NCBI GenBank assembly: GCA_903862715.1
Contig: CAIOYY010000057.1
Location: 146,836-210,835 of the forward strand
Origin: an uncultured Alphaproteobacteria bacterium
Lineage (GTDB): Bacteria; Pseudomonadota; Alphaproteobacteria; Micropepsales; Micropepsaceae
Reading direction: 5' to 3'
DNA length: 64,000 nucleotides
Each line of letters opens with the position of its first letter. The stretch's first letter is position 1. Both the position numbers and the translations under genes were made by a program. The notes below the pieces were generated by a model. It was not told where the DNA came from. It saw nothing but the letters and a program-made list of their open reading frames with translations, and did not search any database. Of the stretch, positions 1 through 64,000 are shown in pieces.

Positions 1-27
1 CGTTACCGTAACGACAGGATTTCCCCC

Positions 28-255
28 ATGACGCCCGTTTTCCCGCGCTCTCCGGCTACCCTCGCGCCGTCTCTGGCCGTGCTGCTACTTACCGTCTCGC
101 CGCTTCAGGCGCGCGAGGAAGTTCCCTTCGCGGAATTCGGCTCCATTGCAGAAGCGCAGGCAGCATTGGTTGAAGCCTATGCGGCGGCGGCGGCGGTGAC
201 GCCGCTCCCCGCAACATTGGCGGCCGAACGCGCCTTCTTCCTAGCAGGCGGCTAA
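28..255 (+). CDS. small putative exported Ala-rich protein
   Basis: ORF with an N-terminal hydrophobic signal-like segment (LAVLLLTVSPLQA); no family recognised. Confidence 0.45.
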   Translation: MTPVFPRSPATLAPSLAVLLLTVSPLQAREEVPFAEFGSIAEAQAALVEAYAAAAAVTPLPATLAAERAFFLAGG

Positions 256-289
256 GCTCCCTTCACCAAAATCAATACCAGGAACGTCT

Positions 290-1135
290 ATGATCATCGA
301 CATTCACCCGCATGTAATTTCTACCGATACCGTGCGTTATCCGCGCGCGCCCATTGGTGGGCACCAGTCCGACTGGTCGCTGGCACGGCCCGTCAGTCAT
401 GAACAGATGGTTCAGGACCAGATCGCAGCGGGTGTCGATAAGGCGGCCCTCGTCCAAGGCTCCACCTGTTACGGCCATGACAACACCTACGTCGCCGAGG
501 CTGTCGCCGCGCACCCGCAACGCTTCACGGGCGTCTTCTCCTGCGAACTGATCGCGGACGACGCGGTGGCGACGATGGAGCGCTGGATGGCGAGAGGCCT
601 TACCGGCATGCGCCTCTTCACGACCGGCAGCACCATGCCGGGGCAGCAGAGCTGGCTTGATGATCCCAGGACCTTTCCCGGTTGGGCCCTTGCCGAAGCA
701 CGGGGATTACCCGTCTGCCTGCAAATGACGGCACAGGGCATTCCGGCGCTTGAAAATGTGCTCAACAGATTTCCGCGGCTGCGCGTGGTCCTCGACCATC
801 TCGCGCGTCCCCTACAGGAAGATGGCCCTCCCTATGCGGGCACCGACAGCCTGTGGCGGCTTTCACGCCATCCCGGCGTCTATCTGAAAATCACCGAGCG
901 CAATCTCGAAGGCGCGCGCAAGGGCAAGGCCACGCCGGAAACCTTCTTCGGTAAGCTGGTTTCCGAATTCGGCGCCAACCGTCTGGCGTGGGGATCCAAT
1001 TACCCGGCCTCCGAGAAGCACCTCACGGAGCTTGTAAAACTCGGACAGGAAACCCTCGCCTTTCTGCCGGCGCGTGACCGCGAGTGGATTTTCGCGGGAA
1101 CGGCGCAGATACTGTATCCGAAGCTCGCAGGTTAA
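290..1135 (+). CDS. amidohydrolase family protein (2-pyrone-4,6-dicarboxylate hydrolase / sulfomuconolactone hydrolase-like)
   Basis: MIIDIHPHVIS N-terminal metal-binding motif, VVLDHLARP and WGSNYPASE motifs typical of amidohydrolase_2. Confidence 0.85.
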   Translation: MIIDIHPHVISTDTVRYPRAPIGGHQSDWSLARPVSHEQMVQDQIAAGVDKAALVQGSTCYGHDNTYVAEAVAAHPQRFTGVFSCELIADDAVATMERWMARGLTGMRLFTTGSTMPGQQSWLDDPRTFPGWALAEARGLPVCLQMTAQGIPALENVLNRFPRLRVVLDHLARPLQEDGPPYAGTDSLWRLSRHPGVYLKITERNLEGARKGKATPETFFGKLVSEFGANRLAWGSNYPASEKHLTELVKLGQETLAFLPARDREWIFAGTAQILYPKLAG

Positions 1136-1143
1136 AGACGGCC

Positions 1144-2043
1144 ATGGCAAACAACGAACCGGTCGTCCTGCATACGCTACTCGGCATGCATCCCAACACC
1201 AAAGCGCTGAAAAGCGGCGTGGTGTCGTCGCCCCTCCTCACCTTCGATTTCTTCGAGGTGAAAGTCGCCAATACGCAGTTCAAGGCGATTGTGCGCGATC
1301 AGAAATATGATTTCGGCGAATTGGCCGTCGTCACTTTTCTGCAGGCCAAGGCTTTCGGCAAGCCCTATATGCTGTTGCCCGCAACCATTGTCGGGCGCAA
1401 TCAGCATCACACGATTTTCTACAACGCCGATCGCGGCGTGCTGCGGCCGGAGGACTTAAGCGGCAAGCGCGTCGGCGTGCGTGCCTACACGCAGACGACC
1501 GGTGCATGGGTGCGCGGCTTTCTCTCTCAGGATTACGGCGTCGATCTGGACAGCATCACCTGGGTCACATTTGAAGCGCCGCATGTGGCGGAATATTCCG
1601 ATCCCGCCAATGTCGAACGGGCGGATGGAAAAATCATCAAGCAGATGCTGCTCGACGGCGAAATCGATGCGGCTATCCTCGGCGACGTTGCGGAAGAGGG
1701 GCCGTTGAAACATCTGATCCCCGATCACGAGGCTGCGGGCCGTGCCTGGGCGCGCAGGCATGGCGGCGTGCCGGTCAATCATCTCGCCATTGTGCGTGAA
1801 TCGATTGCGAAATCCCGTCCCGACGCCGTGTGCGAGCTGTATCGCGTGCTGAAGGAAAGCCGTGAAGCGGCGGATATCCCGACCGGCGCCGAAGACCCGC
1901 TGCGCTTCGGGATCGGCGCCATCCGCGCTTCGCTGCAGCAGATCGTATCCAATGCGGTTCAGCAGGGGCTTATCCCCCGGCCGATGTCGCCCGATGAATT
2001 ATTTGAAGACGCGGCGCGCATTCTCGGCTCGGAAGCGGAATAG
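1144..2043 (+). CDS. 4,5-dihydroxyphthalate decarboxylase-like / substrate-binding-fold protein
   Basis: ORF 1084..2043; internal ATG at 1144 fits the gene boundary better; FDFFEVKVANTQFKAIVRDQKYDFGELAVVTFLQAKAFGKP and LSGKRVGVRAYTQTTGAWVRG motifs. Confidence 0.7.
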   Translation: MANNEPVVLHTLLGMHPNTKALKSGVVSSPLLTFDFFEVKVANTQFKAIVRDQKYDFGELAVVTFLQAKAFGKPYMLLPATIVGRNQHHTIFYNADRGVLRPEDLSGKRVGVRAYTQTTGAWVRGFLSQDYGVDLDSITWVTFEAPHVAEYSDPANVERADGKIIKQMLLDGEIDAAILGDVAEEGPLKHLIPDHEAAGRAWARRHGGVPVNHLAIVRESIAKSRPDAVCELYRVLKESREAADIPTGAEDPLRFGIGAIRASLQQIVSNAVQQGLIPRPMSPDELFEDAARILGSEAE

Positions 2044-2045
2044 AT

Positions 2046-3338
2046 ATGACGACGGAAGCGGTGACGGTCCGGAAAGCCCGCAAACCGCTTTACCGGAACC
2101 TGACGGTACAAATCCTTGTCGCCATGCTGCTCGGTGTTCTCGTCGGGTGGTTATGGCCGGAGGCAGCCGATGGCCTGAAGGTGCTGGGCGATCTTTTCAT
2201 CCGCCTCGTAACGATGGTCGTTGGGCCCATCATCTTCTGTACTGTGGTGCATGGCATCGCCAGCGTGGGCGAAGCGCGCAGCGTCGGCCGCATCGCCCTC
2301 AAGGCCTTCGTCTATTTCGAGATTGTCACCACCATCGCGCTCATCCTGGCGCTCATCTGGGTTAATGTCCTGCAGCCCGGTGTGGGAATGAATATCGATC
2401 CCTCGACTTTCACTGGGCAGGAAATCCAGGGCGTTCCCACCAATGTGGACGGGATTCATTTCGGACAATTCCTGCTCGACATCGTTCCTTCCAGCGCCAT
2501 CGGCGCCTTTGCCGAAGGCGAGGTCCTGTCGATTCTGTTTTTCTCGGTAATGTTCGCTTTTGGTCTTCTTGCGATCGGGCCGAAGGGCAAGCCGATCGTC
2601 GATGGCATCGAATCCGTCTCGCATGTCCTGTTCAAAATCATCGCCTTCGTGATGTACACCGCGCCCATCGGCGCGTTCGGCGCCATCGGTTTCACCGTCG
2701 GCAGATTCGGGCCTGAAGCGCTTCTCTCTCTCGGTGTGCTTATCTTTGAATTCTATCTTCTGTGCCTCGTCTTTGTGCTGGTGGTCCTATGGCCCATCGC
2801 AAGACTATACGGCATCAACTTCCTCAAGCTCATCCGTTATGTCGGCGCGGAAGTCATCCTTGTGATGGGAACCTCGTCCAGCGAATCCGTGTTTCCCCGC
2901 CTTCATGCAAAGCTGCGCGCGCTGGGCGCCAGGGAATCGGTGGTGGCGCTGGTGCTGCCTTCGGCCTATGCCTTCAATGACGACGGCACCGCTCTCTATT
3001 TTGGGATGGTCTCGGTCTTCCTGGCCCAGGCGGTCGGCATCGATCTGACCATCGGGGAGCAGCTGTTTCTCCTCCTCGTCATGCTGGTGACGTCGAAGGG
3101 CGGCGCCGGAGTTGCCGGTTCGGCCATCGTCGTTCTCGCCACCACCCTGTCCGCTACCAATCAAATTCCGGTGGCTGCGGTCGGCCTGATACTCGGTGTC
3201 CACCGGTTATTGTCCTCGGCCTTCGTGCCGGTGAACGTAATGGGCTATGCGCTCTGCACGCTGGTGATCGCCAAAAGCGAGGGCGCACTCGACGAGAAGG
3301 TCCTCCATACGGAACTCGAGCGCGGCCCCACGGCCTGA
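2046..3338 (+). CDS. dicarboxylate/amino acid:cation symporter (DctA/GltP family)
   Basis: Multi-TM; LFIRLVTMVVGPIIFCTVVHGIA, GTSSSESVFPRL, NDDGTALYFGM and SKGGAGVAGSAIVVLA motifs of the DAACS family. Confidence 0.92.
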   Translation: MTTEAVTVRKARKPLYRNLTVQILVAMLLGVLVGWLWPEAADGLKVLGDLFIRLVTMVVGPIIFCTVVHGIASVGEARSVGRIALKAFVYFEIVTTIALILALIWVNVLQPGVGMNIDPSTFTGQEIQGVPTNVDGIHFGQFLLDIVPSSAIGAFAEGEVLSILFFSVMFAFGLLAIGPKGKPIVDGIESVSHVLFKIIAFVMYTAPIGAFGAIGFTVGRFGPEALLSLGVLIFEFYLLCLVFVLVVLWPIARLYGINFLKLIRYVGAEVILVMGTSSSESVFPRLHAKLRALGARESVVALVLPSAYAFNDDGTALYFGMVSVFLAQAVGIDLTIGEQLFLLLVMLVTSKGGAGVAGSAIVVLATTLSATNQIPVAAVGLILGVHRLLSSAFVPVNVMGYALCTLVIAKSEGALDEKVLHTELERGPTA

Positions 3339-3437
3339 ACGAAAAAGCGCGAGGAGATCTCTCCCTTGTTCTGGGGGGATGATATCGCGCGGCGCTTCCG
3401 TTAAGACCGGCGCGACATCATATCAGGGAGTTTCCAG

Positions 3438-3932
3438 GTGAAACCGCTTCAGTGGGTCGGCGTCGCGGCCATCGTCGTTTTTGGCGGCAAGCTTATTTTG
3501 GACCTGACCAGGCCGGAGCGAGACCCATTCGCCCTTCCGGGCGCCATGCCGATGAGCGACACGCTGGGCGCGTCCGATCCGGTGGAGTTTCCGATGCCGT
3601 CGCTGCCCGAAACCCCGGTCGTCATTCCGCCTCCCCTCGACCTCCTTATCGTCGGCTCCGACGCGGCGCGTGACGACCTCTATTGCTCAGGCATCATGTT
3701 CGCCGCGCACCGTGCCTCCGGCGACGAATTCTCGGCGGAAGCCCAAGCCCGCCGTGACCGCGCGATTGCGCTGGCAGAAGCCGGCGTGGCGAAGCTTCTC
3801 AGTGAAGGCGCCGCGCAGACCGGCGAAACGGGCGCCATTGCCGACGTGCATTCGACACGGGCGCTCGACGACTTCACCGCAGGAACGCCGCGCATTTCGG
3901 TGGAAGAGTGCGAAGCGCGTCCGGTGCCCTGA
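3438..3932 (+). CDS. hypothetical protein with N-terminal TM/signal anchor
   Basis: ORF with an N-terminal hydrophobic segment; no family recognised. Confidence 0.5.
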   Translation: MKPLQWVGVAAIVVFGGKLILDLTRPERDPFALPGAMPMSDTLGASDPVEFPMPSLPETPVVIPPPLDLLIVGSDAARDDLYCSGIMFAAHRASGDEFSAEAQARRDRAIALAEAGVAKLLSEGAAQTGETGAIADVHSTRALDDFTAGTPRISVEECEARPVP

Positions 3933-3954
3933 CGAATGTTTCGATGGTAAAGGC

Positions 3955-4884
3955 CTACCCCCTTTGGGGTGCTGCAGCGAAGATGCGCTCGAAGAACGAA
4001 CGGATGGTTTCATCCTGTGCGTATCTGGGAAGCACATTCCCGGCAAAAGGCGGCGCCGCGAGCAGGGCGAGATAGCGTGCCTTGTCATTATCTATTTCGC
4101 GCACCATCTCGACGATCTCTGCAACGCTCTTTCCTGCGCCGTCGATGAACGCCTCAGGATTGAAGTCCGTCATGGCAAGAGGATCGCCGACGTAAATCGG
4201 AACGCTGTGAGCGAAGAAGGGATCAGCGAGTTTCTCGGAGGCATAGCCGGGCCAGACCGCGTTCTCGATCGCCAGCGTGAACTTGCATTCGCGCATGAAG
4301 GCGACTTTGCCGGCGAGCCGGTTCGGCTCCATCGGTACGGTCCATCCGCCCATCGTATTGCGGAAGTGGCCGGCTGAATCGATCCTGCGGTAATTGGAAA
4401 GTGCATCGAACACCTGGTCGCGGAACGGGACCCCATGGGAGTAGATGAAGTTGCAGAAGCGGGTTTTCGCCGCGGCGATCGCCCCCCAATCCGTGTCCGG
4501 CGTTCTGAGAAGCGCCTGGGGCGGAAAGCCGAAGGCGCGATTCTCATAGACCCACAACGGTAGCCGCAAATGATTGGGATGCTGGACACGTCGCGAAAAG
4601 GAGATCGCGAAGTCGCAGCGCGTCATGTCGGGTTCGACATTTTCGCCGGTCAGGAGCACCCGGATATAATCGCCGCGAGGGACTTCGGCGACCGGTGACG
4701 GATTGCTCTGGTCTTCGAAAGGTATGAACCGCGAAAAGACCGAATGGAAAACCACCTGCGGCTTCGGAGAGAGATAGAGGTCGAAATCCTCGAACATCTG
4801 GGGAAAGAATGCCGCGAAGGTTTCGGGCCGGAATCCTCGCCAAAAATATTTGAAGGCGACGCCGATACGCGGTTTGTGGGACAT
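3955..4884 (-). CDS. glycosyltransferase family 10 (fucosyltransferase)-like protein
   Basis: C-terminal KFTLAIENAVWPGYASEKLADPFFAHSVPIYVGDP resembles the GT10 FEN..YVTEK...VPVYWG motif; start taken at internal ATG (MSHKPRIGVAFKYFW). Confidence 0.75.
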   Translation of the reverse strand: MSHKPRIGVAFKYFWRGFRPETFAAFFPQMFEDFDLYLSPKPQVVFHSVFSRFIPFEDQSNPSPVAEVPRGDYIRVLLTGENVEPDMTRCDFAISFSRRVQHPNHLRLPLWVYENRAFGFPPQALLRTPDTDWGAIAAAKTRFCNFIYSHGVPFRDQVFDALSNYRRIDSAGHFRNTMGGWTVPMEPNRLAGKVAFMRECKFTLAIENAVWPGYASEKLADPFFAHSVPIYVGDPLAMTDFNPEAFIDGAGKSVAEIVEMVREIDNDKARYLALLAAPPFAGNVLPRYAQDETIRSFFERIFAAAPQRG

Positions 4885-4895
4885 GTCCGCAGCGC

Positions 4896-5813
4896 TCAAT
4901 GGAATTCCAGATCGTCGAGGGTAGCTTCCGCCAAAGTGTAACGCAGCGTTACGCGGCTTTGGGCGGCCTCTGCCAGGGGGAAGAAATTCAGCGAGGGGCA
5001 ATCCGCGAAATCCTGCGGGAGGTCCCCACCCCATTTTTCACGAAATTCCTTATAGGCTGCGCTCACCAGCGCCATGCGCCGGTCGAATCCGGGTTTCAGA
5101 TCGGTTTCGCCGCGCTGCTGGCTTTCCCGCGTCACATGCCAGCCGCCGACATGATAGAGCCAGGCCCCCGTCGCACAGACGAGTTCAAATCCGGCAAGAT
5201 GGGCGCGCATGCCGTAATCGACATCGCCAAAATAGCCGAAGAAGCGCAGATCGAGCACGCCAATGCGTTCGATCAGCGCGCGCTTCAGAAGAACCGCGTC
5301 GCCCGACAGAACCGAATCCGCACGCCAGCCAAGGCCGTTCTCCGCGGCCATACGCGCCGAAAAAGCCTGGATGCCCTCATAGTCCTTCGGCTTCTCCGCC
5401 GGAACGATCTGATATTCGGGGTGGCTGTCGGTGTGGTTGGAGGTGCCCCGCACAATGCCGAATTTGGTATCCAGCGCCGAGACCGCCAGCAGCGACGACA
5501 AGAAGAAGGGCGTTACCAGCATGTCGTTGCTAAGAAAGAATACGGCATCCCCTTTGGACAGATGCAGCCCAATGGAAAATACGCCGCTGTAATGTTGATG
5601 CGCGCGGGAGTGGACAATACGGAACTGATGCCGTGGCGCGGATGCGCGGGCTTCAAAAAACGCGGGAAGAATGCCCTCGCTCGGGGCCGACGCGTCGTCG
5701 ATCAGTATGATCTCGCAGGTCAACGCCAGACGGTCCAGCGTGTGAAGCAGAGCCCCGAGACAGGTCCCCGTCATCACCCCGTCATTTCGGGCCGGAACGA
5801 TAACGCTCAGCAT
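4896..5813 (-). CDS. glycosyltransferase family 2 protein
   Basis: MLSVIVPARND N-terminus, EIILIDDAS, FLSNDM and GDAVLLKRALIERIGVLDLRFFGYFGDVDYGMRAH motifs. Confidence 0.85.
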   Translation of the reverse strand: MLSVIVPARNDGVMTGTCLGALLHTLDRLALTCEIILIDDASAPSEGILPAFFEARASAPRHQFRIVHSRAHQHYSGVFSIGLHLSKGDAVFFLSNDMLVTPFFLSSLLAVSALDTKFGIVRGTSNHTDSHPEYQIVPAEKPKDYEGIQAFSARMAAENGLGWRADSVLSGDAVLLKRALIERIGVLDLRFFGYFGDVDYGMRAHLAGFELVCATGAWLYHVGGWHVTRESQQRGETDLKPGFDRRMALVSAAYKEFREKWGGDLPQDFADCPSLNFFPLAEAAQSRVTLRYTLAEATLDDLEFH

Positions 5814-5913
5814 GCATTTCCCTTGGGAATCTGGCGGGCGAAATCTAGAGGAAGGGCGTTAATACGGCCAGTGCCTGATTCCGCGTGCGTCCAGGCGCCG
5901 CGCGCCGAAGACA

Positions 5914-7308
5914 TCAGCTGCCGAGCGTCGCCCAGTAATCGTAGAAGACATACACGGTCAGCAGGAATCCGAGGATCACGTTGATCACCGCGCCTATCGA
6001 GAAGGCGAGAAACGGTTTCGATCCGGCGGAACTCAGTTCGCGCAAACGCGTCGTCAGTCCGATGCTGAGGAAGCAGAAGATAAAGGCCCAGCTGCGTAAG
6101 TCTCGGATGGGTCCGACAAGGGTCGGCGCGACCTCACGCTCGTACTGCTCCAGCGTGTAACCGCTGGTCATGGCGGTTACGAGAAGCGATGCCGCGAGAA
6201 AGCCGAGAACGAATTTTGGAAAGCGCCACCAGACTTCCGCCATCCGCGGCACGCGGTCATTGCCGTTTGTCTCCCAACGCGTGGTGGCGATAAGGGCGAG
6301 CACAATGGCCCAGACGCCGATCCATATATCGCGGCCGACAATCTTCAGCAGTGTGAAGGCGAACACGGCCTGATCGCCGGTGCCCGGAATGTTTTCAAGA
6401 TTATTCGCAAGATTGCCATAGGCGGTCGCGGCGGCAAGGCCGGCGGCATCGGCGAATTCCGAGGTTCCAATCCACGCCCCGGCAACGCCCGCAGGCAATT
6501 CCAGAAGGCGCGAGACGAGCGGCAGAAAGAAGATCATCGCGATCGCCCAGATGATGACGATGGTGATGGCAATCGAAGTGTGTTCCTTTTTCGCGCCCAC
6601 CGCGCCCGAAATGGCGATGGCCGCCGACACACCGCATACCGATCCGCCCGCGCCGAGAACGGCCGCGAAACGATGATCGAGACCAAATTTCCGGGCGGCG
6701 AAAAAGATGATCAGGAAGGTGATGACCGAAACGACACCGGCCTGCAGAATCGCTACCGGTCCTGCCCAAAGAAGAAGGGTGAACGGCAATGTCGCGCCGA
6801 GAAGGACGATGCCGGTCTTGATGTAGAATTCCACGCGAAAGCCGGTATCGAAGCTTTTTGGCACGCCGATGAAATTCGACAGCGCAAGGCCGACCAGCAG
6901 CGCGACCAGCGGCGGCTCCAGATTATACTGCGAGGCCTGATCCCAGCGGCCGATGGCGAAAATCACCAGCGACAAGAGATAGAGAAACGCGAAGGACGGA
7001 AGGAACGCGCTCAACCGAAAACCCATCGCGCGAACGGCGAAGGAGAAAACCAGCGTCCATGCGCAGAACTGCGCCACATAACGCGGCGCGTTGCGGGCCA
7101 GGTCCGCGCCGAGATCGGAGATATTCGACCATTGCGCGGGAACGACGGCGATCCATCTGAGGCTGTCGCCCTGGAGGAACAATGCGTAGCTGAGGAGTAC
7201 GAGCCCAAGTCCGATCCAGTTCGCCCACCAATCTTCCTTGATCCATAATTCGCGCCAGCCCACAGGGCGGGGCGTTGGGGCAACGATATGGTCTTCGGTA
7301 TTGGTCAC
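5914..7308 (-). CDS. putative sulfate exporter family transporter (YeiH/UPF0324-like)
   Basis: Multi-TM; FYIKTGIVLLGATLPF, GAGGSVCGVSAAIAISGAVGAKKEHTSIAITIVIIWAI motifs. Confidence 0.85.
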   Translation of the reverse strand: MTNTEDHIVAPTPRPVGWRELWIKEDWWANWIGLGLVLLSYALFLQGDSLRWIAVVPAQWSNISDLGADLARNAPRYVAQFCAWTLVFSFAVRAMGFRLSAFLPSFAFLYLLSLVIFAIGRWDQASQYNLEPPLVALLVGLALSNFIGVPKSFDTGFRVEFYIKTGIVLLGATLPFTLLLWAGPVAILQAGVVSVITFLIIFFAARKFGLDHRFAAVLGAGGSVCGVSAAIAISGAVGAKKEHTSIAITIVIIWAIAMIFFLPLVSRLLELPAGVAGAWIGTSEFADAAGLAAATAYGNLANNLENIPGTGDQAVFAFTLLKIVGRDIWIGVWAIVLALIATTRWETNGNDRVPRMAEVWWRFPKFVLGFLAASLLVTAMTSGYTLEQYEREVAPTLVGPIRDLRSWAFIFCFLSIGLTTRLRELSSAGSKPFLAFSIGAVINVILGFLLTVYVFYDYWATLGS

Positions 7309-7480
7309 GTTGCGGCTCGAAATCCGACTGAACTACAGTTCGCAGCGCGCTCCCCTAGCTTAAAGCGCGACCCGCGACAAGCGACGGATGAAAAAAGACG
7401 TGATTTACATGCGTAAGACGTAAAAGGGAATTCCTCCATACACGGAGGAAAGGGAGAGATTTGCCCTTTACGGCACAGGC

Positions 7481-8095
7481 TTGTCTTTAGCCCATCCCAG
7501 ATTCATGTGTTTCACTGGTTTACGCTGTGAATTGAGAAACTGCGCCGGCCTCCACATTACCGTAGCGATCAATTTCTCTGCACGCTTGCTAGACGACGAT
7601 AATCTGACGGATCGCTTTTCTTTGTTGCTGAAGAAGTACGGCATCTCCGCGTCCATGGTGACGATTGAACTGACCGAGACCGCGCTTGCCACCAATCCGG
7701 AAAAATCCCGGCTCATTCTGAATGCGCTCGCGGCGTTGGGGGCAAAAATATCCATCGATGACTTTGGCGCCGGCTATACATCGCTGCGCTATTTACGGGA
7801 GTTCGACATCGCGGAGATTAAGATCGACAGGATGTTCGTGTCGGGCCTTCTACATGGCAGCAAGGACGAGGCCATTATCCGCTCGGTGGTTGCACTTGGC
7901 CGCAATTTTGACGTGCCCATCGTGGCCGAGGGCATAGAGGATGTGGCCTGCCTCGCGCATCTCACGGATCTCGGCTGCACGTATGGTCAGGGATTCCAGA
8001 TCTGTTATCCCCTCCCCGCAAGTGAAATTCCGGCATGGTGGAACGCGAGAAACGCGGCGACGAACCCCGGCCGGATCATTTCTGCCCTTTCCTAG
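7481..8095 (+). pseudogene. truncated EAL-domain fragment (N-terminal EAL motif absent)
   Basis: Retains AINFSARLL, ELTET, IDDFGAGYTSLRYL, EIKIDRMFV, AEGIED and YGQGF EAL-family motifs; the ORF opens just before VNxS, so the first part of the domain is missing. Could alternatively be a short expressed protein. Confidence 0.65.
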
Positions 8096-8102
8096 GCCGC
8101 CT

Positions 8103-8116
8103 TTGACGCAAGTCAA
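8103..8116. promoter_or_regulatory. FNR/FixK/Anr-type box TTGAC-GCAA-GTCAA
   Basis: Perfect dyad CTTTGAC-GCAA-GTCAAAG located 51 nt upstream of a small ORF start with RBS. Confidence 0.7.
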
Positions 8117-8166
8117 AGCTTAGCCCCGAGAATGCCGGCACGCTTCCGGCATCAAGGGAGTTGGCC

Positions 8167-8277
8167 ATGCCTATCGAAACTATTCTCGTTGTAAGCGGCG
8201 TCATTTCCGCTTTCGCTCTATTCGCGATTGTCGTTGCCTATGCCAGCGTCGTCGCGGGTGGGCGCTTCAACAAATAG
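8167..8277 (+). CDS. 36-aa single-TM small protein (MPIETILVVSGVISAFALFAIVVAYASVVAGGRFNK)
   Basis: Below the ORF-track cutoff; ATG preceded by AAGGGAG; one hydrophobic helix; TAG stop; FNR-type box upstream. Confidence 0.65.
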   Translation: MPIETILVVSGVISAFALFAIVVAYASVVAGGRFNK

Positions 8278-8348
8278 ACACCGCTTTGACCTGAGGCCGC
8301 CACTGCCCGTAACTTGTCCGCAACAAGAACAGGTTCGGGGGAATCGGA

Positions 8349-10007
8349 ATGGCTGCTGCGTCGAAGAAAAAATCCGCCTCAACGCATGATATGCGGGTGG
8401 TGGTTGGCGCGGCGGCGGCCGGCACCATTTTCGAATGGTATGATTTCTACATCTATGGCTCGATCCTCGTCATCATCGCCCAGCAATTCTTCGCGGGCGT
8501 GAACGAGACGGCGGCCTATGTCTTCACGTTGCTCGGCTTTGGCGCGGGCTTTGTCGCCCGGCCGTTTGGCGCGCTTGTGTTTGGCCGCATTGGCGATCGC
8601 ATGGGGCGCAAACATGCGTTTCTGATCACCATCGCCGTCATGGGGATTGCGACCTTCGCCATCGGCGTTCTTCCCACCTATGCGCAAGCGGGCATCTTCG
8701 CGCCGATCCTTCTGATCAGCCTTCGGCTGCTGCAGGGTTTCGCCCTCGGCGGTGAATATGGCGGCGCCATCATCTATGTTGCCGAGCATGCCCCCGCCGA
8801 AAAGCGCGGGCTTTATACCGGCTGGCTGCAGACCACGGCGTCACTCGGCCTTGTCGCTGCGCTTCTTGTCGTTCTCCTCACCCGGCGAAGCATCGGCGAA
8901 GAAGCCTTTGCCGCATGGGGCTGGCGTATTCCTTTTCTGGTTTCGCTCGGGCTTCTGGCCATTTCGCTCTGGGTACGCATGCGCCTGCACGAATCACCAG
9001 TGTTCGAAAAAATCCGCGCCGAAGGCACTCTTTCCAAGGCCCCAATTCGCGATTCCTTCCTGCGCTGGGCCAGCCTCAAATTCGTGCTGATCGCGCTGTC
9101 CTGTTTCATGGCCGCTCATGCCGTCATCTGGTACTCGATCCACTTCTATTCGCAGGTTTTCCTCGAGCGCGTTTTGAAGGTGGACGGTGCGATCGTCAGC
9201 GAAATTCTTCTGATAACCGTAACGCTCAGCGTTCCCATGTATGTTTTCTTCGCCTGGCTGTCCGATCGGGTGGGGCGGAAACCCATCATGCTGACGGCCA
9301 TTGCACTTTCCGCCGCATTGTTCTTCCCGCTGTTTCAGGCGCTGGCGCTGGCGGCCAATCCGGCATTGGTCGAGGCGCAACGCAGTGCTCCGGTCGCGGT
9401 GCTGGCCGATCCCGACTCTTGTTCGCTGCAATTCGACCCCGTGGGCGCCGAGCAATTCGTCAGCTCCTGCGACATCGCGAAAGCGTCATTGGCCGGAGCA
9501 GGCGTCAGTTACCGCAATGAGGACGCGGCTCCCGGCGCCACCGCCGAAATTCATGTTGGCGGCTTCATTCTGGAGAGCTTTGAAGGTCGCGCCCTTGCGC
9601 CCGCCGCGCTGGTCGAAGCGAAAGCGGAATTCTCGGGCGCGTTGCGCGAGGCATTGAATGCGGCGGGATACCCTGAACGCGCCGATCCGGGCGAGATGAA
9701 CAAGGGCCTGATGATCGCCATCATGCTGATCTTCATGGTGCTTGCGACCATGATTTATGGGCCGCTTGCCGCCGTACTGGTGGAATTGTTTCCGACGCGC
9801 ATCCGTTACACCGCGCTGTCGCTGCCTTATCATGTGGGCAATGGCTGGTTTGGCGGTTTTCTCCCCGCCATCGCGGTGGCGATGACCGCCGCCAGCGGCA
9901 ACATCTATAGCGGTTTCTGGTATCCGGTCGTCATTGCCGCGCTCACCGTCGTGGCCGGCGTGATCTTCCTGCCTGAAACGGCCGGGCGGGATATCGAAAA
10001 GATCTAG
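8349..10007 (+). CDS. MFS transporter, metabolite:H+ symporter (MHS) family with a large soluble insertion
   Basis: GTIFEWYDFYIYGS, RPFGALVFGRIGDRMGRKHAFL, LLQGFALGGEYGGAIIYVAEHAP motifs. Confidence 0.92.
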   Translation: MAAASKKKSASTHDMRVVVGAAAAGTIFEWYDFYIYGSILVIIAQQFFAGVNETAAYVFTLLGFGAGFVARPFGALVFGRIGDRMGRKHAFLITIAVMGIATFAIGVLPTYAQAGIFAPILLISLRLLQGFALGGEYGGAIIYVAEHAPAEKRGLYTGWLQTTASLGLVAALLVVLLTRRSIGEEAFAAWGWRIPFLVSLGLLAISLWVRMRLHESPVFEKIRAEGTLSKAPIRDSFLRWASLKFVLIALSCFMAAHAVIWYSIHFYSQVFLERVLKVDGAIVSEILLITVTLSVPMYVFFAWLSDRVGRKPIMLTAIALSAALFFPLFQALALAANPALVEAQRSAPVAVLADPDSCSLQFDPVGAEQFVSSCDIAKASLAGAGVSYRNEDAAPGATAEIHVGGFILESFEGRALAPAALVEAKAEFSGALREALNAAGYPERADPGEMNKGLMIAIMLIFMVLATMIYGPLAAVLVELFPTRIRYTALSLPYHVGNGWFGGFLPAIAVAMTAASGNIYSGFWYPVVIAALTVVAGVIFLPETAGRDIEKI

Positions 10008-10014
10008 GCCGCGA

Positions 10015-10788
10015 TCAGCCGAAGCGGCCGGTGATGTAGTCTTCGGTCTTCTTGTTGGCAGGCGCGGTGAACACCTGTTCGGTCGCGCCGAATTCGATCA
10101 CTTCGCCTAGGAACATGAACGCGGTGTAGTCCGACACGCGCGACGCCTGCTGCATATTATGGGTCACAATGACGATGGTGTAGTCGTGCGAAAGCTCGCT
10201 GATAAGCTCTTCGATCTTGGCAGTCGAAATCGGATCCAGTGCCGAACAGGGTTCATCAAGCAGAATGATTTCGGGTTTCGTCGCCACCGAACGGGCGATG
10301 CAAAGCCGTTGCTGCTGTCCACCCGATAGGCTGGTGCCGCTGGCGTTCAGCTTGTCCTTCACTTCTTCCCAAAGCGCAGCGCGGCGCAACGCGTGTTCCA
10401 CGCGGCCCTCGAGCTCCGAACGCGAAAGCTTTTCGTGCAATTGCAGGCCAAAAGCGATGTTGTCGAAAATCGTCATCGGAAAGGGTGTCGGTTTCTGGAA
10501 CACCATGCCGATTTTTGCGCGCAGAGCATTGAGATCCAGATCGCGGCCCAATATATCGACGCCGTCGAGCAGCGCTTTTCCCTCGGCGCGCTGATTGGGA
10601 TAGAGCTCGTAGATGCGGTTCAGCGCCCGCAACAGCGTGGACTTGCCGCAGCCGGAAGGACCGATGAACGCCGTCACCTTGTTCGCAAAAAGCGGTAGCG
10701 TAATGCCCTTCAGCGCAGGCGTGTCGCCGTAATAGAAGACAAGACCTTCGATGGATACTTTGACTTTGGGCGGCGTCGTACCCGGCAT
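10015..10788 (-). CDS. pstB: phosphate ABC transporter ATP-binding protein
   Basis: [77 protein letters not shown]. Confidence 0.97.
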
Positions 10789-10790
10789 TC

Positions 10791-11639
10791 TTATCTCCGT
10801 TCGCTTTCGGAATGCGATTCCAGCACACGCGCGACAATGCTGAGAAAAAGAACCGCCATGGTGATGAGAAGCGCACCGGCCCAGGCCATGCGCTGCCAGT
10901 CCTCATAGGGGCTGACCGCCATGCGGAAGATCGTGACCGGCAGGTTCGGCATCGGTGCGTTCAGATCGGTGCTCCAGAACTGATTACTTAAGGATGTGAA
11001 AAGAAGCGGCGCGGTTTCGCCCGAAATGCGCGCAATGGCAAGAAGCACGCCGGTTACGATTCCGGCGCGCGCCGCCCGCCAGGTGACATGGCGAATGACA
11101 TGCGCACGCGGTGCACCCAGCGCGGCCGCGGCCTCGCGCAGCGTGTTCGGAATCAGCAGCAGCATGTTCTCGGTCGTGCGCACTACGACGGGAATAACGA
11201 TTGTTGTAAGAGCAGCTATGCCTGCCCAGCCCGAGTAATGCCCCATCGTGACGACGATCAGCTCATAGATGAAAAGGCCGAGGACGATCGACGGCGCGCT
11301 GAGCAGGATGTCGTTCACGAAGCGCACCGCAAAGGCGAGGCGCGTATAACGGCCATATTCGGCAAGATAGGTTCCGACCATGATGCCGATCGGCGTGCCT
11401 GCGATCACCGCCAGCGATGTCATGATCAGACTGCCGACGATGGCATTGGCGAGGCCGCCTTCTTCGCCCGGCGGTGCCCACGATTGCGTGAAGACCGCAA
11501 GATCAATGGCGGTGAAACCCTGATAGAGCAGGGTTCCGAGGATTACCGCGAGCCAGCCGAGACCGAACAGAGTCGCGGCCAGCGAAAGCCCAAGGAACAT
11601 CGCATTGCGGCGCCGGCGCCTGGCATAGATCGCGCTCAT
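10791..11639 (-). CDS. pstA: phosphate ABC transporter permease
   Basis: PstA permease motifs, including [16 protein letters not shown] and [26 protein letters not shown]; position in the pst operon. Confidence 0.95.
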
Positions 11640-12625
11640 GCACGTCCTCCCGCCCGGGCTTCCAGTCGATAGAGCATGAATTGCGCGGCGGCGAGCACGA
11701 GGAAGGTGACGAAGAACAGGATAAGTCCCAGTTCGATCAGCGCTGCGAAATAAAGGTCGCCCAGCGCCTCGGTGAACTCATTGGCGATGGCGGCGGAAAT
11801 CGTGGTGCCGGGCGCGAATAGCGAGACCGCGATGTTATGGGCATTGCCGATCACGAAGGTGACCGCCATCGTCTCGCCCAGCGCGCGTCCCAAAGCCAGC
11901 ATGACGCCGCCCACAACGCCGCTGCGGGCATAGGGAAGCACGACATTCCACACCACTTCCCATGTCGTCGCGCCAAGCCCGTAGGCGGCCTCCTTGAGAA
12001 CATTCGGCACGGTCTCGAACACGTCGCGCGTGATGGCGGTGATGAAGGGCAGGACCATGATCGCAAGGATCAGTCCGGCGGTGAACATGCCGATTCCGTA
12101 GGGCGGGCCAGCAAAGAGATTCTGCAGAATCGGGACGTCGGCGAAGATACCGATCACCCACGGCTGCACCGAGGTCTGCAGCACAGGCGCCAGAACGAAG
12201 AAGCCCCAGAGGCCGTAAATGATGCTGGGAATGCCGGCGAGCAATTCGACCGCGATACCAACCGGGCGCCGAAGACCGCGCGGGCAAAGCTCGGTGAGAA
12301 AAATCGCGATGCCGATGCCGACCGGCACAGCGATCGTCATGGCGATCAGCGAGGTGACCAGCGTGCCGTAGATCGGCGCGGCGGCGCCGAAGACTTCTCG
12401 GACCGGATCCCAGGCTTCGGTCCAGAGGAAGGAAAAGCCAAAGGCCTCAATCGCGGGCCAAGCGCCCCTCAGCAGCGAGCCCACCAGCGCGACGAACATC
12501 GCCAGTACGAACAGCGCACAGACTAAGGTCAGTCTATGAAACAGATGATCGAAGCGATGCATGCGCCTTAGGCGACTCGCGGCGGATCTGGGCGCAGGCA
12601 TGGTGTCGGAAGCGATATCGGCCAT
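11636..12625 (-). CDS. pstC: phosphate ABC transporter permease
   Basis: [79 protein letters not shown]. Confidence 0.96.
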
Positions 12626-12789
12626 GAAATTCTCGGAGAGAACGCTCCTCGATGCAAAGGCGGGGGAGGCTTCCGCCCCGCCCGCCCGCTGGGTGTCACT
12701 ATTCCGGAGGCTATTATGCCGAATAATGCGACAAAGATTTTAGCCGATTGCAGAGAACACTGTGAGTTGTTCGGTATTTTCCTTTGGGC

Positions 12790-13857
12790 CTATCCGCCCC
12801 AGCCGGCCACCTGGGTCCAGCTGGCTTCAATCTCGGCGGTCAACGTGTCGGGAAGCGGAACGAAATGCAGGTCGTTCGCCATGTCGTCGCCACTGGCATA
12901 GGCCCACTGGAAGAATTTGAGCGCTTCCGCGGTAGCGACAACATCGACCGGCTGCTTGTAGACAAGAATGAAAGTCGCACCCGCCATCGGCCAGGATTCC
13001 GCACCGGCCTGATCATTCAAGAGCGTGCCGAAACCTTCTTCGGCGTTCCAGGTCGCGCTCGCCGCAGCGGCCATGAAGCTTTCGACGGAGGGCGATACGG
13101 CATTGCCTTCGCTATTGACGAGGCGCGTATGGGCAAGTCCAGCCTGACTGGCATAGGCATATTCGACATAGCCGATGGCGCCGACCGTGCGGCCGACATT
13201 GCCGGCGACGCCTTCGTTGCCTTTCGCGCCAAGTCCGACCGGCCAGTTGACTGCGGTGGCCGCGCCGACCTGTTCGCTCCAGGCGGGGCTAACTTTTGAA
13301 AGATAGTCGGCGAAGATGAAGGTCGTGCCCGATCCGTCCGAACGGTGAACGACAACGATCGGGAGATCGCCAAGTTCGACGCCCGGATTGAGCGCGGCGA
13401 TGGCGGGATCGTTCCAGTTGATGATCTGGCCGAGGAAAATGTTCGCAATGGTGGCGCCATCGAGGATCAGTTCACCGGCCTCGATCCCCGGAATGTTCAC
13501 CACCATGACATTGCCGCCGATCACGGTCGGGAATTGCAGCAGCCCATGCTCGTCGAGCTCCGCTTTGGTCAGCGGCATGTCCGTCGCACCGAAGGTGACT
13601 GTCTTTTCCTGTATCTGGCGAATACCGCCACCCGAACCGATGGCCTGATAGTTCATGGCATTGCCGGTGAGGTCACGATAGGAGGCCGCCCAGGTCGAAT
13701 AGATCGGGAAGGGAAAGGTTGCGCCCGCGCCTGAAATCGCAACGCCGGATGCATCGGCCGTTGCCGCCGCTTCATTTCCCGCATCCGCGGCGCCCTGGTC
13801 CTGGCAGCCAAGAAGAAGCAGTCCGAGACCGGCTAAGGCATAGGCAATCGGCTTCAT
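12790..13857 (-). CDS. pstS: phosphate-binding periplasmic lipoprotein
   Basis: ISGAGATFPFPIYSTWAASY, YQAIGSGGGIRQI, VVHRSDGSGTTFIFADYLSKVSPAW; Cys in a lipobox-like context near the N-terminus. Confidence 0.96.
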   Translation of the reverse strand: MKPIAYALAGLGLLLLGCQDQGAADAGNEAAATADASGVAISGAGATFPFPIYSTWAASYRDLTGNAMNYQAIGSGGGIRQIQEKTVTFGATDMPLTKAELDEHGLLQFPTVIGGNVMVVNIPGIEAGELILDGATIANIFLGQIINWNDPAIAALNPGVELGDLPIVVVHRSDGSGTTFIFADYLSKVSPAWSEQVGAATAVNWPVGLGAKGNEGVAGNVGRTVGAIGYVEYAYASQAGLAHTRLVNSEGNAVSPSVESFMAAAASATWNAEEGFGTLLNDQAGAESWPMAGATFILVYKQPVDVVATAEALKFFQWAYASGDDMANDLHFVPLPDTLTAEIEASWTQVAGWGG

Positions 13858-13961
13858 GGGAACTCCTCGTGAAATGACAATGGCGTTTCGATAACGGGAT
13901 GGAAAATCCCCCGACGCACCAGCTCTCGTTCGAGACGCATAGCGTCACAGCTTGGTGGAAG

Positions 13962-13996
13962 GACTGTCACTGTTTTGCGAAGGTTTCGTGACAGTC
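13962..13996. repeat. 9-bp perfect inverted repeat GACTGTCAC-N17-GTGACAGTC upstream of pstS
   Basis: Read directly; arms 13962-13970 and 13988-13996. Confidence 0.8.
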
Positions 13997-14049
13997 ACAC
14001 CTTCTCCGAATTTTCCTGCTTAAATTCTACCACAGGTTGCGCGACTCCG

Positions 14050-15630
14050 TCAGAAGCTGAACTGCATCCGGGCGCCGAGTACCTGGAAATCCTGCCCGGC
14101 TTCCAGCCCGCCGGCGTCCAGGCGATTGATATCGACAATGCTGTAATCGAACAGCCAGCGAACATTGCGGTTCATATACCAGTTCAGCCCGGTGCCGATG
14201 ATCCGCTGTTCGCCTCCGCGCACCCGGTTCGCCGGATCGGGATCGAAAACATAGGCGTCGAGATCGTTTACGCTGTAACGGGCTTTCACTTCCCACGCGC
14301 CCCACCCGCCGCCGTCACGCGCAAAGGCGTTGCGCGGGGCCGGAGACCCGAAGGCCGCGGAGGCCGCATTATACGGGCGTTGCTCTCCGGTCAGGAAATA
14401 GGACGCCTGCATATACCAGCCGCTGAAGGTAGGATCCTTCAGCGATGAATCTACGCGATCGATGCTGTGACGGAAATACTCGCCCTGCACCGTGAACGGG
14501 CCGTAATTCGCGGCGGCTTCCACGCCCCATGCGAAGGCGGATTTTCCTGCGACCGAGGGCGCTAATCCGCTGGCGCCAAAGCCGACCAGACGCGTACCAT
14601 CAACGCGTGTTTCGGGACGATCATTGAACGCCATCGCACCATCAGGCTGGTTGAGAATGCGTGCCGCGTTCACGCCCACCTGAAAACTCGATTGCGCGTC
14701 GGAATAAAAGCGATAGGCGAGACGCCCGAGCCATTGCGTGCCCTCGTCGTCGGATTTGGTTTCTGCAATGCGCTCACCGGTAAAGGCGTTTGATACCAGC
14801 AGATTGTCGCCGTCATGCAGAACGCCTTCTTTCTGATAACGGGCTTCGATGCCGCGCCGCGAATCGCTGCCGCCGAACGGATCGAGCAATGTGTTCACGA
14901 TGGACGAACGTTCCATGAAGGTGAGATCGGCGGACGACGTTGAATCGTCGAGCGTGAATTTCGGCTGGATCGCGCCGCCATTGATGACGACATCCGGAAT
15001 GCCGGTATAGGCAAGACGCATCAGATAGATCTGACCTGCGCGCTCGGTGGCCGAGCTGCCGAAATCGAACACGAACTCATATTCGAAATCGCGGAATACC
15101 TGTCCTTCAACGCCGAATTGCGCGCGGCGGAAATAGGCGCCATTGCGCAAATCGCGTCCGGTGGTAACCGAGCCCGGCAAATGGGAATCCTGGAAGAAGC
15201 TGCCGGAATCGAATTGCAGTCGGCCGCGAAACGCGAGATCGAAATCGCCATTGGGGCTTCGGATCGTCGCGCGGTTGTTGGCGTAGCTCCAGATCGGTGC
15301 ATTCGGATCTAAGGCCGGCGCCGATACTGCCAACGGCGATGGGGCGGGTGCACTCGCTTGCGCCATCTGCGGCATGGCCGCAGGCGCCGACGTCGGCTCG
15401 CTCTCGCTTGACGAGGCGACCGCCGGACTATCCGGGAACGAGAGGCCGGACGCAGCTGCCGGGGCGTTCGGAACGCCTTCCGCCGGAATGCCGTTCAGCC
15501 CCAATAGCGCTTCGAGCCGCGCGACACGTTCCTCCAGCGATAGGGTTTCCGGCTCCGCGGCGACCGCAGTCTGCGACAGAAAACCAATACCGAGCAGGAG
15601 ACCTGCCACTAGGAATAGGGAGCGCTTCAT
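14050..15630 (-). CDS. phosphate/polyphosphate-selective porin (OprO/OprP family)
   Basis: Signal peptide, LSLEERVARLEALLGL N-terminal coiled coil, FRGRLQFDSGSFF, FEYEFVFDFG, GSDSRRGIEARYQ and terminal RMQFSF. Confidence 0.88.
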   Translation of the reverse strand: MKRSLFLVAGLLLGIGFLSQTAVAAEPETLSLEERVARLEALLGLNGIPAEGVPNAPAAASGLSFPDSPAVASSSESEPTSAPAAMPQMAQASAPAPSPLAVSAPALDPNAPIWSYANNRATIRSPNGDFDLAFRGRLQFDSGSFFQDSHLPGSVTTGRDLRNGAYFRRAQFGVEGQVFRDFEYEFVFDFGSSATERAGQIYLMRLAYTGIPDVVINGGAIQPKFTLDDSTSSADLTFMERSSIVNTLLDPFGGSDSRRGIEARYQKEGVLHDGDNLLVSNAFTGERIAETKSDDEGTQWLGRLAYRFYSDAQSSFQVGVNAARILNQPDGAMAFNDRPETRVDGTRLVGFGASGLAPSVAGKSAFAWGVEAAANYGPFTVQGEYFRHSIDRVDSSLKDPTFSGWYMQASYFLTGEQRPYNAASAAFGSPAPRNAFARDGGGWGAWEVKARYSVNDLDAYVFDPDPANRVRGGEQRIIGTGLNWYMNRNVRWLFDYSIVDINRLDAGGLEAGQDFQVLGARMQFSF

Positions 15631-15708
15631 GGATCATCTCCGAAGGTTTCGGGCCGGTTCTCGCCAGCTTTCGCGCGAACACGCGCCGGACTGTAATCCC
15701 AGCCACGG

Positions 15709-15726
15709 ATGACACTTCGATGACAG
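15709..15726 (-). promoter_or_regulatory. Pho box (CTGTCAT-CGAA-GTGTCAT) upstream of porin
   Basis: Two 7-mers with 4-nt spacer (11-bp period), 13/14 match to CTGTCAT-N4-CTGTCAT, 78 nt upstream of the porin start. Confidence 0.75.
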
Positions 15727-15838
15727 ATACATAACGGATGGGTGACTATTGCCGTCCCTCGCTGGGCAAAAATATCACACATGGGGGGCTTCACCGTCGG
15801 CGATCAGGTTAAGCCTTTCTCAAGGGGGGCTGCGCAAT

Positions 15839-18028
15839 ATGAGGCATTCAATCGGGCATCCCATGTTCAAGCGCGCCGGAACCCTTTTCTTTGCATTGAT
15901 GGCTTCGGCGCTGGGCGGCGTCGCGGTGGTCGATGTCTTTCTGAACGGCCAGCTGACGATGGTCGATCCGCGCCTTCTCGGCGGCCTGGCGGTGATGGGC
16001 CTCGTCTTCCTGCTGCTCGGCATCGTGACGATGCATGAGCGGGCGGAAGATCTTGAAGGCCGTACCGGGCGGCTGACGGCGCCCACCTCCGAACTGGAAA
16101 GTTTCATCGCTGCACTCGAAGCCGCCAACAAAAGGCTCCACTCCAGCGAGGCGCGCTACAAAGGTCTGGTGAACGCCCAGGGCGACGCGATTTTGCGCCG
16201 GACGCCCGATGGCCGCATGACCTATGCCAATGAAGCGTTCTACCGCCTGTTCGGTGTCCGCTCCGATGAAGTGATCGGCAATGTGTTTCGTCCCGAAGCG
16301 CATCCCGATTCCCCGGCGCCGGCAATGGGGCGCATGAACGGGCTGGATCGCGTCGCCTATGATCAGAACGTTCAAACTGTTTCCGGTTATCGCTGGCTCG
16401 CTTGGGAAGATTACGCCATCCGCGACATGGACGGCCGCCTTGTCGAAGTGCAAAGCGTCGGGCGCGACATCACCGAACGTAAAGCGCTAGAAGACGCGCT
16501 GATGGAAGCGCGCGACCGCGCGCAAAGCGCCAACCGGGCCAAGTCGCATTTTCTCGCAACGATGAGTCATGAAATCCGCACGCCGATGAACGGCGTTCTC
16601 GGTATGGCGCGGCTTCTTCTGGAAACCCATCTCGCACCGGACCAGAAAACCTACGCCGAGGCGATCCGTCAGTCCGGTCTTTCCCTGCTGTCGCTCATTG
16701 AAGACATTCTCGACTTTTCCAAAATCGAATCCGGCGCGCTGACATTGGAACGCGGGGAAGTGGTGCTGCGTCCCCTGATTGAGGGTGTGGCCGAACTTCT
16801 GGCAACGCGCGCCCATGCCAAGCACATCGATCTCGTGACGGCCATTGCCGCCGATGTCCCTCAGATCATCGAAGGCGACACTATTCGCCTGCGCCAGATT
16901 TTGACCAATCTCGTCGGCAACGCGATCAAGTTCACCGAAAAAGGCGGAGTGCTTATTTCCGCCAAGGTCGAACGCGACGGCGATAAAACGGAATTGCGTC
17001 TGGCCGTGCGCGACACTGGCATAGGCGTTCCCCAGGAAAAGCAGGCGCAGATCTTCGAAGAATTTGTGCAGGCAGATTCCAGTCATGCGCGGCGGTTCGA
17101 AGGCTCAGGGTTGGGCCTCACCATTTCCAAGCGCCTCGTTCAGGCGATGGGTGGCGACATTGGTATGGCGGATGGCGAAACTACCGGGAGCGTTTTCTGG
17201 GTCACGCTGCCCTTGAACGACGCGCCCATTACCGCGGAAACGCGAGCGCTTGCCGGCAAGACGATCGCCATCGTCTCATCCTCCGAAATTCTCTCGATCG
17301 GCTTGAAATTTCAGTTGGCCGCAAGCGGCGCGGACATTCTGGAAGCTGAGACCATCGCCAGTCTCACGCGCGGTTCCTGCGATCTCGTGATCGTCGATTC
17401 GACGCTCGGCAATCCGACGCAACTTCCCAACATGTCCGGCCTCGGCATTCCTGCCGTCGCCATGCTGCCGCCCGAACATCGCGCCACTCAGACATCGCTG
17501 CGCGAAAAAGGCATCGAAGGCTATCTCACCAAGCCGGTGCGCCAATCCTCGCTGGAAACGCGCATTCTCGCGGTCCTCAGCGGTAAGACGCAAAAGGAAA
17601 CCGTGGCTGCGCCACCGCCGCCCGAACGCCCGCGCAAGGGGCTCAATATTCTTCTCGCGGAGGACAATCCGGTGAATGCGCTGCTGGCGCGCGAACTTCT
17701 GCGCCGCCGCGGCCATACCGTTTCCGATGTGGCGGCGGGCGATGCGGCCGTGCGCGCCTGCGCCGCCCAGCGCTTCGACATTGTGATCATGGATTTGCAC
17801 ATGCCGGGGCTCGACGGCATCGAAGCGACCAAGCAGATACGCGCGGCCGAAAAATCACTCGGCGCCGTGCCCGTGCCCATCTTCGCCCTTACGGCCGACG
17901 CGCTCGAGACGGGCCGCAAGGCCTGTCAGGAAGCAGGCATGGACGGCTTCCTTACCAAGCCCCTCGATCCCGCCGATCTCGACGCGGTTCTCGCCGCGGT
18001 ATCCGGCGCACGCGCGGTCGCAGCGTGA
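15839..18028 (+). CDS. hybrid sensor histidine kinase (TM-PAS-HisKA-HATPase-REC-REC)
   Basis: FLATMSHEIRTPMNGVLGMARLL H-box, NAIKFTEKG, GLGLTISKRLV, ILLAEDNPVN...IVIMDLHMPGLDG receiver; start at the internal ATG MRHSIGHPMF. Confidence 0.92.
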   Translation: MRHSIGHPMFKRAGTLFFALMASALGGVAVVDVFLNGQLTMVDPRLLGGLAVMGLVFLLLGIVTMHERAEDLEGRTGRLTAPTSELESFIAALEAANKRLHSSEARYKGLVNAQGDAILRRTPDGRMTYANEAFYRLFGVRSDEVIGNVFRPEAHPDSPAPAMGRMNGLDRVAYDQNVQTVSGYRWLAWEDYAIRDMDGRLVEVQSVGRDITERKALEDALMEARDRAQSANRAKSHFLATMSHEIRTPMNGVLGMARLLLETHLAPDQKTYAEAIRQSGLSLLSLIEDILDFSKIESGALTLERGEVVLRPLIEGVAELLATRAHAKHIDLVTAIAADVPQIIEGDTIRLRQILTNLVGNAIKFTEKGGVLISAKVERDGDKTELRLAVRDTGIGVPQEKQAQIFEEFVQADSSHARRFEGSGLGLTISKRLVQAMGGDIGMADGETTGSVFWVTLPLNDAPITAETRALAGKTIAIVSSSEILSIGLKFQLAASGADILEAETIASLTRGSCDLVIVDSTLGNPTQLPNMSGLGIPAVAMLPPEHRATQTSLREKGIEGYLTKPVRQSSLETRILAVLSGKTQKETVAAPPPPERPRKGLNILLAEDNPVNALLARELLRRRGHTVSDVAAGDAAVRACAAQRFDIVIMDLHMPGLDGIEATKQIRAAEKSLGAVPVPIFALTADALETGRKACQEAGMDGFLTKPLDPADLDAVLAAVSGARAVAA

Positions 18029-18082
18029 GTCCGCACGCCTAATTTCATTTCGCCCTCTCCCGCCTTGCTGTAAGACCGATGC

Positions 18083-19834
18083 ATGGCTGCTTCGCAGGAT
18101 ATTGGGACCCACACGCCTGTGCGCGGCAAACGCAACATGCTTGCCGCGCTTGCGACGTTTGCCGAACGGCGCACCCTCGTGATGCTCGCCCTCGGTTTCT
18201 CGGCGGGCCTGCCTTTTCTTCTCGTTTTTGACACGTTGTCGGCCTGGCTGCGCGACGATGGTCTGTCACTCGAAGTGATCGGCTTCTTCAGTCTCGCGAC
18301 CCTTGTCTATTCCTTCAAATTTCTCTGGGCGCCGCTGGTCGATCGGGCGGTGATCCCGTTCCTCACCGCGCGCCTCGGCCATCGCCGTTCCTGGATGCTG
18401 ATGTGTCAGGCGGCGATCATGCTTGGACTCTGGCTGATTGCCGGCAATGATCCCGCGACCGATCTTGCCACAATGGCGGCGTTTGCCGTGCTGGTAGGGT
18501 TCGCGGGCGCGACACAGGACATTGCGATCGACGCCTGGCGTATCGAAGTCACCGATGTGTCCAAACAGGGCGTAATGGCGGCGGCCTATCAATGGGGTTA
18601 TCGCGTCGCGATGATTGTCGCTGGCGCCGCGCCTCTTCTTCTCGCCGGAATTTATTCGTGGAATTTTTCCTACGGCGTGATGGCCGGCCTGATGCTGGTC
18701 GGCATGCTCGCGGTGCTCGCGGCCCCGCGTGAGGCGCAGCATATCGTGCGCCCCATTCCCACCGATGGTGTCCGCGCTTCGCCCGCCATCGAGATCGTCG
18801 AATGGATTCTTCGTCTTGCCATACTTGCCATTGGCGCGTTGATCCTGGGCTCAGGGCTGACCGCCAATGTGAAGGCGTTCGCCTGGACCCTGACATCGCT
18901 GGGGTTTGCTCCTGCCGCCGAATCTCTGGCGGCATGGCAGATGGGATGGGGCGTGTGGTTCCAGCTAATCGCCGTCTTGGTGGGCTTCGCGGTGATTGTC
19001 GTTGCGGCGCTGCCTCTGCCGCACATCAGAACGCGTCCGGGTCTCTATCTCTATGCCGCCCTCGGCGATCCCTTGCGCGATTTCTTCCAACGCTATCGCA
19101 GCGTCGCGGCGCTCATTCTTGCGCTGATCTGTTTCTATCGCCTGTCGGACTTTGTCCTGAACATCATGAATCCGTTTTACCTTGATCTTGGCTTCTCGCT
19201 GTTCGAAGTCGCGGAAGCCCGCAAGATTTTCGGTGTCGTGATGTCGGTGCTGGGGATTTTTCTCGGCGGCTTCGCGGTTGTGCGGCTTGGTCTTATTCGC
19301 GCGATGGTTATCGGCGCCTTCGCAAGCCCTTTGAGCAATCTCGTCTTCATATGGCTGGCGGTGAAAGGACACGATCTTCCGGCTCTCTTCGTGGCCATCG
19401 GCGTCGATAATGTTCTGTCCGGCTTTGCCGGTACCTGCCTGATCGCCTACATGTCGAGCCTTACCGGCAAGGGCTTCACCGCAACGCAATATGCTTTGTT
19501 CTCGTCGCTTTATGCCCTGCCGGGCCGGTTGATCGCGTCGCAATCGGGCACGATCGTGGAAGATGCCGCCCACTCCGCGGATACGGGCGGTGTTTTCTCG
19601 GCATTGAATGGGCTCTTTGCCCATGTCCCACCGGAAACCTTCGCGGCAGCAATGGAGAAGTCGGGCGTTTCCCCCGCCGCGCTGGGCTCCGGTTACGTTA
19701 TTTTCTTCCTCTATTCAGTGGTCCTCGGCATCGCCGCCATTGTGCTGGCCTTCATCGTTGGCGCGCGTCAGGAAAAATTGCTGGCGCTGGAACCCGCGAA
19801 CCCGCCTGGCGAACCGGCGGCGCCTGCCGCCTAG
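18083..19834 (+). CDS. AmpG-like MFS permease
   Basis: GFSAGLPFLLVFDTLSAWLRDDGLSLEVIGFFSL and GATQDIAIDAWRIE motifs of the AmpG/acetyl-CoA transporter-like family. Confidence 0.85.
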   Translation: MAASQDIGTHTPVRGKRNMLAALATFAERRTLVMLALGFSAGLPFLLVFDTLSAWLRDDGLSLEVIGFFSLATLVYSFKFLWAPLVDRAVIPFLTARLGHRRSWMLMCQAAIMLGLWLIAGNDPATDLATMAAFAVLVGFAGATQDIAIDAWRIEVTDVSKQGVMAAAYQWGYRVAMIVAGAAPLLLAGIYSWNFSYGVMAGLMLVGMLAVLAAPREAQHIVRPIPTDGVRASPAIEIVEWILRLAILAIGALILGSGLTANVKAFAWTLTSLGFAPAAESLAAWQMGWGVWFQLIAVLVGFAVIVVAALPLPHIRTRPGLYLYAALGDPLRDFFQRYRSVAALILALICFYRLSDFVLNIMNPFYLDLGFSLFEVAEARKIFGVVMSVLGIFLGGFAVVRLGLIRAMVIGAFASPLSNLVFIWLAVKGHDLPALFVAIGVDNVLSGFAGTCLIAYMSSLTGKGFTATQYALFSSLYALPGRLIASQSGTIVEDAAHSADTGGVFSALNGLFAHVPPETFAAAMEKSGVSPAALGSGYVIFFLYSVVLGIAAIVLAFIVGARQEKLLALEPANPPGEPAAPAA

Positions 19835-19925
19835 CGCGCTTCGCCCGAAGCTACCCGCGTAAAAATTAGGCAATCTCAAAGGGGGGTGACTGTCATAGGG
19901 ACTTGATGCACCCGCCATATTTCCT

Positions 19926-19943
19926 GTGTTATTGTCCTGTCAT
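19926..19943 (+). promoter_or_regulatory. Pho-box-like tandem 7-mers GTGTTAT-TGTC-CTGTCAT upstream of olsB
   Basis: 12/14 match to CTGTCAT-N4-CTGTCAT; an additional single CTGTCAT 7-mer at 19890-19896. Confidence 0.65.
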
Positions 19944-20005
19944 ACACGCTGCCGCCTTCGCCGATTGCACGACGACGATGTGAGGAAGGTGCGGCGACGG
20001 GGAAG

Positions 20006-20965
20006 GTGGAAGTCATGGCCACGGCACGGCGCGTAAGATTGAGCGCACGCCTGCGCAATGCAGGGAGGCGTTGGGGCTTTTCGCGCCAGCACATGATCGT
20101 TCCGCGCCGCATTCGCTTCGGCACAAGACCGAAACACGAATCCTCCGATGAACCCTCCTCGCGTCCGCGCAGCACCTGGCCGCTCCTCGCCAGTCATGGT
20201 CATCTCGAAGTGCGTCTCGCCGAAACATCGGCGGAAATCGAAGCCGCGCAGCGTTTGCGCTATCATGTCTTCTACGAAGAAATGAACGCGACCCCTTCCG
20301 AGGTCATGCGCGAACAGAAGCGCGACTTCGATAAATACGACCTCTTCTGTGATCATGTGCTGGTGATCGACCGCGAAGTGACGGACGAGGAGGGCAACCC
20401 GGCGGTCGTCGGAACCTATCGACTCCTGCGCGGCGAAGTCGCTGCCATGCATGGCGGTTACTACACGTCATCGGAATATGATCTTTCGACGATGCAGCAT
20501 GCCAACCGGCCGGGGACCCGTTTCCTCGAACTCGGCCGCTCCTGCGTGCTGAAGAGCTATCGTTCCAAGGGCACGACGATGCAGCTCCTGTGGAAGGGCA
20601 TCGTCGCCTACGACCTGCACCATTCCATCGACATCATGTTCGGCTGCGGCTCGCTCCCGGGTACCGATCCGGATGCCCTCGCGCTGCAGCTTTCCTATCT
20701 GCATCATTTTCACCGTGCGCCCGAAGGCCACCGGGTCCGCGCGCGCGACGAACTTTATGTCGAAATGAATCGCATGCCGAAGGAAGCCATCGATGCACGG
20801 GCCGCCATCCGTGCGTTACCGCCGCTGATCAAGGGTTATGTCCGCGCGGGCACGTTTATCGGCGATGGCGCCGTGGTCGATCATCAATTCGGCACCACCG
20901 ACGTGCTGATCTATTTCCCGGTCTCCCGTTTCACGCCGCGCTTTCTCAGCCGCTTCGGAAATTAA
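20006..20965 (+). CDS. olsB: L-ornithine N-alpha-acyltransferase / hemolysin-like GNAT
   Basis: EVRLAETSAEIEAAQRLRYHVFYEEM, FLELGRSCVLKSYR, WKGIVAYDLHHSIDIMFGCGSLPGTDP; start is GTG at 20006 or ATG at 20015. Confidence 0.88.
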   Translation: MEVMATARRVRLSARLRNAGRRWGFSRQHMIVPRRIRFGTRPKHESSDEPSSRPRSTWPLLASHGHLEVRLAETSAEIEAAQRLRYHVFYEEMNATPSEVMREQKRDFDKYDLFCDHVLVIDREVTDEEGNPAVVGTYRLLRGEVAAMHGGYYTSSEYDLSTMQHANRPGTRFLELGRSCVLKSYRSKGTTMQLLWKGIVAYDLHHSIDIMFGCGSLPGTDPDALALQLSYLHHFHRAPEGHRVRARDELYVEMNRMPKEAIDARAAIRALPPLIKGYVRAGTFIGDGAVVDHQFGTTDVLIYFPVSRFTPRFLSRFGN

Positions 20966-21939
20966 TTCTGCTTTCGCCCTGACAGCGTGAACCAACCGAC
21001 ACCGGCCAGCACCAGCGCCGTGCCGCCTATACCGATGGGCGTCAGGTTTTCACCCAATACAAGCGCGGCGAGGACAATTGTCACCAGCGGGCTCAACGTT
21101 CCGATGATACCGTTCGCCTGCGCCGAAATTCGGTGCAACGCCTCGCTCAGGAAAAACGACGGCACCACGGTGGCCACAATCGCAATCAATATTCCATAGT
21201 GAAAAAGCGCCGGGCTGACGAGCAGAGACCCGGCCCCGCGAAAGATCAGAAAGGGTATAAAGGCCGCAATCGTTGCGCCGACCATGGCGATGCAGGTGAA
21301 AAGGCGCGGGCCTACTTTGGCGATGGCCTCTTTGGCCAGCAATTGATAGAGCGCAAAGGAAATCGCGGCCGCCAGCACGAAGCCTGTACCAATGGCGACA
21401 TTCTCGCCTTCGAGCGAAAAATTCTCCGAGAAGATCAGCGCAAGGCCAACATAGCTCACCGCGAAGGCGACCAAGGTTTGTCTTCGCACGCGCTGCCCGA
21501 AGAACATCGCGCCGAACAGCACGACAAACAGCGGATAGGTGAACAGGATCAATCGTTCGAACTGCGCCGAAATATAAAGAAGCCCCAAAAAGTCGGTGTA
21601 GCTCGCCACCCAGTAGCCGAGCGCGCCGACCAGCGCCGAGTGCAGCACCAGCCGCAGAGAGGGTAATGTGCCGCCGCGTTTTTTCCGGTCGCGCAGCGCC
21701 AGCGCGCCGATAAAGAGATAGAAGGGCAGCGCCAATCCCATGCGCAGGGCCAGCAGCGTTTCCGCGTCGATGGTCTCGGCATAGGCGAGCTTGATGAAGA
21801 TCGCCTTGGTCGAAAACAATGTCGCGCCCGCTGCCGCAAAAAAATAGCCGAGACGGATGCTGGTGCGGTCTTCCTTCGGAACGTCGTCGTTCGGCTCCGG
21901 CGCCAGCGGAGGCAGCGATGATGTGGGTTCGGATTCCAT
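20962..21939 (-). CDS. DMT (EamA) family transporter
   Basis: Ten-TM duplicated EamA pattern. Confidence 0.88.
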   Translation of the reverse strand: MESEPTSSLPPLAPEPNDDVPKEDRTSIRLGYFFAAAGATLFSTKAIFIKLAYAETIDAETLLALRMGLALPFYLFIGALALRDRKKRGGTLPSLRLVLHSALVGALGYWVASYTDFLGLLYISAQFERLILFTYPLFVVLFGAMFFGQRVRRQTLVAFAVSYVGLALIFSENFSLEGENVAIGTGFVLAAAISFALYQLLAKEAIAKVGPRLFTCIAMVGATIAAFIPFLIFRGAGSLLVSPALFHYGILIAIVATVVPSFFLSEALHRISAQANGIIGTLSPLVTIVLAALVLGENLTPIGIGGTALVLAGVGWFTLSGRKQN

Positions 21940-21971
21940 GGGTCCCGATAGCGCCTTTCGGCCCTATGCCG

Positions 21972-22898
21972 TCAAGACCCGGGCTTTAGATGGGCGCGCG
22001 GATGGGCTGCGTCATAAACAGCCAGGACGCGCGCACCCTCGACCTCGGTATATTTCTGCGTCGTGGAAAGCGAGGCATGCCCGAGAAGTTCCTGCACGCT
22101 TCGAAGGTCGCCGCCATTTTTGAGGAGGTGCGTGGCGAAGGAATGGCGCAGTGCATGCGGTGTCGCGCTGGTTGAAAGGCCCAGCCTTCCGCGCAGCCGC
22201 TGCATCAGGCTTTGTGCATCGCGCGCGCTCATGGGCCCGCCCCGGCGCGACAGAAACAGCGGTTCCGCTTTGCCGCCCGAAAAGGGAACTAGCGCAGCAT
22301 AGGCATCAATGGCCTCGCGCACCGCGTCCAGTACGGGCACCGCGCGTTCCTTGTTGCCCTTGCCGAGCACGGTCAGCGAATCGCCCAAAGGCACGTCGCC
22401 GCGTTTTAAGCCCAGCGCTTCGGAAATGCGCAGTCCCGTCCCGTACAGCAGCGTAAGCAGCGCGGTGTCGCGCGCGGCGATCCACGGCACTTCATTTTCG
22501 CCCGCATCGTCGATGGCGCGCACCGCATCGGGCTCGCTGATGGGGCGCGGCAGCGTGCGCGGCAGCTTCGGCGAACGCACGGCTTTCAGCGCCGCGCCGT
22601 CCGCCAGTTCTTCGCGTTCAAGATAACGATAGAAGGAACGCAAGGCCGCCATCGCACGCTGCACGCCATGCGCGCCGAGGCCGTCTTTCCGCCGATGGGT
22701 CAGGAAGGCGCGCACATCGGCGGGCTGCAATTTCTGCAATAGGGAAAGCGTTACGCGCCCGCCGTGATGCAGCGCCAAAAACCCGATGAAGCGGTCCACA
22801 TCGTCGCCATAGGCGCGCAGCGTGTGCGGGCTGGCGCGCCGTTCATGGGCAAGCCCTGCGAGCCATTCGCGGCTCAACTCCTGAGCGGTTGCAGCCAT
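21972..22898 (-). CDS. xerC: tyrosine recombinase XerC
   Basis: LLYGTGLRISEALGL, TPHALRHSFATHLL, LGHASLSTTQKYT motifs. Confidence 0.93.
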   Translation of the reverse strand: MAATAQELSREWLAGLAHERRASPHTLRAYGDDVDRFIGFLALHHGGRVTLSLLQKLQPADVRAFLTHRRKDGLGAHGVQRAMAALRSFYRYLEREELADGAALKAVRSPKLPRTLPRPISEPDAVRAIDDAGENEVPWIAARDTALLTLLYGTGLRISEALGLKRGDVPLGDSLTVLGKGNKERAVPVLDAVREAIDAYAALVPFSGGKAEPLFLSRRGGPMSARDAQSLMQRLRGRLGLSTSATPHALRHSFATHLLKNGGDLRSVQELLGHASLSTTQKYTEVEGARVLAVYDAAHPRAHLKPGS

Positions 22899-23566
22899 GC
22901 GCGTATCGTCGTTTCCATCGCGCGAACGAAATAGGCGATCTCCCGCGTTTCGCCGTCATCGTCGAAGCGATCAGGATCATGCGATCCCACCGCATAAAGC
23001 GCGGGCGGTGATGCATCTCCGAAGTTCATGCGGAACACGGCAACGCTCTGCAGAAGGCCAGCGCCCGGAAACAAGGCCGTATAGGCATTGCCCTTCAGCA
23101 CCGCACCCACGGCATCCGCTGCGAGCAGCCGCTGCACGGCGCCCGGCGCCAGAAGATGCATGCCGCTGCGGCCCAGATTGAGATGGGCATTGCTCTCGAT
23201 GCCCAGAGAAACGACATCGGCGCAAAGAAGGGGCGCCGCACCGCAGGCGATCTTCACGGCCTCGTCGAAGCCGCGCGCATTCAGCAGATCGAGCACCAGA
23301 CGTTTCACGCCGTCATAGGTTGCCTCGCCATATTCGCTGCTGCCGCGCCGCGTGGTGCGATCGGCTTTCAGCGCCGCGATTTCGGCGGCCATCCGCCCGA
23401 TGACGAAATGCTGGAAATCGCTGACATCGGGCGCATCGGCGAAGCGCAGCGGAAGCAGCAACGCCAGTAATTCCGGATCGGCGGCAAGGCGGTTCCGATA
23501 TAGGCGCAGATAGGCCTTCACCGCTTCGATGGCGTCTTCCGGTTTTGGCTGTTCGGCGCGCTGCAT
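22874..23566 (-). CDS. DUF484 family protein
   Basis: Length, GAF-like composition and adjacency to xerC. Confidence 0.85.
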   Translation of the reverse strand: MQRAEQPKPEDAIEAVKAYLRLYRNRLAADPELLALLLPLRFADAPDVSDFQHFVIGRMAAEIAALKADRTTRRGSSEYGEATYDGVKRLVLDLLNARGFDEAVKIACGAAPLLCADVVSLGIESNAHLNLGRSGMHLLAPGAVQRLLAADAVGAVLKGNAYTALFPGAGLLQSVAVFRMNFGDASPPALYAVGSHDPDRFDDDGETREIAYFVRAMETTIRAWLQPLRS

Positions 23567-23630
23567 GGCGTTCCCCGACGCGTGTTCCCAGCGGAGACGC
23601 GCAAACGAATCGCCCTAGTATAGTCGCTGC

Positions 23631-24284
23631 TTACAGAATCGACTGCCCGCCGCGTTTCCAGTCCTCGAGAAAAGCGGCAAGGCCCTTGTCGGTCAGCGGA
23701 TGATGGATCAGCGCCTTGAACACTGAAGGGGGTAGCGTCGCGACATCGGCGCCCGCAAGCGCGGCCTCGCGCACATGGGTTGCATGGCGAATGGAAGCGG
23801 CAAGAATCTCGGTGCGGAAATCGTAATTGTCGTAGATCTCGCGGATCTCACGGATCAGCTCCATGCCATCATGGCCGCCATCGTCGAGCCGGCCGACAAA
23901 GGGCGAGATATAGGTCGCGCCCGCTTTTGCGGCGAGCAAAGCCTGATTGGGCGAAAAGCACAGGGTCACATTCACGGTGTGTCCGGCATCGGACAGGGTC
24001 TTGCAGGCGCGCAGGCCGTCCCAGGTCAGCGGCACCTTGACGGTGATGTTCGGCGCAATCGCGGTGAGCTTCTTGCCCTCGGCGATCATTTCATTGGCGG
24101 TGATCGCGGTCACTTCGGCGCTTACCGAGCCCGGCACCATTTTGCAGATGGCGGCCAGCGAATCGAAAAAGGACAAGCCTGTCTTCGCGGCCAGCGTCGG
24201 ATTGGTGGTCACACCATCGATAAGGCCGGTGGCGACCAGGGCTTCGATCTCTTTCGGATCGGCCGAATCGAGGAATAGTTTCAT
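23631..24284 (-). CDS. fructose-6-phosphate aldolase / transaldolase family
   Basis: [64 protein letters not shown]. Confidence 0.94.
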
Positions 24285-24358
24285 CTTGCGCCTTCCATTC
24301 CGTGGCTTGATTGTCCCGCGACCTTGACGCGGCAGGGGCGGCGTCGAAAGTGTCCGCT

Positions 24359-26533
24359 ATGTCGACCACAAACGCCGCCTCGCGTGCAAGCGTCCTCGTC
24401 CCGCTGCCACTCCAGGGCCCCTATGACTACCTTCTTGCGGAAGGCGGCGAGGGGCAACGCGGTCTCGTGGTGCGTGCACCGCTAGGAAAACGCGAGATTC
24501 TGGGCGTCGTCTGGGGGAAGGCCGAGGGTGATATCGCGCCGGAAAAATTGCGGTCCGCAACCGCACTCCTCCCTGAGCAACGCCTCCCCCCCTCGCTGTG
24601 TGACTTCGTCGATTGGGTCGCGCGCTACACATTGGCGCCGCGAGGCGCCGTCCTCGCGCAGGTCTTGCGCGCGCCCGACGCCTTCGATCCGGAAAAGCCG
24701 CGACCGGCCTTTGTCCTTGGCACAAGGCCGGAGGGCCGCCTTACCCCGGCGCGCGAAAAAATTCTGACGTTGATGGCGGACGGCCTCGCCCGCAGCATGC
24801 CCGATATTGCCGAACAGGCGGGCGTCTCGCCCGGCGTCGTGAAAGGCCTTGCAGAAACCGGCGCGCTGAGATCCGCGTCACTGCCGGAATTCATGCCCTT
24901 CGCGATTCCCGATCAGAATTATGTCGAGGTCACGCTGTCGCCCGATCAGGCAGAGGCCGCGCTTCATCTGCGCGAAGCCGTGGTGAAAAACGAATATTCT
25001 GCCCATCTGCTCGACGGCGTCACGGGTTCCGGTAAAACCGAAAGCTATTTCGAGGCAGTGGCCGAAGCACTGGCGCAAGGTCGACAGGCGCTCATTCTGC
25101 TCCCCGAAATCGCGCTGACGGTGCAGTTTCTCGATCGCTTCGCGGCGCGTTTCGGCTGCCGTCCGGCGGAATGGCATTCCGAAATGACCGAACGCGAGCG
25201 CCGCCGCACCTATCGCGCGGTGATGGGCGGCCATGCGCGGGTCGTCGCGGGCGCGCGCTCGGCGCTGTTCCTGCCCTTCCCGGAATTGGGGCTCATCATT
25301 GCCGATGAAGAACATGACCAGGCCTATAAGCAGGATGAAGGCGTCGTCTATAATGCGCGCGACATGGCGGTGGTGCGCGCGCGCATCGAGAATTGCCCCG
25401 TCGTTCTTTCCTCCGCCACGCCGTCGCTGGAAACCTGGCTCAACGCAAAAAACGGCCGCTACGCCTGGCTGAAGCTTCCCTCCCGTCACGGCGTCGCCGA
25501 AATGCCGGAGATACTGCTTGTCGATCTGCGCGCCGAATCCGAACCCGGCAAATATCTGTCTACGCCGCTGCTCGAAGGCCTTAAGGGCGTTCTTGCTTCA
25601 GGTGAACAGGCGCTGTTGTTTCTGAACCGTCGGGGTTATGCGCCGCTCACCTTGTGTTCGGCCTGCGGCCACAAGGAAACCTGCCGCAATTGTTCGGCCT
25701 GGATGGTCGAGCACCGCTATCGCGGGCGTCTCGTCTGTCATCATTGCGGGTTCGAGACCAAGCGCCCGCAGAAATGTTCGTCCTGCGAAGCGGTCGAATC
25801 CTTCATCCCCTGTGGCCCCGGCGTCGAACGCGTTGAAGAAGAACTGCGCGCGAGCCTGCCGGACGCGCGCATCGCCATTGCGTCCAGCGACACGCTGGCC
25901 AGTCCCAAAGACATGCGCCGTCTATTGGAAAGCTTTGGACGCGGCGAGATCGACATTCTGATCGGCACGCAGATCGTCGCCAAAGGCCATCATTTTCCGC
26001 AACTCACTTTGGCGGGCGTGATTGATGCCGATCTCGGCGGTGTCGGCGGCGATCCGCGCAGTTCCGAACGCAGCTTTCAGGTGCTCTATCAGGTCGCGGG
26101 TCGCGCGGGGCGCGCGGAAAAGCCGGGCCGTGTTCTCATTCAAACTCGCAATCCCGACGATCCGGTGATGCAGGCGCTGAAATCGGGCGCGCGCGATGCA
26201 TTCCTTGCCCGTGAAGCCGAAACGCGCGAACGCGCCGGCGCGCCGCCTTTCGGTCGCCTCGCGGCGCTGCTGCTCGCGGGTCCCGATGGCGACAAGGTGC
26301 GCGACGCGGCGCGTGCACTGGCCGCGTCTGCACCGAAGGGAAGGGGCGTGCGCGTCTGGGGGCCTGCGCCCGCTTTCTATCAGGTGCTGCGCGGCAAAAC
26401 GCGCGAGCGTCTCTTGGTGCAGGCCGAACGCAATATCGACATTCAGGATTATTTGCGCGTCTGGCTGGGCGCACAGAAGATTCCGTCGTCGGTGCGCCTC
26501 ACCGTCGATATCGACCCGATGAGTTTCTTCTGA
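24359..26533 (+). CDS. priA: primosomal protein N' (replication restart helicase)
   Basis: LLDGVTGSGKTESYFEAV, DEEHDQAYKQDEGVVYNARDMAVVRA, zinc-binding CSACGHKETCRNC...CHHCG. Confidence 0.96.
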   Translation: MSTTNAASRASVLVPLPLQGPYDYLLAEGGEGQRGLVVRAPLGKREILGVVWGKAEGDIAPEKLRSATALLPEQRLPPSLCDFVDWVARYTLAPRGAVLAQVLRAPDAFDPEKPRPAFVLGTRPEGRLTPAREKILTLMADGLARSMPDIAEQAGVSPGVVKGLAETGALRSASLPEFMPFAIPDQNYVEVTLSPDQAEAALHLREAVVKNEYSAHLLDGVTGSGKTESYFEAVAEALAQGRQALILLPEIALTVQFLDRFAARFGCRPAEWHSEMTERERRRTYRAVMGGHARVVAGARSALFLPFPELGLIIADEEHDQAYKQDEGVVYNARDMAVVRARIENCPVVLSSATPSLETWLNAKNGRYAWLKLPSRHGVAEMPEILLVDLRAESEPGKYLSTPLLEGLKGVLASGEQALLFLNRRGYAPLTLCSACGHKETCRNCSAWMVEHRYRGRLVCHHCGFETKRPQKCSSCEAVESFIPCGPGVERVEEELRASLPDARIAIASSDTLASPKDMRRLLESFGRGEIDILIGTQIVAKGHHFPQLTLAGVIDADLGGVGGDPRSSERSFQVLYQVAGRAGRAEKPGRVLIQTRNPDDPVMQALKSGARDAFLAREAETRERAGAPPFGRLAALLLAGPDGDKVRDAARALAASAPKGRGVRVWGPAPAFYQVLRGKTRERLLVQAERNIDIQDYLRVWLGAQKIPSSVRLTVDIDPMSFF

Positions 26534-26544
26534 CGAAACCGGGC

Positions 26545-27966
26545 TTACTGATAATCCCGCACATCGACGAGGTGACCGGCAATCGCGGACGCCGCCGCCA
26601 TGGCCGGGCTCATTAGATGCGTGCGACCGCCGCGTCCCTGACGTCCTTCGAAATTGCGGTTCGACGTCGAGGCGCAACGCTCGCCCGGCTCCAGCCGGTC
26701 GGCATTCATCGCCAGACACATCGAGCATCCCGGCTCACGCCATTCGAAGCCCGCTTCGGTGAAGATCTTGTCGAGGCCTTCGGCTTCCGCCTGTTCCTTC
26801 ACAAGGCCCGAACCCGGCACCACCATCGCACCAACATGCGAAGCGACCTTGCGGCCTTTCGCTAGCTGGCCTTCGACGATCTTCGCGGCTTCGCGCAAAT
26901 CCTCGATGCGGCCATTGGTGCAGGAGCCGATGAAGGCGCGGTCGATCTTCAGATCGGTCAGCGCAACGCCCGGCTGAATGCCCATATACTCAAGCGCGCG
27001 GGAGATGCCGTTGCGCTTGTTGATGTCGTGTTCGTCGGCGGGGTTCGGAACGCGGCTCGTAATCGGCGCAGCCTGTTCCGGGCTCGTGCCCCATGTCACC
27101 ATCGGCGCGATGTCCGATGCGTTCAGATGGATCTCGGTATCGAAATGCGCGTCCGGATCGGATTTCAGCGTGCGCCAATAGGCGACGGCTTGTTCCCACG
27201 CCGCGCCCTTGGGCGCACGCGGACGGCCTTTGAGATAATTGAACGTCGTTTCGTCGGGCGCGATCAGGCCGGCGCGCGCGCCCCCTTCGATCGTCATGTT
27301 GCAGACCGTCATGCGGCCTTCCATCGAAAGGCCCATGATGGCGTCGCCGGCAAATTCGATCACATAACCGGTGCCGCCCGCAGTGCCGATTTTCGCGATG
27401 ATCGCGAGAATAATGTCTTTCGCGCGCACGCCCAGCGGCAAGGCGCCGTTCACCGAAATGCGCATGTTCTTCGAGGGGGTCGCGAGCAATGTCTGCGTCG
27501 CCAGCACATGTTCGACCTCGGACGTGCCGATGCCGAAGGCAAGAGCGCCGAACGCGCCATGGGTGGCGGTGTGCGAGTCGCCGCACACGATGGTGGTGCC
27601 CGGCAGGGTCCAGCCCTGTTCCGGTCCAACGATGTGCACGATGCCCTGGCGGATATCGTCCATCTTCAGATATTCGACGCCGAATTCCTTCGCATTGTCT
27701 TCCAGCGTCTGGATCTGCAGCGCGGATTCCGGATCGGCGATGGCGATCTTGCGGTTGGTCGTCGGCACATTGTGATCGGCGACGGCCAGCGTCAGGTCGG
27801 GACGGCGCGCCTTGCGGTGCGTGTCGCGCAGGCCTTCAAACGCCTGGGCGCTCGTCACTTCGTGAATCAGGTGACGGTCGATATAGAGCACGCTCGCCTC
27901 GCCGGGCGCCTCGTGAACGAGGTGGCTGTCCCAGATCTTGTCATACAGCGTTTTGGGCTTACTCAT
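26545..27966 (-). CDS. leuC: 3-isopropylmalate dehydratase large subunit
   Basis: [71 protein letters not shown]. Confidence 0.97.
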
Positions 27967-28083
27967 GCTCTTAAGGTCCCTGAATGGTCGGTCGTGAAAA
28001 AGGCGTGTCTCAAGACCGGGGTATGAACATCGAAATCGGAAATGGCTCAAGTCCCTTGCGGGGTCTTGGCCGGCGGTTTTCGC

Positions 28084-28275
28084 CTAACCGGCGCTGAAAT
28101 AGAGAACCGCCATAATGACGATGACGGCGATAAACTGCGCGAGCACCCGGTAGCGCATCAGCCGGTTCGACCAGTTTTGCGAGGCCGTGCCCCCCTTGAA
28201 CAGGACAAAGAGCCCCGCCAGCAGAATGACAAGGACCACGCCAAGCGCGATCGCGACTAGAAATCGTCCGTCCAT
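28084..28275 (-). CDS. small twin-transmembrane protein, HIG1-domain-like
   Basis: MDGRFLVAIALGVVLVILLAGLFVLFKGG...SNRLMRYRVLAQFIAVIVIMAVLYF. Confidence 0.75.
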   Translation of the reverse strand: MDGRFLVAIALGVVLVILLAGLFVLFKGGTASQNWSNRLMRYRVLAQFIAVIVIMAVLYFSAG

Positions 28276-28501
28276 GCCTTCTCCTTGAGGCGCTTTTGCC
28301 CGGGAAACAAGCCCCAACCTTGGGGCCGGTACGGGGGTGACAGCGCGGGCTTTCGTCGCGGGCGGGCCCGAGGACAAGGGGCAAGACACACGCTCACTGG
28401 ACATGTGATAGTGGGAAGACCGAATGGTAAGTCCCGCGAAAGGGATTTGTAGCGATCATGGGGTTCGGCCCTTCAGGCCGGAACCGCCACGACGGGAGGA
28501 A

Positions 28502-29095
28502 ATGATGAGATATTATGCGGGCGCCTGTAGCGCGCTCTTCGCCGCCTGTCTGGCCCTTACGGCAAGCGTTTCGGCCTATGCCGCCGATGCTGCGGCCCCG
28601 GCCGAACCGACCCCGGAAGAAGCCGCCGCCGCCGCCGTCATCGCCGATGCCCGCGCCGCCATCAATATTACCGCCGCCTGGACCCGCGCGACCCCCGGGA
28701 ACGCCACCAATGCCGCAGTCTATCTGCGCATCTCCAATAATGGCACCGAGCCGGAACGCCTGATCGGCGTGCGCGCCGCCATGGCCGAACGGGCCGAAAT
28801 CCATACCGGCGGCGCCGCTATGGCAGCGGTAGAAGGTCTCGATGTCCCGGCGGGCGAAACGCTGGCGTTCGCCCCGAACGACAATCACATCATGCTGATC
28901 GACCTGCGCGCGCCGCTGCTCGAAGGGGATAGCTTCCTTGTTCAGCTCGAATTCGAAAAAGGCGGTTCGCAGACTGTTGCCGTGCCGGTCGGCGCGGCGA
29001 ATGCCATGGCGCCCCCGCTTGTCTCGGCCGGTAATGCGGAAGACATCACCTCGGGTGCGACCGAGGAACCGGCGGACGATTCCGCCCCGCAATAG
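28502..29095 (+). CDS. copper chaperone PCu(A)C domain-containing protein
   Basis: [23 protein letters not shown]...AEIHTG...[13 protein letters not shown] typical of PCuAC/DUF461. Confidence 0.85.
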
Positions 29096-29097
29096 GC

Positions 29098-29334
29098 TCA
29101 GAAGTCGGAAATAATGCCCTTTTTCTCCCAGTCGCCATAGCGGGTGGGCTCGGGGCCCTTTTGCCCGCCGATCTCCTTGGCTCTGGCTTCTTCCGCCTTG
29201 GCTGTTGCGGCGCGGCGCTCTTCGGCCTCGGCCAATGCGCGCTTGGCTTCCGGCGTAAGGGCGGGCATCGGACGGGCGATCTGATCCGGCGTTTTCGCTG
29301 CCTCTCCGGCCTCTCTCTTTTCCTTCTGGCTCAT
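29098..29334 (-). CDS. DUF1674 / SDHAF4-type succinate dehydrogenase assembly factor
   Basis: C-terminal [19 protein letters not shown] signature. Confidence 0.9.
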
Positions 29335-29409
29335 GCCCCCTACATAACGTGCATCCGCCCCGGCTTCCTAGATGGGAAACAGAGGGCCGGGCATGAGGTT
29401 CTGAAGACA

Positions 29410-30279
29410 ATGAATGTGTTGCGTACGGGAATTCTGATGGCCGCGATGACCGGCCTCTTCCTTGCCGCCGGATTCCTGATCGGCGGCCAGTCCGGCATGG
29501 TGATCGCTTTCGTGATCGCGGCGGGCATGAATGTCTTTGCCTACTGGAATTCCGACAAGATGGTCCTGCGCATGTACCGCGCCCGCGAGGTCGATGAGGC
29601 CAGCGCGCCAGATCTCGTTCGCATGGTGCGCCAGCTGGCGCAGAACGCAGACCTGCCGATGCCGAAGGTCTATGTCGCCGACAATCCGCAGCCCAACGCC
29701 TTTGCCACGGGCCGCAATCCGGCGAATGCCGCCGTCTGCGCGACGACCGGCCTTCTCGAGCGTCTCAGCGCCGAGGAAATCGCGGGCGTCATGGCGCATG
29801 AGCTGGCGCATGTGAAAAACCGCGACACGCTTACCATGACGATAGCCGCAACGATTGCGGGCGCCATCGCCATGCTGGCGAATTTTGCCTTCTTCATGGG
29901 CGGGCGCCGCGACTCCCCTTTGGGCGGCCTCGGCGTCGTGCTCGTGATGCTGGTGATGCCGCTGGCGGCAAGCCTCATACAGATGGCGATCAGCCGTACA
30001 CGCGAATACGAGGCCGACCGCATCGGCGCGGCTATTTCGGGACGCCCTCTTTGGCTCGCCTCTGCCCTGCAGCAGATACAGTCCTCGGCGCAGCGCATCG
30101 GCAATAACGAAGCCGAAGGCCATCCGGCGTCGGCCCACATGTTCATCATCAATCCGTTGAGCGGCGGCAATTTCCGTTCGCTCTTCACCACCCATCCCTC
30201 GACCGAGGAGCGCGTACGCCGACTGACCGCCATGGCGGCGCAAATGGGCCAGGCGCCGAAACCGGGACCGTGGTCCTGA
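29410..30279 (+). CDS. htpX: zinc metalloprotease HtpX
   Basis: [41 protein letters not shown]; start at internal ATG. Confidence 0.95.
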
Positions 30280-30303
30280 CCCGCGCGGCGAGATTCTCCT
30301 TTC

Positions 30304-31605
30304 ATGGATAAAGCGAGCGGCCTGCCTGCGCGCCGTGCCGCGCTCGCCATTCTGTCCGACGTGCTCAGAAAACGCCGCGCGCTGGATGTCGCGACGGCGG
30401 ACGTGCTGTCGCGCACAAAACTCGATGAGCGCGACGCGGCCTTTGCCCGCGCCATCGCCAATGAAACGCTGCGCCGCTTCGGGCTGCTCGATGCGCTGAT
30501 CCGCAAATATGTTCCGAAAGCGCCGCAGCCGCATAAGGCGGGCGCGACGCTGGAAATCCTGATGGCGGGCGCCTGCGAGCTTCTGTTCCTGAAAGTCGCG
30601 CCGCATGCTGCGGTCGATGCCGCGAACCGACTGGCGCAGGAAGACAACAAGGCGGTGCATTTCAAGCCGCTGATCAATGCGGTGCTGCGCCGGATCACCC
30701 GCGAAGGCGATGCGGCGCTGGACGGCCTCGACGCAACGCGCCTCTCCGCGCCCGACTGGCTATGGGCGCGCTGGTCGTCCTTTTATGGCGATGAAACAGC
30801 ACGCGCCATCGCCGACGCGCATCTCGCGCGCCCGCCGCTCGACCTCGCCTTGAAATCCGCGATGAATGCCGGGACGGCGTTTCCGGACGCCGACCGGCTC
30901 GCGTCCGATGTGTTGCGTCTGGAGGCTGCCGGCCGCATCGAAATGCTCCCCGGTTATTCCGAAGGCGAATGGTGGGTGCAGGATTTCGCCGCCGGTCTGC
31001 CCGCGAAACTGTTCGGCGATATCGCTGGTAAACGCGTCATCGATCTCTGCGCCGCGCCCGGTGGAAAAACCGCGCAGCTTGCGGCGCGCGGGGGGATCGT
31101 CACCGCGCTTGATGTGTCGGACGAACGCCTCGCTTTGGTGCGCGAAAATCTCGCGCGGCTTTCGCTGAAGGCCGAAACCATTGCGTCTGACGCGCGTGAC
31201 TGGCAGCCGGAATCGCCCGCGCCCTTCGTGCTGCTCGATGCTCCCTGCACCGCGACGGGGACAATCCGCCGTCACCCCGAACTTCCCTGGCTGAAAAGCG
31301 TCGCCGATGTGCTGGTATTGGAAAATCTGCAACGCGAATTATTCGACGCGGCAGCGCAAATGACCGCGCCCGGCGGAACGCTCGTCTATGCTGTCTGTTC
31401 GCTGGAGCCGGAAGAAGGGATCGAACAGGTCGAATCCTTCCTTGCGCGCAATGATAGTTTTTCGCGCGCGCGGCTTACAGCCGCCGATGTCCCCGATCCG
31501 GATTTTATTTCGCCCGAAGGCGATCTGCGCACGCTACCGTCGCACTGGCCCGATCGCGGCGGCATGGACGGCTTCTTCGCCGCGCGCCTCACGCGCGCTC
31601 TATAG
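30304..31605 (+). CDS. rsmB: RsmB/NOP family 16S rRNA m5C methyltransferase
   Basis: VIDLCAAPGGKTAQLAA, LLDAPCTATGTIRRHPELPWLK, YAVCSLEPEEG. Confidence 0.92.
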   Translation: MDKASGLPARRAALAILSDVLRKRRALDVATADVLSRTKLDERDAAFARAIANETLRRFGLLDALIRKYVPKAPQPHKAGATLEILMAGACELLFLKVAPHAAVDAANRLAQEDNKAVHFKPLINAVLRRITREGDAALDGLDATRLSAPDWLWARWSSFYGDETARAIADAHLARPPLDLALKSAMNAGTAFPDADRLASDVLRLEAAGRIEMLPGYSEGEWWVQDFAAGLPAKLFGDIAGKRVIDLCAAPGGKTAQLAARGGIVTALDVSDERLALVRENLARLSLKAETIASDARDWQPESPAPFVLLDAPCTATGTIRRHPELPWLKSVADVLVLENLQRELFDAAAQMTAPGGTLVYAVCSLEPEEGIEQVESFLARNDSFSRARLTAADVPDPDFISPEGDLRTLPSHWPDRGGMDGFFAARLTRAL

Positions 31606-31622
31606 AAGTCGCCCAAAACGCC

Positions 31623-32243
31623 TCACGTATTACCGCAATCATATTGCCGCGAAGGAAGCCCGCCGCTCTCTCCGATGGTCGGGGTATCCAGAACCGGATT
31701 GGAATCGAGATCGGCACCGTTCTCGTCGATCAGCGACACCGATTGTTCGAAGCGAAGAACGATCGCGTCGGCGCGGTCGCCGACGGCTTCCGTGATGTAA
31801 AGCCGGTTGCGCGCCATATAGACGCTGCCGCGCAGCACGCGTCCATCGGCAAGTCCCACGCTCATCTGATGTCCCGGAATACGCGGCGTGTCGTAAAACA
31901 CCGGCGCGTCGTAGAGAACCTCACCGCGCGCATGCAGGCCTGCGACCGCGCTGTCGATCAGTGACTGGTCTTCTTCAGGTCCGTCGGCAAAATGCGCGAC
32001 CATGACTTTCAGCGGCGCGCCATTGTGTTCTACAGAAAATTCGCGTGCCGGCGCGCTGTGTTCGCCATCCTGATAGGTGAAATCGCGCGACGCGGGATGG
32101 CTCGGAAAATTGATGGAGACGCGATATTCGCAACTCGTGAACACTTCGCCGGCCACTTCGCCCAATGGCGCGTTCGCCGCCATTAGCAACGGGGCAAAGA
32201 GACTGGACATAAGCGCAATGCGAAACGATGGACGTATGGGCAT
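31623..32243 (-). CDS. hypothetical exported protein
   Basis: Signal-like N-terminus after internal ATG (MPIRPSFRIALMSSLFAPLLMAANA); two Cys in the mature part. Confidence 0.6.
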   Translation of the reverse strand: MPIRPSFRIALMSSLFAPLLMAANAPLGEVAGEVFTSCEYRVSINFPSHPASRDFTYQDGEHSAPAREFSVEHNGAPLKVMVAHFADGPEEDQSLIDSAVAGLHARGEVLYDAPVFYDTPRIPGHQMSVGLADGRVLRGSVYMARNRLYITEAVGDRADAIVLRFEQSVSLIDENGADLDSNPVLDTPTIGESGGLPSRQYDCGNT

Positions 32244-32511
32244 GGACGCTTTCCCCGTTTTCGGCCGCCTTGAACGGCGGCGCGTGTCTGCAAAAAGATA
32301 ACACCGGCTCCGCGCACACGAAAGCAGATGCGTCTGCCGGGCATCGACGATGGCGATCATGGAAGGCTAAGCGGAAATCTGTATCAGATATGTGCCGCGC
32401 ATCCACACAGCGGGAAGAGTAGATTGCCACTTCTTCTCAGCTCTGCGGCGCAGCGCTATGGTCTACCCAGGCGGTCACGGGAAAACCGGGCCGTCTAACG
32501 GGGAGGCGATC

Positions 32512-33516
32512 ATGCGGCATGTCGTTGGAGCTCTACTCGCGTCGTTGCTTTGTTCGTTTCCGTTCCGCGCTGCGGAAAACCTGGTTTCCGTTGATGTCGG
32601 CCTGGGCGATGTTACGATCAACAAGGTCCCTTTCCTGATCGCGGCCGATAACGGCATTTACGAGCGCAACGGGCTGGACGTTCATCAATTCATCACGCCG
32701 GATGCGGCGGACTTGATAGGGCTGTCGGGCGTCGTGGTGCCGCCCGAAATCGTGCGGGAAGATTTAAGCGCCACGCCGATTGCGATTGGCGGCGGCTCCC
32801 CCGCGATCTACGACGCCGTCCACAATGGCACGGCCGATCTCGTGGTGCTGGCGACGCTCGAAAATATCGTACAGGCCCACATCATCGCAGCAGCGGATAT
32901 CCATACGGTCGAGGATTTGCGCGGCAAGCGTCTCGGCTATTCGCTGCCGGGGCGGGCAAACCATACTGGGCTCTTGCTGTTCGCCAGAGAGATGGGTTGG
33001 TCGCCGGAAGCCGACTTCACGATGGTCGAACGCGCCAGCACGATCCGCGATGTTACCGAAGGCCGCGCCGATGCCATCTCCGCCGGAGCGGTGCTCGTCG
33101 CGCTGGCGCCTGAGGCCGGGCTGAATGATGTGGTGGATGTGAGCCGCTATCAAATTCCATTCGTGGGGTCGGGCGTGAACGCCGAACGTGCCTGGCTCGC
33201 CGCCAACCGCGACACCGCCGCGCGTTTCGTGAAATCCACCGTCGAAGCGCTGGCCTTGATGAAAAGCGACCGCGCGGCCTTCGATGCCTCGGTTGGAAAA
33301 TGGTTCAACATTACCGACAGCGCGACGCTCGACAGCATGTATGACGAGGTGAAGGATTTCCCCGAGAAGCCTTATCCTTCGGTCGAAGGCATACGCGCCA
33401 TGATGGAAATTTACGATACGCCGCAAATGCGCGCGCACAGGGCGGAGGATTTCTATGATTCAAGCTTCGTCGAAGAACTGGATCGTTCAGGCCATCTCGA
33501 CGGGCTGTATCGCTGA
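32512..33516 (+). CDS. NMT1/THI5-like ABC-type substrate-binding protein
   Basis: Signal peptide, VPFLIAADNGIYERNGLDV, AIGGGSPAIYDAVHNG, LRGKRLGYSLPGRANHTGLLLFAREMGWSPEADFTMV. Confidence 0.8.
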   Translation: MRHVVGALLASLLCSFPFRAAENLVSVDVGLGDVTINKVPFLIAADNGIYERNGLDVHQFITPDAADLIGLSGVVVPPEIVREDLSATPIAIGGGSPAIYDAVHNGTADLVVLATLENIVQAHIIAAADIHTVEDLRGKRLGYSLPGRANHTGLLLFAREMGWSPEADFTMVERASTIRDVTEGRADAISAGAVLVALAPEAGLNDVVDVSRYQIPFVGSGVNAERAWLAANRDTAARFVKSTVEALALMKSDRAAFDASVGKWFNITDSATLDSMYDEVKDFPEKPYPSVEGIRAMMEIYDTPQMRAHRAEDFYDSSFVEELDRSGHLDGLYR

Positions 33517-33519
33517 ATT

Positions 33520-35622
33520 TTACTCCAGCCGTCCCAGCGCATAGGCGACGACGAGATAGATTTTCCCGGTATCGGCGCCGAGAAGCGTAGAGGCCAGAAA
33601 TCCGTCGCGGTCGCCTTCGCGCGCGCGCGCCAGCAGCGTCTCGAATTCTTCGAGATAGGCGTCGGCGGCGGCGTGAAACCGCGAATTGTCGCGATAGAGC
33701 GCTGTGATGCGGTCGACGCTGTCGGGTCCGATGGCGCTGGCGAATTTGCGCGCGAACACGCCGCGGTCGCCATCAAGATAGCGTCGCCACAAATCGGGCC
33801 CCGCCTCTCCGTCCATCGTGATTTCGAGATCGCTGGCGATATCGGCCAGCGCCGCCTGCAAGGAACCCAGCGCCGAAATCGCATTGGGCCGCAATTGCGG
33901 CTTGGTGTCGTCTGGCGTCTCCGCGGCGGCGAGCACGGCGGACAGTTCGAAGCTCGCGCGCGCCGCATCCGGCTCGCTGCGCTTTTTCGGCTGGGTGATC
34001 CGTTTGGCAAGTCCGCGCAGGCCTTCGCCCATGCTTTCGGGCGCGGCGTCATTTTCGGACTTCTGCTTTTCGTTCGCGGCATTGCGTGAAACCGTGCGGG
34101 TCTGCATCGTCGCCAGCGTACGTGCCGACATATCCAGCATTTTCTCGGTTTCGCTGCGCACCATCAGGCGTACGCGTTCGGCTTCCTGCGCGGCGACGCC
34201 GGGCAGCGCAATGATATGGCGTTCGGCCTCATCGGCGGCGCGGGCCAGCGCTGCGCGTGCCTTCTCCGCCTGTTCGGCGACATGGGCCGCAGCCCGCAGC
34301 AGATGATCCGAGCTTCCCATCGCTTCATCGACGAATTCGCGTGAGCGCTTTTTGGCTTCCGCCGTTGTCTCGTCCATCAGCGCCTGCGCGCTTGCCGCCG
34401 CTTCGCGCAAGGACACGATGAGGCGCGACATCGCCGTCGCCGCCGCTTCCGAAGCATGGCGGACATGATCGGCATCGCGTCCGAAGCCGGAGGCAAGTTG
34501 CGTGCTGCGCGCCTGTGCGCTGCCCATCGCGGCTTCCACGCGCTTCATCCCCGAATCGGTCAGCGTGTCGAGGCGTTTGGCTTCCGTGGCAAGAAGCTCG
34601 GCGGCGCGTTCGATAGCGCGCTGCTGTGTCTCCAGCACTTTTTCGAAGCTCGCGGATTCCTGTTTGAGGCGCGCCAGCAATTCGTTCATGCCGGTGCGCT
34701 GGCGTTCCTGACGGCCAAGAACGAATTCCGCGCGGCCCACAATGTTGTCCGCGACCGATGCAATCTCTTTTGCCTGGCGGTCGAGTTCCAGCGCGGCCGC
34801 GACGGGCGCGCTCGCGGCCTTCTCGGCGGCTTCACGGAAGGAAGCGCCTTGCGTATCGAGCAATTGACCGGCCGCGCGCAATTCGCCGCCCGCCTGTTCC
34901 ATCAGCGCTTTCAGTTGTGCGGCGCGTCCGGCCAGATTTTCGGACGCGCGCGACGCTGCGTGTTCGAGCGTTTCGGAGGCGCGCGCGGCGGTCTGGTCGA
35001 GCGTCGCGGCGATGTCTTCAATTCCCTGGCGCTCCTCGCGAAGACGCTGGGCTATCGCCTGCGTCTTCACATCGGCACGTGCATTCGCATCGTCGAGCTG
35101 CGCCACACGGTCTTCGAGCACATTCTCCAGCGCGCGCAACCGACCCAATGCCGCGTCGAGACCGGTGCTTAAGGTATCGAGTTCACGCCGGATGGCGCGG
35201 CCCAGCGTTTGCGCGCTGGCGACGGCGCTTTCATCGCTATGCGTCAATCTTGCGGCAGCGGCCTCCAGGCGCCGTGCGGTATCGCCCATGGCGAGGGCGC
35301 GCGAGATCGCAAAGGCGGCGGCGACAAAAAGAAACGGCGGAAGAAAAGTGACGATGGCAGCAAAGGCCAGAAGGTGCGGCCCAAGGTTGAGCAGTCCCTG
35401 CGGGCCGAAATAGCCCCACAGAAAGGCGCTCGCGGCGCCAACCCAGAAGAGCGACAGCGTAACGGCGAACAGCATGGTGCCGATGCCGGAGTGGACCTTC
35501 GATTCCTTGACGCGCACGATGTCGGTCGTCTCGGGGTTAAGCGAAGGGATCTCCTCGGCAAAATTCGTGACCGGCTCCACATGGTCGGTCTTGCCGCTGA
35601 TCGATGCTCGTAAACTTGCCAT
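33520..35622 (-). CDS. large membrane-anchored coiled-coil protein with conserved-looking C-terminal domain
   Basis: Two N-terminal TM segments, about 400 aa Ala/Glu/Arg-rich helical region, C-terminal WRRYLDGDRGVFARKF...GKIYLVVAYALGRLE domain. Confidence 0.75.
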   Translation of the reverse strand: MASLRASISGKTDHVEPVTNFAEEIPSLNPETTDIVRVKESKVHSGIGTMLFAVTLSLFWVGAASAFLWGYFGPQGLLNLGPHLLAFAAIVTFLPPFLFVAAAFAISRALAMGDTARRLEAAAARLTHSDESAVASAQTLGRAIRRELDTLSTGLDAALGRLRALENVLEDRVAQLDDANARADVKTQAIAQRLREERQGIEDIAATLDQTAARASETLEHAASRASENLAGRAAQLKALMEQAGGELRAAGQLLDTQGASFREAAEKAASAPVAAALELDRQAKEIASVADNIVGRAEFVLGRQERQRTGMNELLARLKQESASFEKVLETQQRAIERAAELLATEAKRLDTLTDSGMKRVEAAMGSAQARSTQLASGFGRDADHVRHASEAAATAMSRLIVSLREAAASAQALMDETTAEAKKRSREFVDEAMGSSDHLLRAAAHVAEQAEKARAALARAADEAERHIIALPGVAAQEAERVRLMVRSETEKMLDMSARTLATMQTRTVSRNAANEKQKSENDAAPESMGEGLRGLAKRITQPKKRSEPDAARASFELSAVLAAAETPDDTKPQLRPNAISALGSLQAALADIASDLEITMDGEAGPDLWRRYLDGDRGVFARKFASAIGPDSVDRITALYRDNSRFHAAADAYLEEFETLLARAREGDRDGFLASTLLGADTGKIYLVVAYALGRLE

Positions 35623-35719
35623 GGCCCCTCACACGCTTCGCCGCGTGTCCCTAACGAAATATAGACGGCATTGAACTGCCAGATTATGACTTTAGGCAAG
35701 GCACAAGGGATCGAGGACG

Positions 35720-36004
35720 ATGGAAGACAGCGAAGACATGCAGGATGTCGCGGCCCCGGAGCTGACGGCCACGGGTCTCGTCCGCCCCAATCCTGCGCAG
35801 CGCCATTACCTCGCCCGCGGTCTGGACCAGCCGGGCGGCAAGCTCCCGCTGTTCGACGAATATGGCCAGCATGTGCATCCGGCGCTGGTTAAAGCCTGCA
35901 TCGCCCATGGCTGGGCCGAGCCCTGGTTCGGTAATCCGCTGAAGCCCGACTGGCTGATCTGCCGGCTCACCGACGAAGGCCGCAGAGTCGTTCAAAGCGA
36001 ATAG
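35720..36004 (+). CDS. hypothetical protein
   Basis: Compact ORF, well-formed globular composition. Confidence 0.6.
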   Translation: MEDSEDMQDVAAPELTATGLVRPNPAQRHYLARGLDQPGGKLPLFDEYGQHVHPALVKACIAHGWAEPWFGNPLKPDWLICRLTDEGRRVVQSE

Positions 36005-36124
36005 AGGGCCGTGCGACGAGGGGGGCGGGCGAAGAGCGCGCCAGGATGTGGGTATTAACCCGGCCTTGATCGATGGACATGTACGCTTGGCTAAGCATTC
36101 GAAGCCAAGCGAGGCGCTCCTGCC

Positions 36125-36493
36125 ATGACCTATGCCGCCGCCCATCCGGTCGATATCGATCATCTGAACCGCTACACGGGTGGCGACGTGGCACTGAATG
36201 ACCAGATTTTGCGCCTGTTCGATGATCAATGCATTGAAATACTGGCGAAATTCGAAGGCATCGTGCAGGCTCCGACAGGCAGCGACGCCGCGAAGAAGTG
36301 GCACGACACCGCCCATTCCCTGAAGGGCGCGGCCCGTGGCATCGGTGCCTTCGCGCTGGCGGATATTGCTGCGGACGTTGAAAAATTGGACCCGACCGAC
36401 CATTCCGCCGCGCTTAAGGCCGTCGGATTACTGAAAGCGAACGCCGCCCAGGTGCATCGCTTTATTGAAGATCTCATCGGCGCCTCCCGCTAG
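36125..36493 (+). CDS. Hpt domain-containing phosphotransfer protein
   Basis: AKKWHDTAHSLKGAARGIGAFALADIAADVEKL (phospho-His HSLKG motif). Confidence 0.9.
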   Translation: MTYAAAHPVDIDHLNRYTGGDVALNDQILRLFDDQCIEILAKFEGIVQAPTGSDAAKKWHDTAHSLKGAARGIGAFALADIAADVEKLDPTDHSAALKAVGLLKANAAQVHRFIEDLIGASR

Positions 36494-36610
36494 AAAACCC
36501 GGTCGTTCTCTTTTATCGCGCCTCCGGCGTAAGCGGGATTGCGACCGCGCGGCTTTTTACATATAAGAACGCACCTTTGTTTTTTCCCACACTTAAAAAT
36601 TGTGAAATAG

Positions 36611-37962
<1,352 letters not shown>

Positions 37963-37965
37963 ACG

Positions 37966-39075
37966 TCAGTTTTCCTCTTCGCCGATATGAATGTTGATGG
38001 TGCCGGATTGTCCAAGGCTGGCGACCGGCAGTCGCTCTCCAAGGAATATCTGTTCCACCAGCGGACCTAGCACGGCACCGTCAGGAATACCGTCGAAAGA
38101 CGTGTAAAGCAGCGGCGTATTCTCCGGCACGCCGATCAGCAAGAAATCCAGCGGCGCGCCTTCAAGGTCGTCGGGAAGATCGTCCGTCAAAGCGTCCAAG
38201 CCGCTTTCAACGACCTCGATGATCGGAGGCGGTCCGTTGGTTCCGCCCGACACCCGAAGGACCGGCTTCGATGCGCTGCTCTCGCCAATATTGCGCCACA
38301 AGAGAAGCGGGATCCGCGTAACGGGTAACACGCTCTCCGCGCACCATATCGTGGCGGCCGGTTCTGTTGGCGGCTCGGCATGAGCCGCCAACAGCACGGC
38401 GCCTATGATGGGCAGGCCGTCATCATCTTTGATCTGCCCAGTGCGTTCGGTGGCGGGCGATGCCGCGCATGCGAGAAGATGCATACGTGCAGGCTCCGCA
38501 GCCTCGATCAATATCTGTATCGCGTCGAGCGCGTCCTGGGGTGCGCCCGCCGCGTAGGTCGCGCGAAACTTCACGGTCCAGCCGGAATAATCGCCGACCC
38601 AGATGGCCGAGTGCGCCTGCTGCGCCGGAAGGGAATAGAGCGAACCGAGGAACATCGTTTCACTCACGATCTCAGGCAGCTCCGTGTCATCGAGTGCTGG
38701 CCAGTCCGGATGCACCAGCGTGATTTCGGAATCGGCGCGGGCGAGATCGTCCGCCAGCGCCTGCCCGCCGCGCATCGTCAGATAGATCGTCGCCGCGCCG
38801 CCACCGGGATGGGTGTAATTGCATGCCATGTCCAGTCCGCCCGGATCGAAATTCATGACGCGTTCGAGCGCGAAGGCGCCTGCGGTGAAAGGGCATTGCA
38901 GGCCGGTCTGCAGATGATGCGCGGTGGAATTCCCGTCCACGCGCCAGATGCTTTGCGGCAGGGATTCGAGCGGACTTACGACGCCGGAATCGCGCGGTTC
39001 TGCGGCGTGGACGGATGCGAGCGAAAACAGAATGGCGGCAACGAAAGATCCCGTGCTGTATGTTCTGCACCACAT
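37966..39075 (-). CDS. hypothetical exported protein
   Basis: Signal-like N-terminus MWCRTYSTGSFVAAILFSLASVHAAEP. Confidence 0.65.
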   Translation of the reverse strand: MWCRTYSTGSFVAAILFSLASVHAAEPRDSGVVSPLESLPQSIWRVDGNSTAHHLQTGLQCPFTAGAFALERVMNFDPGGLDMACNYTHPGGGAATIYLTMRGGQALADDLARADSEITLVHPDWPALDDTELPEIVSETMFLGSLYSLPAQQAHSAIWVGDYSGWTVKFRATYAAGAPQDALDAIQILIEAAEPARMHLLACAASPATERTGQIKDDDGLPIIGAVLLAAHAEPPTEPAATIWCAESVLPVTRIPLLLWRNIGESSASKPVLRVSGGTNGPPPIIEVVESGLDALTDDLPDDLEGAPLDFLLIGVPENTPLLYTSFDGIPDGAVLGPLVEQIFLGERLPVASLGQSGTINIHIGEEEN

Positions 39076-39280
39076 GGAACGCCCTCCAACATTTACCTTT
39101 CCTGACTCTAAGGGCTTTCCGTCCAAGGCGTCACCATCCCGTCACGGTGAATCGGTTAGAGTCGAATTTGTGGAGGGAGGCGCCTCTGGGGCTTGGCGCA
39201 GCCACAAGCTCTCGCTAATGTCACGCCATCCTTGGCCCATATGTTGAGGAGTTACAGGCTTTCAGTACGGAAACTGTACC

Positions 39281-39841
39281 GTGTTAGTTGCCGAGCGGGT
39301 CCCCGACCACTGCCCGGCTTTGGTGCTTAACGCCGATTACCGGCCGCTGAGCTACTTTCCGCTTTCCCTGTGGTCCTGGCAGGACACGATCAAGGCGGTC
39401 TTCCTCGAACGCGTGAACATCGTCGCCGAATATGACCGGGTCGTTCATTCGGTCGGCTTCGAAATGCGCCTGCCCTCCGTCGTGTCGCTAAAGACCTACG
39501 TCAAGCCGACGCGCAATCCTGCCTTCACGCGATTCAATGTTTTCCTGCGCGACCGTTTCGAATGCCAATATTGCCATTCGCGCGAAGACCTCACCTTCGA
39601 TCACGTGATTCCGCGCTCGCGCGGTGGCCGCACGACCTGGGATAATGTCGTCGCCGCCTGCGCGCCCTGTAATCTCTTGAAGGGCGGACGCATGCCCGTG
39701 CAGGCCAAGATGCATCCGCGCAATCCGCCGCACCGTCCCAGCGTTGTCGAATTGCAGAATAATGGCCGGCTTTTCCCGCCCAATTATCTGCACCATTCCT
39801 GGGCCGACTATCTCTACTGGGACAGCGAACTCGATCCTTAG
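39281..39841 (+). CDS. HNH endonuclease family protein
   Basis: FECQYCHSREDLTFDHVIPRSRGGRTTWDNVVAACAPCNLLKG; GTG start. Confidence 0.93.
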   Translation: MLVAERVPDHCPALVLNADYRPLSYFPLSLWSWQDTIKAVFLERVNIVAEYDRVVHSVGFEMRLPSVVSLKTYVKPTRNPAFTRFNVFLRDRFECQYCHSREDLTFDHVIPRSRGGRTTWDNVVAACAPCNLLKGGRMPVQAKMHPRNPPHRPSVVELQNNGRLFPPNYLHHSWADYLYWDSELDP

Positions 39842-39853
39842 AAGCGACACCGT

Positions 39854-40516
39854 CTACTGGTTTTTGCCGGGACGCAGCATCGCGTAGAGCGGCGGCGCAT
39901 CCCTGCGCACGACAATTTCCCGCGTCACCCGAAAGCCCAGGCGCTCATAAAGCGGGATATTGCGTGGGCTGGAATTCTCCAGGAAAGCGGGTGTGCCCGC
40001 GGCATCGACTCGGGCAAGCGTTTCTTCCAGCAGGCCCTGGCCCAGGCCAGTTCCCTGGAAACGCGGCGCGACACCGATAAAAGCGAGATAGAAATAGGGC
40101 TCTGGCGGATGGGCATGTTCCATCGCCTTTGCCATTGCCGCGCCGCGCGGAAGACGCGCGATGCCGGTCAGCGAAAGAATGACGGACAAAAGCCGAATCT
40201 CATCGCGCCAATTGTCGGGCCGCGCGGCGTTGAACGGCGGAATCCACGCCGCCGCCGCATACCCGTCGGAGGTCATCCAGGTCTCGCCCTGCGGGATGGC
40301 GCGCTCTTGCATCATCCAGAAAAAGAAACGTTGCAACGCGTCGGCGCGTCCGCGTCCGCCGCGCGCCAGCCAATGGAAAACGGGATCACGCGCGAAGGAT
40401 GCCGCGAACAGGCGCGAGATCCGCGCCGCGTCATCCAAGGTGGCACGTCTTACAAGCGTGCGCGGGACGAAGGTGCTGCTTCGCTCCGGTTGCGGAAAAA
40501 GCGAAGACGCGCTCAT
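39854..40516 (-). CDS. GNAT family N-acetyltransferase
   Basis: YLAFIGVAPRFQGTGLGQGLLEETL acetyl-CoA motif; start overlaps the coq7 stop (ATGA). Confidence 0.88.
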   Translation of the reverse strand: MSASSLFPQPERSSTFVPRTLVRRATLDDAARISRLFAASFARDPVFHWLARGGRGRADALQRFFFWMMQERAIPQGETWMTSDGYAAAAWIPPFNAARPDNWRDEIRLLSVILSLTGIARLPRGAAMAKAMEHAHPPEPYFYLAFIGVAPRFQGTGLGQGLLEETLARVDAAGTPAFLENSSPRNIPLYERLGFRVTREIVVRRDAPPLYAMLRPGKNQ

Positions 40517-41100
40517 AAACGTTCGGAAAGGCGGATCGCCGTGCGGCAGCCGAAACGGATGGCGGAGGAAAGCAGCGCGTAAAAGGGCGCTTGCTCCGCG
40601 CCACGCGACAGGGCTTCGTCGCGGTGCTCGATTTCCTCCACGCGAAAACGCTCGACGACGTTTTTCAATTCGGTCTCTGCGGGCAGCTTGGAAAGCGTTT
40701 CGACCTGGCTGGCATAATGTTCGTCGATCACATTCTCGACCGCGACCGTGCATGCCATCGCGGCCTTCTCGCCCATAAGCGCGGTTGCCGCGCCGAGCGC
40801 AAACCCGGCGACATGCCACACCGGCTCCAATGCCGTAGGCCTTACGCCCCGCGTTTTCACGAGATCGGAAAAAACCTCGAAATGTTTTTTCTCCTGCGCC
40901 GCCATATGCGCAATCGCTTCGGCGTTTTCACCCGCGCCTGCGTTCCGCGAGAGCACGGCGAGCTGTCCCTGATAAATCCGCAAGGCGCCGAACTCGCCCG
41001 CATGATCGACGCGGATCATCGCCGCCACATCGGCGTCTGTGACGCTTTGGGGCGATATTCCCGGCGGTGCGGGCCGGGCACGTCGCGATGCGGCGATCAT
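40513..41100 (-). CDS. coq7: demethoxyubiquinone hydroxylase family protein (COQ7)
   Basis: IRVDHAGEFGALRIYQGQ, MAAQEKKH, EEIEHRDEA di-iron ligands. Confidence 0.93.
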   Translation of the reverse strand: MIAASRRARPAPPGISPQSVTDADVAAMIRVDHAGEFGALRIYQGQLAVLSRNAGAGENAEAIAHMAAQEKKHFEVFSDLVKTRGVRPTALEPVWHVAGFALGAATALMGEKAAMACTVAVENVIDEHYASQVETLSKLPAETELKNVVERFRVEEIEHRDEALSRGAEQAPFYALLSSAIRFGCRTAIRLSERL

Positions 41101-41104
41101 CGAA

Positions 41105-41593
41105 CTATCTCCTGCGCTTCAGAAGGGCGAGGCAAAGCCCAGCAACCCCGAGCGAGATCAGCGCATTGTAACCGGCAAGCGATATTCCGAGAAACCGCCA
41201 GGCGGCGACATCGCAGCGCACGACGCGAAATGCGTCAGGGCCGGCGAGCGCCCCGGGTTCGAATCCAAGTCCGGCGCAGGAGGTCAGGCCTTCCCATAAG
41301 CCCCATTCGATTCCGGCGTGATAGACGCCGATCAGTCCGGAAAATCCCAGCCCGGCTATGGCAAGAAGCGCGAGCGGTCTGGCGGCGCCCTTCGGAAGGA
41401 GCCCGGCAGCCAGCAAGCCACCGCCGACAAGGCCGAACAGCGCCGCCGCGATGTGCGGCCAGCGTTGCCAATGACACATTTCGCAAGGCGGCAGCCCGCC
41501 GAAATACTGAAACCAGAGCGCACCCGAAACGAGGCTGAAGCTCACCGCTCCTGTAACCAAACCGGCATTCTGGTAACGCGACGTTTCACTCAT
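41105..41593 (-). CDS. disulfide bond formation protein B
   Basis: GGLPPCEMCHWQRWPH (CxxC) and four TM segments. Confidence 0.9.
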   Translation of the reverse strand: MSETSRYQNAGLVTGAVSFSLVSGALWFQYFGGLPPCEMCHWQRWPHIAAALFGLVGGGLLAAGLLPKGAARPLALLAIAGLGFSGLIGVYHAGIEWGLWEGLTSCAGLGFEPGALAGPDAFRVVRCDVAAWRFLGISLAGYNALISLGVAGLCLALLKRRR

Positions 41594-42011
41594 TCCGGCC
41601 GCCCGTCTGTGCCGGGCTTCTTCCAGTTGAAGGTCTTTGTGCCCGGCCCGGCTGCCATATCAGCCCCGGGATAAAGCGGGAAGCAGAAGATGCGAGGTGC
41701 TGTTCCCGGTAAAGTCTTCGCCAAACTGCTCAGATAATTACCGAACAATGTTCGTAAAAACATTTCTCGTTAGGCAATTTATGCTTTGGACGGGGAATTT
41801 TAAAGGGAATTCAACGCATTAAAAAGTTTTTTCGATGCGCACATTTGCCTTGAGGTCTCTTCGGGGCGTGCTTAAATGGCCATCCGGTCGGTTCGTTTGG
41901 GTCCGCAGTCAGCCCGGCGAGCCGGCCGGCTCTCGAAGGAATAATTCGCGAAATTTCGCGTTGGAACGCGGCGCAAATGGCACCGCGCTCTGCAGGCGAT
42001 GGAGGCATTCC

Positions 42012-42815
42012 ATGCTGGGCATTCGACGGAAGAGAAAGAAAATCCGGCCCGCACCTCCGGCGACACGTCGTGCACTTTTGAAAATTGGTGACCGCACGGT
42101 TGAGATCAGCCTGCGCGCCAATCCGCGTGCGCATCGTTACATTGTGAAGGTCGATCCGACGACGGGTGAGGTCTCCGTCACCGCGCCCAGTTCCCGCTCG
42201 CTGAATCAGGCGCTCGACTTCGCCAAAAAGGAACGCAACTGGATTGCCGGCATGCTGGCGAATGTACCGTTGCCGGTCGAACTCACGCTGGGCGCACCGC
42301 TGATGTTTCGTGGCGTTGTCCATGTTCTCCGCCGGGGCGATCCGCTGGCCGCCGGTCATCGCACCGGACTGACAGCGATGGGGCCGGTGTCGATCGACCG
42401 CGATGCCCCGCGCCCAACCATTCGCGTCACGGGTCAGCCCGAACATGCCGCGCGGCGTGTGCGCGACTGGCTGAAGGCGGAAGCGCGGCGCCGGATCATG
42501 GAACGTGTCGCCGAATATTCCGAAATACTGGGCGTACAGGCGAAGCGCGTGACGATCCGCGACACGACCAGCCGATGGGGATCCTGTTCGTCGGCGCGGT
42601 TCCTGTCGTTCTCCTGGCGTCTCGTCATGGCGCCGCCTCATGTGCTCGATTATGTCGTGGCGCATGAGGTCGCGCATCTGCGAGAACTCAATCACGAGCC
42701 ACGCTTCTGGCGGCTTGTCGAGGAGATCGTGCCGCATATGAAAAGATCGCAGGCCTGGCTCGAGGAACACGGCGCCACGCTGCATCGCTATGCACCGCGC
42801 ACACGCCCGGCCTAA
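42012..42815 (+). CDS. YgjP-like (DUF45) M48-type metallopeptidase
   Basis: TSRWGSCSSARFLSFSWRLVMAPPHVLDYVVAHEVAHLRELNHEPRFW (HExxH); start at internal ATG. Confidence 0.92.
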   Translation: MLGIRRKRKKIRPAPPATRRALLKIGDRTVEISLRANPRAHRYIVKVDPTTGEVSVTAPSSRSLNQALDFAKKERNWIAGMLANVPLPVELTLGAPLMFRGVVHVLRRGDPLAAGHRTGLTAMGPVSIDRDAPRPTIRVTGQPEHAARRVRDWLKAEARRRIMERVAEYSEILGVQAKRVTIRDTTSRWGSCSSARFLSFSWRLVMAPPHVLDYVVAHEVAHLRELNHEPRFWRLVEEIVPHMKRSQAWLEEHGATLHRYAPRTRPA

Positions 42816-42833
42816 CGGGCAGATTTCCCGGAA

Positions 42834-44894
42834 TCAGAACAGCCGGTTCAGAAGCGCTTCAAACGCATCGAGAATGCCCTCATCGTCATCGGGCGGCGGC
42901 GCATAATTCGTCACGAGTGCAGGCGGCGCCGATGCGGCGAGCGCTAGCTGATATTCCATTCCCGGAAGCCGCGTGGCGGGGAGATCTTTGGACGCTTCCG
43001 TCATGAAGGACTGGAAAATGCGCGCGGGCAATCCGCCGCCCGTCGCGCGCGTCATCGGCGTGTTGTCATCATTGCCAATCCAGACGCCGGTCACATAATC
43101 GGCGGTGAATCCGACAAACCACGCATCGCGATAATCCTGCGATGTGCCGGTCTTGCCTGCGACCGGACGGTCGCCAAGCGATGCATTGCGCCCCGTGCCT
43201 TCGGTGATGGTACGCATCATCATCTGCGTCATCTCAGCGTTCACTTCGGCGCTCATAACCTGGCCCACGCCCGACCCGCTGCGTTCATAGAGCACGGTGC
43301 CCGATTCCGTTGAAATTCGCGTAATAACATAGGGAATAACGCCCGTGCCGCCACTGGCGATGGCGGCATAGGCAGTGACAAGTTCGAACGGCGTTACCTC
43401 GGACGTGCCGAGCGCGAGCGAGGGCACTTCCAGAAGATCGGCGGTGATTCCCATGCGATGTGCCACGCGCGCAACCTGTGGCGCACCAACATTATTGGTG
43501 AGCTGCACGGCGGCGGAATTCGATGAATGGGCGAGGGCATAGGACAGCGTGATGTCGCCCTTATATTCGCTCTCGTAATTTTGCGGCGCCCAATTGCCGA
43601 CGGTTACGGGTCCGTCAAAAACATTGTCGTCAGGACGCCAGCCATGTTCCAGCGCGCTGACGTAAACGAAGGGCTTGAACGCCGAACCGGGCTGGCGATA
43701 GGCGTCAATCGCACGGTTGAAAGTGCTGTCGTCGTAGGAGCGTCCGCCGACGAGCGCGCGTACCGCGCCATCCAGCGTCATGGCGACCATCGCGCCCTGA
43801 CCGGCATTCAATCCGGGGCCGTCCATTTCGAGTCCCATGCTCAGCGCCTCTTCTGCGGCCGCCTGGGCCGTGAGATCGAGCGTCGTCTCGACGATCAACC
43901 GTTCGCTGACGGCCCCCTCTTCCGCATGACCGGCAAAGCCTGGCACGAGCGCTATGGCGTAATCGACGAAATATCCCGCGCCCGGCGTCGCGAGGCCCGG
44001 CGAGATTTTCGGACGCGTGGCCAGCGCCTGCTGCATCTCGGCGTCTTCCACAAAGCCCGCCCGCGCCATGGCATCGAGCACGACGCGCGCACGGCCCATC
44101 GCGGCTTCCATATCGGTGGCCGGATTATAGCGCGATGGCGCTTTTACGCTGCCGGCGAGAATCGCACTTTCCGTCAGGGTCAGTTCGGTTGCGGACTTGG
44201 AGAAAAAACGCTGTGCCGCGGCTTCGATGCCATAGACGCCTGCACCGAAATAGACGCGGTTGAGATAGAGCGTCAGAATCTGATCCTTGGTGTAGAGCCG
44301 CTCCAGCTTCAGCGCGAGCAGCGCTTCCGCGAATTTGCGGCTGACCGTGCGTTCCGGTTTCAGGAAAAGGTTCTTCGCCAATTGCTGCGTGATGGTGGAG
44401 CCGCCCTGCACAAAGGCGCCATGCGCGATATCGACGGCGAGCGCGCGTGTCAGCCCGATGGGATCGACGCCGAAATGGTAGCGAAAACGCCGGTCCTCGA
44501 TAGCGATGAAGGCATTGCCGACATGGTCGGGCAGATCGCCGACGGCGACGACGTCGGCATGGGTCAGTCCACGGCGCGTGATCACGCGTCCATCCGCATC
44601 CAGCAATGTGATGTCTTCGCGCGGTTCATAGACGAGAAGGTTCGTCGTATGGGGCAGCGCGGTCAGAAAATAGGAAAGAAAGATGACGCAGAGGAAAAGC
44701 CCCCATGCCCCCACTGCGATCAGTGTGTAGCGAAACCCTTTGCGCTTCTGCGGCGCGCGCGCGCGCGGCGGCGCCTCGTCGTCGTCATAGGACGCAAGTC
44801 TCTGGTCCCTGCGCCGGGCTGCGTCCTTCGACTTTGGCTTGCGCCCGCCCATTTCCGGTTCAACCCTGATAGGCTCTGGAGCCTGATCGCCCAC
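42834..44894 (-). CDS. class A penicillin-binding protein (PBP1A family)
   Basis: AIEDRRFRYHFGVDP, QGGSTITQQLAKNLFL transglycosylase; GSAFKPFVY, SSNSAAVQL, AGKTGTSQDYRDAWFVGF transpeptidase motifs. Confidence 0.96.
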   Translation of the reverse strand: MGDQAPEPIRVEPEMGGRKPKSKDAARRRDQRLASYDDDEAPPRARAPQKRKGFRYTLIAVGAWGLFLCVIFLSYFLTALPHTTNLLVYEPREDITLLDADGRVITRRGLTHADVVAVGDLPDHVGNAFIAIEDRRFRYHFGVDPIGLTRALAVDIAHGAFVQGGSTITQQLAKNLFLKPERTVSRKFAEALLALKLERLYTKDQILTLYLNRVYFGAGVYGIEAAAQRFFSKSATELTLTESAILAGSVKAPSRYNPATDMEAAMGRARVVLDAMARAGFVEDAEMQQALATRPKISPGLATPGAGYFVDYAIALVPGFAGHAEEGAVSERLIVETTLDLTAQAAAEEALSMGLEMDGPGLNAGQGAMVAMTLDGAVRALVGGRSYDDSTFNRAIDAYRQPGSAFKPFVYVSALEHGWRPDDNVFDGPVTVGNWAPQNYESEYKGDITLSYALAHSSNSAAVQLTNNVGAPQVARVAHRMGITADLLEVPSLALGTSEVTPFELVTAYAAIASGGTGVIPYVITRISTESGTVLYERSGSGVGQVMSAEVNAEMTQMMMRTITEGTGRNASLGDRPVAGKTGTSQDYRDAWFVGFTADYVTGVWIGNDDNTPMTRATGGGLPARIFQSFMTEASKDLPATRLPGMEYQLALAASAPPALVTNYAPPPDDDEGILDAFEALLNRLF

Positions 44895-45167
44895 GTGAAA
44901 TTCCTAACCCTGACTAAGGCCTGGAGGGTTAACGGATGTTAAACATTTGCCGAAAGCCCCCCGCCGGCGCCCTTCGGCTAACGGGTGAATCCGACATTGG
45001 CTCCCGAATTCGTCTTTGAAGTGGCGGGGTTTGGCCGAAGCGGCGGCATTTGCGCCCCCGGCGATAGGATGCATGGCGCTGGCGGGCCTTGGGAAGGTAA
45101 AGTGATCGAAACGCCGACTTAGCCGTTACGTATGTTCGGGTTCCCTAGCCCGGCTCGGATTGGACCT

Positions 45168-46406
45168 ATGAACGAACACGCAAAACCGCCTTCTCCCAGC
45201 GCCGAAACCCTTCGCCGCCTCGGTCTGGATCAGATGCGCCATGGCCTGTGGCCGCGCTACCGTTATCCTTTGATGGGCGGTGCGGCCGTGCTGGTCCTTC
45301 TGGTCCTGGGATTGGTCTTTTGGGGGGGTGAGGAAGACGGGCCTCACTATACGACGGCCGAGGTCGTATTGCGCGATCTTGTGGTCAATGTCAGCGCCAC
45401 CGGGACGTTGCAGCCGGAAAACCAGGTCGATGTCGGTCCGGAAATTTCCGGCCGGGTCGAAACGGTGCTGGTCGATTTCAACGATCAGGTGACGCAAGGC
45501 CAGGTCCTGGCCGAACTCGATACCGAACAGCTTGAGGCGAAACTCGCGCAGTCCCAGGCATCGCTCGCCTCTGCGCGTGCGAACGTCGTGCAGAGCGAGG
45601 CCACGGCCGAGCAAAATCGCGCGCTCGCCCGCCGCGCCGAGGAATTGTTTCAACGTAATGTGGTGTCGCAGCAGGATCTGGAAGCCGCGCGCGCCGATCT
45701 GCAGCGCGCCGAAGCGAGCCGGCAGCGCGCCCAAGCCGACGCTGCTTTAGCGGCGGCGCAACTCGACGCCGACCGGACATCCCTTTCCAAGGCGGCTATC
45801 CGCTCGCCCATTAATGGCGTGGTGCTCGACCGCAAGGTGGAACCGGGCCAGACCGTCGCTGCCTCATTCGAAACGCCCGTGCTGTTCACTTTGGCCAGCG
45901 ATCTGTCGCGGATGGAACTGCTGATCGATATCGATGAAGCCGATATCGGCTCGATGCATGCCGGACAGAAGGCGACCTTCACTGTCGATGCCTATCCACA
46001 ACGCGAATTCACGGCAGAAATCTTGTCGGTCCGTAACGCGCCGAATATCGAAAACGGCGTCGTCACCTATGAAGGCGTATTATCGGTCGACAATAGCGAT
46101 GGCGTTCTGCGCCCGGGATTGACGGCCAATGCGAATATCGTCGTTGCCGAAATTGCCCAAACGCTTTTCGTGCCGAATGGCGCGCTGCGCTTTACGCCGC
46201 CCGCCAATCAGGTGGACAATATCCCGCCTTTTCCGGCGCCCGTCGAAGGTACGCTGACGGGCCGCCTGTGGCTGCTTGAGGGCGGCACGCCGGTGCCGAA
46301 AGATGTTGTGATCGGGCGCAGCGATGGTCAATTGACCGAAGTCATTTCGGGCGACATCGAAGCGGGCGACGAGGTCATCGTCGATGTACTGAACGCACCC
46401 AATTAA
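45168..46406 (+). CDS. efflux RND/MacA-type periplasmic adaptor subunit
   Basis: TGTLQPENQVDVGPEISGRVETVLVDFNDQVTQGQVLAELD; helical hairpin; SPINGVVLDRKVEPGQTV. Confidence 0.92.
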   Translation: MNEHAKPPSPSAETLRRLGLDQMRHGLWPRYRYPLMGGAAVLVLLVLGLVFWGGEEDGPHYTTAEVVLRDLVVNVSATGTLQPENQVDVGPEISGRVETVLVDFNDQVTQGQVLAELDTEQLEAKLAQSQASLASARANVVQSEATAEQNRALARRAEELFQRNVVSQQDLEAARADLQRAEASRQRAQADAALAAAQLDADRTSLSKAAIRSPINGVVLDRKVEPGQTVAASFETPVLFTLASDLSRMELLIDIDEADIGSMHAGQKATFTVDAYPQREFTAEILSVRNAPNIENGVVTYEGVLSVDNSDGVLRPGLTANANIVVAEIAQTLFVPNGALRFTPPANQVDNIPPFPAPVEGTLTGRLWLLEGGTPVPKDVVIGRSDGQLTEVISGDIEAGDEVIVDVLNAPN

Positions 46407-46429
46407 CGCCGTTATTCCGGCCATAGCTC

Positions 46430-47131
46430 ATGTCTTCCGCGCCCCTCATCCGGTTCGACGCCGTAGCCAAGATTTACGGCACGGGAGAAGCTGCGGTCGT
46501 AGCCCTCGATCATGTCGATTTCGATGTCGACGCCGGCGAATTCGTTGCCGTCATGGGGCCGTCGGGTTCGGGCAAATCGACCGCCATGAATATTCTTGGC
46601 TGTCTCGATACGCCCAGCGAGGGTCATTATTATTTCGACGGCATCGATGTCGCGGCACTGACACGCGATCAGCGCGCACTGTTGCGCCGCAATTTCATCG
46701 GATTCGTGTTTCAGGGCTTCAATCTCCTGAAACGCACAACGGCGCAGGAAAATCTCGAACTGCCCCTGATCTATCGCGGAATGCCGCGTGCCGAACGCCG
46801 CGTGCTCGTCGAAAGGGCGCTGGCGCTGGTCGGGCTTTCCGATCGCGCAAACCACACCGCGTCCGAACTGTCGGGCGGGCAGCAGCAGCGTGTGGCCATT
46901 GCCCGCGCGCTGGTCACCGCGCCCAAAGTCATCTTCGCCGACGAGCCGACAGGCAATCTGGATACCGCGCGTGGCGAAGAGATCATGCGTCTGCTTACCC
47001 GGCTGAATCTCGAGCAGGGCATCACCATCGTTCTCGTCACGCATGAGGAGGATGTAGCGACCTATGCACGCCGCCGTATCCGCTTTGTCGATGGACGTAT
47101 TGAAAGCGATACAGTGACGGTGACGGCATGA
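46430..47131 (+). CDS. MacB/LolD-type ABC transporter ATP-binding protein
   Basis: [62 protein letters not shown]. Confidence 0.95.
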
Positions 47132-48336
47132 TCGGCAACGCCGTCATCCTCGCCTTGCGGGAAATTCACCGCAATCTGATGCGTGCGACGCTGACAACGC
47201 TCGGCATCATCATCGGTGTTGGTGCCGTCATCGCGATGGTGACCATCGGCAATGGCGCGCGCGAAAGCGTCTCCGCCAGTATCGGGTCCATGGGCCGCAA
47301 CCTTATTATCCTGCAGCCCGGTACGCGTGACGGGCCGGGCGGCGGCGGCGCGGGAACGGCGACGGCTTTTGTACAGGGCGATGTCGACGCGATTATCCGT
47401 GACGTCCCGGACGTACGTGTCGCAGGCCTTGCAAGCCGCTCGGCCACGGTCGTTTCCGGCAATCGCAATCATCCGACACAGGTGGCGGGCACGAACGATG
47501 CCTATCTCGGGGTCCGCGACTGGCCGGTGATCGAAGGCCGCGTCTTCAGCGATGCCGAAACGCGCGCCGGCCGCCCGGTCTGCGTCCTCGGGCAGACGGT
47601 CCGGAATATTCTCTTCGGCACGCAGAATCCGCTCGGTGCGGAAATCCGCGTCGGGCAGATCCCTTGCGAAGTAATTGGCGTATTGTCGGCCAAGGGCCAA
47701 TCGACCTTCGGACAGGATCAGGACGACATCGTTGTGATGCCGCTGCGAACATTGCAACGCCGTCTCGCGGGCAATCTCGATATCGGCACGATCTGGGTAA
47801 GCGCCGACAATGCCGCCGACATTCCGCGCATCAAGGAACAGATCAACCGGATCCTGCGCGAACGGCGGCATATCGGCGCTGGCGAGAGCGACGATTTCAG
47901 CGTCAATGACCTGCAGGAAATCGCGGGCGTCATGGATACCACGGCGGCGATCCTCACCGCCTTTCTTGCGGCCATCGCGGCGATCAGCCTTCTCGTCGGT
48001 GGCATCGGCATCATGAACATCATGCTGGTCAGCGTGACAGAGCGCACGCGCGAGATCGGCATTCGTCTCGCCATCGGTGCGCGCGAACGCGACGTGCTGA
48101 CGCAATTTCTTGTCGAAGCGGTGATGATGTCGGCACTGGGTGGAATCGGCGGAATCATCCTCGGCCTTTCGGCCTCGGCGATAGCGGTCCATTTCCTCAA
48201 TATGCCTTATGTGCCGTCTTTCACGATCGTGCTGATCGCGTTTCTGTTCTCGGCGGCGATTGGCGTCGCCTTCGGCTATTTCCCGGCGCGCAGGGCGGCG
48301 CGCCTCGATCCCATCGATGCGCTCCGCCACGAATAG
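47128..48336 (+). CDS. MacB-type ABC transporter permease (FtsX family)
   Basis: LTTLGIIIGVGAVIAMVTIGNGA, GGIGIMNIMLVSVTERTREIGIRLAIGA, PARRAARLDPIDALRHE. Confidence 0.95.
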   Translation: MIGNAVILALREIHRNLMRATLTTLGIIIGVGAVIAMVTIGNGARESVSASIGSMGRNLIILQPGTRDGPGGGGAGTATAFVQGDVDAIIRDVPDVRVAGLASRSATVVSGNRNHPTQVAGTNDAYLGVRDWPVIEGRVFSDAETRAGRPVCVLGQTVRNILFGTQNPLGAEIRVGQIPCEVIGVLSAKGQSTFGQDQDDIVVMPLRTLQRRLAGNLDIGTIWVSADNAADIPRIKEQINRILRERRHIGAGESDDFSVNDLQEIAGVMDTTAAILTAFLAAIAAISLLVGGIGIMNIMLVSVTERTREIGIRLAIGARERDVLTQFLVEAVMMSALGGIGGIILGLSASAIAVHFLNMPYVPSFTIVLIAFLFSAAIGVAFGYFPARRAARLDPIDALRHE

Positions 48337-48344
48337 CGCATGCT

Positions 48345-49031
48345 TTATGCGACCAGCCGGTAGCCGCCGCTTTCGGTGATCAGGATCTGCGCATGGGCGG
48401 GATCGCGTTCAATCTTCTGGCGCAGGCGATAGATATGGGTCTCCAGCGTGTGCGTCGTCACTGCAGGGTTATAGCCCCACACTTCATGCAGCAGAACTTC
48501 GCGGCTTACCGTGTCACCCGCGCGTTGAAGGAATTTCAGGATATTGGTCTCCTTCTCCGTCAGGCGTACGCGCTTGACTCCTTCCAGCAGCAATTTCGCG
48601 CTCGGCCGGAACGTATACGGGCCGATGCGGTAGATCGCTTCTTCGCTTACTTCATGGCTGCGCAGATGGGCTTCGACCCGCGCCATCAGCACCGCAAAAC
48701 GGAAGGGCTTGGCGATATAATCATTCGCGCCTGCCTTAAGGCCCGCAATGGTGTCCTCGTCGGTGTCCGAGGCGGTCAGCATGATGATGGGGCAGGTCAC
48801 GCCCTTGCCGCGAAATTCGCCGCACAATTCGCGGCCGTCGCCATCGGGTAGCGACACGTCGAGCACCATGAATTCATAAAGCCCTTCGGTCCCGACCTTG
48901 CGCGCCTCTGCGATATCGGCGGCGCTGACCGGCTCATAGCCGCTGGCGGCGAATTGCTCGGCCAGAGATTCGCGCAGCATGTCGTCGTCATCGACCAGAA
49001 GAACGCGTTTGGAACTCGGCATGTTAGTCAT
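48345..49031 (-). CDS. OmpR-family response regulator transcription factor
   Basis: Receiver (LLVDDDD...MVLDVSLPDGDG...LTASD...KPF) plus winged-helix TLETHIYRLRQKIE...ESGGYRL; no cognate kinase adjacent. Confidence 0.93.
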   Translation of the reverse strand: MTNMPSSKRVLLVDDDDMLRESLAEQFAASGYEPVSAADIAEARKVGTEGLYEFMVLDVSLPDGDGRELCGEFRGKGVTCPIIMLTASDTDEDTIAGLKAGANDYIAKPFRFAVLMARVEAHLRSHEVSEEAIYRIGPYTFRPSAKLLLEGVKRVRLTEKETNILKFLQRAGDTVSREVLLHEVWGYNPAVTTHTLETHIYRLRQKIERDPAHAQILITESGGYRLVA

Positions 49032-49106
49032 CTCCTAGCGCGCGGCCCTTTGGCCGTGCCTTCCGAAACCCTACCCCGTTTGCTCGGAGCGGTGTATTTC
49101 CAGTCT

Positions 49107-50261
49107 ATGGCAGAGAAAAGGCAGGACAAGGTGGAAGGCGTTTCGCCGCAATCGAACGCGCTGGTGCCGAAACAGCACCGCGTCGAACGCGCGGCGGGCG
49201 AGTTCCGGCGTGGGGTCCCTGTGGTATTTCGCACGCGCGAAGGCCGGCGCCTGATCTCTGTCCCGGCTGAGACGCTCACCCAGGAATTATGGGCACACCT
49301 TGCGGAGGGGGCGGAGGCGCCGCCTTTGCTGCTTCTCACGCGTGCACGGGCCGCGACACTGAAAATCCGCCTCTATACCCCGGACATTGTCGGCATCCGG
49401 CTGGAGGCCGGAATCGATGTAAAGCGCATAAAATCTATCGCAGACCCCGCTTCCGACCTCGAAAACCCACTGAAAGGGCCTTTCGATACGATGCGCGAAC
49501 CACTGCCGGATTGCGCCGCGCCCGCCGTGAAACTCGCCAAGCTCGCGGGTCTTCTGCCCTCCGTCCTGATCCTCACGGCCGACGCGATGATTGCGCGCAA
49601 TGACGATCTCGTTGAACTCGCAACCGATGATATCGCGGCCTCCGAGGCCGAAGCCGCGCGCGATCTGCACATCGTTGCGCGGGCGCGGCTGCCGCTCGAT
49701 GGCGCCGAAAATTGCGAACTGGTCTCCTTCCGGCCCGCCGATGGCGGTCCCGAACATCACGCGATTCTGATCGGAATGAGCGGCGGAAAGGGGCTCGCAA
49801 CGCCCGGTCCGGTGCTGGCCAGGCTGCATTCGGAATGTTTCACGGGTGATCTTTTGGGCTCCCTCCGCTGCGATTGCGGCGATCAGTTGCGCGGGGCCGT
49901 GCGCCTCATCGCGGCGTCCGGCGGCGGCGTGCTGCTCTATCTGGCGCAGGAAGGGCGCGGCATCGGGTTGATGAACAAGCTGCGCGCCTATCGTTTGCAG
50001 GATCAGGGCTTCGACACCATCGAGGCGAATGAACGCCTCGGCTTTGAAGCCGATGAACGGCTTTACGATTTCGCCGCACGCATGTTCACCCTTCTGGGGT
50101 ATCGCTCGGTCCGATTGCTGACGAACAATCCGGAAAAAATCCGCGCGCTGGAAGCGGCCGGGATCACGGTGACGGAACGCGTGCCGCATTCCTTTCCCGA
50201 CAATGTGCACAATCGCGACTACCTGAACACCAAGGCCAAACGCAGCGGACATCTGCTGTGA
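49107..50261 (+). CDS. ribA: GTP cyclohydrolase II with N-terminal extension
   Basis: HSECFTGDLLGSLRCDCGDQL, LAQEGRGIGLMNKLRAYRLQDQGFDT, LLTNNPEKI. Confidence 0.94.
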   Translation: MAEKRQDKVEGVSPQSNALVPKQHRVERAAGEFRRGVPVVFRTREGRRLISVPAETLTQELWAHLAEGAEAPPLLLLTRARAATLKIRLYTPDIVGIRLEAGIDVKRIKSIADPASDLENPLKGPFDTMREPLPDCAAPAVKLAKLAGLLPSVLILTADAMIARNDDLVELATDDIAASEAEAARDLHIVARARLPLDGAENCELVSFRPADGGPEHHAILIGMSGGKGLATPGPVLARLHSECFTGDLLGSLRCDCGDQLRGAVRLIAASGGGVLLYLAQEGRGIGLMNKLRAYRLQDQGFDTIEANERLGFEADERLYDFAARMFTLLGYRSVRLLTNNPEKIRALEAAGITVTERVPHSFPDNVHNRDYLNTKAKRSGHLL

Positions 50262-50770
50262 CCCATCCCATTCGGGTCCGGCGCGAGGACGATGCGTTTG
50301 CCGTCGATTGGGGAAGGGGGCCGCGCCGCTGCGCCATCGGCCGTGGCGGCGTCGGCATGAAAGCGGGCGAAGGCGATGGCGTAACGCCTGTTGGCCTCTG
50401 GCCGTTGCGCGAAGTGTTTTACCGTGCCGACAGGATCGCGCGCCCCGAAACCTCGCTGCCGTTGCAGGCGATTGCACAGGATGATGGCTGGTGCGATGCA
50501 CCGGGTGATCCGAATTACAATCGTCGCGTGAAGCTTCCCTATAATGCCAGCGCGGAAAATCTGTGGCGTTCCGACGGTCTGTACGATGTCGTCATCGTGC
50601 TCGGTTACAACGACGCGCCGGTGGTCCCCGGAAGAGGCAGCGCCATTTTTCTGCATGTCGCGGCAAAGGATTTCTCGGCGACCGAAGGATGCGTTGCGCT
50701 TGACAGGCAGGACATTGTGGAATTGCTGCGGGATGCTTCGCCCGGCAGCGTCATCGACATCGCGCCTTAG
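50258..50770 (+). CDS. L,D-transpeptidase family (YkuD-type) protein
   Basis: GDGVTPVGLWPLREVFYR, SAIFLHVAAKDFSATEGCVALD catalytic H...C motif. Confidence 0.85.
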   Translation: MTHPIRVRREDDAFAVDWGRGPRRCAIGRGGVGMKAGEGDGVTPVGLWPLREVFYRADRIARPETSLPLQAIAQDDGWCDAPGDPNYNRRVKLPYNASAENLWRSDGLYDVVIVLGYNDAPVVPGRGSAIFLHVAAKDFSATEGCVALDRQDIVELLRDASPGSVIDIAP

Positions 50771-51441
50771 GCACGACTCCCGAAAATCGCCGTCCCGACT
50801 CGCACATGCGTCGCGCCAAAGCGGATCGCGGTTTCGAAATCGTCGCTCATGCCCATGCTCAAAAACGGCAGCGCAAGTTCCCGCGCATAATTTTTCAGAA
50901 GCGCGAAATGCGGCGCGGGGTTTTCCTCCACGGGCGGAATGCACATCAACCCGATGACCGGCAGTTTCAGGCCGTCGCGGCAATGGCGGACAAAGGCCAC
51001 GGTCTCTTTCGGAGCGACGCCCGCCTTTTGCGGTTCCTCGCCTGTGTTCACCTGCACGAACAGTTTCGGGCAATGCCCTTCTTTGTCGCGCGCTCCCGCA
51101 AAGGCCACGGCAAGCTTTTCGCGGTCGAGCGAATGCACGACATCGAATAGCGCCATGGCGTCGCCGATTTTGTTGGTTTGCAGCGGCCCCACGAGATGCA
51201 GCTCGATATCCGGAAAGCGCGCCTTCAAGGGCGGCCACTTCCCCATCGCTTCTTGCACCCGGTTTTCGCCGAACAGGCGTTGCCCCTCCTCCAGCACGGG
51301 AAGGATACGGGCCTCGTCATGGCCTTTCGATATGGCGATCAATCGGGTCGCGTCTGCGGGGGCGATAGCTGCGTCCCGTGCCCCGGCGATACGCGCCTGT
51401 ATTGCGCGAAGGTTGGCGGCCGGGTTTATGTCATCTGACAT
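50767..51441 (-). CDS. YggS-family PLP homeostasis protein
   Basis: LIAISKGHDEARI, FGENRVQEAMGKW, HLVGPLQTNKIGDA, FVQVNTGEEPQKAGV, LSMGMSDDFETAIRFGATHVRVGTAIFG. Confidence 0.94.
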   Translation of the reverse strand: MSDDINPAANLRAIQARIAGARDAAIAPADATRLIAISKGHDEARILPVLEEGQRLFGENRVQEAMGKWPPLKARFPDIELHLVGPLQTNKIGDAMALFDVVHSLDREKLAVAFAGARDKEGHCPKLFVQVNTGEEPQKAGVAPKETVAFVRHCRDGLKLPVIGLMCIPPVEENPAPHFALLKNYARELALPFLSMGMSDDFETAIRFGATHVRVGTAIFGSRA

Positions 51442-51456
51442 GAAGGGTCCTGAAGA

Positions 51457-52074
51457 ATGGCGGCGGTACGGGAACGGGCGAAACTAGCAAGCGCGGCTGA
51501 GCGTCTCAATCGACGCGCCGCGGTGCATTTGCCGCCGCTTTTTCTGGTCACCGACGATGTGCGGGTTCCTGATCCGGTTGCGGTAGCGAAGACCCTGCCG
51601 CAGGGCTCCGGAATTATCCTGCGTCATCGCGACGCGCAAAAACGTTCCGTGCTGGCCGAGGCGCTGGCCACTCTTGTTCCGGAGCGGGCGCTGTTTCTTA
51701 TGGTCGCGGGCGACGAAGAACTTGCGCGCGCTGTCGGCGCCGACGGCGTGCACTTCGCCGAAGCGGAAATGGGGGCGGTTGCCGCGTGCCGCTGGCATCA
51801 TCCTTTGTGGTGCATTACGGTGGCGGCGCATTCCGGCCCGGCCCTGCGCCTCGCCGCACAGGCGGGCGCCGACGCGGCATTTTTTGCGCCGCTGTTTCCG
51901 ACGCGAAGCCATCCGGAAAAATCTGGTTTCGGACTCACGCGATTTCGTTTCCTCGCCGCGCGCGCCCCGCTCCCCGTCTATGCATTGGGCGGCGTCACGG
52001 CGCAAAACGCCGCGCGCCTCGATGGCGCGCATATTGCCGGGATCGCCGCGATTGAAGGGCTGATGCCCGGCTAA
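51457..52074 (+). CDS. thiamine phosphate synthase / TenI-like protein
   Basis: PPLFLVTDD, ADGVHFAEAEMG, FFAPLFPTRSHPEKSGFGL, PVYALGGVTAQNAARLDGAHIAGIAAIEGL. Confidence 0.82.
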   Translation: MAAVRERAKLASAAERLNRRAAVHLPPLFLVTDDVRVPDPVAVAKTLPQGSGIILRHRDAQKRSVLAEALATLVPERALFLMVAGDEELARAVGADGVHFAEAEMGAVAACRWHHPLWCITVAAHSGPALRLAAQAGADAAFFAPLFPTRSHPEKSGFGLTRFRFLAARAPLPVYALGGVTAQNAARLDGAHIAGIAAIEGLMPG

Positions 52075-53288
52075 AGCGTGAAGCCGAGATTGACGAACCC
52101 GGCATCCATGCCGATTTCGTCGTTCCCATTGTAATAGGCGCCGACATTGCGTTCGTGCTGGTAATGCTGCCATCCGGCGGTGATCTGGAAATTACGGTTG
52201 AGCTGATAGCCGAGCGCCGCCTGATAGCCGTCGATCACATAACGCGGCACGCCAATGGGCGCATCGACAAAGGTGTTCGAATATTCCGCGCCGAGACGCC
52301 AGGAATCGCGTTCCGCCAGCGCCGAGACATGCACACGTTCGGTTTCCGCGCTGTGATAGACCGTCCCGGTGGAATAGCCGTAACCGCTGGACACGCGGTA
52401 GCCGCCGCCCCAGGACAGATCGGTTTCTCCCAGCTCCGTCTGAAATTCGAGACCCAGCGCCCAATCGTAGATATCACCGCTTCCCGGCGTCGGATTGCGC
52501 AGCGCGCCGCGCGCATAGGCGGCGGAAATGCCCATTGTGATCTCGTCGAAGCGGCGATTGTAACTCGCGGCGAACTCCCACACCGATCCTTGCGTGTTCG
52601 CTCCGTTGCCGGGATTGCCGGTGAAGGGAACGATGCTTTTGATCAGGTTCGGCGTATAGGACGCACCGATCTGGATTCCGATCAGGCGCGGCGAAATATA
52701 GGAAATCTTCGCCGCATTGGACGACGCCTTCACGGCGGTGATTTCCTTAGTGAAAGTGTTGAATTTTTTGTCGCTGAAGGGATTGCGGAAGAAGGTGATC
52801 TCGGGATTTTCGAGTGACACATGCGGATCGACCTGCGGACCCGTCAGGCCCAGCGTGTAGCCGGCGCCGTCCTGCTGACCGATCTCGACGCGGCCCAATC
52901 CGGTCTGCACATAAAAATAGAGCTTCTGCAGAAAATCATTGCCATAGGCATCGCCCGACAATTCATCGCGCCCCAGAAGAACATTCGCGCGCAGGCCCGT
53001 AATAAGGCCGCTGTCGTAAAGACGCTGGAGACGCACACTGGCGACGCTTAAACCGGTAAAGCCGTCGTCGTCATATCCGCCGGGATAAAGCGGGCCTCTG
53101 TCCTCTGCGGCCGTGAACACGCTGCCGCTCGCAAAGCCTTCAAGCTGCGCCTCGTAATTGCCCACATACCAGACCGGCGTATCGATGCTGAGCGTTTCGC
53201 TGAGGCCCTGCGCGATTGCGGGCGTCGCCGCGAGAAAACCCGCTGTGGCGAGAAAAAGGGCGCGCATTGTGCTCGTGCGCTGGTTCAT
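52071..53288 (-). CDS. Gram-negative porin
   Basis: Signal peptide, alternating beta-strand pattern, VEIGQQDGAGYTLGLTG, C-terminal GFVNLGFTL. Confidence 0.82.
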   Translation of the reverse strand: MNQRTSTMRALFLATAGFLAATPAIAQGLSETLSIDTPVWYVGNYEAQLEGFASGSVFTAAEDRGPLYPGGYDDDGFTGLSVASVRLQRLYDSGLITGLRANVLLGRDELSGDAYGNDFLQKLYFYVQTGLGRVEIGQQDGAGYTLGLTGPQVDPHVSLENPEITFFRNPFSDKKFNTFTKEITAVKASSNAAKISYISPRLIGIQIGASYTPNLIKSIVPFTGNPGNGANTQGSVWEFAASYNRRFDEITMGISAAYARGALRNPTPGSGDIYDWALGLEFQTELGETDLSWGGGYRVSSGYGYSTGTVYHSAETERVHVSALAERDSWRLGAEYSNTFVDAPIGVPRYVIDGYQAALGYQLNRNFQITAGWQHYQHERNVGAYYNGNDEIGMDAGFVNLGFTL

Positions 53289-53534
53289 GCGCGTCTCTCC
53301 CCGTGGGTATTTTTAAAGCCCGAATTCCTTAAACGGATTTGCGGCCGAAAGGCACCCGACCCGCGCGGAATTGTTCCGCCTTAACTGGACCTTTCCGCAA
53401 TCTTCCGGAAATCCGTCACTTCGCGACGTCTTCGCCGCCGTTGCGCCTTTTCATGCGCCTCAGTATAAAAGATAAGTGCCTGAGGAAGCGGGCCTTATTG
53501 CGGCAAAACGCTGGCCCACGGGAGGCAAGTTTTC

Positions 53535-54125
53535 ATGCGTCATTCCTATCTCGCGCTTTGCGCCGGTCTGCTCCTGACGTTGATGGCGTCACCCGAGGTC
53601 AAGGCGCAGACTTGGGGCAATGGCGATTGCACGGTGTCCATCTGGTGGCCTTATTCGCGTGAAAAAGGCGATTGCCTGACCGACAAGGAAAAGGAAGCCG
53701 GGTTGACCGGCAATTATCTCGATCCCGAAGGCACATATCGCCGTCCGGAAGTGATTGGCGAGGAAGCGGGCGAACCCGTGATCGGACCCGATGGCAATCC
53801 CGTTCCGGGTTCCGAAAGCGACGGCCGTTTGATCATCAGCAATGAACGCGGCTGCACCACCGGCATTCTGTGGCCCTATGTCCGTAAACCGGGTGACTGT
53901 CTGACCGATGGCGAAATCGAGGCCGGGATGACCGGCGTTTATGGCAATTCCCGCCGTCCCGGCGAAGCCCCGCCCACGCCATCCGCAGTCAATCTCGCGC
54001 CGCTGCCTGCCGCGCCGGAGTCGGACAGCGGGTTGTTCGGGCTTTTCGGCTCGGGCGATCAGAATTTCGGTACAGGCGGCCTGCTCGAAGACAATCTCCT
54101 GCCTGCGGATCAGAGAAACCAGTAA
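53535..54125 (+). CDS. exported protein with two C-x14-C / GDCLTD modules
   Basis: Signal peptide; modules CTVSIWWPYSREKGDCLTDKEKEAGLTGNY and CTTGILWPYVRKPGDCLTDGEIEAGMTGVY. Confidence 0.85.
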   Translation: MRHSYLALCAGLLLTLMASPEVKAQTWGNGDCTVSIWWPYSREKGDCLTDKEKEAGLTGNYLDPEGTYRRPEVIGEEAGEPVIGPDGNPVPGSESDGRLIISNERGCTTGILWPYVRKPGDCLTDGEIEAGMTGVYGNSRRPGEAPPTPSAVNLAPLPAAPESDSGLFGLFGSGDQNFGTGGLLEDNLLPADQRNQ

Positions 54126-54149
54126 TCGACCATTAGAGGAGGGACGTTC

Positions 54150-54647
54150 ATGCGCTCTGTGCCTTATGTGCTCTGCGTCGGACTGTTCCTCTCCCTCCCC
54201 GTGGCGCCGGCTGCTGTGGCCCAGATCGGTGGGGGCGAAAACTGCAACAAGGGTATTTTCTGGCCTTTCGTCCGCGAACAGGGCGACTGCCTGACTGATG
54301 TCGAGCGCTCGAATGGCCGCACGGGCGTCTATCAGGATCCGGATGCGCCCCCCGCGACGGAGCCCGCGTCACCCGCTACCGCGACGGCTCCGGCAAACCC
54401 TGCCGCAAACCCCTCATCCGCCTCATCCCCCGCAGCTTCCGTGCCTGCCGTCGCGTCGGGGCCGGTCCTGTCGGGGAGTAGCCAAACCCCTATACAGGCC
54501 TCTACGGCTCCCGCCGCAGCCGAACCCGCTCCGGCGCTCGACGAAAACAACTGCCGCAAGGGTCTCTGGTGGCCCTTTGTGCGTGAGGCGGGGGATTGCC
54601 TGACCGATGTCGAACGGGCCAATGGCAGGCAGGGAACATATCAGTAG
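54150..54647 (+). CDS. exported protein with two C-x14-C / GDCLTD modules flanking an Ala/Pro-rich linker
   Basis: Signal peptide; modules CNKGIFWPFVREQGDCLTDVERSNGRTGVY and CRKGLWWPFVREAGDCLTDVERANGRQGTY. Confidence 0.85.
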   Translation: MRSVPYVLCVGLFLSLPVAPAAVAQIGGGENCNKGIFWPFVREQGDCLTDVERSNGRTGVYQDPDAPPATEPASPATATAPANPAANPSSASSPAASVPAVASGPVLSGSSQTPIQASTAPAAAEPAPALDENNCRKGLWWPFVREAGDCLTDVERANGRQGTYQ

Positions 54648-54758
54648 CAATATCAACGGCGAGTCCGGACATTGCGCCGTGAATTGGGCCTCTTTATAAG
54701 CGGCGCATGGGGCACCGTCCCAATCGGAAAACGGTAATCGGGAGCTATAGGTTAGTCG

Positions 54759-55259
54759 ATGCGGATTCTCATTCTCGCCGCCTGCGTTTGTTTTCTCGCC
54801 GCCTGCAGTTCGGACGATGCCGGAAACGGCCCCGTTCCCGCGACCAGCATCGGCACCTCGGGTGATGGCGGTGGCTCCTGGTGGTGGCCCTTTGGCGGCG
54901 ACGACAATGAAGCTGCGATGGCGGCCTTCCAGGGCCCGGAGCTTGGCGTAAACGCCTATCTCTGGCGTGCGACGCTCGACACGTTGAATTTCATGCCACT
55001 GGCGACCAGCGACCCGGTCGGCGGCATCATCAATACCGAATGGTATTCCGCGCCCGAAAATCCGAACGAACGGATCAAGGTCACCGCCTATATTCTGGAC
55101 CGCCGCCTGCGCGCCGATGCACTTCGCGTCGCGGTCTTCCGTCAGGTGCGCAATGGCGATCAATGGGCGGACGCAGACACCAACCCCGACACGGCGGTAC
55201 GGCTGGAAAATGCGATCCTCACCCGGGCGCGGGAAATCCACATTTCGCTTATTCAGTAG
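54759..55259 (+). CDS. DUF3576 domain-containing lipoprotein
   Basis: Lipobox-like FLAAC; GPELGVNAYLWRATLDTLNFMPLATSDPVGGIINTEWYS upstream of leuS. Confidence 0.88.
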   Translation: MRILILAACVCFLAACSSDDAGNGPVPATSIGTSGDGGGSWWWPFGGDDNEAAMAAFQGPELGVNAYLWRATLDTLNFMPLATSDPVGGIINTEWYSAPENPNERIKVTAYILDRRLRADALRVAVFRQVRNGDQWADADTNPDTAVRLENAILTRAREIHISLIQ

Positions 55260-55323
55260 TCGCTTCAGACCTGGCCGAGGCTGAACGTCGCCCGGCTGGG
55301 CAGGGCTGGGAGAGAGCACGCAT

Positions 55324-57863
<2,540 letters not shown>

Positions 57864-57867
<4 letters not shown>

Positions 57868-58388
57868 CAAAGCATCGCCTCACAGGTCTCGTCCTTTTCT
57901 GCGCGGGTCTCCTGCTCGCCGGTTGCGGCTTTCGGCCGCTTTATGCGTCGGGGCCCGATGGTGTGGGGCCAGCCGATGTGCTTTCCGGCATTTATGTCGA
58001 ACCCATTCCGGAACGCGTTGGATTTCAGCTGCGCAATCAATTGCTCGACCGGCTGAATGCGACCGGCGACAATAATGGCGCCTATCGACTGAAAATTTCG
58101 CTGCGCGAAGAAACCGAAGGCGTCGCCATTCGCTCGAATGCGTCGATCACGCGGTACAATTACACGCTGTTCGCACGCTACGACCTTTTCCAGACCGGCG
58201 GCACAACCCCGGTCAAAAGCGGCAATGTCAGCGCGCTCGCTGCCTACAATGTGGCGACCTCGCCCTATGCGACGGTCGTTGCCGAACAGGATGCCAGCGA
58301 ACGTGCGGCGGGCGATATCGCCGAACGCCTGCGCGTCGAACTCGCGGTTTTCTTCAGCGAAATGGCGCCCGTCGCCGCGCTGAACTGA
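57864..58388 (+). CDS. lptE: LPS assembly lipoprotein LptE
   Basis: [11 protein letters not shown] lipobox; location between leuS and holA. Confidence 0.88.
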
Positions 58389-58398
58389 GCCGCGTGCG

Positions 58399-59424
58399 AT
58401 GATCGTCAAACCGGCAGAGGCGGACCGCTTTGCCACAAGGCCGGGAAAGATTGCCGCCGCGCTGGTTTACGGTCCCGATCAGGGCCTGGTGCGTGAACGC
58501 GCCGAAGCGCTGACAAAAAGTATCGTCCCCGATCTGAAAGATCCCTTTCGTATCGCCGAATTCGACGAGGATGTTGTGACGTCCGATCCGGCAAGGCTGT
58601 GGGATGAAGCCGCCGCCATTTCGATGCTCGGCGGGCGACGCGTGGTGCGCGTGCGCGGAGCGGGCAATGCGCTCACGAAACATCTGGAACGTTATCTCGA
58701 AGACCCACCGGGCGATGCGCTGATCGTCGTCGAGGGCGGCGACCTGGCAAAGGGCGCGTCGTTGCGCCGCTTGTTCGAGGAAGCGGATAACGCCGCGGCT
58801 ATCGCCTGCTACAGCGACAATACGCGCAATCTCCCTGAAGTGGTGCTGGCGGGTCTCAAGGAGGCCGGACTCTCGATCGAAGGTCCGGCGCTGACCGAAG
58901 CGGTCTCCCGGCTCGGCTCCGATCGCGGCGTCACGCGGCGCGAGCTGGAAAAACTCATTCTCTATGTGGGCGACGCGAAGACGGTAACGCTCGACCATGT
59001 GCGCGCCACAATGGGCGATGAATCCGATTTACGAATGGATGAATGCAGCGACGCCGCCGGAATGGGCGACTTCAAGGCGCTCGATACGGCGCTGGCGCGC
59101 CTCTGGATCGAAGGCTCCTCGCCCGTTGGCATTTTGCGTCAGGCGCTTGGGCATTTTCATCGTCTCGCGCTGGTGCGCAGCGATTGCCAGGCCGGTACCG
59201 ACGCGGCCTCGGCCATCCGCAAACTCCGCCCACCGGTGCATTTCACCCGCGCCGACTCCTTCCGCGCCCAGGCATCGCGCTGGAGCGAGGCCAAACTTGA
59301 GGAAGCGCTGACGTTCCTTTACGAAGCCGAAGCGCTCGTCAAAACCACCGGCATTCCCGCCGAAGCGGTTTGCGGGCGCGCGCTGTTCTCGGTCGCGGCA
59401 CTTGTGCGCAACCGTAACAGCTGA
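58399..59424 (+). CDS. holA: DNA polymerase III subunit delta
   Basis: [44 protein letters not shown]. Confidence 0.92.
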
Positions 59425-59447
59425 TCAGGCAAGAAGTTTCGGGCCCC

Positions 59448-60215
59448 ATGCTGAAAATCCGCATCATTCCCTGCCTCGATGTTAAAGATGGGCGCGTCGT
59501 CAAAGGCGTGAACTTTGTTTCGCTGCGCGATGCCGGCGATCCGGTCGAACAGGCGATTCTTTACGACGCGGCGGGCGCGGACGAACTTTGCTTTCTCGAC
59601 ATCACTGCCAGCCATGAGAAGCGTCCCATTCTGCTCGATGTCGTGCGCCGCACGGCCGAAGCCTGCTTTATGCCGCTCACGGTAGGCGGCGGTGTCCGCA
59701 CGCTCGATGACATTCGCGCCCTTCTGCTTGCGGGCGCCGACAAGGTCTCGATCAATACCGAAGCGGTGCGCCGTCCCGAATTTGTCCGTGAAGCGGCGGA
59801 AAAATTCGGCAGCCAATGCATCGTTGCCGCCATTGACGCGAAAAAACCGTCACAGGGCGGCGCATTACGATTCGAGGTTTTCACCCATGGTGGACGCAAT
59901 GCCACGGGAATTGACGCGGTGGAACACGCACAGCGTCTTGCCGATTATGGCGCAGGCGAAATTCTGCTGACATCAATGGACCGCGACGGCACCAAGGTCG
60001 GATATGACCTTCCCCTCACGCGCGCTATTGCGGACGCGGTATCCATTCCGGTGATCGCCAGCGGCGGCGTCGGCGTGGTGGAAGATCTGGTCGCGGGCGT
60101 GCGCGACGGCCATGCCAGCGCGGTACTGGCAGCGTCGATTTTCCATTTCGGCGAAGTTACGATCGGTGAAGCGAAAGCTCATCTCGCGGCCGCAGGCATT
60201 CCTGTCCGGGACTAA
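59448..60215 (+). CDS. hisF: imidazole glycerol phosphate synthase subunit HisF
   Basis: [73 protein letters not shown]. Confidence 0.97.
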
Positions 60216-60245
60216 CGTGAAAAATCGCTCAAGGCAGCGACACGG

Positions 60246-61121
60246 CTAAAGCCGGTTGCCGCCATTTCCGACAAGGGCGAAATTGCGTGTGAGACGCGGC
60301 GCATGAGGAATAAGCGTCGAAAGATTAGATGATTCCTGCGCCGACGGCTGATGTGTCGCGCCGAGGAATTCGACGCCGATGCCGTCGCTGTGATGGCGGG
60401 CGACACGCGCGGCGCGCGCGCCGATCAGAATATGTTCGCCGATAGGCGGTTTGACATCGCTGCGCACCGATACACCGGTCAGCGAAAGGTCCAGCACTTC
60501 GCAGCGGACCTGATCGCCGGTGGAACGCGTGAAATGTGTGAAGCTTCCCGATTGCGCTTCCACGCGGTCGTGCTTGCGCAGATCGCTGTCGTCCAGCAGG
60601 TGACGGTTCAACTCCAATGTCAGATGGTCCGCAAGCTTCTCGCGCTTTTGCAGCGAACACGAGAAGGTCATCACGAAGCCGCCGTCCTGTGCGCGCACGA
60701 CCGGGCCTTCGAAACGTCCCAGGCCATCCAGATAGATGACGGCGCGGCCCTTCGGCTCCTGTTTCAGTTCGCAAAGCAGCATCGCGTCGCCGGGAGAAAT
60801 ATCGTCTACCGTGCAGATCGCTTCTTCCTGATTGGCGGGAATATAAAGACGTCCGGCCAGCGTGACGCGCACGCGGCGGAAGCGGCGGCGTTCATTGGTC
60901 GCGCGCTCGATGATGATCTCACCCGGCGTCATGTCGCGCGCAGGGGGCTTATCACCCCGAGCCGGATCATCCACCGTCGGGGTGCTCATCTCCTGCAGAC
61001 GCGGCGCGGTTTCGCTGCCGGCTGCTGCGCTCGGGAGCGCTTCGCCAATCGTATCTATGGTGTTGCCAGGCGGGCTCATCTTCCCCGAAGACCCAAATAG
61101 ACTGTTCCAAGACCCAAGCAA
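60246..61121 (-). CDS. PilZ domain-containing protein (two PilZ-like segments)
   Basis: RRRFRRVRVTLAGRLYIP and RKHDRVEAQ...VLDLSLTGVSVRS. Confidence 0.82.
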   Translation of the reverse strand: MLGSWNSLFGSSGKMSPPGNTIDTIGEALPSAAAGSETAPRLQEMSTPTVDDPARGDKPPARDMTPGEIIIERATNERRRFRRVRVTLAGRLYIPANQEEAICTVDDISPGDAMLLCELKQEPKGRAVIYLDGLGRFEGPVVRAQDGGFVMTFSCSLQKREKLADHLTLELNRHLLDDSDLRKHDRVEAQSGSFTHFTRSTGDQVRCEVLDLSLTGVSVRSDVKPPIGEHILIGARAARVARHHSDGIGVEFLGATHQPSAQESSNLSTLIPHAPRLTRNFALVGNGGNRL

Positions 61122-61153
61122 GGCGCTGAGTGCTCAATAAAGCGTTTACGTCC

Positions 61154-61197
61154 CCGGATTTTCCGCCGGTAATTTAGCTTTTCGGAGGGAAATCCGG
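61154..61197. repeat. long imperfect inverted repeat (14-bp arms, 16-nt loop) in a divergent intergenic region
   Basis: CCGGATTTTCCGCC ... GGAGGGAAATCCGG; 12 Watson-Crick pairs, one G-U-type pair, one mismatch. Confidence 0.75.
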
Positions 61198-61300
61198 TGG
61201 CTACGGCAAAGTGACTGTCCTGATTTGAAGCATATCCTCCGGGTGGCTTCGCCATCGAAAAAGACTTAACTTCCGCGTGGGTTAGCTAGGGAAGCGGGCC

Positions 61301-61651
61301 ATGAAAAGTGTTTTTGGAACAGGCATGTCGCGCGCCGTCATCGCGCTGCTGGTGACGATGGGGTCCTCTGCGGCGCTTGCGCAGATATACGAAACCCAGC
61401 GCGGACCCGGTCCGTATAACGTCCAAACCCTGAACTTCGATCTCTGGTGCCGCGAAACGCAGCGTTACGCGGCAGAGCGCTGCGACGCACGCATGGCTGA
61501 CGACTTGGCGGCGTTCGAATCCTATCGCTCGGTGGTCGAGCGTTACGAGCTGCAATATCTGATGGAACGCGAACGCGAGGCCGCGGCCTCGGCGCGCTCC
61601 AGCCGTTACACCGCCCCCTGGGTGCAGTACGAAGACGCGTTCGGTCGCTGA
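61301..61651 (+). CDS. small exported protein with two cysteines
   Basis: Signal peptide; NFDLWCRETQRYAAERCDARMADDLAAFESYRSVVERYE. Confidence 0.7.
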   Translation: MKSVFGTGMSRAVIALLVTMGSSAALAQIYETQRGPGPYNVQTLNFDLWCRETQRYAAERCDARMADDLAAFESYRSVVERYELQYLMEREREAAASARSSRYTAPWVQYEDAFGR

Positions 61652-61672
61652 CCTAGAGCTGGCCTTGGGTTT

Positions 61673-62440
61673 TTATTGCCCCTGGTAGGATGCTGTCGCT
61701 CCACACAGATCGAACAGTTTCTGCAACGTCTCGTGGGAATCCATCTGAAGCACATCGCGTCTGGCGGCGGCGTTGCCCTGATGGGAAACGACCAGCCTGA
61801 GATGCGGCGCGCGCGGGTGACGCTGGCCGTCCTCATTCACAGCGCGGGGTGGCGGCGGCGCTGAGGGCGGCAATTCGATGGTGGTCAAGGTTTCGTCTTC
61901 GCGTACCAGCGCGGACGAAACCAGGCGTTCGAACGTGATCGAGCGGCCGATCAAGGGCGATACATCGGTCAGAACCTGCGCAATGCCGAGATAGCGTTCG
62001 GCCTGCTCCGAGCCATAGGTGATCGGCATCAGAACGGTTTCGATTTCGATCATGCGGCAGTCTTCGGTTGCGCCGACCGAGGTCAGGCATAGCGGAAGAT
62101 TGGAAGCGAGGGATTGGCGCAGCAACCCGTCGAGGCGGTTACGGCTGTCGGTGTCCCAATGCGCCATGAAATTCTTTCCGCGCAATTCGGTGCCATAGCG
62201 TTCGCACAGAGTGGTGCCGGCAAGACGGTACACAAAGCCGCCCTCAGGCCGGGCGTCGAGCAGGAAAACGAAAGGCAGAAGACGTTTCAAAGCTTTCGGA
62301 TCGATATCGGCCTGATCGGGTGCGGCGCGGCCCTGGCGCAAACGGCTCCAATACCCAACGGCGAAGTGACTGTTTCTATGCTTCATGGCCTTTAATGCCC
62401 GCCTTCGTCCTGAAACGTTCTCTTGTGTGTGTCTCAGCAT
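61673..62440 (-). CDS. PAS domain-containing protein (PAS_5-like)
   Basis: YWSRLRQGRAAPDQADIDPKALKRLLPFVFLLD...FVYRLAGTTLCERYGTELRGKNF. Confidence 0.82.
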   Translation of the reverse strand: MLRHTQENVSGRRRALKAMKHRNSHFAVGYWSRLRQGRAAPDQADIDPKALKRLLPFVFLLDARPEGGFVYRLAGTTLCERYGTELRGKNFMAHWDTDSRNRLDGLLRQSLASNLPLCLTSVGATEDCRMIEIETVLMPITYGSEQAERYLGIAQVLTDVSPLIGRSITFERLVSSALVREDETLTTIELPPSAPPPPRAVNEDGQRHPRAPHLRLVVSHQGNAAARRDVLQMDSHETLQKLFDLCGATASYQGQ

Positions 62441-62616
62441 GACCCACAGGGACTAGCCTTCGACGCTCTCGGCCTTCAGGAGAGCGAAACCCGTGCCAGA
62501 CGGACAAAGCGCTGGCTCCGCACGGCGCGAAAGGCCGGCGGATCACGCAAAAATCTAGTGATTAAAGGATTTTCCGTTGTTCTGCGGCGGCGTGGAATCC
62601 CCGGCACGGGCCGCGC

Positions 62617-63315
62617 CTATCCCCATGGTCCTGCCCGGCGGCGTCCGAAAAGGGGAATGCGCGAGAAGAGAGGTGCCAATATCAAACCGGCACCGAAGCC
62701 GCCGAGATGCGCCCACCACGCGACCCCCGGTTCATTGGGGTCGGCCATCACCGCCTGGAAAATCTGGACCAGAAACCAGAAGCCGATGACGTAAAGAGCA
62801 GAAATCTTCATCGGATAGAGAAGAATGCCGAGCGGGACGATCACCGTAACGCGCGCGCGCGGATAGATCAGCAGATAGGCGGCCAGCACGCCCGATATCG
62901 CGCCCGATGCGCCGACCATCGGGATTTGAGACCCGGCATTCAGCACCCCCTCCGACAGCGCCGCCGCCACGCCACAGATGAAGTAGAAGAGGAAATAGAG
63001 AAAATGCCCCGTGGCGTCCTCGATATTGTTCCCGAATATCCAGAGGTAGAGCATGTTGCCGCCGAGATGCAGCAGCCCGCCATGCAGAAACATCGATGTC
63101 GCCAGCGTCGCCCAGCTCCACGCCGATCCCTCTAAAGTAGAGAACTCGCCGCCGAAAAAATGCGCGGGCGTGAAAGCAAGAGTTGCAATGCTGCGATTGA
63201 AGTCCGGTTCGTCGAGGCCCAGCTGCCAGAGGAAAATCCCGACGCAGGCCACGATGAAGACGATGTTCACATAAGGCGTTCGGCGGACAGGGTTGTCGTC
63301 CGATATCGGGATCAT
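62617..63315 (-). CDS. rhomboid family intramembrane serine protease
   Basis: MFLHGGLLHLGGNMLYLWIFG, VGASGAISGVLAAYL (GASG), WWAHLGGFGAGLILAPL. Confidence 0.93.
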   Translation of the reverse strand: MIPISDDNPVRRTPYVNIVFIVACVGIFLWQLGLDEPDFNRSIATLAFTPAHFFGGEFSTLEGSAWSWATLATSMFLHGGLLHLGGNMLYLWIFGNNIEDATGHFLYFLFYFICGVAAALSEGVLNAGSQIPMVGASGAISGVLAAYLLIYPRARVTVIVPLGILLYPMKISALYVIGFWFLVQIFQAVMADPNEPGVAWWAHLGGFGAGLILAPLFSRIPLFGRRRAGPWG

Positions 63316-63534
63316 TCGGCAGTCCTTTTACGCCCTCGCCCCTGTTTCTTTGCCGGAAACCGTCCCAATACGAAACACATTTTGCGGGGAGGCGCCCGTA
63401 TTTGGCCGCTTTCGCCGTCTTACGCATGGCACGGATCGTGAAACCCAGGGAACCGGAAATACGCCTGTGTCAGCCCGGTCGGTTACGGGCGAATCACGGC
63501 GGCACATTTGAACCCCTCGATCAGAGGCCGATCC

Positions 63535-64000
63535 ATGACGTATCGCAAGATGTTCTTCTCTTTGTCGGCAGCCGCGCTTCTGGCGCTGGGCTTCGCCGCT
63601 CCCGCCGAAGCCGGCGATTACTCGCCGGTGCAGGGGATCTGCGGCGGTGGAGATTATAGCCAGGGTCACTCTTACGGCGGCGGTCACACCAATATTTTCA
63701 ACTTCGACCGCAGCTTCAATTACACGCGCAATATCGAGATCAACAAGAATTTCGATTTCTCGCGCAACATAGAGATCAACAAGAACTTCGACTTCTCGAA
63801 ACACATCGATCTGTCGAAGCACATCGAGATCAACAAGAACTTCGATCTGTCGAAGAATATCGTCATCAACAAGGACATCGACATCAACATCGCCGCACAG
63901 GCGCAGGCCTTCGCGTTTGCGGGCGCTCAGTCGCAGGCGATGGTCTTTGTCGGCGGCGGCGGCTCGAGCTACATCAACGTAACGCAGCAGAGCGGCAATA
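63535..64000 (+). CDS. secreted hexapeptide-repeat protein, C-terminus beyond the window
   Basis: Translated by eye from ATG 63535: signal peptide MTYRKMFFSLSAAALLALGFAAPAEA followed by repeats and a Gln/Ala/Gly-rich stretch; open to window end. Confidence 0.85.
   Translation, partial: MTYRKMFFSLSAAALLALGFAAPAEAGDYSPVQGICGGGDYSQGHSYGGGHTNIFNFDRSFNYTRNIEINKNFDFSRNIEINKNFDFSKHIDLSKHIEINKNFDLSKNIVINKDIDINIAAQAQAFAFAGAQSQAMVFVGGGGSSYINVTQQSGN
63694..63891 (+). repeat. eleven tandem 18-bp units encoding hexapeptides x-[IF]-x-[IFYL]-[NSTD]-[KR]
   Basis: IFNFDR SFNYTR NIEINK NFDFSR NIEINK NFDFSK HIDLSK HIEINK NFDLSK NIVINK DIDINI. Confidence 0.9.

Follow-up and report, generated by a model that had tools for sequence, protein, structure and literature searches.

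A cysteine-paired repeat module in exported proteins encoded between porin and DUF3576 lipoprotein genes, apparently confined to one alphaproteobacterial genus

Two adjacent genes in the 64,000-nucleotide stretch of alphaproteobacterial DNA analysed here (the window) encode exported proteins that hold four modules of about 30 residues, and the locus raises the question of what this repeated unit is, how far it has spread and what proteins built from it might do in the cell envelope.

The repeat and its conserved core

The two plus-strand ORFs are separated by 24 bases and each follows a Shine-Dalgarno sequence (Table 1). We find that all four units placed here by the first-pass annotation are present and in frame, and that the first module does occupy residues 32-61 in both proteins, as it had observed. 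A degenerate DNA pattern (C-x5-W-P-[FY]-x4-G-D-C-x-T) has four matches in the window and none in 100 dinucleotide shuffles; chance is excluded as the origin of the repeat. Comparison of the four window copies gives pN of 0.19-0.37 and pS of 0.56-0.86, and the all-pair means between copies and species are 0.33 and 0.70, respectively. Since synonymous differences between copies exceed non-synonymous ones, the module peptide is a conserved entity, i.e. a real, selected protein repeat.

Table 1. Features of the module locus and its surroundings (window positions unless a contig handle is given)
Feature	Position	Strand	Basis or remark
DsbB gene	about 41126-41563	-	same genome, inside window, about 12 kb from module genes
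YkuD L,D-transpeptidase, short gene	50258-50770		about 3 kb upstream of module genes
Porin_4 outer-membrane porin	52071-53288	-	Pfam PF13609, E=2.8e-14
Candidate promoter TTGCGC-N17-TATAAA	53441-53469	+	upstream of module gene 1; intergenic alignment
Shine-Dalgarno GGGAGG	53520-53525		before module gene 1
Exported module protein 1	53535-54125	+	196 aa; signal peptide about 1-25; modules 1 and 2; ORF and sequence
Module 1, CTVSIWWPYSREKGDCLTDKEKEAGLTGNY	53628-53717	+	sequence and DNA pattern
Module 2, CTTGILWPYVRKPGDCLTDGEIEAGMTGVY	53853-53942	+	sequence and DNA pattern
Shine-Dalgarno GAGGAGGG	54136-54143		before module gene 2
Exported module protein 2	54150-54647	+	165 aa; signal peptide about 1-25; modules 3 and 4; Ala/Pro-rich linker
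Module 3, CNKGIFWPFVREQGDCLTDVERSNGRTGVY	54243-54332	+	sequence and DNA pattern; AlphaFold model with flanks
Module 4, CRKGLWWPFVREAGDCLTDVERANGRQGTY	54552-54641	+	sequence and DNA pattern
DUF3576 lipoprotein	54759-55259	+	Pfam PF12100, E=3.2e-41
Look-alike motif SWWWPFGGDD	54876-54905		in N-terminal linker of DUF3576 lipoprotein
Shortened module, CSHSWYWPFGSGDC	L097:1859-1880 (G003)		inside G003 module protein

To describe conservation, we compared 21 full copies and one shortened copy from six proteins in five genomes. The core C-x5-W-P-[FY]-(x)-G-D-C is invariant across all 22. Among the full modules, C1, W7, P8, G14, D15 and C16 never vary, F/Y9 and R/K11 are likewise found in 21 of 21 (R11 itself in 20), and K/R3, T18 and E21 are each kept in 19. 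The C-terminal half is looser, with L17 in 13 of the 21, D19 in 11, G25 in 16 and Y30 in 11. As such, the residues first proposed as conserved stand for W-P, GDC and both cysteines, and the LTD-x-E and G-x2-G-x-Y half is only partly conserved across the 21 full copies. Specifically, L17, D19, G25, G28 and Y30 are kept in the window and in its congener G006, and in three others (G003, G002 and G001) this part has decayed both in inner modules and in the last, so the C-terminal half is not essential to every copy. Linkers between modules are 53-83% A/P/S/T/G/Q/V. They had been described as not conserved, which does not hold throughout, as the FGLFGS...GLLED linker in the C-terminal part of window protein 1 is shared with the G006 protein.

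All six module proteins carry a signal peptide by inspection, ending in ...KAQ, ...VAQ, ...NAQ, ...AMAA or ...ASAA with the first module cysteine a few residues further on, and inspection reveals no lipobox ([LVI][ASTVI][GAS]C) at the signal-peptide end. Every mature cysteine in these proteins (44 of 44) belongs to a module pair, with none left over, which makes one disulfide loop per module likely; the cysteine pattern gives good support to such a loop forming in the periplasm. Even the shortened G003 module, with a loop two residues shorter, retains both cysteines. The view of a disulfide-stapled exported module is thus borne out in its two invariant, fully paired cysteines and its signal peptides, and we infer disulfide formation itself from them.

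AlphaFold2, run on module 3 with flanks and a family alignment, yields a compact model (mean pLDDT 83, pTM 0.53), with two of the five models poor (59-60). In it, residues 24-28 form a short helix, and DSSP assigns strand bridges to residue 7, adjoining C6, to D20/C21 and to the vicinity of residue 34. The first-pass annotation had suggested such a model as a check on the disulfide: bridges adjoin both cysteines in this prediction, which is no more than compatible with the two being close. A full-length module protein modelled without an alignment reaches a pLDDT of 53 and is of low confidence.

The assertion that the module belongs to no named family agrees with our library searches. Neither Pfam and NCBIfam at curated cut-offs nor PHROGs at a significant E-value matches the window proteins, and Pfam likewise has no match for 20 single modules, and none for the proteins of G003 and G006. 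A sequence-profile search of the PDB gives a chance-like best E of 1.3. Foldseek returns no PDB match at E<=10 for the module model and no viral folds resembling it were found, a query of about 40 residues having low power in both cases. A literature text search for "GDCLTD" found no paper. The module looks new as a sequence family, being undescribed in every library searched.

Distribution, architecture and gene neighbourhood

A profile built from 20 modules was searched against 96 genomes of the family (7 of the genus and 89 others) and 387 genomes sampled from the class. Besides the window genome (G000), four of its six congeners in the set carry the module (G001, G002, G003 and G006). It was not convincingly found in the 89 other genomes of the family, and the 387 class genomes gave no convincing match, those in G257 and G418 being single and near threshold. 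Weak matches in other genera were set aside as Ala/Pro-linker matches or chance; of these, the match in G024 was inspected and proved to be a TrpB-like protein. The full module protein 2 has no match in genome contigs or in a plasmid collection, nor does protein 1 in a phage collection. Scanning 85,462 species for the exact motif recovers four true contigs, which match these four relatives and are all from "Alphaproteobacteria bacterium" MAGs (Baikal-deep-G57, RE-9nov16-174, RH-23may17-1006 and REEB348), and two chance matches, in Roseinatronobacter and Sulfurisoma, rejected as frames without a signal peptide or second module. The isolate name Baikal indicates a lake, and RE- and RH- isolates presumably come from a freshwater reservoir. 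Across these searches, the module appears only in one genus.

The number of modules per protein differs among these close relatives: two and two in the window, four in G006, eight in G003 (the short one included) and three each in G002 and G001. All four relatives, each of which has a counterpart of module protein 2, have just one gene for all their modules, which makes the split over two genes in the window look derived. For example, the N-terminal half of the G006 protein is homologous to window protein 1, with the linker VNLAP...FGLFGS...GLLED after module 2 as in that protein, and its modules 3 and 4 stand where protein 2 would follow. From these sequences the window pair is best read as one multi-module gene that has been split or duplicated. 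The earlier account of gene duplication plus internal duplication proves simplified, since the relatives have one gene with 3-8 modules and the window spreads four over two. A module tree of 30 columns is poorly resolved; it unites the WPY-type modules (94/97), i.e. both of window protein 1 and the first of G001, G002 and G003, and has no resolution outside that group.

Gene order is shared by the five module-bearing genomes: TMP synthase-like gene (a position that the G003 contig does not cover), Porin_4, module gene(s), DUF3576, leuS, lptE and holA. The porin gene is divergent from the module gene in all five. In the congener G004 the porin lies directly beside DUF3576 on one contig, with no module gene between them or elsewhere in the assembly; the porin therefore does not need the module protein. 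The porin of G005 lies at a contig end, which makes that genome uninformative, and in G021, from another genus of the family, DUF3576 is near a YggS gene without a porin.

Between porin and module gene, G000, G006 and G001 have in common a block of TTGCGC, 17-18 bases and TATAAA. It is the likely promoter of the module gene as judged from this cross-species block; a strict sigma-70 scan picked up neither this candidate nor any other promoter. In the wider surroundings, L,D-transpeptidases of the LDTGo type have been described for Alpha- and Betaproteobacteria (PMC10864386) and offer a possible comparison for the YkuD protein of the window. A DsbB-like ORF is also seen by inspection near the G002 module locus (L095:12503-13012), as DsbB is in the window.

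A look-alike motif in the adjacent lipoprotein

DUF3576 is a lipoprotein domain of unknown function that occurs across Alphaproteobacteria. In the window its N-terminal linker, between lipobox and domain, contains a cysteine-free look-alike of the module core. The corresponding linkers read SWWWPFGGDD in G000, SWFWPFGGDD in G002, SWFWPFGSGDD in G001, PWYWPFGGGD in G003 and SWDWLFGTGEE in G006. Expressed as [SP]W[WFYD]W[PL]FG, the motif occurs in DUF3576 only where modules are present, a full co-occurrence over six informative genomes. It is absent from the DUF3576 protein of the module-less G004, where the linker is acidic, and from the inspected DUF3576 proteins of other genera and families. 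The six informative genomes are related by descent, so the co-occurrence may represent a single evolutionary event. A LeuS tree is weakly resolved and groups G004 with the one other-genus sequence at 81/88, which does not place it firmly.

A DNA search for W-x-WP[FY]-G in the seven genomes of the genus finds nine sites. Four lie in the lipoproteins and one in the module protein of G003; amidohydrolase-like proteins account for three more, and the last is in a 21-residue frame. The W-x-WPYG matches elsewhere in G006 and G002 were rejected, as they lie in amidohydrolase-like proteins or the 21-residue frame. Nucleotide identity between module and lipoprotein motif, at 10.2/18 within genomes and 9.7/18 between them, does not support exchange between the two sequences as a general pattern. 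In G003, the short module and the lipoprotein motif share 14 of 18 nucleotides over the core, and by its sequence this module is intermediate between a full module and the lipoprotein motif. The first-pass annotation had mentioned neither the look-alike motif nor the restriction to one genus.

Possible function and comparison with known proteins

What might such proteins do? Our preferred reading, to which we give a probability of about one half, is a genus-specific, secreted, multivalent envelope binding or adaptor protein composed of disulfide-looped beads on flexible linkers. The two window genes would encode an envelope protein of the "beads on a string" type, in which a single disulfide closes every bead of about 30 residues; it would form via the DsbA/DsbB route, in keeping with the DsbB gene of the window. 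The loop would expose the invariant W-P-[FY] with R and G-D, and the more variable short helix would lie behind it. With 2-8 beads on Ala/Pro/Gly-rich linkers, the protein could gain avidity through many weak contacts to one repeated envelope partner, a mode that we consider most likely because the beads are joined by flexible linkers. Multivalent binding through this W-P-[FY]/R/G-D face has moderate support. Several points tell against the reading as a whole: the motif co-occurrence may go back to one event, the porin is present in G004 without modules, the C-terminal half of the module degrades in three relatives, and two of the AlphaFold models are poor.

The partner may lie on the periplasmic side of the outer membrane, as peptidoglycan or another glycan, as the porin, or as a surface shared with DUF3576; this is suggested by the fixed place between porin and DUF3576 genes together with the matching W-x-WPFG motif. 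From sequence, we can only infer which of these is the ligand. We judge a glycan or peptidoglycan ligand to be about as likely as a protein partner that DUF3576 also uses; the shared motif itself leans towards something, partner or site, that the module protein and the lipoprotein have in common. An extended form, in which a minimal disulfide-looped recognition module arose in one genus beside the porin gene and, with a cysteine-free version of its W-P-F core in DUF3576, the two proteins bind the same envelope partner as a two-gene adaptor system, is unlikely.

Two rival explanations concern what the module binds. The W-P-F core could be a protein-protein contact for the site that the DUF3576 motif also occupies, in a homotypic or competing manner; the protein would then gather DUF3576 lipoproteins, or the porin, as a scaffold and would not be a glycan binder. 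Four of the module-bearing genomes have W-x-WPFG in DUF3576 and the fifth a variant, which the module-less congener and the inspected other genera lack; in G003, CSHSWYWPFGSGDC stands beside a lipoprotein motif that matches it at 14 of 18 core nucleotides, and the three other W-x-WP[FY]-G sites in long ORFs of the seven genomes all fall in amidohydrolase-like proteins. However, these observations comprise few independent events, and the motif may serve both proteins for ligand binding and not as an interface between them; this explanation is possible and, on balance, doubtful. Much the same standing goes to a glycan- or peptidoglycan-binding repeat, in which exposed aromatics would stack on sugars and repeat number would tune avidity. 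The invariant W, F/Y, R and D in the disulfide loop, the signal peptide and the tandem copies on Pro/Ala linkers, an arrangement carried by many wall-binding proteins, point in this direction, as does the nearby YkuD gene. By contrast, neither Pfam nor the PDB reveals similarity to wall- or carbohydrate-binding families, and the proximity of YkuD counts for little, with several unrelated genes in between; we regard this explanation, too, as tentative.

The fast change in repeat number, the occurrence in one genus and the absence from the same place in G004 could also describe a young lineage-specific protein without strict function, kept by drift and repeat slippage. This is improbable, given that pN is clearly below pS in the all-pair means, that six positions are invariant in 21 copies and that the promoter-like block is kept in three intergenic regions. 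Compact cysteine-paired cores that alternate with flexible, poorly conserved linkers would also be expected of a polyprotein precursor, from which modules are cut and released as small disulfide-cyclised peptides. Yet the linkers have no obvious conserved protease site, the conserved neighbourhood has no dedicated protease, transporter or immunity gene, the modules within one protein are not identical and gene order is tied to housekeeping envelope genes, all of which renders this the most improbable of the explanations considered.

Small disulfide-closed repeat modules on flexible linkers are a general type among secreted proteins. The module conforms to it in having one cysteine pair per unit, tandem copies, Pro/Ala-rich linkers and an export signal, but resembles none of these families in Pfam or the PDB, by sequence or by fold. 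Lineage-specific exported repeat proteins are common as a phenomenon, and the novelty here lies in the protein family. The DUF3576 lipoprotein resembles the module in its W-P-F followed by G and D, and its gene is adjacent in the same genomes; it differs in that the motif is without cysteines, in single copy and in a linker, and the DUF3576 domain is unrelated. This co-occurring motif in a neighbouring lipoprotein is the part worth following and, if truly shared, could become a first handle on DUF3576.

Taxonomically restricted (orphan) bacterial genes are known (PMC1824705). The module genes are similar in that they lack an assigned function and no relative is detectable outside one genus; unlike most orphans, they have internal repeats, strict residue conservation and fixed synteny, and are thus better defined. 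A strict, small module in one genus, varying from 2 to 8 copies between close species and apparently sharing a motif with the lipoprotein next door, would offer a tractable case for the birth of periplasmic domains.
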